Positions 1-64,000 of a DNA stretch of 64,000 nucleotides are shown here, one piece after another. Below the pieces are notes generated by a model. The model searched no databases, was not told where the DNA came from, and saw only the letters and a program-made list of their open reading frames with translations. This DNA comes from Robiginitomaculum sp. (GTDB taxonomy: Bacteria > Pseudomonadota > Alphaproteobacteria > Caulobacterales > Maricaulaceae), in contig WFUF01000007.1 in assembly GCA_015485155.1 (NCBI GenBank), positions 1 through 64,000 of the forward strand, read 5' to 3'. A program made the position numbers and the translations under genes. The stretch's first letter is position 1. Every line of letters begins with the position of its first letter.

Positions 1-235
1 CTAAAAATGCTAAATCTTTATCTGTCGCATTTTTGGCCGCAAAACCCGCGCTCAAGTAGCGAGGCTTGCCGTCGCGGTAGCGCACAAAGGAGCTTCCCAC
101 TTTTGCTAAAAATGCTAAATCTTTATCTGTCGCATTTTTGGCCGCAAAACCGGTTCCCACTTTTGCTAAAAATGCTAAATCTTTATCTGTCGCATTTTTG
201 GCCGCAAAACCGGTTCCCACTTTTGCTAAAAATGC
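1..235. repeat. Palindromic repeat block: three A hairpins, the first with a B module in its loop
   Basis: Three tandem copies of hairpin module A (27-115, 132-175, 192-235) and the tail of a fourth (1-10). Each 44-nt A copy reads, on the plus strand, GCATTTTT, a short bulge, GCAAAA, a loop, TTTTGC, then AAAAATGC, so the outer 8-bp and inner 6-bp arms pair. Copies are separated by a 16-nt spacer. The first copy carries module B (48-83) in its apical loop, with arms GCGCT and AGCGC and an enlarged inner stem. The block starts 3 nt beyond the stop codon of the minus-strand gene that follows. The family resembles palindromic repeats I remember from Rhizobiales genomes; that link is from memory. 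Confidence 0.9.
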
Positions 236-238
236 TCC

Positions 239-1351
239 CTAACCCCGCAAATAAGCCATATCCGGGTTATTTTTGCGCCAAATGACATTGTCCATCATAA
301 AATGATGAATATTAATGAAACCGGTAATGGTGGCAAAATAAATCGTTGGCCCTAACGCCTCTTCATCCCAGTATAAATTCTGATCCAGCCAGTCAGGGGC
401 AATATGAAACCCGATCCAGCCCAGAACCAGCGCAATCGCTGCCACCCCTGCCAATTGGCGAAATACCGTGAGCTTTGTGGCTCCTGCTTGTGATCGCGCC
501 CGTCCTCGCTCCAATAGATAGACAAAGAACAGATACTGCACCGAATGCAAGGCCGGGATCAGATAACTGAACGCCTCATTCAAACCCGTCCATACCACCC
601 ACAAATACAGGGTAATGAACAGGCCTGACACCGGAGCTATTGGCGGAAACTCGCGCAATAGAACGAATTTACGCACCAAAATGCCAATGGCGCCAATTCC
701 TGATGATACGAACAGGACAAACATCACATCAATCGGAATTTGCCCAAATCCCATAGCCATATACTCGACCCCATCCATCTCAAAAGGCACCCGCTCGGCC
801 ATTGGCATGGTCCAGGCATAAATCCAGGTGATCAGGCAATGGGCAATGATCAAATTACTTTCCAGCTTTGAATAAAACACTCCACGACGCGCCGAAAGTA
901 CCGAAAAAGCACCATAGCCCTGCTTTACATAATGCCACCCCACCAGAATGAACATAAACTGCATCATACCAGCAGCCATCAAACCAGAGGAAAACACAAA
1001 GATACCAACCACCCACAATAGTAATAAGAACGGCAATACCAGCCCTGCCATCACATAGCGTATCTGCTCCGGGCGTTCATAACCCTCCCCCTTGATTTTA
1101 TTGATAAAATCACGATAGAAAATCTGATAAGTTACCATAAAGTGCGGATCATTGATCACATAAGCCAGCCAGATGCTGGCAACTCCGACCAGGCCGGCTT
1201 CGGCCTCCTTGCCATCGGGTGCAAACAACAGGCACAAAGGCAGAAGAATTATTGACAGTCCACCGGCAGCAAAGAACTCGGCGGTTCTGGAGAAACCTGT
1301 GTACTTCATCCTGGTAGGCACTGTTTGAGCCCGAATATCTGCAATCGCCAT
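239..1351 (-). CDS. Unrecognised polytopic membrane protein with histidine motifs
   Basis: A 370-residue integral membrane protein with about eight or nine hydrophobic segments. I cannot assign a function. It carries several conserved-looking polar motifs close to membrane segments: NDPHF near residue 67, GWHYVKQGYG near 140, and NIHHFMMDNVIWR near 350. Such spaced histidines would suit metal or haem binding or a membrane-embedded enzyme, but this is inference. The start is the ATG at 1351; an in-frame ATG 14 codons later is an alternative. It is divergent from the oligopeptidase gene, with 65 bp between them. Its stop codon abuts the A/B repeat block. Confidence 0.75.
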   Translation of the reverse strand: MAIADIRAQTVPTRMKYTGFSRTAEFFAAGGLSIILLPLCLLFAPDGKEAEAGLVGVASIWLAYVINDPHFMVTYQIFYRDFINKIKGEGYERPEQIRYVMAGLVLPFLLLLWVVGIFVFSSGLMAAGMMQFMFILVGWHYVKQGYGAFSVLSARRGVFYSKLESNLIIAHCLITWIYAWTMPMAERVPFEMDGVEYMAMGFGQIPIDVMFVLFVSSGIGAIGILVRKFVLLREFPPIAPVSGLFITLYLWVVWTGLNEAFSYLIPALHSVQYLFFVYLLERGRARSQAGATKLTVFRQLAGVAAIALVLGWIGFHIAPDWLDQNLYWDEEALGPTIYFATITGFINIHHFMMDNVIWRKNNPDMAYLRG

Positions 1352-1416
1352 TTGCCACTCGCATTTCTATCATTTTATATGCCTAAAACTCTCCTTATTC
1401 GCTTAAGAAACTGCAA

Positions 1417-3543
1417 ATGGAATTTATCCGGATGAAATGGCCAATAACAAAGCCCGCCAGCCCCAGAAGATCTGCTCACACTTACCAGCGCCACGGGCAG
1501 GAATTTTCTGACCCTTATAACTGGTTGCGCGATAATGACTGGCAAGCAGTGGTGCGTGACCCTGCGCAACTGGACCTGGAAATTCGCCAGCATCTGGAAG
1601 CTGAAAATCAGTATGCACAGAGCATGTTGAACGATGTCAAACCCTTGCAGGACTTGCTGCTGAACGAGCTGAAGGCCCGCATCCCCCCTGATGATCGGGA
1701 GGTTCCGGCCCGCGACGGATCATGGTTTTACAATACGAGGTTTCGCCCCAATGCCGAGCACCCGTTGTTTGTGCGATACCCGGCCACCGCCCAAGCCAAT
1801 CCGGATATGTCAGAGGAGCAGGTCTTGCTTGATGCCTCCCTTATGGCCGAGCCCCATGACTTTTTTCAAATTGGAACTTTATGTCACAGCCCCGATCACA
1901 GCAAAATAGCCTGGACACAGGACGTTCATGGTTCTGAATTCTTTGAGATTTTCATCAAGGACATCAACGCACAAACAACCATAAAAACCGGCATAGTCAC
2001 AGCATCAGCGGACTTGTTATGGATGGCCGACAGCGCTCATCTGCTTTGGGTTTGGCGCGATGAAAACAGCCGACCCAAACAGGTTCGCTGCCACAAAATT
2101 GGAACTGACCCGGCAAATGACAGGGTTTTGTATAGCGAAACTGATGACGGGTTTTTTCTTGGACTTAGCCAAACCTCAGATCGGGAATTTGCCCTGATCG
2201 AATGTCGCGATCACCAGACCACGGAAGTCCATATTCTGCCGCTTAATGCACCAGAGGAACTCCCGACTTGTTTGTGGCCGCGCACCATTGGCATTGAGGT
2301 TGATGTAGAACACCTATCGGGTGTTTTTACCCTGTTAAGCAATGCACAGGGTGCCACAGACTTTCAGATATTTCGCATAACAGCACCAAACAGGCACGAA
2401 CACCCACAAATTATAGTGCCGCACCGCCCCGGGGTTTTGCTACTTGATCAATTGCAATTTGCTGATTTTCATGTGCGACTGCAACGAGAAAACGCAAAGC
2501 AGCAAATTATCATACGCACAGAAGCTGATGGCAGTGAACACAGTATTCAATTTGAACAGGAGGCCTATGCCCTTGGCCTGATTGCCGGCTTTGAGTTTGA
2601 TACTCATATTTTGCGATTTGCCTTTTCCAGCCCCTCAACACCCAGGCAGGTGTTTGACTATGACATGCGTAAACGCCAGCGTACCTTGTTAAAGCAGGCC
2701 AGCATACCCTCCGGCCATGATCCCGACTCATATGAAGTGCAACGCCTGTTTGCTCCGGCGGCCGACGGGCAGATGATCCCTGTAACCTTGCTAAGGCGCA
2801 AAAGTGTTGCACAAAATACCCCGGCGCCGCTGGTACTTTATGGATATGGCGCTTATGGCAATAGCGTTCCTGCTGGTTTTTCTGCTAATCGCATGTCTTT
2901 GGTAAATCGCGGTGTCAGCTTTGCAATTGCCCATGTGCGCGGCGGCAAGGAAAAGGGATTTGCCTGGTATGATCAGGGGCGAAGGCAACATAAGACCAAT
3001 ACATTTAGCGACTTTATTGCCTGCGCCGAGTTTCTGATCGAGCAAAACATCACAGCCAGCGGCAAAATTGTCGCCTATGGCGGCTCTGCCGGCGGCATGT
3101 TAACTGGCGCGGTTCTAAATGCGCGGCCAGAGCTGTTTGCCGGTATCGTGGCACAAGTTCCTTTCGTGGATGTGCTAACCACCATGAGCGATCCCAGCCT
3201 GCCCCTGACCCCGCCTGAGTGGCCAGAATGGGGCAATCCAATAACCAGCACCAGCGATTTTGAAACCATTGCCAGCTATTGTCCGTTGAGCAATGTTACC
3301 GCACAAGACTACCCGCCGGTTCTGGCCACAGCCGGGCTTACCGATACCAGGGTCACATGGTGGGAACCTGCCAAATGGATTGCCACCTTGCGCCACGAAG
3401 CACCAAATGGCGGGCCTTATCTGCTTGTCACGGAGATGAGCGCAGGTCATGGCGGCGCTTCCGGGCGCTATAGTGAGTTGAGCGAAACCGCACTAATTCA
3501 GTCCTTCATATTAAAAACTCTTGGCAAGTGTGAGAGCTACTGA
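1417..3543 (+). CDS. ptrB: Oligopeptidase B-like prolyl oligopeptidase family serine peptidase (S9A)
   Basis: Cytosolic serine peptidase that cleaves short peptides, in oligopeptidase B after basic residues. The 708 residues match the family length. The N-terminal part forms the beta-propeller (start DPYNWLRD near residue 32) and the C-terminal third is the alpha/beta-hydrolase. The triad is visible: Ser557 in GGSAGG, Asp643 in GLTDTRV, His678 in AGHGG. The typical GYGAYG and HVRGG motifs precede the serine. An ATG five codons inside is an alternative start. It is a single gene, divergent from the membrane protein upstream and convergent with the POT transporter. Confidence 0.92.
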   Translation: MEFIRMKWPITKPASPRRSAHTYQRHGQEFSDPYNWLRDNDWQAVVRDPAQLDLEIRQHLEAENQYAQSMLNDVKPLQDLLLNELKARIPPDDREVPARDGSWFYNTRFRPNAEHPLFVRYPATAQANPDMSEEQVLLDASLMAEPHDFFQIGTLCHSPDHSKIAWTQDVHGSEFFEIFIKDINAQTTIKTGIVTASADLLWMADSAHLLWVWRDENSRPKQVRCHKIGTDPANDRVLYSETDDGFFLGLSQTSDREFALIECRDHQTTEVHILPLNAPEELPTCLWPRTIGIEVDVEHLSGVFTLLSNAQGATDFQIFRITAPNRHEHPQIIVPHRPGVLLLDQLQFADFHVRLQRENAKQQIIIRTEADGSEHSIQFEQEAYALGLIAGFEFDTHILRFAFSSPSTPRQVFDYDMRKRQRTLLKQASIPSGHDPDSYEVQRLFAPAADGQMIPVTLLRRKSVAQNTPAPLVLYGYGAYGNSVPAGFSANRMSLVNRGVSFAIAHVRGGKEKGFAWYDQGRRQHKTNTFSDFIACAEFLIEQNITASGKIVAYGGSAGGMLTGAVLNARPELFAGIVAQVPFVDVLTTMSDPSLPLTPPEWPEWGNPITSTSDFETIASYCPLSNVTAQDYPPVLATAGLTDTRVTWWEPAKWIATLRHEAPNGGPYLLVTEMSAGHGGASGRYSELSETALIQSFILKTLGKCESY

Positions 3544-3585
3544 CAGCACCAAATCCGGCTGTAAAAAACTCTTATCCGGTTTTCC

Positions 3586-3935
3586 CCGCAGGATAACAGC
3601 CAAAGGCAGGGTAAATTTATGCAGCTTCCTGTCAAAATTGCTTGCGAAATGCGAAACGGCACAAGCCTTGAAATTATGGGGATTGAAAAGAAATATTTAC
3701 CTGTCAAAGAGCGTTTTGTCAGGGGCTTTGCCCCAACTCTTACATTATAACAGGTTTAAGGTTGGCGGGCACCTTTACCACTTATCCCCGACCCTCAAGG
3801 GTCAGTTAGTATATAGAAGGGTCATTTAAGGGTCACTCTATTACCAGCAAGTGCTTTTTTGGTATGATTACAGGGTGGAGCAAGTATCACGCAGGGATAG
3901 CGAAAAATCACGTTGACCCTAAGGGTGACCCTAAC
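3586..3935 (+). repeat. Dispersed GGGTCA-rich repeat, copy 1
   Basis: The gap between the convergent oligopeptidase and POT genes holds no credible gene. It aligns over at least 240 bp (core about 3690-3930) with the reverse complement of 51589-51190. Shared blocks include AAATATTTACCTGTCAAAGA, CTTACATTATAACAG, CACTTATCCCCG and repeated AAGGGTCA. GGGTCA or its complement occurs at least six times between 3790 and 3935. Identity is roughly three quarters by eye. This copy is the more diverged and lacks the regular iteron array of copy 2. Confidence 0.85.
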
Positions 3936-3996
3936 GCTGATCCTTCTTCGCTGGACGTAAGTTTAACCTTGCGCCCAGCGTGGGTTGACCTTTAGC

Positions 3997-5748
3997 CTAA
4001 TGTGCCTGGTCCTGATGCATCCATTTCTTGATAATCGGTGAGATCAGCAACATGAACACCCCTATGCCCATGGCCACATAGGCCACATTGGTATAAACAG
4101 TGACATAAGTAGCCTTGGCCGCAGCCATGTCAGTTAACTGACCGCCAATTGTCTCGGCACCGGTGCCACTGGCGATAATCCCAGCCAGATAATTAGACAG
4201 GCCCGAGAACAAGAACCAGGCTCCCATGGTCATGCCAACGGCACTGGCCGGCGCCATTTTAGTCACCGCAGACAGACCAACCGGAGAGAGCATCAACTCG
4301 CCCATGGTGTGAATCCAGTAAATCAGGAAAATAAACCAAACCAAGACAAGGCCAGTACCAGATAGTGCTATACCACCAACTAATGACAAAAAGCCAAGAC
4401 CTGCAAGGAAAACACCAAAGGCAAATTTGACCGGGGTTGATGGCTCTATTTTACGTTTTGACATCGCCATCCACATCCATGCAAACAATGGCGCAAACAG
4501 CACAATGAAACCGGCGTTTAAGGATTGAAATACCGGCGTTGTTACTAAAAACCCAAATATTTCCCGATCTACAATACGCGCAGTGAACAGGGTAAGCGAC
4601 GAGCCAGCCTGTTCAAACAGGGCCCAAAACGGAATTTGCGCAAGAATAAAATAAATGGCGGCAAACATTCGCTGGCGTTCAATACCAGCCAGCTTAACAA
4701 AAGCGTACCCAACCATGAGCGCAAAGACAGATAGACCCAAAACACCAACAAACCACTCCGGAACCAGATGGGCATGCATCACGGTGAGCATAGCAAAGGC
4801 AATAATACCGATACCGGTCAGGTAACAGGCCCATTCCACATTTATCGGGCCAAATACTTTTTGTTTTAGTTTTTCAGCGCAAGGCGGATCGGCTTTACCC
4901 TCCAACCATGACTGGAACACCAAAAAGGTTATCAGCCCAGCCAACATGCCAATACCAGCCAGACCAAAACCCCAGTTCCAACCCCATTTAATTCCAATAA
5001 TACCAATGGAGACTGCGGAAAGCAGCGAACCAAGATTGATACCCATATAAAAAATCGTAAACCCGGAATCACGCCTTGGATCACCTAGTTCATATAATGA
5101 GCCAACAATGGTCGAGATATTGGCTTTCAAGAAACCAACGCCAGCAATAATCAAAGCCAGTGCCAGATAAAGAATATTTACATATAATGCTTCTTTTTCA
5201 ATCCGGGTTGTATAACTGTCGGTGGCAATCATTTCCGGCAGGCCAACTGCTGCCGGATCAGCGATCACCATATGAGTAGCCCCCTCGCTAAAGCTGATAT
5301 GTGAACGCCCGCTTTCAGCAATTAGAACCTGCCGTGCATCACCACCCCTGCCGTCCAGTGTTATCTGATAATCATTACCTTCAAAGGTAAGATATTCCTT
5401 GGAACCAGAGCCTTCAAACGCCATTAAACCATGACCAAAAACCAGCAATATCGCCCCATAGGTTACAGCTTTGCGCTGGCCTAGGAATTTATCAGCCAAT
5501 GAGCCGCCGATAATCGTCATCACATATACCAAAGCGGTATATGCACCATACATTATTGTCGAGCGCTCATCAGAGAACAAAAAGTGCTGGGTTAAATAAA
5601 GAACCAGCAGGCCGCGCATGCCATAATACGAGAACCGCTCCCACATTTCGGTCAAAAACAAAATGGCCAATCCGCGCGGATGGCCAAAGAATGAAGTATC
5701 CGACAAGCCGGCATTAGATACTTTTACGTTTTTTGTTGCCACAATCAT
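3997..5748 (-). CDS. POT/PTR2 family proton-dependent oligopeptide transporter
   Basis: Inner-membrane symporter taking up di- and tripeptides with protons. It has the family signature ExxERFxYYG as TEMWERFSYYG at residues 33-43 and about 14 membrane segments. Start chosen at the ATG at 5748, which lies next to a GGGGAG; an ATG 18 codons further upstream has no ribosome binding site. About 78 residues (roughly 112-190), rich in charged residues and lacking membrane segments, interrupt the early helices and should form a periplasmic domain. Bacterial POT proteins are usually about 500 residues, so 583 is long because of this insert. It is likely transcribed alone, since a terminator follows the upstream VOC gene. 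Confidence 0.9.
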   Translation of the reverse strand: MIVATKNVKVSNAGLSDTSFFGHPRGLAILFLTEMWERFSYYGMRGLLVLYLTQHFLFSDERSTIMYGAYTALVYVMTIIGGSLADKFLGQRKAVTYGAILLVFGHGLMAFEGSGSKEYLTFEGNDYQITLDGRGGDARQVLIAESGRSHISFSEGATHMVIADPAAVGLPEMIATDSYTTRIEKEALYVNILYLALALIIAGVGFLKANISTIVGSLYELGDPRRDSGFTIFYMGINLGSLLSAVSIGIIGIKWGWNWGFGLAGIGMLAGLITFLVFQSWLEGKADPPCAEKLKQKVFGPINVEWACYLTGIGIIAFAMLTVMHAHLVPEWFVGVLGLSVFALMVGYAFVKLAGIERQRMFAAIYFILAQIPFWALFEQAGSSLTLFTARIVDREIFGFLVTTPVFQSLNAGFIVLFAPLFAWMWMAMSKRKIEPSTPVKFAFGVFLAGLGFLSLVGGIALSGTGLVLVWFIFLIYWIHTMGELMLSPVGLSAVTKMAPASAVGMTMGAWFLFSGLSNYLAGIIASGTGAETIGGQLTDMAAAKATYVTVYTNVAYVAMGIGVFMLLISPIIKKWMHQDQAH

Positions 5749-5833
5749 GCTCCCCAAAATTATACCGAACTTTTCGGCTCCCTCTTGGGCGCAACAAAGC
5801 ATGAGCAGATAAATTGCTCAAGTATTTTAACAT

Positions 5834-5863
5834 AAAAAGGCAGCCCCCTCTAAAGAAGCTGCC
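5834..5863 (-). terminator. Intrinsic terminator after the VOC gene
   Basis: On the minus strand a GGCAGC/GCTGCC stem with a 13-nt loop is followed by TTTTT. It lies between the VOC gene stop and the POT gene start, so it should end the transcript coming from gshA or the VOC gene. Confidence 0.75.
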
Positions 5864-5887
5864 TCTTCCTTGCGAATACTCTAAAAA

Positions 5888-6274
5888 CTAGCCTTCCATG
5901 CCTGGCATAAAAAACCCGTTTATTTTATTGCCCTCAAGATCACGAAAATAACCGGCATAAAAACCACTGTCCCCACGGGGGCCAGGCTTTCCTTCGCAAG
6001 TTGCACCCAGCTCAATCGCCTTGGCATAAAACCTGTCAACCTGTTCTGTAGAAGTAGTTGCAAAGGCAAACATTGTACCATTACCAACGCTGGCAGCTTT
6101 ACCATCATGGGGCTTCATAATCGAAAACATGCCACCAGCTGAAATATCAACGGCCCATGCAATATAGTTTTCTTCTTCCATCGCCCGCTTGCCGCCAAGC
6201 TCCGCCAGCAGCACATCATAAAAGGCCGCTGATTTGGCTAAATCATTGGTCCCTACTGTAATATATCCAAGCAT
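5888..6274 (-). CDS. VOC (glyoxalase/bleomycin resistance) superfamily protein
   Basis: A 128-residue single-domain protein with the paired beta-alpha-beta-beta-beta pattern of the vicinal oxygen chelate fold. The start GYITVGTNDLAKSAAFYD and the end FRDLEGNKINGFF are typical of small VOC proteins. The substrate cannot be told from sequence, and the first metal-ligand histidine of glyoxalase I is not present in the opening strand. It lies 79 bp after gshA on the same strand, so cotranscription is possible. A terminator follows. Confidence 0.85.
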   Translation of the reverse strand: MLGYITVGTNDLAKSAAFYDVLLAELGGKRAMEEENYIAWAVDISAGGMFSIMKPHDGKAASVGNGTMFAFATTSTEQVDRFYAKAIELGATCEGKPGPRGDSGFYAGYFRDLEGNKINGFFMPGMEG

Positions 6275-6353
6275 TTTATTCTCCAGCTATAAAAGAACAA
6301 ACAGTGAACTTAATTATTGATATGGTCAAGCATTAAATTTGTATAGGCGCCCT

Positions 6354-7715
6354 TCAATAAGCAGCAGCCTTGAAAATTTTGTCCAGATCACCACCCCATT
6401 CACCGTGATATTGCTCCAGCAGGCGTTCTGCCGGAGTAATGCCTTCTTCGGCTATTTTTTCCATTTCCAGCAGGAACAGGCTTTCATTTTCACCATGGCC
6501 GTTTTTTCTGGCTCTGGCGCTTAAACCGGCATGGGACAGTTTTAGCGCCTGTTTGGTAAGCTCTTGTAAATTGGTATTTCTAAACGGTGCGCGCAGACCA
6601 ATAGTTGGCGCAGTACGGCGCAGGCCCTCACGCTCCGGCGCACTCCAGTCCTTGACCATGTCCCACGCCGCATCCAATGATGACTGATTATAATATATCC
6701 CTGTCCAAAATGCTGACAGAGCACATAATTTGCCCCAGGGCCCGCCATCAGCTCCGCGCATTTCTAAAAACTGTTTCAATCGCACTTCCGGAAAAAGGGT
6801 TGAAAGATGATCTTCCCAGTCGGCAAGGGTTGGTTTTTCGCCGGGTAAAATATCCAGTTTTCCATCAAGAAAATCCTGAAAACTCAGACCCGTGGCATTT
6901 AGATATCTGCCATCGCGTTTGACAAAATACATGGGCACATCAAGAGCATAATCCACATAGCGCTCGAAACCCATGCCGTCCTCAAAGGCAAATGGCAACA
7001 TGCCGGTACGATCAGGATCCGTATCTCCCCACACATAACCGCGATAGGACAAAAACCCGTTTGGGCGATTATCGGCAAATGGTGAATTGGCAAACAGGGC
7101 CGTAGCCACTGGCTGCAGGGCCAGACCCACCCTTAGTTTTTTTACCATGTCAGCTTCGGAAGAAAAATCCAGATTGACCTGCACCGTACAGGAGCGAAAC
7201 ATCATCTGCTGTCCCAAGCGCCCGACTTTTGGCATATAATCACGCATTATCTTGTATCTGGGCTTTGGCATCATTGGCGTATCTGCAAGCGACCAGACCG
7301 GGGAAAAGCCCATGCCTAAAAACCCGGCACCTATTTCGTCGGCAATCTGCTTTACCTCAAGCAAATGATTATTCACTTCGGAACAGGTTTCATGAATATT
7401 GTTCAGCGGCGCCCCGGACAATTCAAATTGACCACCTGGCTCCAGGGTAATCGAGGCCCCATCGCGCAACAGGCCGATCAGATGATCTTCCTCGATTACT
7501 GGTTGCCAGCCAAAACGCTGCAAACCGTCCAGCATTTTGCGCACACTTGGCCCGTCACAGGAATAAGGAAGTGGCCCGTGATCGCTTAGCCTAAACCCGA
7601 ATTTTTCGTGCTCGGTGCCAATTTTCCATTGCTCAGCAGGTTTACAGCCAGCCTGCAACCAGCCAATCAGATCAGCCTTGTTTTCAATCAATGTTGATTT
7701 TTTTGCCCCTGACAT
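6354..7715 (-). CDS. gshA: Glutamate-cysteine ligase
   Basis: Catalyses the ATP-dependent first step of glutathione synthesis, joining glutamate and cysteine in the cytoplasm. The 453-residue protein is of the alphaproteobacterial/plant type, not the E. coli type. It shows IGTEHEKFGF near residue 32, the EPGGQFELSG segment near 92, MFRSCTVQVNLDFSSE near 170 and the EMRGADGG segment near 318. The start is the ATG at 7715. No gshB is present in the window. Confidence 0.95.
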   Translation of the reverse strand: MSGAKKSTLIENKADLIGWLQAGCKPAEQWKIGTEHEKFGFRLSDHGPLPYSCDGPSVRKMLDGLQRFGWQPVIEEDHLIGLLRDGASITLEPGGQFELSGAPLNNIHETCSEVNNHLLEVKQIADEIGAGFLGMGFSPVWSLADTPMMPKPRYKIMRDYMPKVGRLGQQMMFRSCTVQVNLDFSSEADMVKKLRVGLALQPVATALFANSPFADNRPNGFLSYRGYVWGDTDPDRTGMLPFAFEDGMGFERYVDYALDVPMYFVKRDGRYLNATGLSFQDFLDGKLDILPGEKPTLADWEDHLSTLFPEVRLKQFLEMRGADGGPWGKLCALSAFWTGIYYNQSSLDAAWDMVKDWSAPEREGLRRTAPTIGLRAPFRNTNLQELTKQALKLSHAGLSARARKNGHGENESLFLLEMEKIAEEGITPAERLLEQYHGEWGGDLDKIFKAAAY

Positions 7716-7841
7716 GCCTGCCCCTTCTTAAAAAATCCAAAATAAAATTGCCGCCCATGTAGGCCCCTGGGATAAAAGGCACAAGGCTGTGAACATAAAG
7801 TCACCATATTGTGATGCCTGATATTGTGATACTTAAAAATC

Positions 7842-8576
7842 CTACATGCTCCAGTCACCCTTTAACGCCTGCACCAGACTTAATGCTGCAACCGCTGCAG
7901 TATCACTACGCAAAATACGGGGGCCAAGGGATACCGGCATTGCGCCTGTCATTTTATGCAGTGCAAGGCGTTCTGATTCTGCAAATCCGCCTTCGGGGCC
8001 AATTAGAACACTAATGGGTACGGAACCTGCTGATTGCAATGCCGTCAATGCCGATCTGGTATTGTTGCCGCTTTCATCACAAAACATCAAAATCCGGTTG
8101 TCGGGAAAATCATCCTGCCATTGCTGTAATTTGGTCTCCGGCATGATTTGCGGCAGATCAAGCCGTTCGGTCTGCTCGGCGGCCTCTGTGGAAATTGCCT
8201 GCAAACGATCAAGACGCACTGATTTTTGTGAGGTATGCTGTGTCCGCACAATATGCATGCGGCGCACCCCCATTTCCGTAGCCTTTTCCACAATAAACTC
8301 CATGCGGCTACGCTTGACGGGCGCAAAGGCAAGTTCAATATCCGGACAAGGCATCTGTGGACGCAATGCTGTTTGCACCTCTAAACGCACTGCTCTTTTG
8401 TCCAATTCACTGACCATGGCTGACCATTCACCGTCATGGCCATTAAAAACCCGCAAGCTTTCGCCCCGGCGCACCCGCATGACCTTGGCCACATAGTGGG
8501 ATTGCTGCGTATCAAGCTTTAGTTCTGCGCCCAGGCTCAGCGAATTTCCAACAAATAGGCGCGCAATATGCTGCAT
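7842..8576 (-). CDS. rsmE: 16S rRNA (uracil-1498-N3)-methyltransferase
   Basis: SPOUT-class methyltransferase that modifies U1498 of 16S rRNA. An N-terminal PUA-like beta domain (RLFVGNSL, VRRGESLRVFNG) is followed by the knotted SAM-binding domain with VLIGPEGGFAESE and LGPRILRSDTAAVAAL near the C-terminus. The ATG at 8576 is chosen because AAGGT lies 7 nt upstream; a TTG 18 nt further out is unlikely. The protein is 244 residues, normal for the family. It is divergent from ubiA, with only 29 bp between the two starts. Confidence 0.93.
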   Translation of the reverse strand: MQHIARLFVGNSLSLGAELKLDTQQSHYVAKVMRVRRGESLRVFNGHDGEWSAMVSELDKRAVRLEVQTALRPQMPCPDIELAFAPVKRSRMEFIVEKATEMGVRRMHIVRTQHTSQKSVRLDRLQAISTEAAEQTERLDLPQIMPETKLQQWQDDFPDNRILMFCDESGNNTRSALTALQSAGSVPISVLIGPEGGFAESERLALHKMTGAMPVSLGPRILRSDTAAVAALSLVQALKGDWSM

Positions 8577-8605
8577 GACTTGACCTTGGCTCAAATTTTG
8601 GTGCA

Positions 8606-9598
8606 GTGACGGCTATGGCAACAAAACCTGATCATATCGCTGATGCAAATTTAGGCAACTGGGTAGAACGCTACGCCCCGGTGTCCATGCGCCCCTATTT
8701 ACAACTGGCACGCTATGACCGGCCAATCGGCTTTTGGCTGTTGGCAATCCCATGCTGGGCGGGAATAGCTATGGCCCGTCTCGATCAGAGCTGGCAATGG
8801 ACTGACCTTAAATTTGCTGTGCTGTTCGGCGTTGGAGCCCTGGCAATGCGCGGTGCGGGCTGCACCTATAATGATATTCTTGATCGCGACCTTGATGCGC
8901 AGGTGACGCGCACTGCATCGCGTCCCTTGGCCAGTGGCGCCTTGTCCCTGCGTCAGGGATTTGGTTTTTTGGCATTGCAGATTTTTGTTGGGGCTCTGGT
9001 TTGGCTAAGCCTGCCGGGAGTTGCCAAATGGATTGCCCTTGCAGCACTGCCATTGGTGGCCCTTTATCCGCTGATGAAACGCATTACCTGGTGGCCACAG
9101 GCATGGCTGGGTCTTACCTTTAACTGGGGCGCGCTGGTGGCTTATGCAGTTATTGCAGGGCAGATATCTGCCAGCGCGTTATTATTATTTACAGGATTGG
9201 CACTTTGGACATTGGGCTATGATACCATTTACGCCCATCAAGACCGCGAAGATGATGCACTTATCGGGGTTAAGTCCACTGCGCGGCTGTTTGGCAAATC
9301 TTCCAAATGGGCAATTGGCCTGATATATTTTCTTGCGCTGTCCCTGTTGTTTATTGCCGGAAGTATTGAGGCAGAAAGCCTCGCGCCCTCCTTACAAAAA
9401 CCCGCACTTTATGCCGTGGTTCTGTCCACGGGCCTGTTGGCCATGAATTTGGCAAATCAGGCATTTTCCACCAATTTCGATGACCCGGATCAATGCCTGC
9501 TCGTGTTCAAGAGCAACCGGACAGCCGGGGTCAGCTATGTGGCGTTATTATCCCTTGGGCCGATATTGCTGCAAACACTTATCGAAATGCAATCATAA
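8606..9598 (+). CDS. ubiA: 4-hydroxybenzoate polyprenyltransferase
   Basis: Membrane prenyltransferase of ubiquinone synthesis that attaches the isoprenoid tail to 4-hydroxybenzoate. The first aspartate-rich motif is NDILDRDLD at 89-97, the second is DREDDALIGVKSTA near 212-225, and there are eight or nine membrane segments. The start may be the GTG at 8606 or the ATG at 8615; neither has a strong ribosome binding site. The product fits the respiratory context of the window (petABC, hemF). It is convergent with cca. Confidence 0.93.
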   Translation: MTAMATKPDHIADANLGNWVERYAPVSMRPYLQLARYDRPIGFWLLAIPCWAGIAMARLDQSWQWTDLKFAVLFGVGALAMRGAGCTYNDILDRDLDAQVTRTASRPLASGALSLRQGFGFLALQIFVGALVWLSLPGVAKWIALAALPLVALYPLMKRITWWPQAWLGLTFNWGALVAYAVIAGQISASALLLFTGLALWTLGYDTIYAHQDREDDALIGVKSTARLFGKSSKWAIGLIYFLALSLLFIAGSIEAESLAPSLQKPALYAVVLSTGLLAMNLANQAFSTNFDDPDQCLLVFKSNRTAGVSYVALLSLGPILLQTLIEMQS

Positions 9599-9607
9599 CC
9601 ACTGAAA

Positions 9608-9668
9608 CCCGCGCTCAAGTAGCGAAGCGGTAGCGCAAAAAAACCTTTCCACTTTTGCTTGCAAATGC
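9608..9668. repeat. Solo B module with a degenerate A hairpin remnant
   Basis: A complete B module (9611-9636) has arms GCGCT/AGCGC around an AGTAGCGAAGCGGT core. It is followed by a decayed right half of module A, including CCACTTTTGC. The left A arm is almost gone. The remnant abuts the TAA stop of cca and sits in the ubiA/cca convergent gap. Confidence 0.85.
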
Positions 9669-9669
9669 T

Positions 9670-10926
9670 TTAGCCCCGTCCGCCGCTTTTTCCACCAGAG
9701 CCAAGATTGCCTATTTTAGCGCGCAATTCATCCATGGACAGGGCAAATCCTGATTGAATCCATTCATCTTCCAGCGCCCATAACAAATCGCCCAACTCCT
9801 TGCCAGGAGCATAACCAATATCCATCAGATCCCTAGCAGTAACCGGAAATACCGGGCGTTCCCAGTCATCAGCAAAATCCAGCATATCCTCAATATCACG
9901 CCGATCCCGGCCTTCATATTTGCCCAAGGCAATCTTTGCAGCATCTACATATCCGGATACTACTTTTTGGTACAGGCGTCTGGATACATCCATAAAGTCC
10001 TCGCCGGGTAATACCGGGCCATTATTCGCAAAGGCCATTATCCGCGCCTTTTCGGCACCTGACATTTTAAGCCTGTTACAAATAGCACGGGCTTTGGACG
10101 GATCAATCAATGCCATGAACCGCAATAAAGGATCGATTTTCCATTTCATCTCGGTTTCAGATGCCAGCAATTGAGCCAATTGATCTACATCACGACTGCC
10201 GGGAAAACACTGTTGCAGAACTTCGGCTGTGCGCATCCAGCGCACAGCCTTTAACGGATCAGGGGCAGCCAATAACAGCTTTAACTCTTTCCATATGCGT
10301 TCGGCAGACAGATCTTTAATGCCATCTTTTAGTCGGGCACAGGCAGTAATCGCCGCACGATCAGGACGACCGGAGCCATAATGGGCAAAAAATCTGAAAT
10401 AACGTAAAATCCGCAAATAGTCCTCGCGAATACGATCCTCCGGCTCGCCGATAAATACCACCTCGCGCCTGGTTGCATCCCCGATACCGCCTTGCGGATC
10501 ATATAATCTGCCATCACCATCGCAATAAACAGCATTAAAGCGAAAATCCCGGCGCAAGCTGTCTTCGTCCCAGTCTTCGGAAAACGCAATTACTGCCCGG
10601 CGGCCATCGCTTTGCACGTCTTTGCGCAAAGTGGTTACCTCAAAAGCCGAGCCAGCAATCACCACCGTAAGTGTGCCGTGATCAATTCCGGTGGGAATCA
10701 CCTTGTAGCCGGCATCGCTGGCAATGGACTCAACAGCTTTTGGAAGAAGTTTGGTGGCAATATCAATGTCTTTTACCGGCTCTTCCATAAGGGCGTTACG
10801 CACACAGCCACCCACAAACCGGGTACTGTCAGCCTGTTTCGCATTTAACAAGTTCAAAAGATCCCTTGCCGGCCCATTCTGCAGCCAGGTATTTTTGTTG
10901 GGATCCAGTCGGTCAGGCAGACTCAT
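9670..10926 (-). CDS. cca: CCA tRNA nucleotidyltransferase / poly(A) polymerase family
   Basis: Adds or repairs the 3' CCA end of tRNAs using CTP and ATP. The class II nucleotidyltransferase head carries FVGGCVRNALM near 37-47, the catalytic DIDIA at 54-58 and RRDFRFNA near 126. The RNA-binding signature IREDYLRILRYFRFFAHYG follows near 165. The 418-residue length fits the alphaproteobacterial type. Its ATG shares one base with the stop codon of the DUF6111 gene, making it the last gene of a four-gene operon. Confidence 0.93.
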   Translation of the reverse strand: MSLPDRLDPNKNTWLQNGPARDLLNLLNAKQADSTRFVGGCVRNALMEEPVKDIDIATKLLPKAVESIASDAGYKVIPTGIDHGTLTVVIAGSAFEVTTLRKDVQSDGRRAVIAFSEDWDEDSLRRDFRFNAVYCDGDGRLYDPQGGIGDATRREVVFIGEPEDRIREDYLRILRYFRFFAHYGSGRPDRAAITACARLKDGIKDLSAERIWKELKLLLAAPDPLKAVRWMRTAEVLQQCFPGSRDVDQLAQLLASETEMKWKIDPLLRFMALIDPSKARAICNRLKMSGAEKARIMAFANNGPVLPGEDFMDVSRRLYQKVVSGYVDAAKIALGKYEGRDRRDIEDMLDFADDWERPVFPVTARDLMDIGYAPGKELGDLLWALEDEWIQSGFALSMDELRAKIGNLGSGGKSGGRG

Positions 10927-11228
10927 TATTCAGGTTTTCCTTGCTCTTTTTCGGGTTCATGGTCCACAAATCCACCGGGAATAAGCTCGCCATTTTGTAT
11001 ATGCGCCGGAACATATTTTTTATCGGTTATTTTTTCCCTACTCAGCACGAAAAAAACAAAGCCAATTAAAACCAGCACCCCGCCTGCTACGAATAATTTG
11101 TGATAGGGAACCGGGGAGAACCCTTCGGGATCATGGTTTCGCACATGAATTAAAAATGCTCTATAGCCAAGAAAAATTGCTACGGGCAATCCTAGAAGAA
11201 ATATTTCAATAAGGGTAATTCTAATCAT
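10926..11228 (-). CDS. DUF6111-like small membrane protein
   Basis: A 100-residue protein with two predicted membrane helices (about 3-20 and 40-60) and a hydrophilic tail ending in acidic and lysine residues. The ending KKYVPAHIQNGELIPGGF is typical, from memory, of the DUF6111 family seen next to cca in alphaproteobacteria. Function unknown. The ATG at 11228 lies inside the last codons of the Nudix gene with an 8-nt overlap, which fixes the start; a longer upstream reading frame is spurious. Confidence 0.8.
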   Translation of the reverse strand: MIRITLIEIFLLGLPVAIFLGYRAFLIHVRNHDPEGFSPVPYHKLFVAGGVLVLIGFVFFVLSREKITDKKYVPAHIQNGELIPGGFVDHEPEKEQGKPE

Positions 11229-11844
11229 TGCGCTCTCTTGTTTTTGACTTTTGCAGGCGTAAAGCCAAGGCACGCAACATGCCAGCAGTCGCCCCCCAAA
11301 TATAGTGTTCCTGCCAGGAAATTGCGTAAAAAAAACGCTTCTGCCCTTTCCATTCACGCGATTCGCGGCGAAAATTTGCCAATTGGCATAGATAAGAAAA
11401 TGGAACCTCAAAAATCTGCGCCACTTCTTTTGGATCAGCACGCAATAAAGGCTCGCCTTTTATCACTCCGACAAAAGGAGTAATCTGATAATTGGTAACA
11501 GTGTGATAGTTCTCAAACCTGCCCAACACCTTTACTTGCGACTGTAAAATCCCGGTTTCCTCCTCACATTCGCGCAAAGCCGTATGACACAGATCAGTGT
11601 CCTGTTCCTGCTGTCTGCCACCAGGGAAACTCACCTGTCCGGCATGGGTCGGCATTTGGTCACTGCGCAGGGTAAATACTACCTGCCAGCCACCGGAGCG
11701 CCAAACCAGTGGCACCAGAACAGCGGCAGGTTTTAGCATTATTGCGGCCTGATTTGATGATGGATTAAGATCAAAATCAGAGAACACCTTGCTCTCATCT
11801 TCAAGTGCCACTGATTCCAGTCTGGATTGCAAAAACTCAATCAA
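11221..11844 (-). CDS. Nudix hydrolase, CoA pyrophosphatase-like
   Basis: Likely hydrolyses CoA or another nucleoside diphosphate derivative. The Nudix box reads GGRQQEQDTDLCHTALRECE followed by EETG. The REcEEetG part is intact, while the glutamate expected earlier in the box is an aspartate, as is common in the CoA pyrophosphatase group. A TTG at 11844 is proposed as start: GGGGG lies 9 nt upstream and it overlaps the DUF1285 stop; the first internal ATG would remove the N-terminal part. It is cotranscribed with DUF1285, DUF6111 and cca. Confidence 0.85.
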   Translation of the reverse strand: MIEFLQSRLESVALEDESKVFSDFDLNPSSNQAAIMLKPAAVLVPLVWRSGGWQVVFTLRSDQMPTHAGQVSFPGGRQQEQDTDLCHTALRECEEETGILQSQVKVLGRFENYHTVTNYQITPFVGVIKGEPLLRADPKEVAQIFEVPFSYLCQLANFRRESREWKGQKRFFYAISWQEHYIWGATAGMLRALALRLQKSKTRERND

Positions 11845-12400
11845 TGATATGTGCCCCCTTTGGCCCAAGAGCAAAAAACTCCCCGGCGCTATTTACTCCT
11901 AATTGCTTATCCCTCTCTTCGGCCCATTCAACCAATTGATAAAAAACCGGACGGGACAACAAGGCATCAAGCCGCCCCCTTACCCGTAATAATGGCTGTG
12001 GCTCGCCGGTTTGCTTATTGGTTCCAACCCTTAAAAAATGCTTATGATCCAGACGCACCACATCACCGACATTGGTAGTAAAGAATAAATCCTGATGTCT
12101 GGAGCTTTGATCACGATCAACTGTGATTGCAATAAAATGGGCAAGTTCGACATGCACTTTGACTTTTTCCACCGGAGTTACCAGCCAAGTGGTGCCATCG
12201 GCATCTTTACGCAAGATGGAGGCAAATAGTTTTACCAGTTCGGGGCGCAAAATTGGGCTTCCTTCATGCAGCCAATTGCCATTGCGCAAAATCCTGATAT
12301 CCATATTGGCGCAATTTTCAGGGTGCCAGTCTGCCACCGGCGGCAATCCCTCCCCACTTGCATTTTGTCTGGCTGCCTGTATCAGGTTTTCCAAACTCAT
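11837..12400 (-). CDS. DUF1285 family protein
   Basis: Cytoplasmic protein of 187 residues, function unknown. The sequence from DIRILRNGNWLHEGSPILRP to VGTNKQTGEPQPLLRVRGRL is characteristic of DUF1285. The start is the ATG at 12400 behind GGGAGAAG. It is the first gene of the DUF1285-Nudix-DUF6111-cca operon and is divergent from moxR, with 75 bp between starts. This arrangement recurs in alphaproteobacteria, from memory. Confidence 0.88.
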   Translation of the reverse strand: MSLENLIQAARQNASGEGLPPVADWHPENCANMDIRILRNGNWLHEGSPILRPELVKLFASILRKDADGTTWLVTPVEKVKVHVELAHFIAITVDRDQSSRHQDLFFTTNVGDVVRLDHKHFLRVGTNKQTGEPQPLLRVRGRLDALLSRPVFYQLVEWAEERDKQLGVNSAGEFFALGPKGAHIID

Positions 12401-12475
12401 TGCAATACTTCTCCCATAGACAAAACGCGCACAAGGTTTCACTGTCTGCACAAATACCACGAACAGGAATATTTA

Positions 12476-13471
12476 ATGTCTGACATACGACACACACCAT
12501 CAGTTATCAAACGTGCAGAAGATGCTGCTGATCTGCTATCAAAGGCAAGATCAGAAATCGCCAAAATCATCATCGGACAGGATCAGGTGATTGATCTTAC
12601 CCTGATTACCCTGCTTTGCGGTGGCCATGGACTGCTTGTTGGGGCACCGGGGCTGGCAAAGACCTTGCTGATTGAAACCCTGGCTATTGTCACCGGATTA
12701 TCAGAAAAGCGCATTCAGTTCACCCCCGATTTAATGCCTGCCGATATTCTTGGCTCTGAGATTCTGGAAACTGCCGCTGATGGAAAGCGTAGTTTTCGCT
12801 TCATTAAGGGACCGGTATTTTGCCAGTTACTAATGGCTGATGAGATCAATCGCGCCAGCCCGCGCACCCAATCAGCATTATTACAGGCCATGCAGGAACA
12901 CGAAGTAACCATTGCCGGAAAGGCTCGCAAACTGCCCTCACCATTTCATGTTCTGGCAACGCAGAACCCCATTGAACAAGAGGGCACCTATCCATTGCCG
13001 GAGGCGCAACTTGATCGTTTCTTGCTACAGATCGATATTCCCTATCCCGGCCTTGATGCTGAAAGAGAGATTCTGATCGGGACAACCGGAGCCGACAGCC
13101 TCACACCTGCGGCCTGTCTTGATGGCCCAACTCTGCTGTCCTTACAAAATCTGGTGCGCACCATGCCGGTTGGCGAAACCGTAATTGAGGCTATTTTGCA
13201 ATTGGTGCGCATGGCAAGACCTGATGAAAGCCCTCATGAGCGGGTACGTGAACATGTGATTTGGGGCCCCGGCCCCCGAGCCGGGCAGGCACTGATGTTA
13301 GGATGCAGGGCGCGCGCCCTGCTGCATGGACATTTGGCGCCACGGCTTGAAGATGTGCTGGCTTTGGCTCCTGCGGTTTTGAAGCACCGCATGGCCCTTG
13401 GATTTTCCGCAAAAGCCGAAGGCGAAACCGTAGAAACACTGATTGAATTTCTTATGCAGGACATCCATTGA
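12476..13471 (+). CDS. MoxR family AAA+ ATPase
   Basis: An AAA+ ATPase of 331 residues, thought to act as a chaperone for the VWA/DUF58 partners encoded next to it. Walker A is GAPGLAKT at 56-63, Walker B is LLMADEIN near 122, and the MoxR-typical QNPIEQEGTYPLPEAQLDRF segment follows near 165. AGGA 7 nt before the ATG at 12476 defines the start; a longer upstream frame is an artefact over DUF1285. It is the first of four overlapping genes. Confidence 0.93.
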   Translation: MSDIRHTPSVIKRAEDAADLLSKARSEIAKIIIGQDQVIDLTLITLLCGGHGLLVGAPGLAKTLLIETLAIVTGLSEKRIQFTPDLMPADILGSEILETAADGKRSFRFIKGPVFCQLLMADEINRASPRTQSALLQAMQEHEVTIAGKARKLPSPFHVLATQNPIEQEGTYPLPEAQLDRFLLQIDIPYPGLDAEREILIGTTGADSLTPAACLDGPTLLSLQNLVRTMPVGETVIEAILQLVRMARPDESPHERVREHVIWGPGPRAGQALMLGCRARALLHGHLAPRLEDVLALAPAVLKHRMALGFSAKAEGETVETLIEFLMQDIH

Positions 13472-14361
13472 GCAAAGCAGGCACCAAAATCAAATACGCA
13501 AATGAATTCTCACAGGCTGCTGAACTTGCAAAACGCTTTGACGCATTACTAAGCGAAGCCAGAGGGCTTAGCGCCAATGTGATTCATGGCGCGCATGGCC
13601 GACGCAAACGCGGCAGCGGGGAAACCTTTTGGGAGTTTCGCCATGCCCGCCTAGAAGATACGGCCAGCTCCATTGACTGGCGCCGTTCAGCAAAAGGTGA
13701 TGCCTTGTTTGTGCGTGAAACCGAATGGGAGGCAGCCAATACAATTTATTTGTGGCGTGACAGTTCACCGCTGATGAACTGGTGCTCATCCAAAGGCCTG
13801 CCCCGCAAACAGGACAGGGCTGCAGTATTATTGACTGCCCTTGCCATGGTTTTACTGCGCGGTGGCGAACGGTGTATGATACCTGGAGTTTCACAAAAGC
13901 CCGGAACCGGCATTGGTGCAACCAGACGCATCGCCCATGAAATTATCACTGGCACCAGCACTGCCGAACAGCTTGTTACAAGTGGTTTGCGGGCCCAGAC
14001 TCATTTGGTACTGGCGTCCGACTTTCTTGAGGGCCCTCAGCTCTGGAAGGAACGGTTTTCCACCATGCAGAAACTGGGCATTTCAGTGATTTTACTGCAC
14101 ATAAGTGACCCGGCAGAAGAAGAGTTTCCCTATTTTGGGCATACCGTATTTTCCAGTTTATCGGGTGCTGAACAAATTGATTTTGGCCGGGCGCAACTGG
14201 CAAAGAATAACTATCAGCAACGATTTATGGCCAATAGACAGCACATTAGCGATCTGGCCAAGCGGGCGGGCTGGCTGTTTTTTAAGCATCGCACTGACCA
14301 TATTATGGGGCCGGTATTTCATGGGCTGGCACAAGGTTTAAGCGGCGGCAAACTGTCATGA
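13468..14361 (+). CDS. DUF58 domain protein (MoxR partner)
   Basis: A 297-residue protein with the DUF58 core: RRKRGSGETFWEFRHARLED near 46-65, then SIDWRRSAKGDALFVRE. DUF58 proteins are VWA-related partners of MoxR ATPases. The start is a TTG overlapping the moxR stop as TTGA, typical of translational coupling. No membrane anchor is visible, unlike many DUF58 proteins. Confidence 0.88.
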   Translation: MSKAGTKIKYANEFSQAAELAKRFDALLSEARGLSANVIHGAHGRRKRGSGETFWEFRHARLEDTASSIDWRRSAKGDALFVRETEWEAANTIYLWRDSSPLMNWCSSKGLPRKQDRAAVLLTALAMVLLRGGERCMIPGVSQKPGTGIGATRRIAHEIITGTSTAEQLVTSGLRAQTHLVLASDFLEGPQLWKERFSTMQKLGISVILLHISDPAEEEFPYFGHTVFSSLSGAEQIDFGRAQLAKNNYQQRFMANRQHISDLAKRAGWLFFKHRTDHIMGPVFHGLAQGLSGGKLS

Positions 14362-17087
14362 GCGCGTCACTGGTTTTTTCATACCCTCTCATACTAACTG
14401 CATTGATCATGCTGCCCGTGTTCTGGTTGCTGCTATCGGCTCTGCCACCTGAGCCGGTTGTTCGCAAGTTTCCACCACTGGAACTGCTACGCGACCTGCA
14501 AGACAAAACTGCCAGCCCCCAAAGCATTCCCCTATGGCTGCGGATATTGCGACTGCTGATGGTAATTGCGATAATACTGGCAATTTCCGGGCCTGTATTA
14601 ACCCCGGCCAATACGGACAAGAGTGACAGCCCATTACTGCTAGTGGTGGATGATGGCTGGGCGTCGTCTCCTGATTGGTCAAAGATAAAAGGCGCAGCTT
14701 TATCCTATCTCACACGGGCTGAAATTAATGGGCAGGCAACAAGTTTAATTTTTACCTCGAACCCGGCATCAGAAAATCAGGATCTCGGATTTGTGTCGGT
14801 TCGCAAATTGCAACAGCAATTAAAATCCCACGAGCCAAATCCGTTTGCACCAGATCATGGCAAAACTGCTGCTCGTCTTGACAGGGCCAAGCAACAGGGG
14901 TTTGCGGACAGTCCCTTGCAAATCGTGTGGTTCAGTGATGGCAATGATTATGGTCAGGTAACGCCTTTAATTTCACAATTACAAGAAATGGGCGATGTAA
15001 GTATTTTACAGGAGCCGGCAGATGGCTCTATCTGGATAAATGCGGTAAACAGCAAACCCGGAGCGATGGAAATTGAGCTGTCTCGTGTACATGCAGCTTC
15101 GCCTTTTTCAGGCACTTTACTGGCAGAAGATCGCACAGGCTCCATATTGGCAAGCCAGACATTCAACCTGCCAAAGCAACAAAAAAGCGCACTGGTTTCC
15201 TTCAAACTGCCTCTGGAAATACGCAATCGCATGGGCGCAGTTCGCATCCAGAACATCCCATCGGCAGCAGCAGTTTATCTGCTCGATCATTCATGGAGCC
15301 GACCCAGAGTAGGAATTTGGGGGGACAGTTCCAGAAACAGCGACCAACCCCTGCTGTCAGAGCGCTTTTATCTTGAAAAAGCATTGAGCCCATTGGCCGA
15401 ATTTTCTGAAATTGATTTGAACCGGGCGGATATATCTCTGCCTTCGATTGTAATCCTGCTCGATACTGGAAAGCTCTCACCCGGCGCTCTTACCCGTTTG
15501 CGTGAATATGTGGAGGCCGGAGGTTTTTTGATCCGGTTTGCCGGGCCGCGTCTGGCTGAGCGTCAGGATGAGCTGATACCGGTACCTTTGCGAACCGGAG
15601 GTCGGCTGATGGGGAGCGCCCTTGGCTGGGATCAGCCACAGCAATTGGCCGACTTTGCAGATAACAGCCCGTTTTTTGGTCTGGACAGCGGAAGCAAGAT
15701 CAATGTGAAACGGCAGGTTCTGGCCCAAAGCTCCGGCGGGCTGTTTGAACATGTATGGGCCCGGCTTAGCGATGGCACGCCTTTGGTCACATCAGCCAAA
15801 AGAGGAAATGGCCGGATTGTTCTGTTTCATGTCACTGCTTCTGCGGATTGGTCAGAACTACCCATGTCCGGGGTGTTTGTTCAAATGCTAAAGCGCCTGC
15901 TGCCCATGGCATCTTCCCCGGCGGATACTGGTGAGTACGAAGAAAAGCAAACAAGTAAAATGCAATTGCAAATGGCACTCGCTGCCAATGGGCAGTTGCA
16001 AGTTCCCGATGCAAGGCAGGCGATTTTAGATGTCAGCAAAAAACCAATAACGGTCAGTGCAGAATTGCCCGCAGGCCTGTGGGCCAATTCAAAACATTCT
16101 TTGGCGCTAAATGTGCTGGATAACCTGAATGTGCAGGCTTTTCCACCGGTTCCAGATACTGTGTCCTTGGGAAATATGGAAATATCCAGACCTATACAGC
16201 TTGCTGGAGGCTTGTTGTTTCTGGCGCTAATTATTCTGATTGTGGATAATCTGGCCATTCTGATGCTGGCAGGCAAACTGCCGATTTTACGCAAGTACGC
16301 TGCTGTTTTAAGCGTCGCCCTGGCAATGACATCCGGTCTTGTCATAATGCAGCCGACACCGGCACAAGCTGAAGATTATGATCCATTTAAGGTAATAGAA
16401 CAAACCAGGCTGGCTTATGTCATTACCGGGCGCAAAGACGTGGACCGACTAAGCAAAGCTGGTTTACATGGTCTTTCAAGGGAGCTTTATCTACGCACAA
16501 CAGTTGAGCCGGCACAGCCCGTAGGCATAAACCTTGAACAGGACGACTTAAACGTAATTTCAGTATTGTACTGGCCCCTGCTTGAGCCAGCCAACCTGTC
16601 AGAACAGGCAGCGATCCGGATAAACACCTATCTTAAAAATGGCGGCATGCTGGTAATTGATACTCAAGACGGCGGGCTTAGGGCAGTACAGGCAGGCGGT
16701 ATTGACCCTGCATTGCGCGCTCTTGCACTGCAAATTGATATTCCAAGCATACAAAAAATACCCGACGATCACGTATTGACCCGCACCTATTATCTTATTC
16801 AGTCCTTTCCAGGGCGCTATACCGGAGCACCAATATGGGTGGAGAGCAGTCGCAAGGGCTCCGCCCTTGATGGTGTGTCCTCGCTGGTAATTGGTGCTAA
16901 TGACTGGGCGGCAGCATGGGCTGTTACCGAGGATGGGCAGGCATTGGCCGCTGTTAGCGGTGAAATTGAGCAACAGCGTGAGCTTTCCAGAAGATTTGGA
17001 ATCAATCTGGTGATGTATGTGCTGGCCGGCAATTACAAGGCCGATCAGGTTCATATTCCGGCCTTGCTGGAGCGATTAAACCAATGA
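14358..17087 (+). CDS. DUF4159 membrane protein with BatA-type N-terminus
   Basis: A 909-residue membrane protein. Two N-terminal helices (about 8-28 and 60-82) resemble the BatA N-terminal module. A degenerate VWA-like domain follows, with DDGWASS replacing the DxSxS metal site. A long periplasmic or cytoplasmic part leads to two further helices near 612-665 and a C-terminal DUF4159 domain (about 680-905, starting at RLAYVITGRKDVDRLSKAGL). The ATG overlaps the DUF58 stop by 4 nt. Role unknown; MoxR-DUF58-DUF4159 operons are linked to envelope functions by analogy only. Confidence 0.85.
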   Translation: MSASLVFSYPLILTALIMLPVFWLLLSALPPEPVVRKFPPLELLRDLQDKTASPQSIPLWLRILRLLMVIAIILAISGPVLTPANTDKSDSPLLLVVDDGWASSPDWSKIKGAALSYLTRAEINGQATSLIFTSNPASENQDLGFVSVRKLQQQLKSHEPNPFAPDHGKTAARLDRAKQQGFADSPLQIVWFSDGNDYGQVTPLISQLQEMGDVSILQEPADGSIWINAVNSKPGAMEIELSRVHAASPFSGTLLAEDRTGSILASQTFNLPKQQKSALVSFKLPLEIRNRMGAVRIQNIPSAAAVYLLDHSWSRPRVGIWGDSSRNSDQPLLSERFYLEKALSPLAEFSEIDLNRADISLPSIVILLDTGKLSPGALTRLREYVEAGGFLIRFAGPRLAERQDELIPVPLRTGGRLMGSALGWDQPQQLADFADNSPFFGLDSGSKINVKRQVLAQSSGGLFEHVWARLSDGTPLVTSAKRGNGRIVLFHVTASADWSELPMSGVFVQMLKRLLPMASSPADTGEYEEKQTSKMQLQMALAANGQLQVPDARQAILDVSKKPITVSAELPAGLWANSKHSLALNVLDNLNVQAFPPVPDTVSLGNMEISRPIQLAGGLLFLALIILIVDNLAILMLAGKLPILRKYAAVLSVALAMTSGLVIMQPTPAQAEDYDPFKVIEQTRLAYVITGRKDVDRLSKAGLHGLSRELYLRTTVEPAQPVGINLEQDDLNVISVLYWPLLEPANLSEQAAIRINTYLKNGGMLVIDTQDGGLRAVQAGGIDPALRALALQIDIPSIQKIPDDHVLTRTYYLIQSFPGRYTGAPIWVESSRKGSALDGVSSLVIGANDWAAAWAVTEDGQALAAVSGEIEQQRELSRRFGINLVMYVLAGNYKADQVHIPALLERLNQ

Positions 17088-19144
17088 GCAGTTCACTGGA
17101 ATTTTCACCGTTGCTGCCACTAACATGGATCGTGATACTGTGCGCCCTTGGTCTGCTTGGTTCCTTGTGGGCAGGTTGGCACCGCCCCTTATGGCTGGTT
17201 TTAAGGATCGGCCTTATTATCGGCCTTGTCCTGTTTGCCTCCGGCATTCAAAAAATCGAAAGTAAAATAGAAACATTAAGCGATATTGCCCTTGTGCTGG
17301 TTGATGACACTCTGAGTATGAATATGGCAAAGCGCGCCGAAATACGCGACAACAAATTATCTCAATTGCGCGAACTGGCCAAAGCTGATCCCGACCTCGA
17401 CTTGCTGGAAGTACCAATTACCGACAGCCCGGATGGCACCCGCCTGTTTGAGGCCATGACTTCGGGGCTTGCACAAATACCTTCGGCAAGGCTGGCCGGA
17501 ATTGTTGCTATTACTGATGGTATTATTCACGATACCGCCCCTGCCATAACAGCCAAAGCTCCTGTGCACAGCCTGATCATTGGTGATCCATCACAAAAGG
17601 ATCGCAGTTTAACCATTATCGAGGCCCCAAAATTTGGAATTGTTGGCGAACAGGTGCAATTCAAAATCCGGGTAGATGAATTTGGCGATGATAAAACCGG
17701 AAGTGCCAAAATTGTATTGCGGCTGGCTGGTGAACCGGAGCTAAGAACCCGGGTACAGACCGGTATTGATGTCAATGTACAAATGCCCTTAAGCCGGCGC
17801 GGATCAAATCTGGTGGAGATACAGGTCGAAGCCGCTGAGCAGGAATTGACATTATTGAACAATAAGGTGGCCGTCGAAGTAACCGGAGTACGCGAGCGCT
17901 TGCGGGTCTTGCTGGTATCGGGGGAGCCTTATCCCGGGGTAAGAGCGTGGCGTAATTTGCTAAAATCAGACCCGGCTGTGGATCTGGTTCATTTTACAAT
18001 TTTACGACCACCTACCAAACGCGACTTAACACCATTAAACGAAATGGCACTCATTGCATTTCCAACCCGCGAGCTATTCGTGGAAAAACTTAAAAGTTTT
18101 GATCTGATCATTTTTGACCGCTATACACGGCGCGGTGTTTTGCCCCTGTTATATCTGCAAAATGTGACCCAATACGTAGAAGAAGGCGGAGCACTAATGG
18201 TGGCAGCAGGCCCACCATTTGCCGGCAATGGATCTCTCGCAAGAACTTTTCTGGCCGGATTATTGCCTGCACGCCCCGATGGAAACATTCACACAGAACC
18301 CTTTAGGGCCAAAGGCACTGATATTGGAGCAAGGCACCCGGTAACTGCACCGCTTTTGGCACAACAGGAAAAATGGGGGCGCTGGGGCCGGGTAATCGGA
18401 GTTACCGGGGTAAGGGGTGAAACCGTCCTGTCTGCAAGTGAAGATAAACCACTATTGATTCTGGATCGTGTGGGGGCGGGCCGGGTGGCTTTGCTGCTTA
18501 GTGATCAGGCATGGCTGTGGTCCAGAGGTTTTGAAGGCGGCGGCCCACAATATGAATTATACCGCCGTCTGGCTCACTGGCTGATGAAAGAGCCGGAATT
18601 GGAAGAAGAATCCTTGCAAGGAGAAATCCGTGATGGGCAATTATACGTTCGCTTGCGCACATTGCAGGACAAACCGCCACCAATAGAGGTGACAGGCACA
18701 CAAGGCAAAACATGGAGCCTTGAAACAAAACAAGTATCCCCAGGATTATACAGTGCCAGCATGAATGTGCCTGAGTCTGAAGGTTTGCTGACACTGAGCG
18801 CCGGTGAATTATTGGCTGTTGCTGCGCAAGGACGGCTGAACCCCCCTGAATTTGCAAGACTGCAACCGGTAAAAAAAGCTTTGGAGCCGTTAAACAAGCA
18901 AACCAGGGGAGGTGCGTTTTTTGTAAAAAACCTGCAATCCGACCTGCAAATCAGACGCACACGGCCACAAGACCGTCAGGCCGGCAGGAACTGGTTTGGC
19001 CTGCAGCAAAACAAGTTTCACATTAAGACTCAAATAAAGAAGCGACCCCTGATTGACCCAAGGATCGCTTTGATATTCTTGTTACTGCTTACAGGAAGCA
19101 TGTGGTGGCGCGAAAGCAAAACCCAGGATCAGGTTCAATCCTGA
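17084..19144 (+). CDS. Large membrane protein of the MoxR operon, VWA/glutamine amidotransferase-like
   Basis: A 686-residue protein with N-terminal helices at about 13-31 and 37-54 and a C-terminal helix near 666-682. After the first pair comes a VWA-like strand, IALVLVDDTLSMN (68-80), where the canonical DxSxS is lost. Around 340-380 the FDLIIFDRYTRRGVLPLLYL region followed by VEEGGALMVAAGP resembles a class I glutamine amidotransferase-like fold without an evident catalytic cysteine. It overlaps the preceding gene by 4 nt and ends inside a terminator hairpin. Function unknown. Confidence 0.82.
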   Translation: MSSSLEFSPLLPLTWIVILCALGLLGSLWAGWHRPLWLVLRIGLIIGLVLFASGIQKIESKIETLSDIALVLVDDTLSMNMAKRAEIRDNKLSQLRELAKADPDLDLLEVPITDSPDGTRLFEAMTSGLAQIPSARLAGIVAITDGIIHDTAPAITAKAPVHSLIIGDPSQKDRSLTIIEAPKFGIVGEQVQFKIRVDEFGDDKTGSAKIVLRLAGEPELRTRVQTGIDVNVQMPLSRRGSNLVEIQVEAAEQELTLLNNKVAVEVTGVRERLRVLLVSGEPYPGVRAWRNLLKSDPAVDLVHFTILRPPTKRDLTPLNEMALIAFPTRELFVEKLKSFDLIIFDRYTRRGVLPLLYLQNVTQYVEEGGALMVAAGPPFAGNGSLARTFLAGLLPARPDGNIHTEPFRAKGTDIGARHPVTAPLLAQQEKWGRWGRVIGVTGVRGETVLSASEDKPLLILDRVGAGRVALLLSDQAWLWSRGFEGGGPQYELYRRLAHWLMKEPELEEESLQGEIRDGQLYVRLRTLQDKPPPIEVTGTQGKTWSLETKQVSPGLYSASMNVPESEGLLTLSAGELLAVAAQGRLNPPEFARLQPVKKALEPLNKQTRGGAFFVKNLQSDLQIRRTRPQDRQAGRNWFGLQQNKFHIKTQIKKRPLIDPRIALIFLLLLTGSMWWRESKTQDQVQS

Positions 19145-19164
19145 CCTTTGGGGTCAGGACTTTT
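19139..19164. terminator. Bidirectional terminator containing both stop codons
   Basis: A perfect 8-bp stem TCCTGACC / GGTCAGGA with a 5-nt loop lies between the convergent MoxR-operon and SapC genes. CTTTTG follows on the plus side. The left arm contains the TGA of the plus-strand gene and the right arm the TGA of the SapC gene, each read as TCC TGA. Confidence 0.7.
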
Positions 19165-19954
19165 GCTCTTCTTGATATTTTTGCATATCCCGCGCCATTT
19201 CCATATTCAGCATGCGCTGCCAATTGGCTTGTGACAAGCGGTGCGCATAAAATGCAGCCAGACCGCCATTATCGCGCAAGGCCATAATTTTATCCTCAGG
19301 CAACTTCATCAGCTTTTCTTCTGAAAGGCCGACATATTCACCCATTTTCTGTTCCACCAGCTTGCCTTCTGTATCTGGTGCCACAACCTGAATTTCTTCT
19401 TTGGCAAAAAGATCAAGTTCATTCATTGCCCGAACAAAATTGGCAGTGCCCATGGCTTCGGCATCATAGGCTTTTACAAATTCAACAGCCTGTGCCGTGG
19501 CTTCGGTCAACTCAGTACCATTAAAAAACGGCGATGTGGCGTTCTCGGTAATCATTGGTGAGGAGCGATCAATACATACCATCAAATTATTTGGATCCTG
19601 ATCATTCTTGGCCGAAGCAAATGGATATCTGCGAACATATGCCGGTATATAAACCCCTTCTGCCATTTTGCCGTCATCCAGAACAAAGCTGTTGGTATCT
19701 TGCTTGATACCCATTACCACTGCCGGAGTTTTTTCTTCACCGGCAAATATAATCGGATAATTTAACGCTGCCAGCACAAATTCCGCTACTGTCACCGGAA
19801 CAATCTGGGTTTCGCGTAAAAATGCAAAGGGCTGCTCGGTAAGCGGTGTAATACCAAGATTACCGTGTTCTTTGACGTTGAGCAATTCAGGTTGCTTATA
19901 GAACAACATATTGCCGGAAATAGATGTGGCGGGAGCGCCTTTTTCTTCTGCCAT
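19154..19954 (-). CDS. SapC family protein
   Basis: A 266-residue soluble protein matching the SapC family, named after a Campylobacter S-layer-associated locus. Features are the opening LFYKQPELLNVKEHGNLGI, the central VPVTVAEFVLAALNYPIIF and IPAYVRRYPFA. The biochemical role in alphaproteobacteria is unknown. The ATG at 19954 sits behind AGGGGA and is preferred over an upstream ATG. It is monocistronic, convergent with the MoxR operon. Confidence 0.85.
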   Translation of the reverse strand: MAEEKGAPATSISGNMLFYKQPELLNVKEHGNLGITPLTEQPFAFLRETQIVPVTVAEFVLAALNYPIIFAGEEKTPAVVMGIKQDTNSFVLDDGKMAEGVYIPAYVRRYPFASAKNDQDPNNLMVCIDRSSPMITENATSPFFNGTELTEATAQAVEFVKAYDAEAMGTANFVRAMNELDLFAKEEIQVVAPDTEGKLVEQKMGEYVGLSEEKLMKLPEDKIMALRDNGGLAAFYAHRLSQANWQRMLNMEMARDMQKYQEEQKS

Positions 19955-20183
19955 TTGGGTCCCCTGAACCTGATAATATGAATTAGAAGCGCGGGTCATA
20001 GCTGAACAATGAGTTAATGCCAACACCCAAGTGCTCTACAATCCGTAATAAGTTCACTTTTTTGGTTCATGGCGTACAAAAATTTTCCCTAAAATTTGAA
20101 GTTCTGGCTTTACGCTAGTTTTAGCCTGCTCTGCTATAAATGGGGCAGAAGGTCGGAAAAAACCGGCCCGCAAGGAGAATGCC

Positions 20184-20651
20184 ATGAAAGAGCATAGTCT
20201 ATTTGTGGATCTTAGGGTGCTGTTGGTACATCCGGATCAAGGTTCCTTTGACTTATTACAAATGGCCCTGGAAGGGTTCCGGTTTGATCGGATCACCCAT
20301 GTTCAGGACATTGAAAGCGCCAAGGATCAACTCTGCTTTAACAGTTTTGATCTGCTAATCCTGTCCGAAGGAGTACCGGCAGCATCCACTTTATCACTAC
20401 TTAAGCACATTGACTGCGGGGATTTGGGAAGTACTGAGGCTCTGGATATTTTATATCTGCACCCAAAGGAAGCCTGCATGAAGGAATTACCAAAACGCCT
20501 GAAAGTGCACTATTTGCAACAAACATCAAGTTCAGGCAAATTGCGTGACGGCCTAAAGGCTATTTTTGCCGCCAATGAACAAAAGCGTGTTAAGCCGGAA
20601 TTTCTGCGTGGAAGGGCGGCTCCCCTGCCTCTTGTCCGGGAAAAAAGATAG
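20184..20651 (+). CDS. Degenerate response-regulator receiver-like protein
   Basis: A 155-residue protein with the alternating strand/helix layout of a CheY-like receiver and no output domain. It starts with LRVLLVHPDQGSF, where one acidic pocket residue (Asp18) remains. The strand that should carry the phosphorylated aspartate reads FDLLILSEGVP, with Ser61 at that position, so it probably cannot be phosphorylated in the usual way. AAGGAG lies 8 nt before the ATG. The C-terminal 30 residues are basic. A role as a protein-interaction or adaptor domain is inference. Confidence 0.65.
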   Translation: MKEHSLFVDLRVLLVHPDQGSFDLLQMALEGFRFDRITHVQDIESAKDQLCFNSFDLLILSEGVPAASTLSLLKHIDCGDLGSTEALDILYLHPKEACMKELPKRLKVHYLQQTSSSGKLRDGLKAIFAANEQKRVKPEFLRGRAAPLPLVREKR

Positions 20652-20675
20652 TATCCATTTGATGCCTTGCCCTGA

Positions 20676-21686
20676 TTATTCGTTACCAAGGCTACGTAAA
20701 AGCGAGCGAACCTGCGCCGCCTCGGCATCGGTGCCGCCGAGGGATAAGGCCTCTTCATAATACTGACGTGCAGTTTCAATTTCACCTGCATCCTGAGCAA
20801 TAGCCCCCAGCCCCACATAGGCAGCAAAGGTTTCCGGATCAAACGTAAGCAAGCGCTCAAATACCTCTCTGGCTTCAGCAGACTTGCCTTCGACCGCAAG
20901 GCAGGAGCCAAATTTTGCCAGATTATCCAATTCCCATGGATCAGCTTTGACGATCCGTTCTGATTCTTCACACTGCCCGGGGGTCAAGGAACCAGCAGCC
21001 CGAAGCGAAGCCTCCCTTATCATTCCTGAACCTACAGGTTTTTTTACCGGAACCCGTTTGATCTTGCGACTGCCATCATGGCCTGACCTTTGATCATCAT
21101 CAGATGAATGTTCGCCTCTTTCTAATGAGCTGTCTGCTGGCGTGTGATCACTACCGTGTTTTGCAGGATTTGCTGCTTTGGTTGTGCTTTTAACCTGTGC
21201 CTGAATAACAGGTTTTGTTTTGGCCTTATTATGTTCCACATGGGATGGATTGTGGGTTTTTACCACGGGTTTTACAAAACCTGTAAAGCTCAATGCGTCT
21301 TTGGGTGGAGCAACATGATTGGGAAAACTTGCCACAACCAGTACGGAGTTTTGATAAACTTTGGCATTGGCGCTAAGTACAGTATCGCTAAGAACCAGAC
21401 GAATACGTAAACCGCCCGGAGCAGGAATGGTCCGCATGGAATGTATAAGCGAAGAATTGGCTGCAGACATGGTCATTGCTTCGGAAGCAACCCCCAAAAT
21501 ATCCACATCCATTCCCTGCTCGTTCATAATCACCTTGACCGCATCGGGTTGCTGATCAAAGGAAAACAATAATTTTGCAGCTTGTCCTTCCGCCGCAAAT
21601 ACTACATCACGCAATTCAGCCCTGACCGCAGCAGGCAAAAACAAAAACAGCAGAAAAAACAAGGATGAAAATAATGATTTGCTCAT
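20676..21686 (-). CDS. Periplasmic TPR protein with AMIN-like N-terminal domain
   Basis: A 336-residue exported protein. The signal peptide (about 1-23, ending AVRA) is followed by a beta-rich part (25-125) reminiscent of an AMIN cell-wall-binding domain, a linker rich in His, Lys, Ser and Asp, and two or three TPR helices (about 235-330, e.g. AREVFERLLTFDPETFAAYV). The ATG at 21686 fits the signal peptide. A CtrA-type site lies 50 bp upstream. An envelope or polar assembly role is possible but only inferred. Confidence 0.7.
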   Translation of the reverse strand: MSKSLFSSLFFLLFLFLPAAVRAELRDVVFAAEGQAAKLLFSFDQQPDAVKVIMNEQGMDVDILGVASEAMTMSAANSSLIHSMRTIPAPGGLRIRLVLSDTVLSANAKVYQNSVLVVASFPNHVAPPKDALSFTGFVKPVVKTHNPSHVEHNKAKTKPVIQAQVKSTTKAANPAKHGSDHTPADSSLERGEHSSDDDQRSGHDGSRKIKRVPVKKPVGSGMIREASLRAAGSLTPGQCEESERIVKADPWELDNLAKFGSCLAVEGKSAEAREVFERLLTFDPETFAAYVGLGAIAQDAGEIETARQYYEEALSLGGTDAEAAQVRSLLRSLGNE

Positions 21687-21736
21687 CAGGCAGAAACCTT
21701 TGATTAATGTGGCATTACCTGTATTCACTGTTAGGA

Positions 21737-21751
21737 TTAATCTTGCGTTAA
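21737..21751. promoter_or_regulatory. Putative CtrA-binding site (TTAA-N7-TTAA)
   Basis: TTAA TCTTGCG TTAA matches the full CtrA consensus known from Caulobacter. It lies between the divergent TPR gene (start 21686) and thiolase gene (start 21811) and could control either. Confidence 0.45.
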
Positions 21752-21810
21752 TCAATTGCGAGACCGATTAAAAAATCTTACAAGCAAGCACCAACCAAAA
21801 GGATCCACCC

Positions 21811-23013
21811 ATGCGCGAAGCTCTTATTGTCTCTACCGCCCGCACTCCCATTGGCAAAGCCTATCGGGGTGCATTTAACGACACCCAGCATCAGGCACTT
21901 GGTGGCCATGCCATCAAACACGCAGTAGCGCGCGCTGGCCTTAATGGCGAGGAGATAGATGACGTAATAATGGGAACTGCCATGCAACAGGGGTCTGCGG
22001 CACAAAACTCTGCCCGGCAGTCGCTTATCCGTGCTGGCCTGCCTAATTCTGTATCCGGAATGAGTGTTGATCGCCAGTGCGCATCAGGCATGATGGCAAT
22101 TGCTGTGGCCGCCAAACAGATTATCTGCGATGGCATGGATATTTGCGTTGGCGGCGGAACCGAGAGCATTTCTCTGGTGCAAAATGACAAGATGAATTTA
22201 TTTCGCGCTGCCGACCCGTGGATTAAAGAGCATAAACCAACACTGTACATGTCCATGCTGGAAACCGCCGAGATTGTGGCAAAGCGCTATAATGTCAGCC
22301 GCGAAGCTCAGGACGAATACGCCCTGCAATCACAGCAACGCACCGCAGCAGCACAGGCTTCTGGGAAATTTGATGATGAAATCGTCCCTTTGCCAACAAT
22401 AATGAAAGTAATGGATCGCGAAACCAGGGAAATATCTGACAGGCAGGTTACTCTGGAAAAAGACGAAGGCAACCGCCCCACTACCACGTTGGACGGTCTG
22501 CAATCGCTAAAACCGGTATTTAAGGGCGGACAACAAATTACAGAGGGCCAGTTCATTACCGCCGGCAATGCCTCACAGCTTTCAGACGGCAGTTCCGCAA
22601 GCGTGCTAATGGAGGCCTCCGAAGCCGCACGACGTAATCTTACGCCCCTTGGAATTTATCGCGGCATGGCTGTGGCTGGAACCGAGCCTGATGAAATGGG
22701 CATTGGGCCGGTATTTGCTGTACCAAAATTACTAAAGGCCAATGGCCTGACGATGGATGATATTGATTTGTGGGAGCTAAACGAGGCATTTGCAGTACAA
22801 GTGATTTATTGCCGCGACAAACTTGGCATTGATAATGAAAAACTGAATGTAAATGGCGGCTCCATATCAATTGGCCACCCTTATGGAATGTCCGGAGCGC
22901 GAATGGTCGGCCACGCCTTGATCGAAGGCAAACGCCGTGGTGCCAAATTTGTGGTTTGCACAATGTGTGTCGGCGGCGGCATGGGGGCCGCTGGCCTGTT
23001 TGAAGTTGCCTGA
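21811..23013 (+). CDS. Acetyl-CoA acyltransferase (thiolase)
   Basis: Thiolase joining or cleaving acyl-CoA with acetyl-CoA, in fatty-acid oxidation or a related pathway. The nucleophilic Cys90 is in DRQCASGM, His356 in GHPYGMSG and Cys386 in [10 protein letters not shown]; all three are present. Its 400 residues are the normal family length. AAAGGA precedes the ATG. No hydratase/dehydrogenase partner is adjacent, so the exact substrate is unclear. A strong terminator follows. Confidence 0.93.
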
Positions 23014-23039
23014 TTTTGAAGGTTGTTGGAAAAAACAAT

Positions 23040-23073
23040 AAAACGCCCGCTTTAACAAGCGGGCGTTTTAATT
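23040..23073 (+). terminator. Strong intrinsic terminator after the thiolase gene
   Basis: A perfect 13-bp stem AAAACGCCCGCTT / AAGCGGGCGTTTT with a TAAC loop is followed by TAATTTTC, 26 nt after the thiolase stop. The flanking A and T tracts suggest it can act in both directions. Confidence 0.9.
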
Positions 23074-23116
23074 TTCTTCAGTTCAAAATGAACGAGAATA
23101 CAATCTCTTATCTCTC

Positions 23117-23327
23117 GCATTTTTGGCCGTAAAACCCGTCCTCAAGTAGCGAAGCGGTAGGACAAACAAAGAGTCCTCAAGTAGCGAAGCGGTAGGACAA
23201 TTAAAGACTCCTCAAGTAGCCGCTAGGCGATAGGACTTAAAAGACCTTCCCACTTTTGCTAAAAATGCAAATCCTTGTTTATCGCATTTTTGGCCGCAAA
23301 ACCGGTACCCACTTTTGCTAAAAATGC
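23117..23327. repeat. A/B repeat block with three B modules in one A loop
   Basis: One A hairpin (23117-23268) is expanded by three tandem B modules in its loop: 23138-23163, 23173-23198 and a decayed 23208-23236. The first two have identical 26-nt sequence with arms GTCCT/AGGAC. A plain A hairpin follows (23284-23327) and abuts the TAG stop of petC. Confidence 0.9.
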
Positions 23328-23328
23328 T

Positions 23329-24126
23329 CTAATGCTTAACATCCCGCCATACAGCCCGGTATGAGCCATAAAGCAGCAAGGCAAGCAGGAACAGATAGAT
23401 AAGAACTACCCAGCCAGTGCGCTTGCGCTGTTCCATTTTTGGATCAGCAGCCCAGGTCAGGAACTCCACAACGTCTTTTGCCATTTGATCAACGCTTGCC
23501 TCTGTGCCATCAGTATATTCCACCCGGCCTTCGGTCAAAGGAGCGCCCATGGCAATCTGGTTACCACCGGAAAAATACGGGTTATAGCTCATGCCAGGGG
23601 ATAATTTCATACCCTCTGGCGGATCCTCATAACCAGTAAGCAGTGAATATAGATAGTTTGAACCATCAGCACGGGCTCTGGTTATCAGCGACAAGTCCGG
23701 AGGAAACGCACCCATATTAGAGGCCTTGGCCGCCATTTCATTGGCATATGGGTTTGGTATCTTGTCTGCGGTTATTCCAGGGCGCTCAAACATATCGCCA
23801 CTTTCATCTGGCCCATCAATGATTGTGAACATCTTGGCAATTGCCTTGATAACAGGATTATCATTGGGGTTTGGGTATTCAGGGTCATAAAACGGAGCCC
23901 CTTTATCTCCCAGATTATAAAAGGCCACATATTTTAAGGAGTGACAGGCGGCGCAAACCTCCTGATAAACCTGAAATCCACGCTGAGCCGCAGCCTTGTC
24001 ATAGGTTCCAAACATGCCCTCAAAATGCCAGTCTTGGGTTTTGTTTTTGGCACCAGCACCAGCGGCAAATACGGCGCCGGCAGAAAAACTTGCAATAATC
24101 GCCAGGCTTACAATTCGCTTTAACAT
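23329..24126 (-). CDS. petC: Cytochrome c1 of the bc1 complex
   Basis: Haem-binding subunit that passes electrons from the Rieske protein to cytochrome c in the periplasm. Signal peptide 1-21, haem motif CAACH at 58-62, the Met ligand in the LSPGMSYNPYF region near 190, and a C-terminal anchor helix at about 240-258 are visible. The 265-residue gene is separate from cytochrome b, unlike the fused fbcH of Bradyrhizobium. It starts 2 nt after petB. Its stop is joined directly to the A/B repeat block. Confidence 0.96.
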   Translation of the reverse strand: MLKRIVSLAIIASFSAGAVFAAGAGAKNKTQDWHFEGMFGTYDKAAAQRGFQVYQEVCAACHSLKYVAFYNLGDKGAPFYDPEYPNPNDNPVIKAIAKMFTIIDGPDESGDMFERPGITADKIPNPYANEMAAKASNMGAFPPDLSLITRARADGSNYLYSLLTGYEDPPEGMKLSPGMSYNPYFSGGNQIAMGAPLTEGRVEYTDGTEASVDQMAKDVVEFLTWAADPKMEQRKRTGWVVLIYLFLLALLLYGSYRAVWRDVKH

Positions 24127-24127
24127 A

Positions 24128-25414
24128 TCAATTGTCTCCCTTGTCGGTGCCTAAAACTGAGGCTTCAATACTGGCCGGTCTTGGTTTTGGCTTTTCCACC
24201 AGACCCAGGATTGGCAGGATCACAAGGAAAAAGGCAAAATAATATATTGTCAAAATCCTCGACATCCAGACAAAGGTCAGTCCGACTTCATGTCCATCGG
24301 CATCAACACCGGTAACAAATACCAGATCTGATGGCAATTTAGCCCCGGCCCAGCCCAGCCCCAGACAGACCAGAACGAACAAGAAGAAAAATTGCTTTGC
24401 CAATGGGCGATAACGCATTGAGCGCACCTTGGATGTATCCAGCCATGGCAGGGCAAACAACACCCCTATGGAGGCGAACATCGCAACCACACCCATTAAC
24501 TTGTCCGGAACCGCCCGCAGGATTGCATAAAACGGAAGATAATACCATTCAGGAACAATATGCGCTGGCGTGGAATATGGATTGGCCGGTATGAAATTGT
24601 CCGGGTGGCCCATGCTGTCCGGCTTAAAGAACAAAAAGTACGAAAAGATCATCAAAAAGACGACAATCGCAAATGCATCCTTCACCGTGTAATAGGGGTG
24701 AAAGTTCAAGGTATCAGCTTTGGTTTTTATGGAAATGCCTGTGGGATTGTTATTGCTTGGAATATGCAATGCCCAAATATGCAAGATCACCATGCCTACA
24801 ATCAGGAACGGCAATAGATAATGCAAGGAGAAAAACCGGTTTAAGGTCGGCCCGTCAACCGCAAAACCACCCCATAACCACTGGGTTACAGCAGTTCCTG
24901 CAGCTTCTGGAGGAATTGCACTGAACAAGTTGGTAATAACAATTGCGCCCCAGATCGACATTTGACCCCATGGCAGAACATAACCCATAAATCCGGTGGC
25001 CATCATCAACAGATAAATCACCATGCCAACAATCCAGATCATTTCTCTGGGATTTTTGGCTGAGCCATAATAAATCCCGCGGAACATATGGATATAAACG
25101 GCCAAAAACATCATTGATGCACCAACCGCGTGCATGGGCTGTAACATCCAGCCCCAATTGATATTGCGGTTAATATGCTGAACTGAGTCAAATGCCATGT
25201 CAGGATGCGGAACATAATGCATGGCCAGAATAATGCCTGTGATCAGTTGGCTAACCAGCATTACCGCCAGAATTGCACCAAATGTCCACCAGTAATTCAA
25301 ATTTCGCGGACTGGGAAAGATCATGGTGTCAACGCCCAGCCTAATAATCGGCAGTCGCGCATCAAGCCATTTCTCTATGCCGGTTTTTGGATTATAATTT
25401 GATTGGCCGCTCAT
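24128..25414 (-). CDS. petB: Cytochrome b of the bc1 complex
   Basis: Di-haem membrane subunit forming the quinol oxidation and reduction sites. It has eight membrane helices, the haem-ligating histidine pairs in the [14 protein letters not shown] and [15 protein letters not shown] helices, and the Qo motif PEWY in [13 protein letters not shown]. Its 428 residues are typical of proteobacteria. The ATG overlaps the petA stop by 4 nt. Confidence 0.97.
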
Positions 25415-25998
25415 ACCGAAGCCTCCTTACCGATTTGAATTACCGTATCGCTCATATACCAATAAGGCGGAACCTCCAGGTTGGTTGGCGCCGGGCCTTT
25501 TCTAATGCGGCCTGAATTATCATAATGAGAGCCATGACAGGGGCAGAACCAGCCGCCATATTCACCGCCCTTGGTATCTTTGGGATCAAACAGCGGCACA
25601 CAGCCCAAATGCGTACATATGCCAATTGCCACCAGATATTGTGGTTTTAACTTGCCATCCGGGCCGGGAACCAGCCTTTCGCTGTCAGTTTGCTTGTCTT
25701 TTAGAACATTGACATCCAAAGATCGCGCCTCTTCAATCTCGGCCGCAGTGCGATAGCGAATAAATACCGGCTTGCCGCGCCATTTTGCAACCACTTGCGC
25801 GCCCTCTTCCAGTGAAGAAACGTCAAATTCTATTGTTGCCAGAGATAATGTGTCAGCAGACGGGTTCATTTGGTCAATCAGCGGCCAGGCCAAAAAACCT
25901 GCGCCGGCAACCACAGCAGTTCCCGAAGCTATATGAATAAAATCCCGGCGGGTTGGTTCGTCAGATTCAACAGGTGTGCTCACGTCAAATACCCTCAT
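25411..25998 (-). CDS. petA: Rieske iron-sulfur subunit of the bc1 complex
   Basis: The 2Fe-2S subunit that takes electrons from quinol at the Qo site. A Tat-type start ([20 protein letters not shown]) provides the membrane anchor. Cluster ligands are C128, H130 in CTHLGC and C152, H155 in CPCHGSHYD, with disulfide cysteines C133 and C154. It is the first gene of petABC. A paralogue is encoded near 48.6 kb. Confidence 0.96.
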
Positions 25999-26342
25999 TT
26001 CGCCATGAGATTAAGTTAACCAGCGATTGGACATGGCATCCCACACCGCTTTTCCAAGACAGGATATCCAAAATACAACAGCACTAAGATCAACCCTTAT
26101 GCTGAAAATGATGTAAACCCCTGATCTTGCCTCCGTAGAAGGGGATAAATTGCTATGCCGCATTATTCAACCAAAAATCGAAGAAATCTGTGTTTTTTCC
26201 TATAGAAGTTTTTTCTGGTAGTTATTGTACGGGTTTTAGCCGCAATTAAAGCCCGTCAAAGATGCCTGTTAAAGCAATTTGCCGCTCGACCTTGCCTTAA
26301 ATCGCGATTATCACAGTCAAAATCTCATTCGGATACAAGCAA
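25999..26342. other. Intergenic region between divergent petA and hemF
   Basis: This 344-bp divergent gap should hold the promoters of petABC and hemF. I see no gene, no RNA structure and no palindrome I can name. An ATCAA half-site near 26091 is not paired into an FNR box. Confidence 0.5.
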
Positions 26343-27209
26343 ATGACCGACCAAGACCAGAAAAAACGACAAACCTCCGCATGGTTCAGCAAATTACAGG
26401 GCCGTATCTGCCATGCATTTGAGCAATTAGAATCAGAAGCACCTGCCAGCCTGTATGGCGGCGAAGCAGGCCAGTTCGAAAAAACTCCATGGCAGCGTGG
26501 CCCTGAACAAGGAGGCGGAGTAGCAGCCTTGATGCGAGGGCGCCTGTTTGAGAAAGTCGGGGTGCATGTATCTGAGGTTTATGGCGAGTTTTCCGAAGAG
26601 TTTCGCACACAAATCCCCGGAGCTGGAACTGATCCACGATTTTGGGCTGCTGGCATTTCACTGATTGCCCACATGAGAAACCCAAAGGTTCCAGCCGTGC
26701 ACATGAACACCAGATATATTGTCACTACCCAGGACTGGTTTGGTGGTGGCGGCGACCTTACGCCCATGCTGGCAGAACAACGATCGGATGATGCGCCGGA
26801 TACCATTCGCTTTCATGCCAGTATGAAAGCTGCCTGCGATGCTCATGACCCTGACTATTATCCAAAATTCCGAGATTGGTGTGATCGTTATTTTTATCTG
26901 CCCCATCGCGAGGAACCAAGAGGCACTGGCGGAATTTTCTATGATCGTCTGAATTCTGGAAATTTTGCCAGTGACTTTGCCTTTACCAAAGACGTGGGCA
27001 AAGCATTTTTAGATGTTTATCCGGCAATTGTACGCACCCGCATGGGCGAAAGCTGGTCAAGCGATGAACGTGAACAACAATTGATCCAAAGGGGCCGGTA
27101 TGTAGAGTTTAATCTGCTCTATGATAAGGGAACCACCTTTGGCCTGAAAACCGGCGGCAATGTGAAAACTATCTTGTCCTCCATGCCTCCTATTGTGAAA
27201 TGGCCGTGA
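26343..27209 (+). CDS. hemF: Oxygen-dependent coproporphyrinogen III oxidase
   Basis: Converts coproporphyrinogen III to protoporphyrinogen IX in haem synthesis using oxygen. The conserved [28 protein letters not shown] and the C-terminal [18 protein letters not shown] signature are present. The length of 288 residues fits. It is divergent from petABC, whose products need haem. Monocistronic. Confidence 0.95.
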
Positions 27210-27242
27210 ATCCAGCCCGTTAAACACCACCGTTAACCATAC

Positions 27243-27258
27243 TGGCCTGACACTTGCG
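27243..27258 (+). promoter_or_regulatory. Putative sigma-54 promoter upstream of flgK
   Basis: TGGCCTGACACTTGCG matches the -24/-12 consensus (TGGCAC-N5-TTGC) with invariant GG and GC dinucleotides at the correct 10-bp spacing. It lies about 180 bp before the flgK ATG, so the 5' leader would be long. Late flagellar genes use sigma-54 in Caulobacter and relatives. Confidence 0.6.
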
Positions 27259-27435
27259 TTATCATGGGTACAGATCTGGTTTGTCAGGTAAGCAATGTAG
27301 GATTATTTTGGGAAAACATATATTTTTCCGATACTTACAAATCACCCTTACAAAAACAGATCCGTAATGTCGGGATTTGCCCGGTAGAAAAATCCATACA
27401 CGGGTACTTTCTGCCCAGCGTTAAGGAAGAACGGA

Positions 27436-29565
27436 ATGTCGATCAGTACAATTTTAGGCACTGCACTATCGGGATTAGGCGCAAGTCAGGCCAGCTTGCG
27501 ACAAACGGCCAATAATATTGCCAATGTGAATACTGAAGGCTATGCGCGCACCACTGCACCGACCATTGCACGCAATGTTGCCGGAGCCGGTCTTGGTGTT
27601 TCCCAGGCTGATGTGCGGCGCATTACCGATCAGTTCCTGCTAAGCACATCTTTGAGCGCCAGTTCTGATGCTGCTGCATGGCGAACCAGAGCTGATGTTT
27701 TGGATCGCGTACAAGCCCAGTTTGGCGCACCTGATGATCCCGGATCGGTATTTTCCAGATTAAACAGTGCATTTGCCGATATCGGCATAGCCGCACAGGA
27801 TCCGGTTTCCGGGGTTCGCCGTATGCAGGCAGTCAATTCGGTAAAAGCCCTGTTTGATGAGTTCACAAGACTGGATCGTCAGATCAGATCCGCCCGCGCC
27901 GAGGCGCAACAGCAAATCAATACCAGCATTGATAGGACCAATCAGTTACTAAAAGAAATCAGCAATCTGAATACGGATATAACCAGAGGGGTAATACAAG
28001 GCGACGGCACCGGTGCTCAGAACCGGCAGTCTGCCTTGATTGATGAACTTAGCGAATTGATTGATGTGCGTGTGGAACGCAATGAACTGGGAGCCGCTAC
28101 CATTCGCACCTCTGATGGCGTCTTATTGCTGGGGCAGTATGCCATGACCTTGCAAAGGTCTGCAGGATCGGGAGGAGCACCAGAGACTGTTTATTCACGA
28201 ATCACTGCCACAGCACCCTCTGGATCCAGTATTGATCTGCAGGCCAATATTCAAGGTGGCCGTATTTTTGGACTTTTGGCATTGCGTGACACAGAATTGG
28301 TGGAGATGAGCGCTGAATTATCAGAACTGGCTGCCGGTACTGCTGATGCCCTTAACCGCGCACAATCTGATGCAGTGTCAGTGCCGCCTCCATCCTCTAT
28401 ACAGGGGCGCAATACCGGACTGATGGGCACTGATGCCTTAAACTTTTCCGGGGCCAGCACAATTGCTCTGGTAGCTGATGATGGCACACTGGTCAGCCGC
28501 GTTGATGTGGACTTTGATGCTGGAACATTAAGTGTTGATGGCGCAAGCCCGGTCACGATCGGCACAACTATTGACAGTTTTACAAATGCCTTGAACACCG
28601 CATTTGGCACCAGTGTTACCGTTGATTTTGCCCAAGGCTCATTATCCTTTGAAGCTTCTGGAACAAACGGAATTGGTTTTTTGCAGGACAGCACCAGTCC
28701 ATCGGATCGCGCCGGGCGCTCAATGGCAGCGTTCTTTGGACTAAATGATCTGCTGACCAGCCCCCGGCCCACCCAATATGCCACCGGGCTATCTGGTGCG
28801 GACCCCCATGGATTTACCAATGGGCAGACTCTGGATTTTACGATCAATACCGGCGATGGCAGATCTGCATCTGATATTTCGGTAACTATATCCGGAACCA
28901 GTTTAAACGATGTATTGACCTCTCTTAATGACACTTCCACAGGTCTGGGCCGTTATGCCAGCTTTTCGCTGAACAGTGAAGGAAGGTTGCAATCGACACC
29001 GGTAACGGGGGCCGAAAGCTATCAGATCAATCTGAACACCGATAACAGCATCCGATCCGGTTCCGGCCTGTCATTTTCGCAAATTTTTGGATTTGGTAAT
29101 AGCGTCCTGGCTGGACGTGCCAGTGTATTTTCAGTTCGCGAAGACATTGCGCGCAATCCTGATCTGTTATCACTGGCCCAACTTGATATTTCCGCCACCA
29201 CCAGCGCCGGTGCTATTGTACTGGGCAAGGGTGATGGACGAGGTGGATTTGCCATTCAAAAAGCTCTGGAAACCACCAGGGAATTTCAAACTGCAGGATC
29301 CTTGTCCTCCACAAATTCCTCCCTGACTGATTTTGCAGGAAGATTTGCTGTAACCACTGGAAGCCGCTCTGCTACTGCGGACCGTGAAGCGCAAACTGCA
29401 CTGTCTTTAAGTACCGAAGCTGATTTGCGCCGAGCCAATGTGGAAGGGGTCAATATTGATGAAGAGCTGGCCAATATGACCATGTTCCAGCAATCCTACA
29501 ATGCGGCAGCCAGACTGATTCAGGCCGCCAAGGAACTAAACGATGTATTATTGAGAATGGTGTAA
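27436..29565 (+). CDS. flgK: Flagellar hook-associated protein 1
   Basis: First junction protein between hook and filament, exported by the flagellar type III system. The N-terminus (ISTILGTALSGLGASQASLR, then TANNIANVNTEGYARTT) is the flagellar rod/hook signature, and the C-terminus (ELANMTMFQQSYNAAARLIQ, then ELNDVLLRMV) is typical of FlgK. At 709 residues it is longer than the enteric protein; the central region is a variable, Ser/Thr/Gly/Asp-rich domain. It is followed 2 nt later by flgL. No other flagellar gene is in the window. Confidence 0.94.
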   Translation: MSISTILGTALSGLGASQASLRQTANNIANVNTEGYARTTAPTIARNVAGAGLGVSQADVRRITDQFLLSTSLSASSDAAAWRTRADVLDRVQAQFGAPDDPGSVFSRLNSAFADIGIAAQDPVSGVRRMQAVNSVKALFDEFTRLDRQIRSARAEAQQQINTSIDRTNQLLKEISNLNTDITRGVIQGDGTGAQNRQSALIDELSELIDVRVERNELGAATIRTSDGVLLLGQYAMTLQRSAGSGGAPETVYSRITATAPSGSSIDLQANIQGGRIFGLLALRDTELVEMSAELSELAAGTADALNRAQSDAVSVPPPSSIQGRNTGLMGTDALNFSGASTIALVADDGTLVSRVDVDFDAGTLSVDGASPVTIGTTIDSFTNALNTAFGTSVTVDFAQGSLSFEASGTNGIGFLQDSTSPSDRAGRSMAAFFGLNDLLTSPRPTQYATGLSGADPHGFTNGQTLDFTINTGDGRSASDISVTISGTSLNDVLTSLNDTSTGLGRYASFSLNSEGRLQSTPVTGAESYQINLNTDNSIRSGSGLSFSQIFGFGNSVLAGRASVFSVREDIARNPDLLSLAQLDISATTSAGAIVLGKGDGRGGFAIQKALETTREFQTAGSLSSTNSSLTDFAGRFAVTTGSRSATADREAQTALSLSTEADLRRANVEGVNIDEELANMTMFQQSYNAAARLIQAAKELNDVLLRMV

Positions 29566-29567
29566 AC

Positions 29568-30494
29568 ATGCCCCGGATTTCTACCACACAGGCCAATCTG
29601 GCTAATTTAAGCTATTTTTTGCGCAATCAAAGCGCACTGTCAGTTGCACAGGAACAGGTGGCGACCGGTAAAAAAGCCGCCAGCCTAAAAGGTCTGGTAA
29701 ACGAGCTGGGCACGTTAAATGCTGCACAGGCCGTAATGTCCAGATCACAAGGAACTTTGGACAGGATTGCTGAGCTGGAGCCAAAACTGGCCATACAAGA
29801 CACCGCAATTGGTCAGATTGCCAATGCAGCAAATCAGGTGCGGCAAAATCTGATTGAAAGTCTGGGTTTGGATAATGGACAGACATTGATGCAAAATATT
29901 CAATCTGCCTTTGACCAGGTTGCAGGAGCATTAAACCAGAAATTCGCAGGCCGCGCCCTGTTTGCCGGAACCCGTACTGACAACCAGCCATTTACAGCCA
30001 AAACCCTCGATGAATTGGGGGCTGCGGCTACGGTTTCTGAACTATTTACAAATTCCAATGTGCGCCCCGTAAGTCGTATTGATGATGGAGAGACTATCGA
30101 AACCGGATTTTTGGCCAGCGATATTGCATCAGAACTGGTTACGATAATGAAAAACATCAAGGAATATAACGATGGTGCCAACGGGCCATTTGGCGCAGAA
30201 TTAAGTGATGCGCAACGCACATTTATCAATGACCAGCTGGCAGCAGTGATACCGGCATTAGACAAGCTTTATCAAACTCAAAGCGAAAACGGCCTGCTGC
30301 AAAAACGAGTAGAGATCACCAAAACCCAGGAACAAGACCGGCAAACCATGCTTACCGGCGTCATCGGAGACCTGCAGGATGCTGATCTGGCCGAAGCTGC
30401 CAGCCGATTGCAGCAGGCTCAGGCCGCAGTGGAGGCCTCTGCACGTACATTTTCAGTTTTGTCAAAGGTAAGCCTGATAGATTTCCTAAGATAA
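29568..30494 (+). CDS. flgL: Flagellar hook-associated protein 3
   Basis: Second hook-filament junction protein, flagellin-like. The N-terminal helix (LANLSYFLRNQSALSVAQEQ, then VATGKKAAS) and the C-terminal coiled helix (DLAEAASRLQQAQAAVEASA) show the flagellin fold ends. Its 308 residues are usual. It shares an operon with flgK. Confidence 0.92.
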   Translation: MPRISTTQANLANLSYFLRNQSALSVAQEQVATGKKAASLKGLVNELGTLNAAQAVMSRSQGTLDRIAELEPKLAIQDTAIGQIANAANQVRQNLIESLGLDNGQTLMQNIQSAFDQVAGALNQKFAGRALFAGTRTDNQPFTAKTLDELGAAATVSELFTNSNVRPVSRIDDGETIETGFLASDIASELVTIMKNIKEYNDGANGPFGAELSDAQRTFINDQLAAVIPALDKLYQTQSENGLLQKRVEITKTQEQDRQTMLTGVIGDLQDADLAEAASRLQQAQAAVEASARTFSVLSKVSLIDFLR

Positions 30495-30557
30495 TCAGGA
30501 TTTAGAGTAGCCTCAGATCAGGCCCAGGGTTATCTGGTCCAAATCATAGCGGAAATA

Positions 30558-31106
30558 CTATAGCCCCGGCAGCTTAACACCCGTGCCCTTTTTACGAATA
30601 ACGACTTCACCGCCGCCCGTGGCCTTATCGCCGGATTGTTTGCGGCGAAGCCTCTCGGCCTCGGCATCGGCATCTAACATGGTGCCATCCTCAATATAGG
30701 TATCACCATTGCGCCAGAACAGAATACGATCAGCAAAATTATTGCTTTTGGTCACCTGTCCATTGGTTTCCGCATCGAGCTTGGCCCTTATGGAGTTATC
30801 AACGATATCACCCTTGGCCTTGGAAATCAGTATCTTCTCGCCAACACTTGAAGAACTTACACCATCACCGCCAAGCATGGCAATGCGAGCTGCCTGCGAG
30901 GCTTCCAGATCCTGCGGGCGACGCTCACCGGGGCGTGGCGGTAGTAAATTATATTCCGGGGGAATTTCCAGAGGCGCCTTGGTAAGAATACGAAACTCAT
31001 CTGGTTTGTTTTTTGCGGAACCTGTTGCCGCTGACATGCTTGTACATCCGCCAAGAACTGTGCCAATAGCCAATAATGCCAAAATAGAATTTGAGACAGG
31101 TTTCAT
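30558..31106 (-). CDS. DUF3035 lipoprotein, BamF-like
   Basis: An outer-membrane-directed lipoprotein of 182 residues. The lipobox is VLGGC with Cys21 after a short hydrophobic stretch. The segment KPDEFRILTKAPLEIPPEYN, then LLPPRPGE, is the DUF3035 hallmark; the Caulobacter member is BamF of the outer-membrane beta-barrel assembly complex. The ATG at 31106 follows GGAG by 9 nt, and the longer upstream frame overlaps lspA. It follows lspA and ileS and is probably cotranscribed, fitting because LspA processes lipoproteins. Confidence 0.85.
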   Translation of the reverse strand: MKPVSNSILALLAIGTVLGGCTSMSAATGSAKNKPDEFRILTKAPLEIPPEYNLLPPRPGERRPQDLEASQAARIAMLGGDGVSSSSVGEKILISKAKGDIVDNSIRAKLDAETNGQVTKSNNFADRILFWRNGDTYIEDGTMLDADAEAERLRRKQSGDKATGGGEVVIRKKGTGVKLPGL

Positions 31107-31164
31107 CTTGTAAACTCCAAAATTTGCCGGTTTGTACCCGGCTTGCGCCCCGCCGCCAAGGGCA

Positions 31165-31692
31165 TCATACACGTTTTCGCTTTGGTTCAAGAAAAAATGC
31201 ATCAATTAAAATCAAAAACACCCCGATATTGATTGATGCATCAGCCACATTAAACACCCAGATAAAGTAAATATCGCTAAAATTGATGAAATCCACTACT
31301 TTTCCATATTGAATACGATCAATCATATTGCCAAAGGCACCACCGATAATCAGCCCCAGCGCTATCGCCAACAGCCGGTTATCAACCCGAAACAGCCAGA
31401 TGATCATAAAAACCACCACGGCAAGGGCAAACAGTATCAAGGCCACTCTGCCCATAGTGGAATCAGCCTGAAACAGGCCAAAGCTAACCCCGCGATTCCA
31501 CACAAAAGTAAGATCAGCGATCGGCGATAATTCCAGATGCCCTCCGGGAAATTCCCGAAGTTTCAGCACATTCATAATCCAATACTTGCTTAATTGATCA
31601 AGTACCAGAACGAGCACGGCCAAAGACATTCCTACAATATGAAATTTGGACATTTGTACCCGTATCCAGGATTGTTCAGCCATGTGCTTCAT
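31165..31692 (-). CDS. lspA: Lipoprotein signal peptidase II
   Basis: Membrane aspartic protease that removes signal peptides from prolipoproteins. Four membrane helices and the catalytic pair Asp125 (GNMIDR) and Asp151 (FNVADASI) are visible, as is the VWNRGVSFG loop. It overlaps the ileS end by 17 nt; in-frame ATGs at codons 4 and 14 are alternatives. ileS-lspA pairing is common in proteobacteria. Confidence 0.95.
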   Translation of the reverse strand: MKHMAEQSWIRVQMSKFHIVGMSLAVLVLVLDQLSKYWIMNVLKLREFPGGHLELSPIADLTFVWNRGVSFGLFQADSTMGRVALILFALAVVVFMIIWLFRVDNRLLAIALGLIIGGAFGNMIDRIQYGKVVDFINFSDIYFIWVFNVADASINIGVFLILIDAFFLEPKRKRV

Positions 31693-34615
31693 CCCATTGT
31701 CTTACTGCTTTTGCATCCCGTGGTGTAATTTCAGGAAATTCAGGATCTGCAATTTTGGGGTCAAAATATTTCCACGAACGGGCACATTTAACAAGCCCAA
31801 GATCAGCAGCTTTCCCAAACTCGACACCTATCCCGGTTTTGCTGCCATTTGGGGTTTCCACTTCGATCATGGTCATATCTGAAGAGATGTTGTCAGCCGC
31901 CTTGTCTGAAATTATCTGCGCCTTGCTGATGATGAGGGTTTCTTCAAGAAAATCACTGATATTGTCCTCTGCCAATCTGGAAACGGCCTGTTCAAAGCCT
32001 TTTTCAGTAACATAAAAACACAAGCAAGCCTCAAGTGATGATCCTATCTGCTTTGAGGATCGGGCTGTCTCCAGGCGCATTGAAGACACCTGGCGCAATA
32101 TCTTGACCCATGCCCAGTCTGCTGCAAGCTCATGATCCAGCCAGCTCTCATCCACCGGTGCAAAGTCGCGCAAATGCACACTATCGGTTTCAGAGGGAAA
32201 ACGGCTAAGCCAGGTTTCTTCCATGGTAAAGGGCAAAATCGGCGCCAGCCATGTAACCACCGAGTAAAACACCTTGTCCATCACCCATAAGGCAGCCTGC
32301 CTGCGCGGTTCATTCAAGGGATCGCAATATAGTGAGTCTTTTCTGATATCGAAAAACAATTGCGAAAGCTCAGAATTGCAAAATGCAAAAATTGCGCCGA
32401 ACACCCCCTTATAGTTAAAGTTCCCGTAACCGGTTCTGACCTGCTCGTCCAACTCGGCCAACCGATGTAAAATTAATCTCTCCAAAGATGGCATATCTGC
32501 AATATTCATCGGAGCACCACTTTCATAATCATTTAGCGCACCTAGCATATAGCGCAGGGTGTTTCTGATTTTACGGTAGGAATCCGTTGCGGTTTTTAGT
32601 ATTTCGTCACCAATGCGCATATCGTCCTGATAATCACTGGAAGCCGTCCACAAGCGCAATATCTCAACGCCATACTGGCGGGCAACATCCCCCGGAACCA
32701 TGGTGTTTCCTAAGGATTTGGACATTTTACGACCGTCCTCGGCCATGATAAATCCGTGCGTTACAACCTTTTTGTACGGGGCTTTGCCTCTGGTACCGCA
32801 GCTTTCCATCAATGAGCTTTGAAACCAGCCCCGATGCTGATCAGAACCTTCCAGATATACATCTGCCGGCCAGACCTGATCCGGGCGGTCTTCCAGCGTA
32901 AAAACATGCGAACAGCCACTGTCAAACCAGACATCTAGAATATCAGTGACTTTTTCCCACTCATCAGGATTATATTTGTCACCAAGAAACTCCGCCGATG
33001 GAACTGCGCTCCACGCCTCGACACCCTGTTCATTGATTGCCTTGATAATGCGCCCATTAACCGCATCGTCCCGTAAATATTTGCCAGTTCCCTTTTTTAC
33101 AAACAAGGTCAGCGGCACCCCCCATGCCCGCTGCCGGGAAATCAGCCAATCGGGGCGATCCTTGACCATTGCCCCGATACGGTTTGCTCCTCTGGGCGGA
33201 AAAAACTCCACCTGCTCCAGGGCTTTTAACGCCTTGGCACGCAAGCCATCCGCACCCCTGTCATCACCCATAGGGATAAACCATTGCGGGGTATTGCGAA
33301 AAATAATCGGAGCCTTTGAGCGCCATGAATGAGGATAAGAATGGGTGATACGCGCCCGGGCCAGCAATGCGCCAACTTCAAGCAATTTAGCCAAAACCGC
33401 TGCATTGGCCTTGCCGTCCTGTCCGGTTTTCTTGCCCGATGTGCGAATTACATCCAAACCTGCAAATAAGGGGACATGGTCATAATAAACGCCGTCCGGG
33501 CCTACGGTTTCAGGAATTTCCATATAGCCATTAGCTCGCCACACATCATAGTCCTCGGCACCATGGCCGGGCGCAGTATGGACGAAGCCAGTACCGGCTT
33601 CTTCGGTTACATGATCGCCCTGCAATAATGGCACATCAAAGTCATAACCCTCCCCCGCAAATGGGTGGGCGCAGACAAGGATGGCTGGATCTACATCGCC
33701 AAGCCGTTTGGATCCGGAAATTTTGGCAGAAGCACAAATATTCTCCCAAAGATTATCAGCAACAATCAGTTTTTCACCAACCCGCGACCATGGGGTGAAA
33801 TCACTGTCGTCAATCGCCGTTACTTCATAAAGGCCGTACTTGATTGATGGATTGTATGAAATCGCCCGATTGCCCGGTATTGTCCAGGGAGTTGTCGTCC
33901 AGATCAGGACACTGGCATCTTCATTGTCACCGCCGGTTACAGGAAACCTGACCCAGATCGCAGTGCTGACATGATCGGCATACTCCACTTCAGCCTCAGC
34001 CAAAGCGGTTTTTTCCACCGGCGACCACATCACAGGTTTGGAGCCACGATAAAGATCACCGTTCATGGCAAATTTCAAGAACTCCGAAACAATTGTGGCC
34101 TCGGAGGAAAATGCCATAGTAGTGTATGGATTATCCCAATCGGCAAATACGCCAAGGCGCTTGAACTCTTCGCGCTGCACGTCCAGCCAGTTTTGCGCAT
34201 AAGCCCGACACTCGGCCCGAAACTCATTGATCGGCACTTCGTCCTTGGATTTGCCTTTTTTGCGATATTCTTCTTCGACCTTCCACTCAATAGGCAGGCC
34301 GTGACAATCCCACCCCGGAACAAAGGAAGCGTCATAGCCCATCATTTGATGAGAGCGCACTACAAAATCCTTTAATATCTTGTTCAGCGCTGTACCCAAA
34401 TGCACATGGCCGTTGGCATAAGGGGGGCCATCATGATAACTGAATTTTTTTCGTGACCCGGAGTTTTTGCGCAACTGCCCATAAATATCCAGCTCCTGCC
34501 AGCGTTTCACCCATTCAGGTTCGCGCTTGGGCAATCCTGCGCGCATGGGAAAATCCGTTTTGGGAAGGGCCAGGGTTTCACGGTAATCACGTTGATTTGA
34601 GGAACTGTCAGTCAT
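31676..34615 (-). CDS. ileS: Isoleucyl-tRNA synthetase
   Basis: Class I aminoacyl-tRNA synthetase charging tRNA-Ile, with editing of valine. The ATP motif appears as PPYANGHVHLG near 64-74 and KMSKS within DGRKMSKSLGN. The CP1 editing domain (WTTTPWTIPGNRA) and the GWDCHGLPIEWKVE segment are present. The 979 residues match the bacterial type, but no C-terminal zinc cysteine cluster is evident. Start is the ATG at 34615; the ribosome binding site is weak. Confidence 0.96.
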   Translation of the reverse strand: MTDSSSNQRDYRETLALPKTDFPMRAGLPKREPEWVKRWQELDIYGQLRKNSGSRKKFSYHDGPPYANGHVHLGTALNKILKDFVVRSHQMMGYDASFVPGWDCHGLPIEWKVEEEYRKKGKSKDEVPINEFRAECRAYAQNWLDVQREEFKRLGVFADWDNPYTTMAFSSEATIVSEFLKFAMNGDLYRGSKPVMWSPVEKTALAEAEVEYADHVSTAIWVRFPVTGGDNEDASVLIWTTTPWTIPGNRAISYNPSIKYGLYEVTAIDDSDFTPWSRVGEKLIVADNLWENICASAKISGSKRLGDVDPAILVCAHPFAGEGYDFDVPLLQGDHVTEEAGTGFVHTAPGHGAEDYDVWRANGYMEIPETVGPDGVYYDHVPLFAGLDVIRTSGKKTGQDGKANAAVLAKLLEVGALLARARITHSYPHSWRSKAPIIFRNTPQWFIPMGDDRGADGLRAKALKALEQVEFFPPRGANRIGAMVKDRPDWLISRQRAWGVPLTLFVKKGTGKYLRDDAVNGRIIKAINEQGVEAWSAVPSAEFLGDKYNPDEWEKVTDILDVWFDSGCSHVFTLEDRPDQVWPADVYLEGSDQHRGWFQSSLMESCGTRGKAPYKKVVTHGFIMAEDGRKMSKSLGNTMVPGDVARQYGVEILRLWTASSDYQDDMRIGDEILKTATDSYRKIRNTLRYMLGALNDYESGAPMNIADMPSLERLILHRLAELDEQVRTGYGNFNYKGVFGAIFAFCNSELSQLFFDIRKDSLYCDPLNEPRRQAALWVMDKVFYSVVTWLAPILPFTMEETWLSRFPSETDSVHLRDFAPVDESWLDHELAADWAWVKILRQVSSMRLETARSSKQIGSSLEACLCFYVTEKGFEQAVSRLAEDNISDFLEETLIISKAQIISDKAADNISSDMTMIEVETPNGSKTGIGVEFGKAADLGLVKCARSWKYFDPKIADPEFPEITPRDAKAVRQWDEAHG

Positions 34616-34752
34616 CGGTTATCATCACATCTAAATAGTTTGAAGATCAAAATTGTTTGCTGCCGGCCATAACCCTGTATTCATTCTGGTCAGGCCGGGG
34701 TGATAATTCGCGCACCGGTTATTTTCATATAGATATACATTAAAGCGGCCTA

Positions 34753-35709
34753 TCAGGTCATTTGCGCGCGGTCTAGTCGCAAATAGCGGCTGGTATGATC
34801 TTGCGCGGTTTTTATGTCAGTTGCTATTTGCTCCTGCAAGGCTGGCAGCCCATCAAATTTTTGCTCTGGCCTGATAAATCTCAACAAGGAAACCTCAAGC
34901 AGCCTGCCATACAAATCGCCGGTAAAATCAAACAGGTGAATCTCCAGACGCTCCTCCTTGCCATCCAAAGTAGGCCGGGTGCCAATGTTGACCACACCGC
35001 TTAATAAGGGCCCCTCACCTTCGATTTGTGCAAATGCCGAGTACACGCCAAACCTGGGCCGTAAATATTCGCCAAGTGACAGGTTTGCCGTGGGCACTCC
35101 AATAGTACGCCCCCTTTGCTGACCAAACTCCACCCTGCCTCTTATTGACCACATGCGCCCCAAAATTGAAGTTGCAGTTTCACAATCACCAGCCTGTAAA
35201 GCCTTGCGCACAGCAGTGGACGAGAACCGGGTTTCTTCACCTGCCAGCTCTACCGCATCCACGCAAAAACCAAACTCTTTGCCAAATTCAATCAGCGAAG
35301 CCACATCACCCATCCGGTCACGGCCAAAATGATAATTTTCCCCGACACTCACATGGCGAATGCCCAGACCATCCCGCAATACTTTTTGTGCAAATTCGCG
35401 ATCACTCATCAAGCTCATTGCCCGGTCAAAGGGCAGGTTATACAATAATTCCACCCCCTGTGCCTGCAGGGCATCAGATCTGGCCTCATTACTTTGCAGC
35501 CTGGATGGTGCTGCTGATGGAACAAAGAACTTTTTGGGATGCGGGTGAAAAACCGCCGTTCCCAATGGGCAGGATAACTGTTCTGCGGCCCGGGCTGCTG
35601 ACTGGATTACCTTGACATGACCTTTGTGGACACCGTCAAAATTGCCCAGCGCAATAGCTGCACCCCTTTCTTTGGCGGCAAGGCCCTCAAATTGATCCAG
35701 AATTTGCAT
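34753..35709 (-). CDS. ribF: Bifunctional riboflavin kinase / FAD synthetase
   Basis: Makes FMN and then FAD. The N-terminal nucleotidylyltransferase domain has ALGNFDGVHKGH near 20-31 and the C-terminal flavokinase domain has GRTIGVPTANL and GVVNIGTRPT. It is 318 residues with the ATG at 35709 preceded by AAGGA; an upstream extension into the MaoC gene is rejected. It lies 13 nt after the MaoC gene and upstream of ileS. Confidence 0.94.
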   Translation of the reverse strand: MQILDQFEGLAAKERGAAIALGNFDGVHKGHVKVIQSAARAAEQLSCPLGTAVFHPHPKKFFVPSAAPSRLQSNEARSDALQAQGVELLYNLPFDRAMSLMSDREFAQKVLRDGLGIRHVSVGENYHFGRDRMGDVASLIEFGKEFGFCVDAVELAGEETRFSSTAVRKALQAGDCETATSILGRMWSIRGRVEFGQQRGRTIGVPTANLSLGEYLRPRFGVYSAFAQIEGEGPLLSGVVNIGTRPTLDGKEERLEIHLFDFTGDLYGRLLEVSLLRFIRPEQKFDGLPALQEQIATDIKTAQDHTSRYLRLDRAQMT

Positions 35710-35722
35710 ATAAACTATTCCT

Positions 35723-36169
35723 TCACGAGGCCTCACCGGGACGCGAATCAACCATTACCCCGGCCTTTCCCTTGGCAATTATCGTATCGCCCACTGAACA
35801 TTGCATGTTCAATACCACTCTACGGCGACGTACATTTACTTCGGCTACTTCTGCCCGGGCAATTACCGTATCGCCAATGCGCACTGGAGCCCTGAATTTC
35901 AGTTCCAGAGTTGTAAAAACCGCGCCTGGACCGGGAAGTTCATTTCCCAAGATTGCCGATACATAAGAAGCGGTCATGGCTCCATGGGCTATCCGCCCGC
36001 CAAAAGACGTGGTTTTGGCATATTCCTCATCCATATGCAGCGGATTGTAATCGCCGGAAATCCGGGCGAAATCCTCTACATCCTGCTCAGAAACATAATG
36101 GCTGGACTCACGAAACATCCCCACTTCCAAATCTTCAATATAAAATCCGTGTTCGGCTTTAATTGGCAT
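35723..36169 (-). CDS. MaoC-like hot-dog hydratase
   Basis: A 148-residue single hot-dog protein related to (R)-specific enoyl-CoA hydratases. The catalytic signature GDYNPLHMDEEYA with Asp and His, then FGGRIAHGAMTASYVSAILG, is complete. A role in polyhydroxyalkanoate or fatty-acid metabolism is possible, but the substrate is unknown. It is close to ribF and probably shares its transcript. Confidence 0.9.
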   Translation of the reverse strand: MPIKAEHGFYIEDLEVGMFRESSHYVSEQDVEDFARISGDYNPLHMDEEYAKTTSFGGRIAHGAMTASYVSAILGNELPGPGAVFTTLELKFRAPVRIGDTVIARAEVAEVNVRRRRVVLNMQCSVGDTIIAKGKAGVMVDSRPGEAS

Positions 36170-36429
36170 TGCATTTTACCCGAATTAATTGCGCTAATAT
36201 GATTTTCAGGAAACCCCTCCCAAATTCAGCGGCCATTTGTGGAGGATTTTGTTCATATTGGCAACCGCCTGGATACTGCAAGGATACTCTTGCCGGTAAT
36301 TTGTGAACATGAACACCCGAACCGAAAAATTGCCAGAAAACAAAATATAGAAAACTTCGCATTCCTGTTAAAAATGCGAATCTTGCCTTTATTTTAACGC
36401 AAATGGGAATTATATCTTGCCTGTCTGCT

Positions 36430-36753
36430 TGCAGACTATGGCGATAAACGCGGCGGATTTACCGGTTCGGACCCGGGGGCAGTACCCGGCGGCTCCACCA
36501 CCAACGCTTTGCGCTCTTGCACGTAAAGAGCGCTGCTGATGGGGCCGAAACAGTATCGACGGACGGCCAATGATGTTTGCTTTTGCCCGGGTGAGGCCCG
36601 TTAAAGGCTCAAAATTGAATAGTTGCAAATGACAACAATTCTCAAGAGTTTGCTCTCGCAGCGTAAGCTTGCGCGAGTTACTCGCATTTAACTCCTGACC
36701 CCTTGAAAGGTCAGGCGGGGTTCGGAGGCACCTGGCAACAGAAGCCTCCACTT
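36430..36753 (+). ncRNA. ssrA: Circularly permuted two-piece tmRNA
   Basis: tmRNA frees stalled ribosomes and tags the product for proteolysis. Gene order is permuted as in alphaproteobacteria. The acceptor piece comes first, with T-arm CCGGG (473-477 of this kb), loop GGCAGTA and CCCGG, and encoded CCA at 36498-36500. An intervening segment with hairpin GCGCTCTT/AAGAGCGC is removed. The coding piece starts at 36541 with GGGGCCG, which pairs with CGGCTCC (36490-36496) to form the 7-bp acceptor stem. The tag frame 36625-36666 reads ANDNNSQEFALAA-stop. A pseudoknot (CCTGACC/GGTCAGG plus CCCC/GGGG) lies at 36694-36720. The 5' limit is uncertain. Confidence 0.95.
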
Positions 36754-36772
36754 TCCCCTGCTAACTTCTGAA

Positions 36773-37558
36773 TTAACTGCTGGCGCTTATCTCGTCCCTG
36801 GCCAGTTTTTCGCGTAGCCATGAGCCACCCAGCCATAAAACCGGAACAATAAACAGACCATAGGACATGAAGGCTTCCACCAAAGGAAGTTTAATAAAGC
36901 TCGTCCACTGATGCAGGCTTGCATTCAAATCCTGACCAAGCAGAGGGATAAATCCATCTTCGCTCAGCTCATAAACTCCGTACAGGAACAGGTGCAATGC
37001 AAACAGAATCAGGAAAATACCAGTAACCTGCAAAAACAGTGGCAAATTGATTTTGGCACTTTGCGATATCCACAACAAGGCAACCAAAGCAACCAATGAG
37101 GTGCCTGCAAGACCACCAATCCACATGGATGTTGCACTATATTGTGAGCTAAACGCCCCAAGCATCAAGGCTGTCTCCATGCCTTCGCGGGCAATCATCA
37201 AGGTAGCAAATGTAAAAACCCCTATCATACCGACAAGGCCGGCTTTTTGCGTACTTTTTTCCAATTGTTCGCCAATTCTGCCGCGAATGCTTTTGGCAGT
37301 TTTCATCACATAATAGGTAAAGGTAGCCACTAAAAACCCGGCAATGATTGCAAGGCTTCCCTCCCAGACCGGCTCATCGGCCAGACCAGCAACATGCCAG
37401 CCAGTAGTTGCACTGACCAGCAAAGCCGTGATCACACCGGCATAGACCGCCTTGTTAAACTGCGATTGGCCGGTATTGGACAAATATGCCAACATGATCG
37501 CCACCACCAAAAAGGCCTCGAGGCCTTCACGAAAAACCACCACAAGTGTTGCCAGCAT
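36773..37558 (-). CDS. FTR1/EfeU family iron permease
   Basis: A membrane permease of 261 residues with seven helices. Two glutamate motifs, REGLE near 10 and REGME near 124, are the iron-binding hallmarks of FTR1. EfeO and EfeB partners, usual in the ferrous uptake system, are not adjacent, so it may act alone or with partners elsewhere. Uptake of iron is inferred from the family. It is convergent with ssrA. Confidence 0.88.
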   Translation of the reverse strand: MLATLVVVFREGLEAFLVVAIMLAYLSNTGQSQFNKAVYAGVITALLVSATTGWHVAGLADEPVWEGSLAIIAGFLVATFTYYVMKTAKSIRGRIGEQLEKSTQKAGLVGMIGVFTFATLMIAREGMETALMLGAFSSQYSATSMWIGGLAGTSLVALVALLWISQSAKINLPLFLQVTGIFLILFALHLFLYGVYELSEDGFIPLLGQDLNASLHQWTSFIKLPLVEAFMSYGLFIVPVLWLGGSWLREKLARDEISASS

Positions 37559-37671
37559 TTTATTTTCCCTGATCCTTGTTGCACATGAGAATAATTCGCA
37601 ACTTAATCAGAGGCCATACAGATTGCAAGCTTTTTCGGGTGTCATTTTGTCGCAAGCCTTGTGCAAAATGC

Positions 37672-39759
<2,088 letters not shown>

Positions 39760-39894
39760 TTAAGCTCTTGGAAGTTAGCAGGGATTCACCTGCTAAACCT
39801 AACGCATTTTCAGCAAAAACATAACCAAAGTTTTGCAAATAACCTTAATGTATTAAGGCCAACCCTCTTTAATTCCCAAGGATTACCCGAAATT

Positions 39895-40116
39895 CTAGCT
39901 TATATTGGCATAGCGCTTGAACAACCAGACCCGAACTGCACTGGCCAATCCGGTTTTTTCCGGTGATTTGGCGCGATCCTGATCAATATCAGCAATCACC
40001 CTGGCCATAGATTTATTCTCAGCCTCGGCAACATCGCGCAACGCATCCCAAAACACAGCCTCCAGCGCCAATGATGTTCTGTGACCAGACAAAGCCAAGG
40101 ATCTTTTCTCAAGCAC
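39895..40116 (-). CDS. Ribbon-helix-helix domain protein
   Basis: A 73-residue protein with the RHH_4-type pattern: EKRSLALSGHRTSLALEAVF then WDALRDVAEAENKSMARVIADID. It is probably DNA-binding. A GTG at 40116 is chosen as start because AGGAGAG lies 6 nt upstream and the product then begins like its relatives; an in-frame ATG six codons upstream has no ribosome binding site. In other alphaproteobacteria this gene follows fumC and DUF4169, as here. Confidence 0.82.
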   Translation of the reverse strand: MLEKRSLALSGHRTSLALEAVFWDALRDVAEAENKSMARVIADIDQDRAKSPEKTGLASAVRVWLFKRYANIS

Positions 40117-40129
40117 TAATACTCTCCTA

Positions 40130-40169
40130 TTCATAATCAACGGACAGGGTTCATAATCAACGGACAGGG
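40130..40169. repeat. 20-bp tandem duplication upstream of the RHH gene
   Basis: TTCATAATCAACGGACAGGG occurs twice without spacer (40130-40149 and 40150-40169). On the minus strand the upstream copy creates a five-codon reading frame, ATG AAC CCT GTC CGT TGA, just before the RHH start. Confidence 0.85.
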
Positions 40170-40262
40170 TCACAAGCCCTGAAACCTGAGTGTGCATTTA
40201 CCACATCACCCCCGACAACGTATGGGACAAGAAGTCGCACTTTTGAGAAAAGCCCTGTAATC

Positions 40263-40436
40263 TTAAGTCAACCGATGGCCATCAAGTCGCCGTTTGCTGC
40301 GATTTGACTCCCTGTCAGTTGTTTGCTTCACCGATTTTGGCAAACCATACTTAATCCGGTTCTGCGCGGCAGATTCCTGTTTTTTCCTGCGCAGTCTTAG
40401 CTTTCTCGCCTGCCTCAAATTAGCTGGTTTGGTCAT
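40263..40436 (-). CDS. DUF4169 family small protein
   Basis: A 57-residue, strongly basic protein missed by usual length cut-offs. It begins MTKPANLRQARKLRLRRKKQ, continues with QNRIKYGLPKSVK and ends in RRLDGHRLT, the DUF4169 pattern. AAGAG precedes the start; a second ATG directly upstream (40439) may be used. It lies 19 bp after fumC and before the RHH gene, the arrangement I know from other alphaproteobacteria. Function unknown; the charge suggests nucleic-acid or ribosome contact, which is inference. Confidence 0.85.
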   Translation of the reverse strand: MTKPANLRQARKLRLRRKKQESAAQNRIKYGLPKSVKQTTDRESNRSKRRLDGHRLT

Positions 40437-40455
40437 CATATTCTCTTTTGAGTTT

Positions 40456-41847
40456 CTACCTTGGTGAGATCATTTGCTCCGGGCGTACAATCCGATCAAA
40501 CTCCTCAGGGCTCACAAAGCCAAGAGCCACAGCTTCATCACGCAAATTTGTTCCGTTTTCATGGGCAGTCTTGGCAACTTTGGTGGCATTATCATAACCG
40601 ATAACCGGCGCAAGAGCAGTAACCAGCATCAGAGATTTTTGCATCAATTCCTCAATGCGTTGTCGATCAGCCTTGATACCGACCACACAATTATCTGTAA
40701 ATGAACGCACTGCATCACTAAGCAATCTGATGCTTTGCATCATATTATATATCATGACCGGACGATACACATTAAGTTCAAAATGCCCCTGACTGCCGGC
40801 AATGGTAATGGCGCTGTGATTGCCCATCACTTGTGCGCAAACCATGGTCAGGGCCTCAATCTGGGTCGGATTAACCTTGCCGGGCATAATCGAAGAACCT
40901 GGCTCATTCGCAGGCAGGATCAACTCGCCAAGTCCGGAGCGGGGGCCAGAGCCCAAAAACCTGATATCATTGGCAATTTTTAACAAGGAGGCCGCCAGAG
41001 TATTTAGCGCACCATGCGCAGCAACCATGCCGTCACTGGACGCCAGAGCTTCAAACTTGTTCGGCGCAGTGACAAAATCAAGTCCGGTCAATTGGGCAAT
41101 ATTGGCGGCAAATTTTTCCGCAAACCCCGGCTTGGAATTTAACCCGGTTCCAACTGCCGTTCCGCCTTGGGCTAAAGGAAGCACTTCTTGCAGCCCGGCG
41201 CGTACCCGGCGGATTCCATACTCCACTTGCGTCTCATAGCCGGAAAACTCCTGCCCTAAAGTCAATGGAGTGGCATCTTGTGTGTGAGTGCGACCATTTT
41301 TGATAATACCGGAAAACTCTTCACTCTTTTGCCGTAAGGCGGATAACAAATGCTCCAGCGCCGGAAGCAGGTCATTATGCAGGCTGACCGCAGTGGCAAT
41401 ATGCATGGCCGTAGGAAAGGTGTCATTTGAAGACTGGCTGCGATTTACATGATCATTGGGATGCACAGGAGTTTTTGATCCGATAACTCCACCAAGTATT
41501 TCAATGGCTCGGTTGGCAATAACCTCATTGGCATTCATATTTGATTGGGTGCCAGATCCTGTTTGCCAGATCCGCAAGGGAAAATGTTCGTCCCATTTGC
41601 CCTCAAAAACCTCACGTGCCGCCTGCTGGATGGCATTGCCTAATTGCGGCTCCAGGTTCTCAAGCTCCACATTGCTTTTGGCCGCAGCGTATTTGACCAT
41701 GCCCAGGGCTCTAATCATCGGTATCGGCATAGTCTCGCAGCTAATATCAAAATTGATGAGGGAACGGGCTGTTTGCGCCCCGTAATACTTGTCAGCAGGA
41801 ACCTGAAGTTCGCCAAAACTATCGGTTTCAATACGGGTTTTGCTCAT
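40456..41847 (-). CDS. fumC: Class II fumarate hydratase
   Basis: Oxygen-stable fumarase of the citric acid cycle. The class II signature [11 protein letters not shown] lies near 318, and [14 protein letters not shown] plus [20 protein letters not shown] provide active-site segments. The 463 residues are typical. It heads the fumC-DUF4169-RHH group. Confidence 0.96.
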
Positions 41848-42205
41848 GGAAACACCTATTCGACTATTAGAGAATCAGCATGGTTGAAACCCATGCATAC
41901 GCCCATACAGGTATTTCAGAATCGTGCGCTTGCGTCCAGAGCCAAAACCTTCCCAACCACTCTTAGCTTAAAAACCACATGGATGGATTTACTGGTAAAC
42001 CCTGGAATGAAGGGGGTGGGTTGTAATATATGTGCTAAGAATATCAAATTCCCTCACTTGCGGATATTTAATCTCCTATGGCTTTGCTATTTTAAGGACG
42101 GGTTTTTGCTACTGGATAAATACGGCAACAAAGGCTAGAGAACAAATTTTAGTATTTTGAACCTGAAAATGTTCTAAGCATCTAGGATTAGGAAACGTCT
42201 GGATA
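41848..42205. other. Intergenic region between fumC and rfbC
   Basis: This 358-bp divergent gap should contain the promoters of fumC and rfbC. I see no gene, RNA structure or repeat in it. Confidence 0.5.
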
Positions 42206-42778
42206 ATGAAATTTCAAAGACTGGATATTCCTGCAATCATCCTGATCACGCCGGATCGGCATCAGGATAAGCGCGGATTTTTTAGTGAAACCTATCGCCG
42301 GGATATCTGGCAGGAAGGCGGCGTAAATGGCAATTTTGTACAGGACAATCATTCACTGTCCGTTGAAAAATTTGTAATACGGGGCCTGCATTTTCAATCA
42401 CCACCCAAGGCACAGGGAAAACTGGTCAGGGTCAGCCGGGGAAGCATTTTGGACGTAGCTGTTGATATCCGCCATGGCAGTCCCAGCTTTGGGCAACATG
42501 TTTCTGCAATACTTGATGCCAAAACCGGCCAGCAATTATGGGTGCCTGCCGGCTTTGCCCACGGGTTTTGCACCTTGGAACCAGACACCGAGGTGCAATA
42601 CAAAGTAACCAACCATTATGCGCCTGAATGTGATGCTGGTATCAAATGGAATGATCCGGCACTTGGTATCAATTGGAATATCCCGGAAGATAAAGCGGCA
42701 ATTGTTTCCGAAAAGGATCAATCTGCTGTCTGTCTTGCTGAACTTGATGTTGTTTTTCCTTATGAGAAATTCAAATGA
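42206..42778 (+). CDS. rfbC: dTDP-4-dehydrorhamnose 3,5-epimerase
   Basis: Third step of dTDP-L-rhamnose synthesis. Cupin fold with [15 protein letters not shown] near 21-36, the FVQDNHSLS segment with catalytic histidine, [18 protein letters not shown], and FAHGFCTLE. The length of 190 residues is typical. It overlaps rfbB by 4 nt. Confidence 0.95.
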
Positions 42779-43848
42779 GCGCCAAACCAAAAACCTATCT
42801 TGTTACCGGAGGTGCCGGGTTTATTGGCTCGGCCCTTTGCCGCTATCTGATACAAAAGGCAAATGCCCGCGTTATCAATGTAGATAAGTTAACTTATGCG
42901 GCTAATCTGCATTCTCTTGATGATTTGAAAGACCACAAAAACTATTCATTTGTTCAGGCCGATATTTGCGACCGCAAGGCCATGGCCGAAATATTATCAA
43001 ACACAAATCCTGATGGGATATTTCATCTGGCCGCTGAAAGCCATGTGGACCGCTCCATCACCGGCGCGGCAGACTTTATTCAAACCAATGTGGTAGGTAC
43101 ATTCGTCCTGCTGGAAGAAAGCTTGCGCTATTGGCAGGCCATGAGCATCTCTTCGCAAGAGCAGTTCAGGTTTTTGATGGTATCCACTGATGAGGTATAT
43201 GGCTCTTTGGGCGAAACCGGCCTGTTCCACGAAAGCACCGCTTATGATCCTTCCTCACCCTATTCAGCCAGCAAGGCCGCCTCTGATCATCTAGCAATTG
43301 CCTGGCACAGAACTTACGGGTTTCCTGCTCTTATTTCCAATTGCTCAAATAATTATGGCCCGCACCAGTTTCCGGAAAAGCTTATTCCGCTAATGATTCT
43401 AAATGCCCTGCACGGCAAACCATTGCCTGTTTATGGTGATGGATCACAAGTGCGCGATTGGCTTTATGTGAATGATCATGCCCGGGCATTGCATCTGGTA
43501 CTTACCAAGGGCACACCCGGTGAAAAGTACAATGTTGGTGGTCGTAATGAACGCACCAATTTACAGGTTGTTTCACGAATTTGCGCCCTGCTTGATGGAT
43601 TGCGCCCGGCAAAAAGACCGTATCTGGAACAAATAACATTCGTAGATGATCGTCCCGGCCATGATAAGCGTTATGCTATTGATGCCGGTCGCATTGAAAA
43701 CGAGCTGGGCTGGAAAGCAGAGGAAAATTTCGACAGCGGAATGGAAAAAACTGTAAAATGGTATCTTGAAAACCCCAGTTGGTGGCAACCACTGGTAGCG
43801 TCCGGGGAATTGGGCAAGCGTCTTGGTCTTGGGACCGCAACAAAATGA
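42775..43848 (+). CDS. rfbB: dTDP-glucose 4,6-dehydratase
   Basis: Second step of dTDP-rhamnose synthesis, an extended SDR. It carries [14 protein letters not shown] at the N-terminus, [18 protein letters not shown], the STDEVYG segment and [11 protein letters not shown] with the Tyr/Lys pair. The 357 residues are standard. Confidence 0.96.
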
Positions 43849-43855
43849 CAAAGCC

Positions 43856-44725
43856 ATGAAAATACTGGTAACTGGCGGTTCGGGACAATTGGGACATGCT
43901 CTTGGCACCATTGAGACGCACCATAAAATCATAACCTTAAGTCGCGCCGAGTTTGACTTGTGCGACACAGATATAATGAGCCGTACACTGGATAGTGTCT
44001 GCCCTGACATTATTATCAACACTGCGGCATGGACTGATGTTGATGGTGCTGAAAATCATCCCAAACAGGCTGAGGAGATAAACTTTTACGGCACAAAAAA
44101 CTTAAGCCAATTGTGCAACAAGAATCAGATCGGACTGGTTCATATTTCCACCGATTATGTTTTTGATGGCACAAATTCTAAAATATGGCGCGAGGCTGAC
44201 ACCCCCATGCCACAAACCGTCTATGGTAAAACCAAGCTGTCTGGCGAACAGGCAATAGCCGAAACTCACCCTAATCACGCAATTATCAGAACTTCCTGGG
44301 TATTTGGCCCCCATGGCAGGAATTTCCTTAAAACCATGCTGCGGCTGGCCAAAACCAATACTGCAATATCGGTAGTAAATGATCAGATTGGCAGCCCGAC
44401 TTATGCTCCGCATCTGGCACAAGCCCTGATACTGGTTGCAGAAAAACTACTCGATGGTAAAGAGTGCGGAGTTTTGCACCTGTCCGGGAGCACAAACACC
44501 AGTTGGGCCGGATTTGCCGAAGAAATTTTTAAGCAAAGCGCAGAGCTGGGCGGCCCCTCGGCCACAGTAAACCCGATACCTACTTCAAAGTTCCCAACCC
44601 CCGCAAAACGGCCGGCAAATTCTGTACTGGATTGCAGCCTTGCAAAATCACGCTTTGGCATTTGCCTGCCAGATTTCAAAACCGGAATAGCACAATGCCT
44701 GCAATTACTGCCTGATTTGCGCTAG
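43856..44725 (+). CDS. rfbD: dTDP-4-dehydrorhamnose reductase
   Basis: Last step of dTDP-L-rhamnose synthesis. SDR with TGGSGQLGHAL, NTAAWTDVDGAE, STDYVFDGT and the YGKTKLSGE Tyr/Lys motif. The ATG at 43856 begins the MKILVTGG strand 7 nt after rfbB. rfbA, the thymidylyltransferase of the first step, is not in the window. The 3' end overlaps the acyltransferase gene by 21 bp tail to tail. Confidence 0.95.
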   Translation: MKILVTGGSGQLGHALGTIETHHKIITLSRAEFDLCDTDIMSRTLDSVCPDIIINTAAWTDVDGAENHPKQAEEINFYGTKNLSQLCNKNQIGLVHISTDYVFDGTNSKIWREADTPMPQTVYGKTKLSGEQAIAETHPNHAIIRTSWVFGPHGRNFLKTMLRLAKTNTAISVVNDQIGSPTYAPHLAQALILVAEKLLDGKECGVLHLSGSTNTSWAGFAEEIFKQSAELGGPSATVNPIPTSKFPTPAKRPANSVLDCSLAKSRFGICLPDFKTGIAQCLQLLPDLR

Positions 44726-45778
44726 TTTTTTGCGAAGTAAGTAAGAACCGGACAGTAAGGGGCGCTCAAGCATTATATATGTTAATTGCCCGACAATAAG
44801 AGAAACTACTATCAAAACCGGTAGCACAATAACATTGTCCACAAGACCGGGAACGGCAAACCATCCCCATATCCGCCCAAACAGGCTTAAAGTCAGCAAA
44901 TGCGTCAGATACAAGGAATAGGATTGATCACCTGTCCAGATCAAAAATCTGGAAAACGATTTGCCGCTTTTTTCCATGGCCACACAGCCCAAAACCAGCA
45001 AGGCGGAGGACGGCGCAAAAATCAGCGCCCGCTTCCAGTCTGTCCAGAAATTGTCGGCAGCAAGAAATCCTGCATAGAAAAGTCCTGCTGCAAACAGAAT
45101 AATTCCCGCAGCCAGCCACAACCACCAGCGGGAAAACTCCCAGCGCAGTACAGCCATTGCCACCAGCGCCCCGGCCAAAAACTCAAAAGTAAGAGGAGAA
45201 AAAATGATTCTTTGTACCGGAGTGAACACGGGGCCAACAATCACATAGCCCGCCACTGCCACGCCAGCAAACAGCAACAAGAGTGCAAGCAGAAACTTGC
45301 GAGAAAATAATAACAGGAACCCGAAAACAAAATAAAAATACATTTCATGAATCAGAGTCCAGCCCACAGGCAATAGCGGATCACGAACATCAGGAAATAA
45401 TAAAAAAGAACGCAACAGATCAGGTGCCACCTGAATACTGGAAGACACAAATTGCGGAAGTTCAATCCAGACCAAAGTCAAAGGCAATGTCACTATCCAG
45501 TACAGGGGATAAATCCTGCTGATGCGGGCAAACAAGAATAAAAGGGAACTACGCAAGCCAAACTGGATATCTTTGGTTATGTAAACCATGATAAATCCGC
45601 TTATGGCAAAAAATATATCAACTCCGGAAAAGCCGATAATCCATACATCCGTAAGCAGGCGATCCCCGAAAAAATTGCGCTCCACAGCCATTAAATGAGA
45701 AAACAGCACTAATAATACTGCCACCCCGCGCAGAGCCCTGATACTATTTAACCTTGCTGGCAATTGCCCCGTATTCAT
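44705..45778 (-). CDS. Acyltransferase 3 family membrane protein
   Basis: An integral membrane O-acyltransferase of 357 residues with about ten helices. The opening NSIRALRGVAVLLVLFSHLM with His28 and the GVDIFFAISGFIM segment are the family hallmarks. Such proteins often acetylate surface polysaccharides, which suits the neighbouring rhamnose genes although it is on the opposite strand. Confidence 0.9.
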   Translation of the reverse strand: MNTGQLPARLNSIRALRGVAVLLVLFSHLMAVERNFFGDRLLTDVWIIGFSGVDIFFAISGFIMVYITKDIQFGLRSSLLFLFARISRIYPLYWIVTLPLTLVWIELPQFVSSSIQVAPDLLRSFLLFPDVRDPLLPVGWTLIHEMYFYFVFGFLLLFSRKFLLALLLLFAGVAVAGYVIVGPVFTPVQRIIFSPLTFEFLAGALVAMAVLRWEFSRWWLWLAAGIILFAAGLFYAGFLAADNFWTDWKRALIFAPSSALLVLGCVAMEKSGKSFSRFLIWTGDQSYSLYLTHLLTLSLFGRIWGWFAVPGLVDNVIVLPVLIVVSLIVGQLTYIMLERPLLSGSYLLRKKLAQIRQ

Positions 45779-45790
45779 AACAGGCTTGTC

Positions 45791-46711
45791 CTATATGTTT
45801 TCATTTTCCAGCATGAATTCCCAAATTTCATCTGAAAAATAAAACAGTCTTCGCTCGGCACTGCCACGAATAGAGTCAGGGCGCTTGCGCAGCCTCTCCA
45901 CCGTGTGCAATCTTTCGGAAAAAGCCCTTTCGCTCATACTTAAAACCTTTCTGGGCACATCGGCATCAGTAAGAGTATTACGCATTTTTGTTACCAGATT
46001 ACGGTTACCGGCAATGTATTGCCCCTCAAGTGCCGCCTTGCATGAGATCATTTGTTTTGGCGTTTCAAATACCCCGTTTTGCTGATAATGCGAGATTGAA
46101 TTAACAACAAAGTCAATTTCTTCACGCAAGACCGGGTGGCGCAAATAAATTGACTTTAGCTCCAACAGCCGGTTTTCCAGTTCCTCTTTAAGAACCTTAT
46201 CGTCCTGCTCTATCACTATAATAAGGTCAATATCAGAGCCTTTGACCATTTCACCGGTAAAACGCTCAGGCCGCTCCACCTCATGAGCCATGTCCCGGCA
46301 TACATCCCCGGCAATAACCACCCCGATTTTTTGTAACAGCTCACCATCAAATGCTTCGGCGATCATCTGAAATGCAGTTTCACGCTTTTGCCCGGAAACC
46401 TTGCGATGATATTCGCGTTTCCTCGCAGCAACTTCTGCAGCCTGTTTGATATTATTGACTGTAGAAATCCGGCTATAAGTCAAAAAATCCCGCAAAATAG
46501 AGGGACTAAGACGAGCAAAACCAGGAATTTCGGCATCTATGCGCAAATAATATCTGGCATAATCACTGTTAAATAATTTTCTGGAATTGATGCAGGTGCG
46601 CCAGATATCAAAATAGCTGCCACCCAGTTTTTCACACAAATGCGCACCTGATACCGAGCCTGCCTCTGGTAAAATATCAATAATCCTGTTTTCAAGTTTT
46701 TGATCAATCAT
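45791..46711 (-). CDS. Winged-helix protein with nucleotidyltransferase-like domain
   Basis: A 306-residue protein not assigned to a named family. Residues 1-60 look like a winged helix (LENRIIDILPEAGSVSGAHL). Residues 130-205 resemble a minimal nucleotidyltransferase, with GSDIDLIIVIE giving Asp160 and Asp162 and EEIDFVV giving a third acidic residue at Asp200, so the metal site appears intact. The C-terminal 80 residues are helical and basic. It starts 95 bp after the holin gene on the same strand. A role in RNA or protein modification is only inferred. Confidence 0.6.
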   Translation of the reverse strand: MIDQKLENRIIDILPEAGSVSGAHLCEKLGGSYFDIWRTCINSRKLFNSDYARYYLRIDAEIPGFARLSPSILRDFLTYSRISTVNNIKQAAEVAARKREYHRKVSGQKRETAFQMIAEAFDGELLQKIGVVIAGDVCRDMAHEVERPERFTGEMVKGSDIDLIIVIEQDDKVLKEELENRLLELKSIYLRHPVLREEIDFVVNSISHYQQNGVFETPKQMISCKAALEGQYIAGNRNLVTKMRNTLTDADVPRKVLSMSERAFSERLHTVERLRKRPDSIRGSAERRLFYFSDEIWEFMLENENI

Positions 46712-46805
46712 AGCCGGCTTTCATTGCCAATACGCAAAAACAGTTACAATCAACCTTGATTTACCCGAAAACACAATCGCCATGGCGACAGTTAAGGCTC
46801 AATTA

Positions 46806-47213
46806 TCACTCTTTTCGCAAGCCGCCAATGCGAATACTGGAGCCAGTCTTTTCAATGGTTCTGCCTACCACATAACCACCAAGCCCCATTGTCAGCAGGC
46901 TCCACATGCCAGGCGGTATCTCAAGCACTACCGCCACACCACCAAACGCCTGCACATAAGGTGCAATCAAATAATTATTGGCAATGACCGCCATAAACAC
47001 CAGCATGGAAATAGGCCGCCAGTTACGTTGCAGCCAGCTTTCACCCTTGGCTTCAGCAACTACAACATCGCGCCCGGCCATTACGTATTCTTTTTCCTGC
47101 TCAATCAACAAGCGCTCAATTTCACGCTCAAGAGCAAAACGCTTATCATTATCAGGAACCAGTTCCCTGATAACTTCGGTTACCGGGCCAATCAGGGCTT
47201 TGAAAACACTCAT
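46806..47213 (-). CDS. Three-helix holin, GTA type
   Basis: A 135-residue membrane protein of the holin family described for gene-transfer-agent release. The N-terminus (VFKALIGPVTEVIRELVPDN) and an amphipathic helix (ALEREIERLLIEQEKEY) are followed by WLQRNWRPISMLVFMAVIAN and one or two further hydrophobic segments. Its ATG overlaps the endolysin stop by 4 nt, the usual pairing of a lysis cassette. No capsid or packaging genes are in the window. Confidence 0.8.
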   Translation of the reverse strand: MSVFKALIGPVTEVIRELVPDNDKRFALEREIERLLIEQEKEYVMAGRDVVVAEAKGESWLQRNWRPISMLVFMAVIANNYLIAPYVQAFGGVAVVLEIPPGMWSLLTMGLGGYVVGRTIEKTGSSIRIGGLRKE

Positions 47214-47596
47214 GCCGGATAATCCCGCCATCGCAATTGAAAATGTGGGCCGTCTGGAAAGCTTTTCCAGTCACCACCCCATTTGATCGGTATGTTTAGA
47301 CCATCTGCTGCCGCCTTCATCGCATCTGCAATTTTGTGATATAGCGGCCAGTCCCACCTAACTTCACCATCAACATAAGCAACCAGGTCAACCGCATGAC
47401 CTGTTAAGTGACGTGATTGCAAGGTAGTGGTAGCGCCGCTCTTAAATAACTGTTTCTGGCGCTCCAGTGTGCGCAGCCCTTCTGAAACGCCAAAGTCGAC
47501 ATGGCTGTGTAAAATTGCAAGCTGCACGGTTTTGCGAAGATCCGGATGGATTAGAGCCAGCCGCTCAAGTGAACGCTTTGAAAGAGAAAATTCCAT
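47210..47596 (-). CDS. M15 family endolysin-like D-Ala-D-Ala peptidase
   Basis: A 128-residue peptidoglycan peptidase. The zinc-binding motif SRHLTGHAVDL supplies His and Asp, and GPHFQL near the end supplies the last His. The segment EGLRTLERQKQLFKSGATTT is typical of phage M15 endolysins. There is no signal peptide, so it should depend on the overlapping holin. The ATG at 47596 gives the family-like N-terminus EFSLSKRSLERL; upstream ATGs are less likely. Confidence 0.85.
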   Translation of the reverse strand: MEFSLSKRSLERLALIHPDLRKTVQLAILHSHVDFGVSEGLRTLERQKQLFKSGATTTLQSRHLTGHAVDLVAYVDGEVRWDWPLYHKIADAMKAAADGLNIPIKWGGDWKSFPDGPHFQLRWRDYPA

Positions 47597-47676
47597 AACC
47601 TGTTCCGCCTTGTCCATAGGCACACAAGTATAGGCCTAACCAGCATGAAGGGCACAAATTGCCTGTTATCCCCATA

Positions 47677-48243
47677 TTACCTGCTTTGATCAGGGCTTTG
47701 ACACATGCTTTTACTGATACGTAAAAACAGCATTTCATCAGCGAATAAATCCTTGGCCATTTCTTCAAAAAACTCCAGAATTTCATCAGGACTATTGTTG
47801 ATAATGGTGCTTTGTTCATCTGCCTGCAAACGGCCATCCTCTAATGCCTTTGTAAACAGGCTGGTATTTAATGGCCGCAAGGAAAGCTGATTGTCCAGGA
47901 GCGTAAATCCCATAACATAATAAGCGGTCTTGTCATTTTTGGTTTCTCTGAAATTTATAAAATCACCCATGTCAGTTTCGGAAATATGGCCAAAGACTGT
48001 TTCCTTGTCTAATCTGCCGCTTTGTGAAAAACTGACACTTAATGCCTCAAATCCACCGGCTTCAGCCCGGCCAAAGTGCAATATCAAATCATCCTCATCT
48101 TCGTCACCAATGGTCTCAAGCTGCCATGATCCGAGCAAGCAGGTCTGGTAAGAATCTGCTTTTAACGGAGTAAGCGGTTGCTTAAAACTCGGGTAACAAC
48201 CGACAAGCAGAACCATTATAAATATTAACAAAGCCAGACGCAT
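47677..48243 (-). CDS. Unrecognised lipoprotein
   Basis: A 188-residue protein with a lipobox (LLVGC, Cys16) after a short hydrophobic stretch. The rest is acidic (GDEDEDDLILHF) and mostly beta-like; I do not recognise it. It begins 6 nt after the PII-like gene, so it is very probably cotranscribed with it and the second Rieske gene. Confidence 0.7.
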   Translation of the reverse strand: MRLALLIFIMVLLVGCYPSFKQPLTPLKADSYQTCLLGSWQLETIGDEDEDDLILHFGRAEAGGFEALSVSFSQSGRLDKETVFGHISETDMGDFINFRETKNDKTAYYVMGFTLLDNQLSLRPLNTSLFTKALEDGRLQADEQSTIINNSPDEILEFFEEMAKDLFADEMLFLRISKSMCQSPDQSR

Positions 48244-48249
48244 GGCAAA

Positions 48250-48567
48250 TCACTCATCCAGACGTTTTTTTTCACGAATACTGTAAAAACTGGACAAGGG
48301 ATTGACAGTAATAATCCCATCGCCTTCCATTCCACTGTGGGCTGCATCCATAATGGTTTCGACAATGTGATCAGTTTGATCTTCCGGGGCGATTACCCGC
48401 ACAACACTGTGCCTTTGCAATAAATCACGCCTGAATGGATTTTTATGTTCACCATAACCCTTTACGGCAAAAACTGTCATTCCCGGAACATTTATTTTGC
48501 GTAATTCACGCCGGACAATTTTCATGGCCAGAACATCAACGGTTGCTGTTATTTCATTAAAAGCCAT
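48250..48567 (-). CDS. Divergent PII-like signalling protein
   Basis: A 105-residue protein with the PII ferredoxin-like fold: a strand-helix start (ATVDVLAMKIVRRELRKINV), then PGMTVFAVKGYG, a loop, and the B-loop region AAHSGMEGDGIITVNPL, which corresponds to the TGKIGDGKI motif of GlnB. The T-loop is short (HKNPFRRDLLQRH) and lacks the uridylylated tyrosine, so it is not a normal GlnB/GlnK. Nucleotide binding is plausible. It lies 15 nt after the second Rieske gene and 6 nt before a lipoprotein gene. The ATG at 48567 is used. Confidence 0.75.
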   Translation of the reverse strand: MAFNEITATVDVLAMKIVRRELRKINVPGMTVFAVKGYGEHKNPFRRDLLQRHSVVRVIAPEDQTDHIVETIMDAAHSGMEGDGIITVNPLSSFYSIREKKRLDE

Positions 48568-48582
48568 CACAATTTCCCTTTG

Positions 48583-49128
48583 CTATACTCCAATTTGCAC
48601 AATGCCATCTTCCAAAAATTGATAGGGCGGCAAGTCCAGATTACGCGGAGCCGGCCCGACACGAACCCGGCCGGCAGTGTCATAAACCGAGCCATGACAC
48701 ACACAATACCAGCCATTCCAATTGCCCCTGATCTGCGCCGGGCGCTGGCCCACGGGGACACAGCCCAAATGAGTACATATGCCAATTACAATCAGCCACT
48801 CTTTTTGCTGTACCCGCTCATCATCTGTTGCCGGATCAATCAGTTTTGCATTGTCATCGGCCTCGGCCTCGGCAATCTCCCTGGCCGTACGCCGGGAGAT
48901 AAAAACCGGCTTACCGCCCCATTTAACGGTAATACGCTGGCCCACTTCCATTGGTTTAAGATCAACTTCAATTTTACTCTTTGCCATCACATCAGCAGAA
49001 GGGTTCATACTGTCGATAAATGGCCATGCAGCAAATGCAGCTCCTGCCGTCAAACCACTGCCAGCGGCAATATAGATAAAATCCCTGCGATCAGGTCGTT
49101 TGCTATTATCTGGTTTTGATGTGTTCAT
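48583..49128 (-). CDS. Second Rieske iron-sulfur protein (bc1-type paralogue)
   Basis: A 181-residue paralogue of petA sharing the Tat-like anchor (DRRDFIYIAAGSGLTAGAAF) and MNPSADV hinge. Cluster ligands are C118, H120 in CTHLGC and C142, H145 in CVCHGSVYD; the disulfide partners C123 and C144 are kept. The usual CPCHGS is CVCHGS, and the insert between the cluster motifs is shorter. No cytochrome b or c1 is adjacent. It may swap into the bc1 complex under other conditions or serve another partner; both are inference. Confidence 0.88.
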   Translation of the reverse strand: MNTSKPDNSKRPDRRDFIYIAAGSGLTAGAAFAAWPFIDSMNPSADVMAKSKIEVDLKPMEVGQRITVKWGGKPVFISRRTAREIAEAEADDNAKLIDPATDDERVQQKEWLIVIGICTHLGCVPVGQRPAQIRGNWNGWYCVCHGSVYDTAGRVRVGPAPRNLDLPPYQFLEDGIVQIGV

Positions 49129-49317
49129 CTGGTTTAAGTCCTATTCATCAGGCTAAAGACAATCTTTAGCGCCAGAACCCGCAACCCGCACAAACGTGAA
49201 ACCTGATGCGCATTGCTCCCAGCCAGGCCACGATAACAGGTTCACACAGCCGATAGCGTTGGTCAAGATGAACTCAACTGACAGGGTGTCGCATGGGGTT
49301 TTAGGCCCGTAAATATT

Positions 49318-50937
49318 TTAGGACTTTTTCGACTTTGGTCTGGGCAAAAACCCAGGACGCACCGAATAGTTCACCGCCAGACCATAGTCCGGGTCATCAT
49401 CACTATCGACCATCAATTGTCCGGAGCGCTTTAATAACTGGTGGCAGTCTTTGGATAAATGACGCAATTGCACAGTTTTACCATGTTTGCGATATCGGGC
49501 TGCCATGGTCTCAATAGCCTGTAATGCCGACTGATCCACCACCCGGCTATTGATGAAATCCACTATTACCAGATCAGGATCATTTACCGGATCAAAAATC
49601 TCAGCAAAGCCATCAGTTGAGCCAAAGAACAATGGCCCGATAATTTTATAGACCCTTTTGCCTGCTTCACTGTCATCAATATGGGCGTGAATTCGTTTGG
49701 CATTACTCCACGCATAGGTCAGTGCCGAAACGATCACCCCGACAATTACCGCCGAAGCCAGATCATGCCAGACTGTAACCGCTGTCACCAGAAAAATCAC
49801 AAAGGCATCAGCTAACGGAATACGCCGCAATATGCGCAAACTCTGCCAGGCAAAGGTGCCGATCACCACCATGAACATTACCCCGACCAATGCCGCCAAT
49901 GGTATTTGCTCAATCACGCCGGAGCCAATCAGAATAAAGGCAAGCAAAAACAATGCCGCAACCAGAGCCGAAAGTCTGGTGCGCCCGCCGGATTTTACGT
50001 TAATCACTGTTTGACCGATCATGGCACAGCCGCCCATGCCGCCAAACATGCCGGTTAGTGTATTGGCTACCCCTTGCGCAAAACATTCCTGTGATGAGCC
50101 GCCAGAATGTTTATCCGTCATTTCACCTACCAGATTCAAGGTAAGCAGACTTTCGATCAAACCGATTGTTGCCAGAATAAGCGCATAGGGAAAAATTATC
50201 TTGAAAGTCTCAAAAGTAAGAGGCACAGCCGGAATATGCAAAGAAGGAAACCCACCGGCAATCGAGGCCAAATCACCAACCCGTGGCACATCCAGACCAA
50301 AACCGATTACCACGGCAGCAACCACGATAATCCCGGCCAATGGCGCGGGAATGGCTTTGGTAATTTTGGGCATTATCCAGATAACTGCCATGGTCAACGC
50401 TACCAGCCCAAGCATCATAAACAGGGGCCAGCCTTGCATCCATTCCTTATCCGCACCTGAACCCACCTGAAAATGTGACATCTGGGCCAGAAAAATCACA
50501 ATGGCCAGGCCGTTCACAAACCCCAGCATTACCGGGTGCGGAACCAGCCTGATTAGTTTGCCCAGACGAAACAGACCGGCCAGAATCTGCAAAATTCCCA
50601 TCAAAACCACCGTGGCAAACAGGTATTCAACTCCGTGACTAGCGACCAGAGCCACCATCACCACCGCCAGCGCCCCGGTTGCCCCGGAAATCATCCCGGG
50701 CTGACCACCAATAAGCGCAGTAATCAAACCCACCAAAAAGGCGGCATACAGACCGACCAACGGGTTGACGCCGGCCACAAAGGCAAAGGCCACCGCCTCT
50801 GGCACCAGAGCCAAAGCTACAGTTAACCCGGCAAGAACCTCAATCCGGATGCGACTAGGAGTAAACCCCGAATTACGGGCCCGACGCCAACCGGTAACGG
50901 AAAGCTGTTTGGCAAATGCGCCTAATGTGGGTTTCAT
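49318..50937 (-). CDS. SulP family anion transporter with STAS domain
   Basis: Membrane transporter of 539 residues for sulfate, bicarbonate or related anions. The N-terminal half has the SulP pattern (GLTVALALVPEAVAFAFVAG, GLYAAFLVGLITALIGG) with 10-14 helices. The C-terminal STAS domain starts near residue 420 (KIIGPLFFGSTDGFAEIF, VIVDFINSRVVDQSALQAIE). The ATG at 50937 follows AAGG by 8 nt. It lies 189 bp upstream of the second Rieske gene on the same strand. The substrate cannot be told. Confidence 0.9.
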   Translation of the reverse strand: MKPTLGAFAKQLSVTGWRRARNSGFTPSRIRIEVLAGLTVALALVPEAVAFAFVAGVNPLVGLYAAFLVGLITALIGGQPGMISGATGALAVVMVALVASHGVEYLFATVVLMGILQILAGLFRLGKLIRLVPHPVMLGFVNGLAIVIFLAQMSHFQVGSGADKEWMQGWPLFMMLGLVALTMAVIWIMPKITKAIPAPLAGIIVVAAVVIGFGLDVPRVGDLASIAGGFPSLHIPAVPLTFETFKIIFPYALILATIGLIESLLTLNLVGEMTDKHSGGSSQECFAQGVANTLTGMFGGMGGCAMIGQTVINVKSGGRTRLSALVAALFLLAFILIGSGVIEQIPLAALVGVMFMVVIGTFAWQSLRILRRIPLADAFVIFLVTAVTVWHDLASAVIVGVIVSALTYAWSNAKRIHAHIDDSEAGKRVYKIIGPLFFGSTDGFAEIFDPVNDPDLVIVDFINSRVVDQSALQAIETMAARYRKHGKTVQLRHLSKDCHQLLKRSGQLMVDSDDDPDYGLAVNYSVRPGFLPRPKSKKS

Positions 50938-51153
50938 GGATATGCCTTGAAAAAGAATAAGGTTCAAAACCGGCCTAAGATACCGGCTGCGCCCTAATAA
51001 CGATAAGTTTGCCAATAGCAAGCACTGTTTACAAGCAGGTGAAAATAACATCAGGTTTGATCCTTATGGGAGCTTCTGCCCAGGCCTCATTGCTGGCGTT
51101 TTTGTCCTGGTTCTTTACTATTTTAAGGAAACGGGTTTCAGACTCATCACTTT

Positions 51154-51182
51154 CGTCACTTACGGCCTTCGCGTAAGTGACG
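51154..51182. other. Perfect 11-bp inverted repeat
   Basis: CGTCACTTACG and CGTAAGTGACG flank a 7-nt loop. It lies just before the GGGTCA iterons. There is no T tract on either side, so it is not a typical terminator; it may be an operator or part of the repeat element. Confidence 0.7.
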
Positions 51183-51189
51183 ATTAGAG

Positions 51190-51589
51190 GTGAGGGTCAG
51201 TGACGAGGGTCACCGTGAAGGGTCACTCATAGGGTCAGTGCTAAGGGTCAGTGCAAATTTTGCTGTCCCTTGAATGATACTTACGCCACCCTGCAATCAC
51301 ACCAAAAAGGCACTTGTGGACAATAAACTGACCTTAAAATGACCCTTGTGGATACTGACTGACCCTTGGGATGCGGGGATAAGTGCAAGAGGTACCCGCA
51401 CTTGCCAAAACTGTTATAATGTAAGGGTTAGGTGCTAAGCGCCCGACAAATACGCTCTTTGACAGGTAAATATTTTCTCAAAACCAATAAAACAAAAGGG
51501 TTTTTGAACAATCATCTGTGTGCAAAGCAAGCTGGTGGCACCTGTTGCCTGATGCTGCCTGATGCTGCCTGATCCTTGTTATCCTGCGG
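51190..51589 (-). repeat. Dispersed GGGTCA-rich repeat, copy 2
   Basis: This is the reverse-oriented partner of 3586-3935. The 739-bp gap between hydA and the SulP gene holds no credible gene; this element fills most of it. It contains a regular array of five GGGTCA iterons at 51194, 51207, 51220, 51232 and 51245 (12-13 bp period), opposite-strand TGACC motifs around 51330-51366, and near-DnaA boxes TGTGGACAA (51315) and TGTGGATAC (51347). A 10-bp tandem GCCTGATGCT occurs near 51547-51567. Confidence 0.85.
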
Positions 51590-51676
51590 CTAAAGCTGCA
51601 ATTCGATGGATATGATTTTTTTCAGCCCTTGAAATTTGAATTCAGGGAGCTTTTGTATTGCAATCAGGCACTACGG

Positions 51677-53131
<1,455 letters not shown>

Positions 53132-54577
53132 TTATTTCTTCGCCAAAGCCAGATATACCACGCCAGCTACAGCAAAGCCAACAAACCAGGCGTAACCATA
53201 AATGGTGTCAAACATGGCTGGAACTGAATCTACAAAACCTGCCACATGCAAAAACCCCGGTAAGCTAGGTAATATGCCGATAAGCAGCGCGATCAATCCG
53301 GCACTGTTCCAGCCGTTATTCTGGCCATAAATACCATCATGACGGAATAAATCTTCCAGCTTAAACTCGGTTTTACGCAAGATGAAATAATCGGCAATCA
53401 ACAAGCCGGCAATTGGCCCAAGCAAGGCTGAATATCCAACCAGCCACGTAAATATATAAGCCCCTGCGTCCTCAACCAGCTTCCACGGAAAGATCAAAAT
53501 CCCGATGGCAGCAGTAATATACCCACCCATACTAAATGATACTTTCGACGGAGCCAGATTAGAGAACCCATAAGCCGGAGCCACCACATTGGCCGCCAGA
53601 TTGGTGCTCAAGGTTGCCACCACCAGAGCAATTAGCGCAAAAATTACCCCAATGCCGCCCATGCGCCCGGCCAGCTCTACCGGGTTCCATATTGCTTCGC
53701 CATAAATTTGCACCGTTGCCGATGTTACCGCCACCGAAATAAATGCGAACAAAGCCATAGGCACAGGCAAGCCAATGGCCTGTCCCAGTATTTGATCGCT
53801 TTGCGACTTTGCGAACCGTGTAAAATCAGGAATGTTCAAGGCAATCGTTGCCCAAAACCCGACCATGGCCGTAAGCGATATGGCAAATACCTGCCAGAAC
53901 TGGCCTTCTCTCGCCCCCCCAGTGACAAATTGTGATGGAGCCGACAGCATCTCTCCAAACCCGTCAGCCTGCACATAGGCCCAGGCCAATAGTGCCAGCC
54001 CCATAACCAGAAGAAACGGCGCGGCCAAAGTCTCCAGCCATCTGATGCTTTCAGTACCTTTTTGGATGAAATATAAATGCATCGCCCAAAAAACCAGAAA
54101 ACAAACGGTTTGTGCCAGATCAATGCCTAATATCGGCAAATCTGCGCCTTTGAACATATCGCCGGTAAGCGCATTCAAGATCACATAAATCGCCGAACCA
54201 CCAACCCATGTATTGATACCGAACCAACCACAGGCCACTAATCCGCGCATGATTGCCGGGATTTTGGCGCCTTTGGTACCAAAGGCCGAGCGCAGCAACA
54301 CTGGGAATGGGACTCCGTATTTGGCTCCCATATGGCCAATAAGAACCATTGGGACCAAAACTATCGCATTGCCCAAAAATACAGTTAAAACTGCCTGCCA
54401 CCAATTCATGCCAGCGGCAACCAGACCGCCAGAGAGCATATAGGTCGGCACACAAACCACCATTGCCACCCACAGCGACGCAAATGACCACATGCCCCAT
54501 GTTCGTTCATCATCAGAAGCCGGAGCCATATCAGAATTATATAGCAGGCTGTCTGCGTCCTTGATAAACTTGCTCAT
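53132..54577 (-). CDS. NCS1 family nucleobase/hydantoin permease
   Basis: Membrane symporter of 481 residues with 12 helices. Family features include WGMWSFASLWVAMVVCVPTY at the start of helix 1, a long LARGE loop set and NIPDFTRFAKSQ in the central part. Position next to hydA and the PreAT genes argues for uracil, dihydrouracil or hydantoin uptake. GGAGGG precedes the ATG. It is cotranscribed with hydA. Confidence 0.9.
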   Translation of the reverse strand: MSKFIKDADSLLYNSDMAPASDDERTWGMWSFASLWVAMVVCVPTYMLSGGLVAAGMNWWQAVLTVFLGNAIVLVPMVLIGHMGAKYGVPFPVLLRSAFGTKGAKIPAIMRGLVACGWFGINTWVGGSAIYVILNALTGDMFKGADLPILGIDLAQTVCFLVFWAMHLYFIQKGTESIRWLETLAAPFLLVMGLALLAWAYVQADGFGEMLSAPSQFVTGGAREGQFWQVFAISLTAMVGFWATIALNIPDFTRFAKSQSDQILGQAIGLPVPMALFAFISVAVTSATVQIYGEAIWNPVELAGRMGGIGVIFALIALVVATLSTNLAANVVAPAYGFSNLAPSKVSFSMGGYITAAIGILIFPWKLVEDAGAYIFTWLVGYSALLGPIAGLLIADYFILRKTEFKLEDLFRHDGIYGQNNGWNSAGLIALLIGILPSLPGFLHVAGFVDSVPAMFDTIYGYAWFVGFAVAGVVYLALAKK

Positions 54578-54642
54578 GCTTATGCCCTCCCCGGCCCCAC
54601 TTTAGGCCGCAATTAAAGCATAGGCCAGAACCAAGGGCTAGT

Positions 54643-56058
54643 TTACTGGAATTGCATCACGATGGTTTGTGTTTCGCCAGCTGTGATCACAATATCGCGG
54701 CTGTACTCTTGACCGCCATACATGCCCTTGATGCGGTATTTGCCAGCTGGCAGATCAAAGCTAGGTGAAACCCTGTAGGAATAGGTCAAATATTGGTCGG
54801 CGACTTCGCCGTCCTTCATGGCAAAAATCTTCCATTCCCTGCCAACAGGGTTTTGTGAAGTGGCACTACCCCGCCCGCTCAGCAATAATCTTCCGGTATT
54901 AAAAACAATGGTAACATCCGTAGTTTCATCGACCTTCACCTCCACATCCTTAAACTTGGTGGCCTCACCGTACATGCCCTTGATGCGGTATTTGCCAGCT
55001 GGCAGATCAAAGCTAGGTGAAACCCTGTAGGAATAGGTCAAATATTGGTCGGCGACTTCGCCGTCCTTCATGGCAAAAATCTTCCATTCCCTGCCAACAG
55101 GGTTTTGTGATTGCGGCCCAGCGCGACCCTGAACCCGCAAGGTTCCTGTACCAAACAAAATAGTGACCTCGGTAACGTCATCGTCTTTTACTTCCACATC
55201 CTGATAGACGACGGCTTCGCCATGAACTCCCTTAATTTGGTATTTTCCTGCAGGCAGTGAAAAATCAGCCATGGCTGAGTATGAATATGTATAATATTTG
55301 TCTGCCAGCTTTCCGTCTTGAAAGGCATAGACCTCCCAGCTCACACCATCGGTAAGCACTTCGGAAGTTTTACGAACTTTGCCACGCAATTTCAGGTTAA
55401 ATTCTTTGGTCACCGCTTTTGAAACAACTTGCAAAGCAGTAGTTAATTCGGCGGCATTTGATGCGGAAAAATACTGGCCACCGGTATTATCGGCAATGCA
55501 CTGCAAAGCTTTGGATTCTTCTTTCGACAGATCAAACCCGACAACATGGGTGGTAAAATCAACCCCAAGTTTTTCCAACTCGCTGGCCACAGCACACGGG
55601 TCGGCATTACAGGTTTCCAAGCCATCGGTAACCAGAATTACTGTCGCCTTGTTTTCCTCGTACTTCAGTGTCTGCGCTGCCTGCTTAACCGCAGCAGAAA
55701 GCGGGGTTTTACCTTTCGGGTTTAGGGCCTCTACCGCCGCAGTAAACGCTTTGGCGTCCACCTGACCGGGCGCGATGATCTGTTCAATATCCGAGCAATC
55801 GCCTTTGCGCCTATGACCATAGACAATTAGCCCCAATTCGTTTTGTGGCTGCCAAGTTGCAAGCATTGTTTGCAACACGGATCTGGAAATAGTGATTTTT
55901 GGCTCGCCGTCAATTTGCCCCCACATGCTGCCTGAAGCATCAAACACCAATATGGTTTTTGATGGCTCATTTTCGGAATCATTTTGTGCAAATGACGGCG
56001 CCGCTCCGAAAATTACCAACAAGAAAATACAGATTAGTTTACCGATAGATACGCGCAT
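54643..56058 (-). CDS. Secreted VWA-domain protein with three C-terminal beta repeats
   Basis: A 471-residue exported protein. After a signal peptide (1-24) comes a von Willebrand A domain with an intact metal site: DASGS at 40-44, a conserved Thr in GKTPLSAA and VTDGLETC. Three beta repeats of about 84 residues follow (roughly 215-300, 300-385, 385-471), each with W-(K/E)-(I/V)-(F/Y)-A-x-(K/Q)-DG and LPAGKY(R/Q)IKG. Repeats 2 and 3 share a stretch of about 47 identical residues. It lies between the permease and ureidopropionase genes, with no known link to pyrimidine use. Adhesion or envelope function is inference. Confidence 0.85.
   Translation of the reverse strand: MRVSIGKLICIFLLVIFGAAPSFAQNDSENEPSKTILVFDASGSMWGQIDGEPKITISRSVLQTMLATWQPQNELGLIVYGHRRKGDCSDIEQIIAPGQVDAKAFTAAVEALNPKGKTPLSAAVKQAAQTLKYEENKATVILVTDGLETCNADPCAVASELEKLGVDFTTHVVGFDLSKEESKALQCIADNTGGQYFSASNAAELTTALQVVSKAVTKEFNLKLRGKVRKTSEVLTDGVSWEVYAFQDGKLADKYYTYSYSAMADFSLPAGKYQIKGVHGEAVVYQDVEVKDDDVTEVTILFGTGTLRVQGRAGPQSQNPVGREWKIFAMKDGEVADQYLTYSYRVSPSFDLPAGKYRIKGMYGEATKFKDVEVKVDETTDVTIVFNTGRLLLSGRGSATSQNPVGREWKIFAMKDGEVADQYLTYSYRVSPSFDLPAGKYRIKGMYGGQEYSRDIVITAGETQTIVMQFQ
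54719..55110 (-). repeat. 140-bp exact direct repeat inside the VWA gene
   Basis: 54719-54858 and 54971-55110 are identical over 140 bp, with a period of 252 bp (84 codons, in frame). The third protein repeat upstream in the gene is clearly diverged at the DNA level. Confidence 0.95.
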
Positions 56059-56149
56059 TTGTTCCCCCCGAAGATGACCCGCGCACTAACAATACATAGC
56101 AAATTTAACGCATTACATCAATTGAGGCAAAGGCAGGCAGCACCCGCAC

Positions 56150-56218
56150 TTATTCCTTGGTATATTCGACAAGCGCTCCAGCGATGTCGATCAGCGCAGA
56201 AACACGCATTTTGCTCAT
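56150..56218 (-). CDS. Possible 22-residue micro-ORF after the ureidopropionase gene
   Basis: A tiny reading frame begins MSKMRVSALIDIAGALVEYT and ends KE. AAGGA lies 7 nt before the ATG, and it starts 12 nt after the ureidopropionase stop. The ribosome binding site is better than chance, but length gives no statistical support. Confidence 0.3.
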   Translation of the reverse strand: MSKMRVSALIDIAGALVEYTKE

Positions 56219-56229
56219 ATCAAAATCCT

Positions 56230-57099
56230 TCATTCACTATCCGTGAGTTTTCCATAGGTATCTGGGCGGCGGTCGCGGAAAAACTGCCACAGATTGCGCA
56301 CTTCCTTGACCATACCCATATCCATATCGTGGATCAGTAACTCGTCCTTGTCACGGCTGGCTTCGGCCTCGATCTGGCCGCGTGGATTTACGAAATAGCT
56401 TTGGCCGTAAAATTCGCCAATGTCCCACGGTTGCTCGCGGCCAATGCGGTTAATCGCACCAATATAACAGCCATTGGCAGCCGCCGATGCCGGTTGTTCC
56501 AGTTTCCACAAATACTCCGACAATCCAGCCACAGTAGCCGATGGGTTTACGATATATTCAGCGCCATTTAACGCCAAAGCCCGCCAGCCTTCGGGGAAAT
56601 GGCGATCATAACAAATATACACACCCAATTTACAGTATTTGGTTTGAAATACCGGCCAGTTGGATTTGCCGGGCTTGAAGAAAAACTTCTCCCAAAACCC
56701 TGCTACTTGCGGAATATGGGTTTTGCGGTATTTGCCTAAGTATTCGCCGTCCGCATCAATTACTGCCGCCGTATTGTAATAAACCCCGGTGACATCGTCG
56801 GCCTCATAAATCGGCACCACGATCACCATATTGTACTTTTTCGCGTAAGATTGCATCAGGCGCGTAGTCGGACCATCGGGGATTTTTTCTGCAGCATCGA
56901 ACCATTTTACATCTTGAGATGGGCAAAAATACGGCTGGGTGAATACTTCTTGAAAACAAAGTACCTGGACGCCTTTTTTACCGGCTTCCTCAATCAACGG
57001 AATATGGGCCTCGATCATCGCCTTGGTGATATTCGCCGGGCTTTCATCGGTACTTGCTTTTAGGGCCATCTGAATCAGGCCGCCGCGTAATTTGGTCAT
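56230..57099 (-). CDS. Beta-ureidopropionase (N-carbamoyl-beta-alanine amidohydrolase)
   Basis: Hydrolyses N-carbamoyl-beta-alanine to beta-alanine, CO2 and ammonia, the third step of reductive pyrimidine breakdown. Nitrilase fold with the triad Glu51 (CFQEVF), Lys126 (KYRKTHIP) and Cys163 (YICYDRHFPE). The 289-residue length fits bacterial N-carbamoyl amidases, and N-carbamoylputrescine amidase is an alternative from sequence alone. The gene neighbourhood decides for the pyrimidine role. AAGGA precedes the ATG. Confidence 0.9.
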   Translation of the reverse strand: MTKLRGGLIQMALKASTDESPANITKAMIEAHIPLIEEAGKKGVQVLCFQEVFTQPYFCPSQDVKWFDAAEKIPDGPTTRLMQSYAKKYNMVIVVPIYEADDVTGVYYNTAAVIDADGEYLGKYRKTHIPQVAGFWEKFFFKPGKSNWPVFQTKYCKLGVYICYDRHFPEGWRALALNGAEYIVNPSATVAGLSEYLWKLEQPASAAANGCYIGAINRIGREQPWDIGEFYGQSYFVNPRGQIEAEASRDKDELLIHDMDMGMVKEVRNLWQFFRDRRPDTYGKLTDSE

Positions 57100-57262
57100 G
57101 ATTTTGTCCTTAACTCAAAGCATTACTGTAATTGCGTACTGAAAAAAGAAAAGGGGATTTATGGTTGGTAGCACTATTTGTGATTGATGCTATTTATTTT
57201 GCATGTTATGAGTGTTCCTCATTTTAAGGAAAGGTGCCGTTTTAAGGAAAGGCGAAATCCTA

Positions 57263-57699
57263 ATGAAAAATTTCTATATCCTGACATTGATATTTCTGTT
57301 TTTAACACCTGCAACAGCGGCACTTTCTCTTACCGAGCAACCTATGGCCAAGCAGCGCCAAAACCAGTTTCGTGAGCAGGTGAACCATATCCCCAACCTT
57401 CTGACAAAACAAACAAGGCTTTCCGCGTTGATAATATTTCCTCAGGCAAGGCTGGCTTTCTATCCCTTGTTCTACAGGGAAATTCTGTAGTAAGCGCACA
57501 ATTTTTATCACCAACAGAAATTGATGCGGAAACAAAGAAGAAAGCACAAAGCCAACCGAAAACCCAATCCCTGAACACCAATAAAATTGTCTATGATGAT
57601 GAAACCATTATCATTGTAAGAATTACCTTTGCCAATGGCTCTACAAGCTTTGTAATCATCCACAAAGCAACAGGAACAACAACAATAGTAGCGCAATGA
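57263..57699 (+). pseudogene. Frameshifted gene for a small exported protein
   Basis: An ATG behind AAGGAAAGG starts a signal peptide (KNFYILTLIFLFLTPATAAL). The frame ends early at 57488. From 57376 the -1 frame is open and coding-like to a TGA at 57697: AGEPYPQPSDKTNKAFRVDN, then SSGKAGFLSLVLQGNSVVS and later VYDDETIIIVRITFANGSTS. Joined, they give about 145 residues, consistent with one lost base between 57376 and 57488. The family is unknown. A sequencing error or programmed -1 frameshift cannot be excluded; no classic slippery heptamer is evident. Confidence 0.6.
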
Positions 57700-57780
57700 C
57701 AAGACCTCAGCTTTAAGGCGCTTTTCTGATTAGCGCACTTTCGGCTCTCATATTGGCTAAAATGCAAATCTTTGTTTATC

Positions 57781-57860
57781 GCATTTTTGAGCCGTAAAAC
57801 CCGTCCTCAAGCAGCGAAGCGATAGGACAGATAAAAACTTCCCACTTTTGCTAAAAATGC
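57781..57860. repeat. A hairpin with one B module in its loop
   Basis: A complete A hairpin contains a B module (57803-57828, arms GTCCT/AGGAC) in its loop. The tail of another A-like unit (GGCTAAAATGC) lies at 57755-57765. The right end abuts the TAG stop of mmsA. Confidence 0.9.
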
Positions 57861-57861
57861 T

Positions 57862-59358
57862 CTAGTCCATGCTTGGAAATGTGAATTGTGCGCCGGAGCG
57901 GATACCGGTCGGCCAGCGCGAGGTTACGGTTTTCAGGCGCGTATAAAAATGCACCGCTTCCGGCCCATAAATCCCGTGGGCACCAAAGCTGGAGCGCTTC
58001 CAGCCGCCAAAGCTGTGGGTGGCCACGGGTACCGGGATCGGCACATTTACCCCGACCATGCCGACCTTGATACGCTTGGCAAAGTCACGGGCCGCATCAC
58101 CATCTCGGGTGAAAATCGCCGTCCCATTACCGTATTCATGGGTGTTGATCAGCTTTACAGCTTCGGCATAATCTTTGGCCCGCAATACGCTTAATACCGG
58201 CCCGAAAATCTCGGTTTTATAGACGCTCATATCCGCCGTGACATTGTCCAGCAAGGTTCCACCCAACCAAAAACCATCCTCATAGCCTTGCAATTTCAAG
58301 CCCCGGCCATCAACCACCACTTTGGCCCCTTCTTTTTCTCCCGCCGCAATGCAATCGCTGATGCGCTGTTTGGCTTCATTGGTAATAATTGGCCCCATCT
58401 CTGATTGCGGATCACTTGCCGGGCCAATTTTAAGCGCTGCCACTTGTGGGGCCAGTTTTTCCACCAACCTGTCGGCGGTTTCTTCGCCGATCGGTACTGC
58501 CACCGATATCGCCATGCAGCGTTCACCAGCCGAACCAAAGCCTGCACCCATCAATGCGTCCACTGCTTGGGTCAAGTCAGCATCAGGCATGATAATCATA
58601 TGGTTCTTGGCGCCGCCCAAAGCCTGCACCCGCTTTCCCGAAGCACAGCCGCGAGTATAGACATATTCAGCTATTGGGGTGGAGCCAACAAAGCTAACCG
58701 CCTGTATTTCCTGATGATCCAGTACCGCATCCACCGCTGCTTTTCCGCCGTGAACAATATTCAGGACTCCATCCGGCAAGCCAGCCTCGCGGAACAAGTC
58801 AAAGATCAAATTGGCAGATGACGGATCACGCTCGGAGGGTTTTAAGACAAATGTATTACCACATGCCAGAGCCATTGGGATCATCCACAACGGCACCATG
58901 GACGGAAAATTAAACGGGGTGATGCCAGCGACCACGCCTAAGGGCTGACGCTCGGCAAAACTGTCAATACCGGGACCAACATCACGGGAGAAATCGCCTT
59001 GTAAATGTGCGGCAATCCCGGATGCATATTCCACCACTTCAAGAGCGCGGGTAACCTCGCCCAGCGCATCATCATGGGTTTTGCCATGCTCAAGCGAAAT
59101 AGTTTTGGCAATTTCATCACGGCGGCGGTTCATTACTTCGCGCAGCGCAAACATCACGCGAGCGCGCTTGGTCGGGGGAGTATCAGACCAACTTTCAAAG
59201 GCTTGTTTTGCAGCTCGTACTGCTGCGTCAATTTCCGCCGCCGCGCCCAGCACCACTTCTGCAATTTGCTCGCCGGTAGCAGGGTTGAAAACCGGCTGGC
59301 TGCGCCCTGTGCTTCCGATGGTCTCCTGGTCGCCAATAAGGTGTTTGATGGTTTTCAA
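57862..59358 (-). CDS. mmsA: CoA-acylating (methyl)malonate-semialdehyde dehydrogenase
   Basis: Converts malonate or methylmalonate semialdehyde to acetyl-CoA or propionyl-CoA with NAD. Aldehyde dehydrogenase fold with GITPFNFPSMVPLWM near 145, FVGSTP near 223 and the nucleophile Cys281 in SAGERCMAIS. The 498 residues and ERCM motif fit the MmsA type. The start is a TTG at 59358 with AGGAA 6 nt upstream. It is 9 nt after the aminotransferase gene and is the last step of the pathway encoded here. Confidence 0.93.
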   Translation of the reverse strand: MKTIKHLIGDQETIGSTGRSQPVFNPATGEQIAEVVLGAAAEIDAAVRAAKQAFESWSDTPPTKRARVMFALREVMNRRRDEIAKTISLEHGKTHDDALGEVTRALEVVEYASGIAAHLQGDFSRDVGPGIDSFAERQPLGVVAGITPFNFPSMVPLWMIPMALACGNTFVLKPSERDPSSANLIFDLFREAGLPDGVLNIVHGGKAAVDAVLDHQEIQAVSFVGSTPIAEYVYTRGCASGKRVQALGGAKNHMIIMPDADLTQAVDALMGAGFGSAGERCMAISVAVPIGEETADRLVEKLAPQVAALKIGPASDPQSEMGPIITNEAKQRISDCIAAGEKEGAKVVVDGRGLKLQGYEDGFWLGGTLLDNVTADMSVYKTEIFGPVLSVLRAKDYAEAVKLINTHEYGNGTAIFTRDGDAARDFAKRIKVGMVGVNVPIPVPVATHSFGGWKRSSFGAHGIYGPEAVHFYTRLKTVTSRWPTGIRSGAQFTFPSMD

Positions 59359-59367
59359 AATAATTTC

Positions 59368-60687
59368 CTAATCAATGGTTTGCAAGACATCGCGCATGGT
59401 CTGGAACATGAAGTCAATTTCAGACTTTTTGATTATAAGCGGCGGTGAAAATGCAATAATATCGCCGGTGGTACGTATCAGCAGTCCCTTGTCATAAGCC
59501 TTTAGAAACGCTTGCATTGCCCGTTTGGTGACCTGGCCGGGAATGGACTGTAGCTCCACCGCACCAATAAAGCCCATATTCCTGACATCAATCACATGGG
59601 GTAATCCGGCCAGCGAATGCACAGCTTCTTGCCAATAATCCCAAAGCTCAGCTCCACGGGTGAACAAGCCATCTTCCTCATAGGTATCCAACGTGGCTAA
59701 TGCGGCGGCACAGGCTATTGGATTGGCCGAATAGGTATAACCGTGAAACAGCTCGATCAACTCCTCCGGCCCCTGCATGAAAGCATCATGAACCTGGTTC
59801 GAGACGAAAACCGCACCCATCGGGATCACCCCATTGGCAATGGCCTTGGCAGTACAGGTAATATCCGGCTCAATTCCAAAATAATTAGCGGCAAATGGCG
59901 CCCCCATCCGCCCAAAGCCAGTAATCACCTCATCCCATATCAGCAAAATACCATGCTTTTTGGTAATTTCACGAAGCCGCTCCAAATAGCCTTTTGGTGG
60001 CATGATAACACCTGCGGAACCAGCAATCGGTTCGACAATTACCGCAGCAATTGTTGATGGATCATGCAATTCGCAAAGCCGCTCCAGATCATCGGCCAGA
60101 TATGCGCCGTGTTCAGGTTGCCCCTTGGTAAACAGGTTTTCCTCTAGCCCATGAGTGTGACGTAAATGATCAACACCAGAGACCAAAGTACCAAACATTT
60201 TGCGATTTGCAGGCATGCCGCCAACGGAGGTTCCGCCAAAATTGACCCCGTGATATCCCTTTTCGCGACCAATTAGCCTTGTACGGTGCCCCTCGCCACG
60301 CGCACGGTGATAGGCGATGGCAATTTTAAGAGCGGTTTCAACGCTTTCCGAGCCGGAATTGGTGAAGAACACATGATCCAGCTCGCCGGGCATGATGGAC
60401 TTTAGCCGATTGGCCAGCTCAAACGCCTTGGGGTGGCCCATTTGAAAGCCGGGACAATAGTCCATTTCCTCCACTTGATCCTGAATGGCTTTGACAATGC
60501 GCGGGCGTTTGTGGCCCGCATTACAGCACCAAAGACCTGATATGCCGTCCATTACCGTACGCCCATCATGAGTGGTGTAATACATGCCTTCGGCGGCAAC
60601 GAATAATCTCGGGCTTTTCTTAAACGCCCGGTTTGGGGTAAAACCCATCCAATACGCGTCCAGGTCATTTGGAACAGGTGCGCTCAT
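59368..60687 (-). CDS. Omega-amino acid:pyruvate aminotransferase (class III)
   Basis: PLP-dependent enzyme moving the amino group of beta-alanine or 3-aminoisobutyrate to pyruvate or a related acceptor. Its 439 residues include GISGLWCCNAGHKRP, FTNSGSESVETALKIA, the LIWDEVITGFGRMG segment with PLP-binding Asp, and the Schiff-base lysine in TCTAKAIANGVIPMGAV. It is packed between preA and mmsA, supporting this role. Confidence 0.92.
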   Translation of the reverse strand: MSAPVPNDLDAYWMGFTPNRAFKKSPRLFVAAEGMYYTTHDGRTVMDGISGLWCCNAGHKRPRIVKAIQDQVEEMDYCPGFQMGHPKAFELANRLKSIMPGELDHVFFTNSGSESVETALKIAIAYHRARGEGHRTRLIGREKGYHGVNFGGTSVGGMPANRKMFGTLVSGVDHLRHTHGLEENLFTKGQPEHGAYLADDLERLCELHDPSTIAAVIVEPIAGSAGVIMPPKGYLERLREITKKHGILLIWDEVITGFGRMGAPFAANYFGIEPDITCTAKAIANGVIPMGAVFVSNQVHDAFMQGPEELIELFHGYTYSANPIACAAALATLDTYEEDGLFTRGAELWDYWQEAVHSLAGLPHVIDVRNMGFIGAVELQSIPGQVTKRAMQAFLKAYDKGLLIRTTGDIIAFSPPLIIKKSEIDFMFQTMRDVLQTID

Positions 60688-60691
60688 TGCT

Positions 60692-61966
60692 TCACTCCGC
60701 TGATTTCATGGTGTTTTTCGGATGATCCGGCCAGGTGACATAAGGCAGAGCATTATCCACCGGCTCCATTGTAATACACTCAGGCACCGGACAGACCATC
60801 TGGCACAGATTACAGCCAACACATTCATCATCAATCACGCTAAATTTGCGACTGCCATCGGCCTGTACTTGCATTAAAATCGCCTGATGCGAGGTGTCTT
60901 CACAGGCGATATGACAGCGGCCACATTCAATACAGGTTTGCTGGTCAATTTTGGCCTTTAGATCATAATTCATATTCAGATCGTTCCAGTTGACAGTATT
61001 TGGCACTGCCATTCCTCGAAAATCTGAAATATTACGATAGCCTTTTTCGTCCATAAAATCCGACAGGCCGTCGTTCAAATCCTCAATTATGCGAAAGCCG
61101 TATAACATCGCCGCAGTGCAGACCTGTAATGCATTAGCGCCAAGCGCAATGAATTCCGCAGCATCACGCCAGGTGGTAATGCCGCCAATCGCCGATATAT
61201 CCAAATCTTTGGTTGCGGCATTGCGGGCGATTTCCGCTACCATGTGCAAGGCAATCGGCTTTACTGCAGAACCGCAATAACCACCATGGGTTCCCTTGCC
61301 GTCCAGCACTGGCTTTGGTGCCATTTGATCAAGATCAACGCCAATTACCGAGTTTACCGTATTTATCAGTGCCACAGCATCGGCCCCGCCAGCAAGCGCT
61401 GCCTCGGCTGGCAGCAAAATATCGGTGGTATTGGGGGTAAGCTTGGTAAATACTGGAATATCCACCGCTTCGCGCACCCATCTGGTGGTGTTTTGCACCA
61501 GTTCCGGAACCTGCCCGATGGCCGAGCCCATGCCGCGCTCGCACATTCCGTGCGGACAGCCAAGATTTAGCTCAATGCCATGAACGCCGGAATTGGCAAT
61601 TTTGATCGCCAGCTCTTTCCACAATTCTTCTTCGACCGGAGCCATCATCGAGCCAATTATTACCCGATCCGGATAATTCTTGCGCACCTGCTCAATTTCA
61701 CGAAGATTGACCTCTAATGGGCGATCAGAGATCAGCTCGATATTGTTCATGCCCAAAATACCGCGCGCCATATCCTTGTGAACGCCGTATCTGGAAGTTA
61801 CATTGACCACTGGCGGATCTTCACCCAATGTCTTCCAAACCACACCGCCCCAGCCAGCAGCAAATGCCCGCTCCACATTGTATTGCTTGTCCGTAGGTGG
61901 GGCCGAGGCCAGCCAAAACGGGTTAATGGTTTCAATTCCAGCAATAGTACAGCCCAGATCAGACAT
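60692..61966 (-). CDS. preA: Dihydropyrimidine dehydrogenase subunit PreA
   Basis: Catalytic FMN subunit that reduces uracil or thymine to the dihydro form. A TIM-barrel dihydroorotate dehydrogenase-like domain (ELNLGCPHGMCERGMGSAIG, KLTPNTTDI, SAIGGI) is followed by two 4Fe-4S motifs, CIECGRCHIACE and CVGCNLCQMVCPVPEC. The residue aligned with the active-site Cys of mammalian DPD (GLACGQ) is Ile here; I cannot say how usual that is among bacterial PreA. Start at 61966, overlapping preT by 8 nt behind a GGGGGCGGAA site; 424 residues. Confidence 0.94.
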   Translation of the reverse strand: MSDLGCTIAGIETINPFWLASAPPTDKQYNVERAFAAGWGGVVWKTLGEDPPVVNVTSRYGVHKDMARGILGMNNIELISDRPLEVNLREIEQVRKNYPDRVIIGSMMAPVEEELWKELAIKIANSGVHGIELNLGCPHGMCERGMGSAIGQVPELVQNTTRWVREAVDIPVFTKLTPNTTDILLPAEAALAGGADAVALINTVNSVIGVDLDQMAPKPVLDGKGTHGGYCGSAVKPIALHMVAEIARNAATKDLDISAIGGITTWRDAAEFIALGANALQVCTAAMLYGFRIIEDLNDGLSDFMDEKGYRNISDFRGMAVPNTVNWNDLNMNYDLKAKIDQQTCIECGRCHIACEDTSHQAILMQVQADGSRKFSVIDDECVGCNLCQMVCPVPECITMEPVDNALPYVTWPDHPKNTMKSAE

Positions 61967-63305
61967 TTCCGCCCCCCAGATAATTATGGATGCCTTTAGC
62001 TGCGATTTTGCCATCTTGCACCGCCTGCACAGTCAAATCCTCACCAGAGGCAATACAGTCACCACCAGCAAACACACCACAAATGTTAGTCTGGCCGTCA
62101 TCACCAACCTTTATTTTCCCATATTTTGTTTTCAGATCGCCCAATATCTGGTTTTCAAGGCTTTGCCCGATTGCTACCAATACCTGATCCGCAGGCAGGA
62201 CAAATTCATCTCCGGTGGCAAGTAATTTGCCGTTTTCTAATTTGGTTCGCTCAAAAACCATTGACTGCACCTTGGTTTTACCTTGTATTTTCAAAGGTTT
62301 CGACCATTCAAGCAAGACCACACCATTGGTTTTTGCCAAATCCTGCTCCCATGCAGTTGCTCCCATTTGAGCCAGCCCGCGCCGATAAACCAGTGTCACA
62401 GAATTTGCGCCCAGACGTTTGGCCTGAATGGCTGCATCGATTGCAGTATTGCCGCCGCCGATCACGATTACCTGCTGGCCAATTTCTAGCGCTGATTTGT
62501 CCTTGGCCTGACGCAAATCAGCAATGAATTGCAAGGCATCCTGCACGCCATTTAAGCTTTCTCCGGTGATGTCTAATGAATTGGCATTGCCCAAACCGAT
62601 ACCGATGAATACTGCGTCAACCTTTTCTTGTAATTGCTCCAGGAAAACATCACGGCCAAGAGCCTTGTTATACTCTATGGATATTCCACCAATTCCTAAA
62701 ACAAACTCTACTTCACGTGCGGCAAAATCATTGACCATCTTGTAGGCTGCCAGACCGTATTCGTTCAAGCCTCCGGGTTTTTCGCGGGCTTCGAACACCT
62801 GTACATCATGGCCCAAAACTGCCAGAGCATGCGCGCAGGACAGACCCGCCGGCCCGGCACCGATAATGGCGATTGTCTTGCCGGTTTCAGGTTTGCGCGC
62901 AAAGAGGTGAGATGATGCCGCCGCAATCACCGGATCAACTGCATGACGTTGCAGGGCACTGATGTTTATGGGGTGATCTTCGCCTTTGGCAAGTACGCAT
63001 TTTTGCTCGCACAAAATTTCGGTGGGGCAGGCCCGGGCGCAGGTTCCTCCCATAATGTTGGCGCTTAATATGGTTCTGGCGGCTCCGACATCATTCCCCG
63101 TGGCAATTTGGCGAATGAATTTGGGAATATCAATTGCGGTAGGACAGGCAATTACACAAGGAGCATCATAACAGAACAAACAGCGGCTGGCTTCCATCCC
63201 GGCTTGCTGCGCATTTAGCGGTGGATGCAAATCATCAAAATTGCGGGTAATTTGCTGCGCTGACAACCTGCTTTCTTTGGTGTTATCTATTGGTTGCTTG
63301 TCCAT
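61959..63305 (-). CDS. preT: Dihydropyrimidine dehydrogenase subunit PreT
   Basis: NAD(P)H-accepting subunit that passes electrons to PreA. The N-terminal cysteine-rich domain (CLFCYDAPCVIACPTAIDIP, CARACPTEILCEQKC) binds iron-sulfur clusters, followed by FAD (GAGPAGLSCAHALA) and NAD(P) (IGGGNTAIDAA) Rossmann motifs. The 448 residues resemble GltD-type subunits. It is the first gene of the pyrimidine operon that runs down to mmsA. Confidence 0.94.
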   Translation of the reverse strand: MDKQPIDNTKESRLSAQQITRNFDDLHPPLNAQQAGMEASRCLFCYDAPCVIACPTAIDIPKFIRQIATGNDVGAARTILSANIMGGTCARACPTEILCEQKCVLAKGEDHPINISALQRHAVDPVIAAASSHLFARKPETGKTIAIIGAGPAGLSCAHALAVLGHDVQVFEAREKPGGLNEYGLAAYKMVNDFAAREVEFVLGIGGISIEYNKALGRDVFLEQLQEKVDAVFIGIGLGNANSLDITGESLNGVQDALQFIADLRQAKDKSALEIGQQVIVIGGGNTAIDAAIQAKRLGANSVTLVYRRGLAQMGATAWEQDLAKTNGVVLLEWSKPLKIQGKTKVQSMVFERTKLENGKLLATGDEFVLPADQVLVAIGQSLENQILGDLKTKYGKIKVGDDGQTNICGVFAGGDCIASGEDLTVQAVQDGKIAAKGIHNYLGGGNV

Positions 63306-63615
63306 TTATCGCCCGTTCTTGTTTTTGTTTTGCCTATCTTTTAGCAAATATCAAACCCGATCAAGTTTTAACTAACTCTAGAATAAGGCGTTAAATTATC
63401 ACAAAATAATCATTTATGAAAATTACCGCCTGCTTTGACGTTCTTTGCAGGCGATTAAACTAAAAAGTTTGAAACAAAACAATTATATTAGAAGCTGTTC
63501 TCTTCTCAAATACCAAATAAAACCCATCACTTTATAGAAAAGCATGAAAGTGTTATATTACCTGCATTCTACTAGAATCAGGGGCGAGAACTAAATTTTA
63601 CCACGGGGGAATATT
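63306..63615. other. Intergenic region between divergent preT and the aquaporin gene
   Basis: This 310-bp AT-rich gap should hold the pyrimidine operon promoter and the aquaporin promoter. One 7-bp stem, CGCCTGC/GCAGGCG at 63427-63453 with a 13-nt loop, stands out; it lacks a T tract and may be an operator or leader hairpin. No gene is evident. Confidence 0.5.
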
Positions 63616-64000
63616 ATGAAAAAATACATTGCAGAATTGATTGGCACAGCGACCTTGGTGCTATTTGGTTGTGGCGCAGCAGTATTGGCCGGCTCAGAAA
63701 TAGGCCAAGCAGGAATTGCTGCTGCCTTTGGTTTGGCAATTGTGGCCATGGCCTATGGAATTGGGCCGATCTCTGGTTGTCACGTTAATCCTGCGGTTTC
63801 ATTTGGCGCATTTGTTTCCGGGCGCATGGAGGCACCGGAAATGCTAAAATACTGGATAGCGCAATTTGTTGGCGCAGCTATTGGTGCGGCAGTGGTTTAT
63901 CTGATTGCCTCAGGCAAAGCTGGTTATGATCTGGCGCAAAATGGTCTTGGACAAAATGGCTGGGGCGAGGGTTATTTAGGCGAATACTCCTTGCAATCTG
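63616..64000 (+). CDS. aqpZ: Aquaporin (MIP family), cut by window end
   Basis: The N-terminal 128 residues of an aquaporin. It begins KKYIAELIGTATLVLFGCGA, continues with AFGLAIVAMAYGIGPISGCH and has the first pore motif NPA in HVNPAVSFG. The AqpZ-like ISGCHVNPAVS suggests a water channel, but the second NPA box lies outside. GGGGGA precedes the ATG by 5 nt. Confidence 0.9.
   Translation, partial: MKKYIAELIGTATLVLFGCGAAVLAGSEIGQAGIAAAFGLAIVAMAYGIGPISGCHVNPAVSFGAFVSGRMEAPEMLKYWIAQFVGAAIGAAVVYLIASGKAGYDLAQNGLGQNGWGEGYLGEYSLQS

Follow-up and report, generated by a model that had tools for sequence, protein, structure and literature searches.

The start of this contig raises the question of how one short palindrome, here called module B, came to lie in the loop of another, module A. 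The window, that is, the whole stretch of 64,000 nucleotides that was analysed, belongs to a Robiginitomaculum genome (G000) of 2.39 Mb in 27 contigs that is 99.99% complete. Module A is a 44-nt palindrome, GCATTTTTGGCCGCAAAACC-GG-TTCCCACTTTTGCTAAAAATGC. Module B is a hairpin of 26–36 nt, in which a conserved 20-nt core, CTCAAGYAGCGAAGCGGTAG, is combined with a stem of three base pairs that is nearly free in sequence and yet complementary. Its commonest form is GTC-CTCAAGTAGCGAAGCGGTAG-GAC; an A-rich spacer comes next, and tandem copies repeat about every 33–36 nt. The tip exchanges among GCGAAGC, CCGCTAGGCGG, and GCGAGGCTTGCCGTCGC. An earlier note, made from the sequence alone, had proposed that B is a small mobile or amplifying unit that uses A as its site, or else that the two form a combined RNA structure.

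Every copy located by that note was recovered (Table 1): the three plain A palindromes, the filled ones at 27–115 (one long-tip B), 23117–23268 (three B), and 57781–57860 (one B), and the B near 9608, which has a decayed A right arm beside it and lacks the left arm. At up to three mismatches, the A right arm was matched six times in the window, against 0.02 matches expected by chance, and the B core four times, against 0.00 expected, although the 20-nt core pattern misses two B with other tips. The first 119 nt of the window are shared with the end of contig C8 (L030), and the outer flanks of both contig ends map to a single locus (L164) of the sister species; the array at 1–235 was therefore probably cut by the assembly, with the break inside the array. 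Elsewhere in the window, at 54716–55110, are two direct repeats of 143 nt, 99% identical, whose starts are 252 nt apart.

Table 1. Copies of modules A and B in the window, with their arms, stems, and neighboring stop codons
Feature	Positions	Strand	Remarks
A right arm, tail only, cut by contig start	1..10	+	Window base 1 is base 1 of contig C7
A left arm	27..46	+	
B, long-tip variant, inside A loop	48..83	+	Stem GCGCT/AGCGC
A right arm	96..115	+	0 mismatches
Plain A palindrome	132..175	+	
Plain A palindrome	192..235	+	Stop codon of minus-strand ORF 239–1351 at 239–241, 3 nt further
B without A left arm	9611..9636	+	Stem GCGCT/AGCGC; five B at the same site in G006
Decayed A right arm	9646..9668	+	Stop codon of ORF 9670–10926 (-) 1 nt further
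Probable remnant of left partner palindrome (P1), upstream of A	23077..23098	.	By eye
A left arm	23117..23136	+	1 mismatch
B copy 1	23138..23163	+	Stem GTCCT/AGGAC
B copy 2	23173..23198	+	Junction 23171–23175 is GAGTC (GANTC)
B copy 3, tip CCGCTAGGCGA	23208..23236	+	Stem CTCCT/AGGAC, outer pair broken; junction 23206–23210 is GACTC
A right arm	23249..23268	+	
Plain A, GGTACCC loop variant	23284..23327	+	Stop codon of ORF 23329–24126 (-) 1 nt further
A left arm, GAGCC variant	57781..57801	+	
B	57803..57828	+	Stem GTCCT/AGGAC
A right arm	57841..57860	+	Stop codon of ORF 57862–59358 (-) 1 nt further

The nested arrangement is common throughout the genome. At up to three mismatches, the A right arm was counted 119 times and the B core 105 times in G000, while the reversed patterns, used as controls over the whole genome, gave none; the copies placed in the site-by-site reading are fewer than these totals, some A and a few B being left unplaced. 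The 82 stretches that were parsed fell into 83 clusters comprising 78 A units filled with B, 45 plain ones, and four others. The parser rests on mismatch thresholds and scored L070 as plain despite a decayed B, so that the plain units number 45 or 46. In total, 207 B copies were parsed, one to eight per filled A, and 170 of them belong to units that end in an A right arm; the other 37 include arrays cut by contig ends, arrays that run into a ACAAAAATGG tail, and a few copies standing alone. By eye, several of the arrays with this tail then lead to tRNA-like sequence. The statement that the A arms are intact around B held for about half of the filled units, as both arms are present in 43 of the 78 at the threshold used, while 35 retain only the right arm, 12 of these with a remnant of the left.

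The proposal of a single insertion point was supported. Loop spacing is identical among the 45 plain units, and in the filled copies B is located in the loop between AAAACC and TTCCCAC; its point of entry (CC^GG) is constant. The exact junction is clear in few copies, however, since the sequence that follows B on its right is GCTTCCC rather than GGTTCCC in most filled A; L059 and its sister locus keep GGTACCC. Within loci, B copies may be nearly identical, as are the six tandem copies of L050, which indicates local duplication. The multiplication of B within arrays thus looks like local tandem amplification and not like repeated insertion.

Module A alone is much more widespread than the nested form. 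Among the matches listed, its right arm occurs in Maricaulis, Marinicauda, Brucella, Pseudochrobactrum, Sphingobium, Sphingomonas, Rhodobacter, Devosia, and others. By script classification, 46 of 49 matches in other alphaproteobacteria were plain, three were neither plain nor filled, and none contained B; in G009 and G014, two relatives of the window genome, the corresponding figures were 20, 10, and none of 30. Because the plain loop, AAAACC^GGTTCCCAC, is found across the class, we take it to be the ancestral form. One of the ten matches that were neither (L302 in G009, at about 1460–1520) carries another hairpin, CCCGTGTCGAAGCACGG (28 nt), in its A loop, and A loops may thus accept hairpins other than B. 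Module A also tends to sit beside stop codons. A long minus-strand ORF was found within 200 nt in 55 of 68 right flanks, and its stop lies 0–6 nt from A in 44 of the 55 and exactly 1 nt away in 28; no separate control accompanies these counts, the argument being the peak at one exact offset. At the four window sites the gaps are 3, 1, 1, and 1 nt.

The relatives named here are identified by the coincidence of match places: G009 with the Robiginitomaculum metagenome-assembled genome (MAG) NVWT02 (NORP30), G014 with JAESTZ01 (NORP327), and G006 (77% complete), the sister species of the window genome, with JALSYJ01 (S012). Robiginitomaculum MAGs are the nearest named relatives that bear the repeats, the kinship being that of the same genus. 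In the counts that follow, the order is the database's own grouping; under NCBI, Robiginitomaculum is placed in the Maricaulales.

Module B, in turn, was found without A, in agreement with the suggestion that it is a unit of its own. In a survey of 299 evenly drawn genomes of the order, G000 among them, an 18-mer of the core with at most one mismatch was matched in 27 genomes and 6 of 54 genera, to be read against the reversed 18-mer, which has matches in 7 of the 299, so that single matches need care. With the 20-mer at up to three mismatches, B was present in all ten that were searched of the 17 other genus members, in 1–28 copies (controls, 0–2 each), although G015, with a single match, does not stand out from its control. 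The exact core also occurs in 89 viral stretches of IMG/VR, as opposed to none for the A right arm, and B-like matches were found in ten plasmid records, all from alphaproteobacterial genera. The hosts were Roseibium, Pseudosulfitobacter, Cereibacter, Rhodovulum, Asticcacaulis, Acuticoccus (a weak match, E 0.2), and a Rhodobacteraceae; in the six records examined, whose gene table is incomplete, no gene lay under the match. Searches of phage records gave no useful match, but only three from Enterobacter phages with an E value of 0.3 and 74% identity.

Reading by eye of 48 loci and 93 non-redundant B sites outside the window species and its sister revealed none in an A loop. B is thus not generally sited in A, and the expectation that B would mostly lie in A loops was borne out in G000 (170 of 207 copies) and failed for the B family overall. 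A broader rule, that B sits in the loops of palindromes in general, found no support in a flank-pairing test, as 11 of 93 sites scored at least 16 against about six expected, which is not significant. By eye, B does lie in the loop of CCGG..TGACG palindromes at L266, L270, and L275 and of TCCCGGA..TCCGGGA palindromes at L350, L352, L353, and L358.

Several other settings of B were observed in these genomes. Mu-like prophages can be rich in it, with seven of the eight matches of G011 (C4:122.9–142.7 kb, L379, L380) and seven of the 28 of G003 (C41, L381, L382), several of them at gene junctions. At L253–L260 and L279–L285, read by eye in other genomes, B forms mosaics with the palindromic modules GGTTCGAG..CTAACCGGAACC and GGCGCTTCTTCGCGCC; some of these loci adjoin tRNA-like sequence, and the tail ACAAAAATGG recurs there. 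A recurrent variant with the core CTCATATAGCG, the stems GTGC/GCAC, and a spacer with GAATC was seen at L359–L363 of G003.

The stem of B covaries. Among 78 viral copies (80 of the 89 IMG/VR stretches entered the stem and orientation statistics), pairs 1–3 are Watson–Crick in 78, 73, and 71, against shuffled means of 45.8, 27.8, and 43.5, and among 119 copies from other genomes of the order in 112, 109, and 98, against 57.8, 46.1, and 85.3. In G000 the pairing is present but relaxed (78, 70, and 59 of 95, against 62.5, 58.1, and 45.4). From pair 4 outward it is near background, with viral pairs 7 and 8 raised (35 against 18.7 and 24 against 17.2); the reversed-core control (n = 85) showed background pairing, with pair 4 mildly raised (34 against 24.8).

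Orthologous sites of the two species were then compared for occupancy. Flank matches of any kind were available for 51 of the 83 G000 clusters. The G000/G006 table had 20 rows with both flanks, of which two were dropped, L071, whose mate is truncated where a contig stops, and a spurious row of L035 with one arm only; because the G006 sites were drawn from matches to A or B, sites without the element in G006 are under-sampled. In the 18 usable pairs, the flanks gave 36 alignments, mostly 92–99% identical (lowest 84%), while the number of B and/or A copies differs in 16 pairs and that of B in 11. The occupancy of A by B therefore does vary between the two species at the same sites. At window site 9611, for example, one B in G000 corresponds to five in G006, and at L005 a single plain A in G000 corresponds to A(BBB)-A(B) in G006 (L139).

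Plain A also exists in the relatives, in one case at an orthologous gene end: beside the gene to the right of L042 (67% identity across 776 nt; the gene to the left differs), G000 has five B and G009 a plain A (L288). Plain and filled A at the same place were seen only in this comparison and in the one G000/G006 pair. Set beside MITEs, which have terminal inverted repeats and a target-site duplication, B is itself one short inverted repeat, and the latter pair gives CC^GG without obvious duplication by eye. Among more distant relatives, the element is absent at the sites of L026 and L118, G009 has a plain A in opposite orientation at L074, and at site 9608 there is a degenerate A-like hairpin in G009 and none in G014.

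The reading that we favor, and hold with moderate confidence, is that B is an independent DNA-level repeat that entered A loops in the lineage of the two Robiginitomaculum species and was then amplified locally. B is independent of A, its stem covaries, its junction with A is constant, occupancy differs between species, and tandem copies are nearly identical. By this account, B would be a hairpin repeat of Alphaproteobacteria carried by chromosomes, prophages, and plasmids; it would have entered the center (CC^GG) of the A apical loop before the two species separated, and local tandem duplication together with exchange between copies would have produced fast-changing arrays of one to eight B per filled A. 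The first entries of B into A would have been true insertions, probably guided by an enzyme that recognizes the B core, perhaps as single-stranded DNA, and phages and plasmids presumably spread B. A RAYT/IS200 mobilizer acting in cis was considered and ruled against, as the Y1_Tnp domain (PF01797) is absent from both high-copy genomes, G000 and G006; the domain occurs in 10 of the 41 that were searched, and within the genus its presence does not, by eye, track the number of B. The maintenance of the B stem everywhere could also reflect function rather than selfish spread.

A different history is conceivable, in which B entered one A only once and the composite A(B) then spread as one block to many sites. 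The order within clusters speaks for such copying: where both kinds occur together, plain A occupy the right end and filled A precede them on the left, with no violation in 31 clusters of G000 and 19 of G006, and the first A from the left is of the filled kind in 68 of 70 clusters in G000 (one of the two exceptions has a decayed B) and 41 of 41 in G006. This polarity is not predicted by random insertion into A arrays, although tandem growth makes the units non-independent. The sequence identity of non-orthologous loci over as much as about 120 nt points the same way, some of these stretches being contig-end duplicates. We nevertheless regard spread of the composite as unlikely, in view of the plain and filled A at the same site (L005/L139 and L042/L288) and of the occurrence of B alone elsewhere. 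In G000, moreover, the filled and plain A within a locus have the same left-arm variant in 38% of 21 pairs, against 20% after shuffling (p 0.007), although the same test was not significant in G006 (15 pairs, p 0.14).

The combined RNA structure, with A(B) as a multi-arm RNA in the 3' UTR of the adjoining gene that acts as stabilizer, terminator, or protein-binding site, would suit the abutment of the A right end on stop codons and the covarying B stems, but it found little support and appears very improbable. Outside G000, B has no clear strand preference, being sense to codirectional neighbors in 11 cases and antisense in nine (131 contexts, with crude ORF calls) and, inside predicted ORFs, sense in 40 and antisense in 32 (31 and 18 among the viral contexts), which favors a DNA-level unit without proving it. 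Folding z-scores are inconsistent, from -2.7 to 0.0, 35 of the 78 filled units have lost the left arm of A, and stem pairing is relaxed in G000. The preferred reading, insertion of B followed by local amplification, also has to be set against the possibility that the arrays are kept because most B–B junctions form GANTC and so cluster sites for the methyltransferase CcrM beside genes. Of the B–B junctions, 88 of 115 in G000 and 75 of 97 in G006 contain GANTC. At the A/G-rich junctions the G, A, T, and C of this site are conserved in 93, 100, 100, and 99 of 102 in G000 and in 75, 77, 77, and 77 of 77 in G006, and N is C in 50, G in 48, and T in four (G000), even though C breaks a stem pair, or C in 45 and G in 32 (G006). 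The arrays have 7.6 GANTC per kb, against 1.0 in the window and 1.3 in the flanks, and G000 encodes a CcrM-like methyltransferase with a RAMA domain (best PDB match CcrM 6pbd, E 6e-171). A site inside a repeat unit, however, raises the density trivially; base composition alone leads to 3.7 per kb, and AGNCT, TTNAA, and GCNGC are likewise enriched over the flanks. Two founder spacers would yield the same pattern of N, GANTC itself served to align the junctions that have an extra C, which is slightly circular, and the ACCCG-type junctions (13 and 20), which lack the A/G-rich spacer, were left out of the base count. Retention for this purpose therefore seems improbable to us, and the conservation of GANTC at B–B junctions may be due to selection or to two founder spacers.

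A bolder extension of the preferred reading, insertion and local amplification, can be offered only tentatively. B may be among the smallest mobile DNA units of bacteria, at about 26 nt, with the loop and not the stem as its signal. An enzyme, perhaps encoded by phages or plasmids, would move it as single-stranded DNA, the centers of other palindromes would be among its targets, and in two species the resulting arrays would be dense clusters of CcrM sites next to gene ends. In any case, B is a clean, countable case of tiny repeats that spread and amplify without a visible transposase. Its fixed core and compensated free stem point to a specific recognizer, and the retention of GANTC at the junctions suggests that the repeat is connected with methylation of DNA in the cell cycle. 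Because related species have differing arrays at the same gene ends, gain, loss, and order are directly testable.

Homology searches gave no family for B. In Rfam, the window was matched at the gathering score by two tmRNA models only, and six B-bearing loci were matched at E<=1 by tRNA only. The literature searched gave no paper on the B sequence; 13-mers of B occur in two papers, both with unrelated abstracts. As far as these searches go, B is a hairpin repeat without an earlier label.

For module A, a comparison is at hand in the CIR elements of Caulobacter and Brucella (Chen & Shapiro 2003, via PMC2229807), which the excerpted text describes as intergenic, about 110 bp long, and composed of two inverted repeats, a linker, and GANTC. 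The layout of A with a left partner palindrome (P1) and a linker resembles that of CIR, and a plain A occurs in Brucella pseudintermedia. The P1–linker–A arrangement was seen by eye at several loci, with 8 of 47 matching a crude pattern. GANTC is irregular in the A region of other alphaproteobacteria, however, with 9 of 47 cases; in G000 it was found in 16 of 71 cases within 60 nt to the left of an array (34 of 415 at random positions) and in 42 of 71 arrays, there largely from B junctions. Nested B-like arrays are not mentioned in the excerpted parts of PMC2229807. A with its left partner may be near the CIR elements; Bru-RS and RIME may resemble it in sequence as well.

The nesting of palindromes is in itself not new, since REP elements inserted in other palindromes are described for A. 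variabilis, T. roseum, and H. neapolitanus in the part of PMC3733652 available. The GTAG- and CGTC-tagged REPs of the same excerpt are, like B, small dispersed palindromes. B differs from them, as they are described there, by keeping its core while freeing the sequence of its stem and by having no unpaired terminal tag, GTAG lying inside the core; the Y1 transposase (PF01797) that goes with REP/BIME and RAYT was found in neither G000 nor G006. The Rickettsia palindromic elements are palindromic repeats of alphaproteobacteria that have been reported inside ORFs (excerpts of PMC3733652 and PMC2229807). To go by this description, B is like them in its occurrence within predicted ORFs (49 of 71 viral contexts and 23 of 60 others, by crude ORF calls). 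In the prophage ORFs of L381 at 5282–5746 and 18479–19054 (-), the predicted frame runs through B as SSNSEAV or ATASLLEH, and these peptides are reminiscent of the in-frame Rickettsia elements. The latter are about 100–150 bp long, and B, far shorter, shares with them the palindromic form and the capacity to lie in reading frames.
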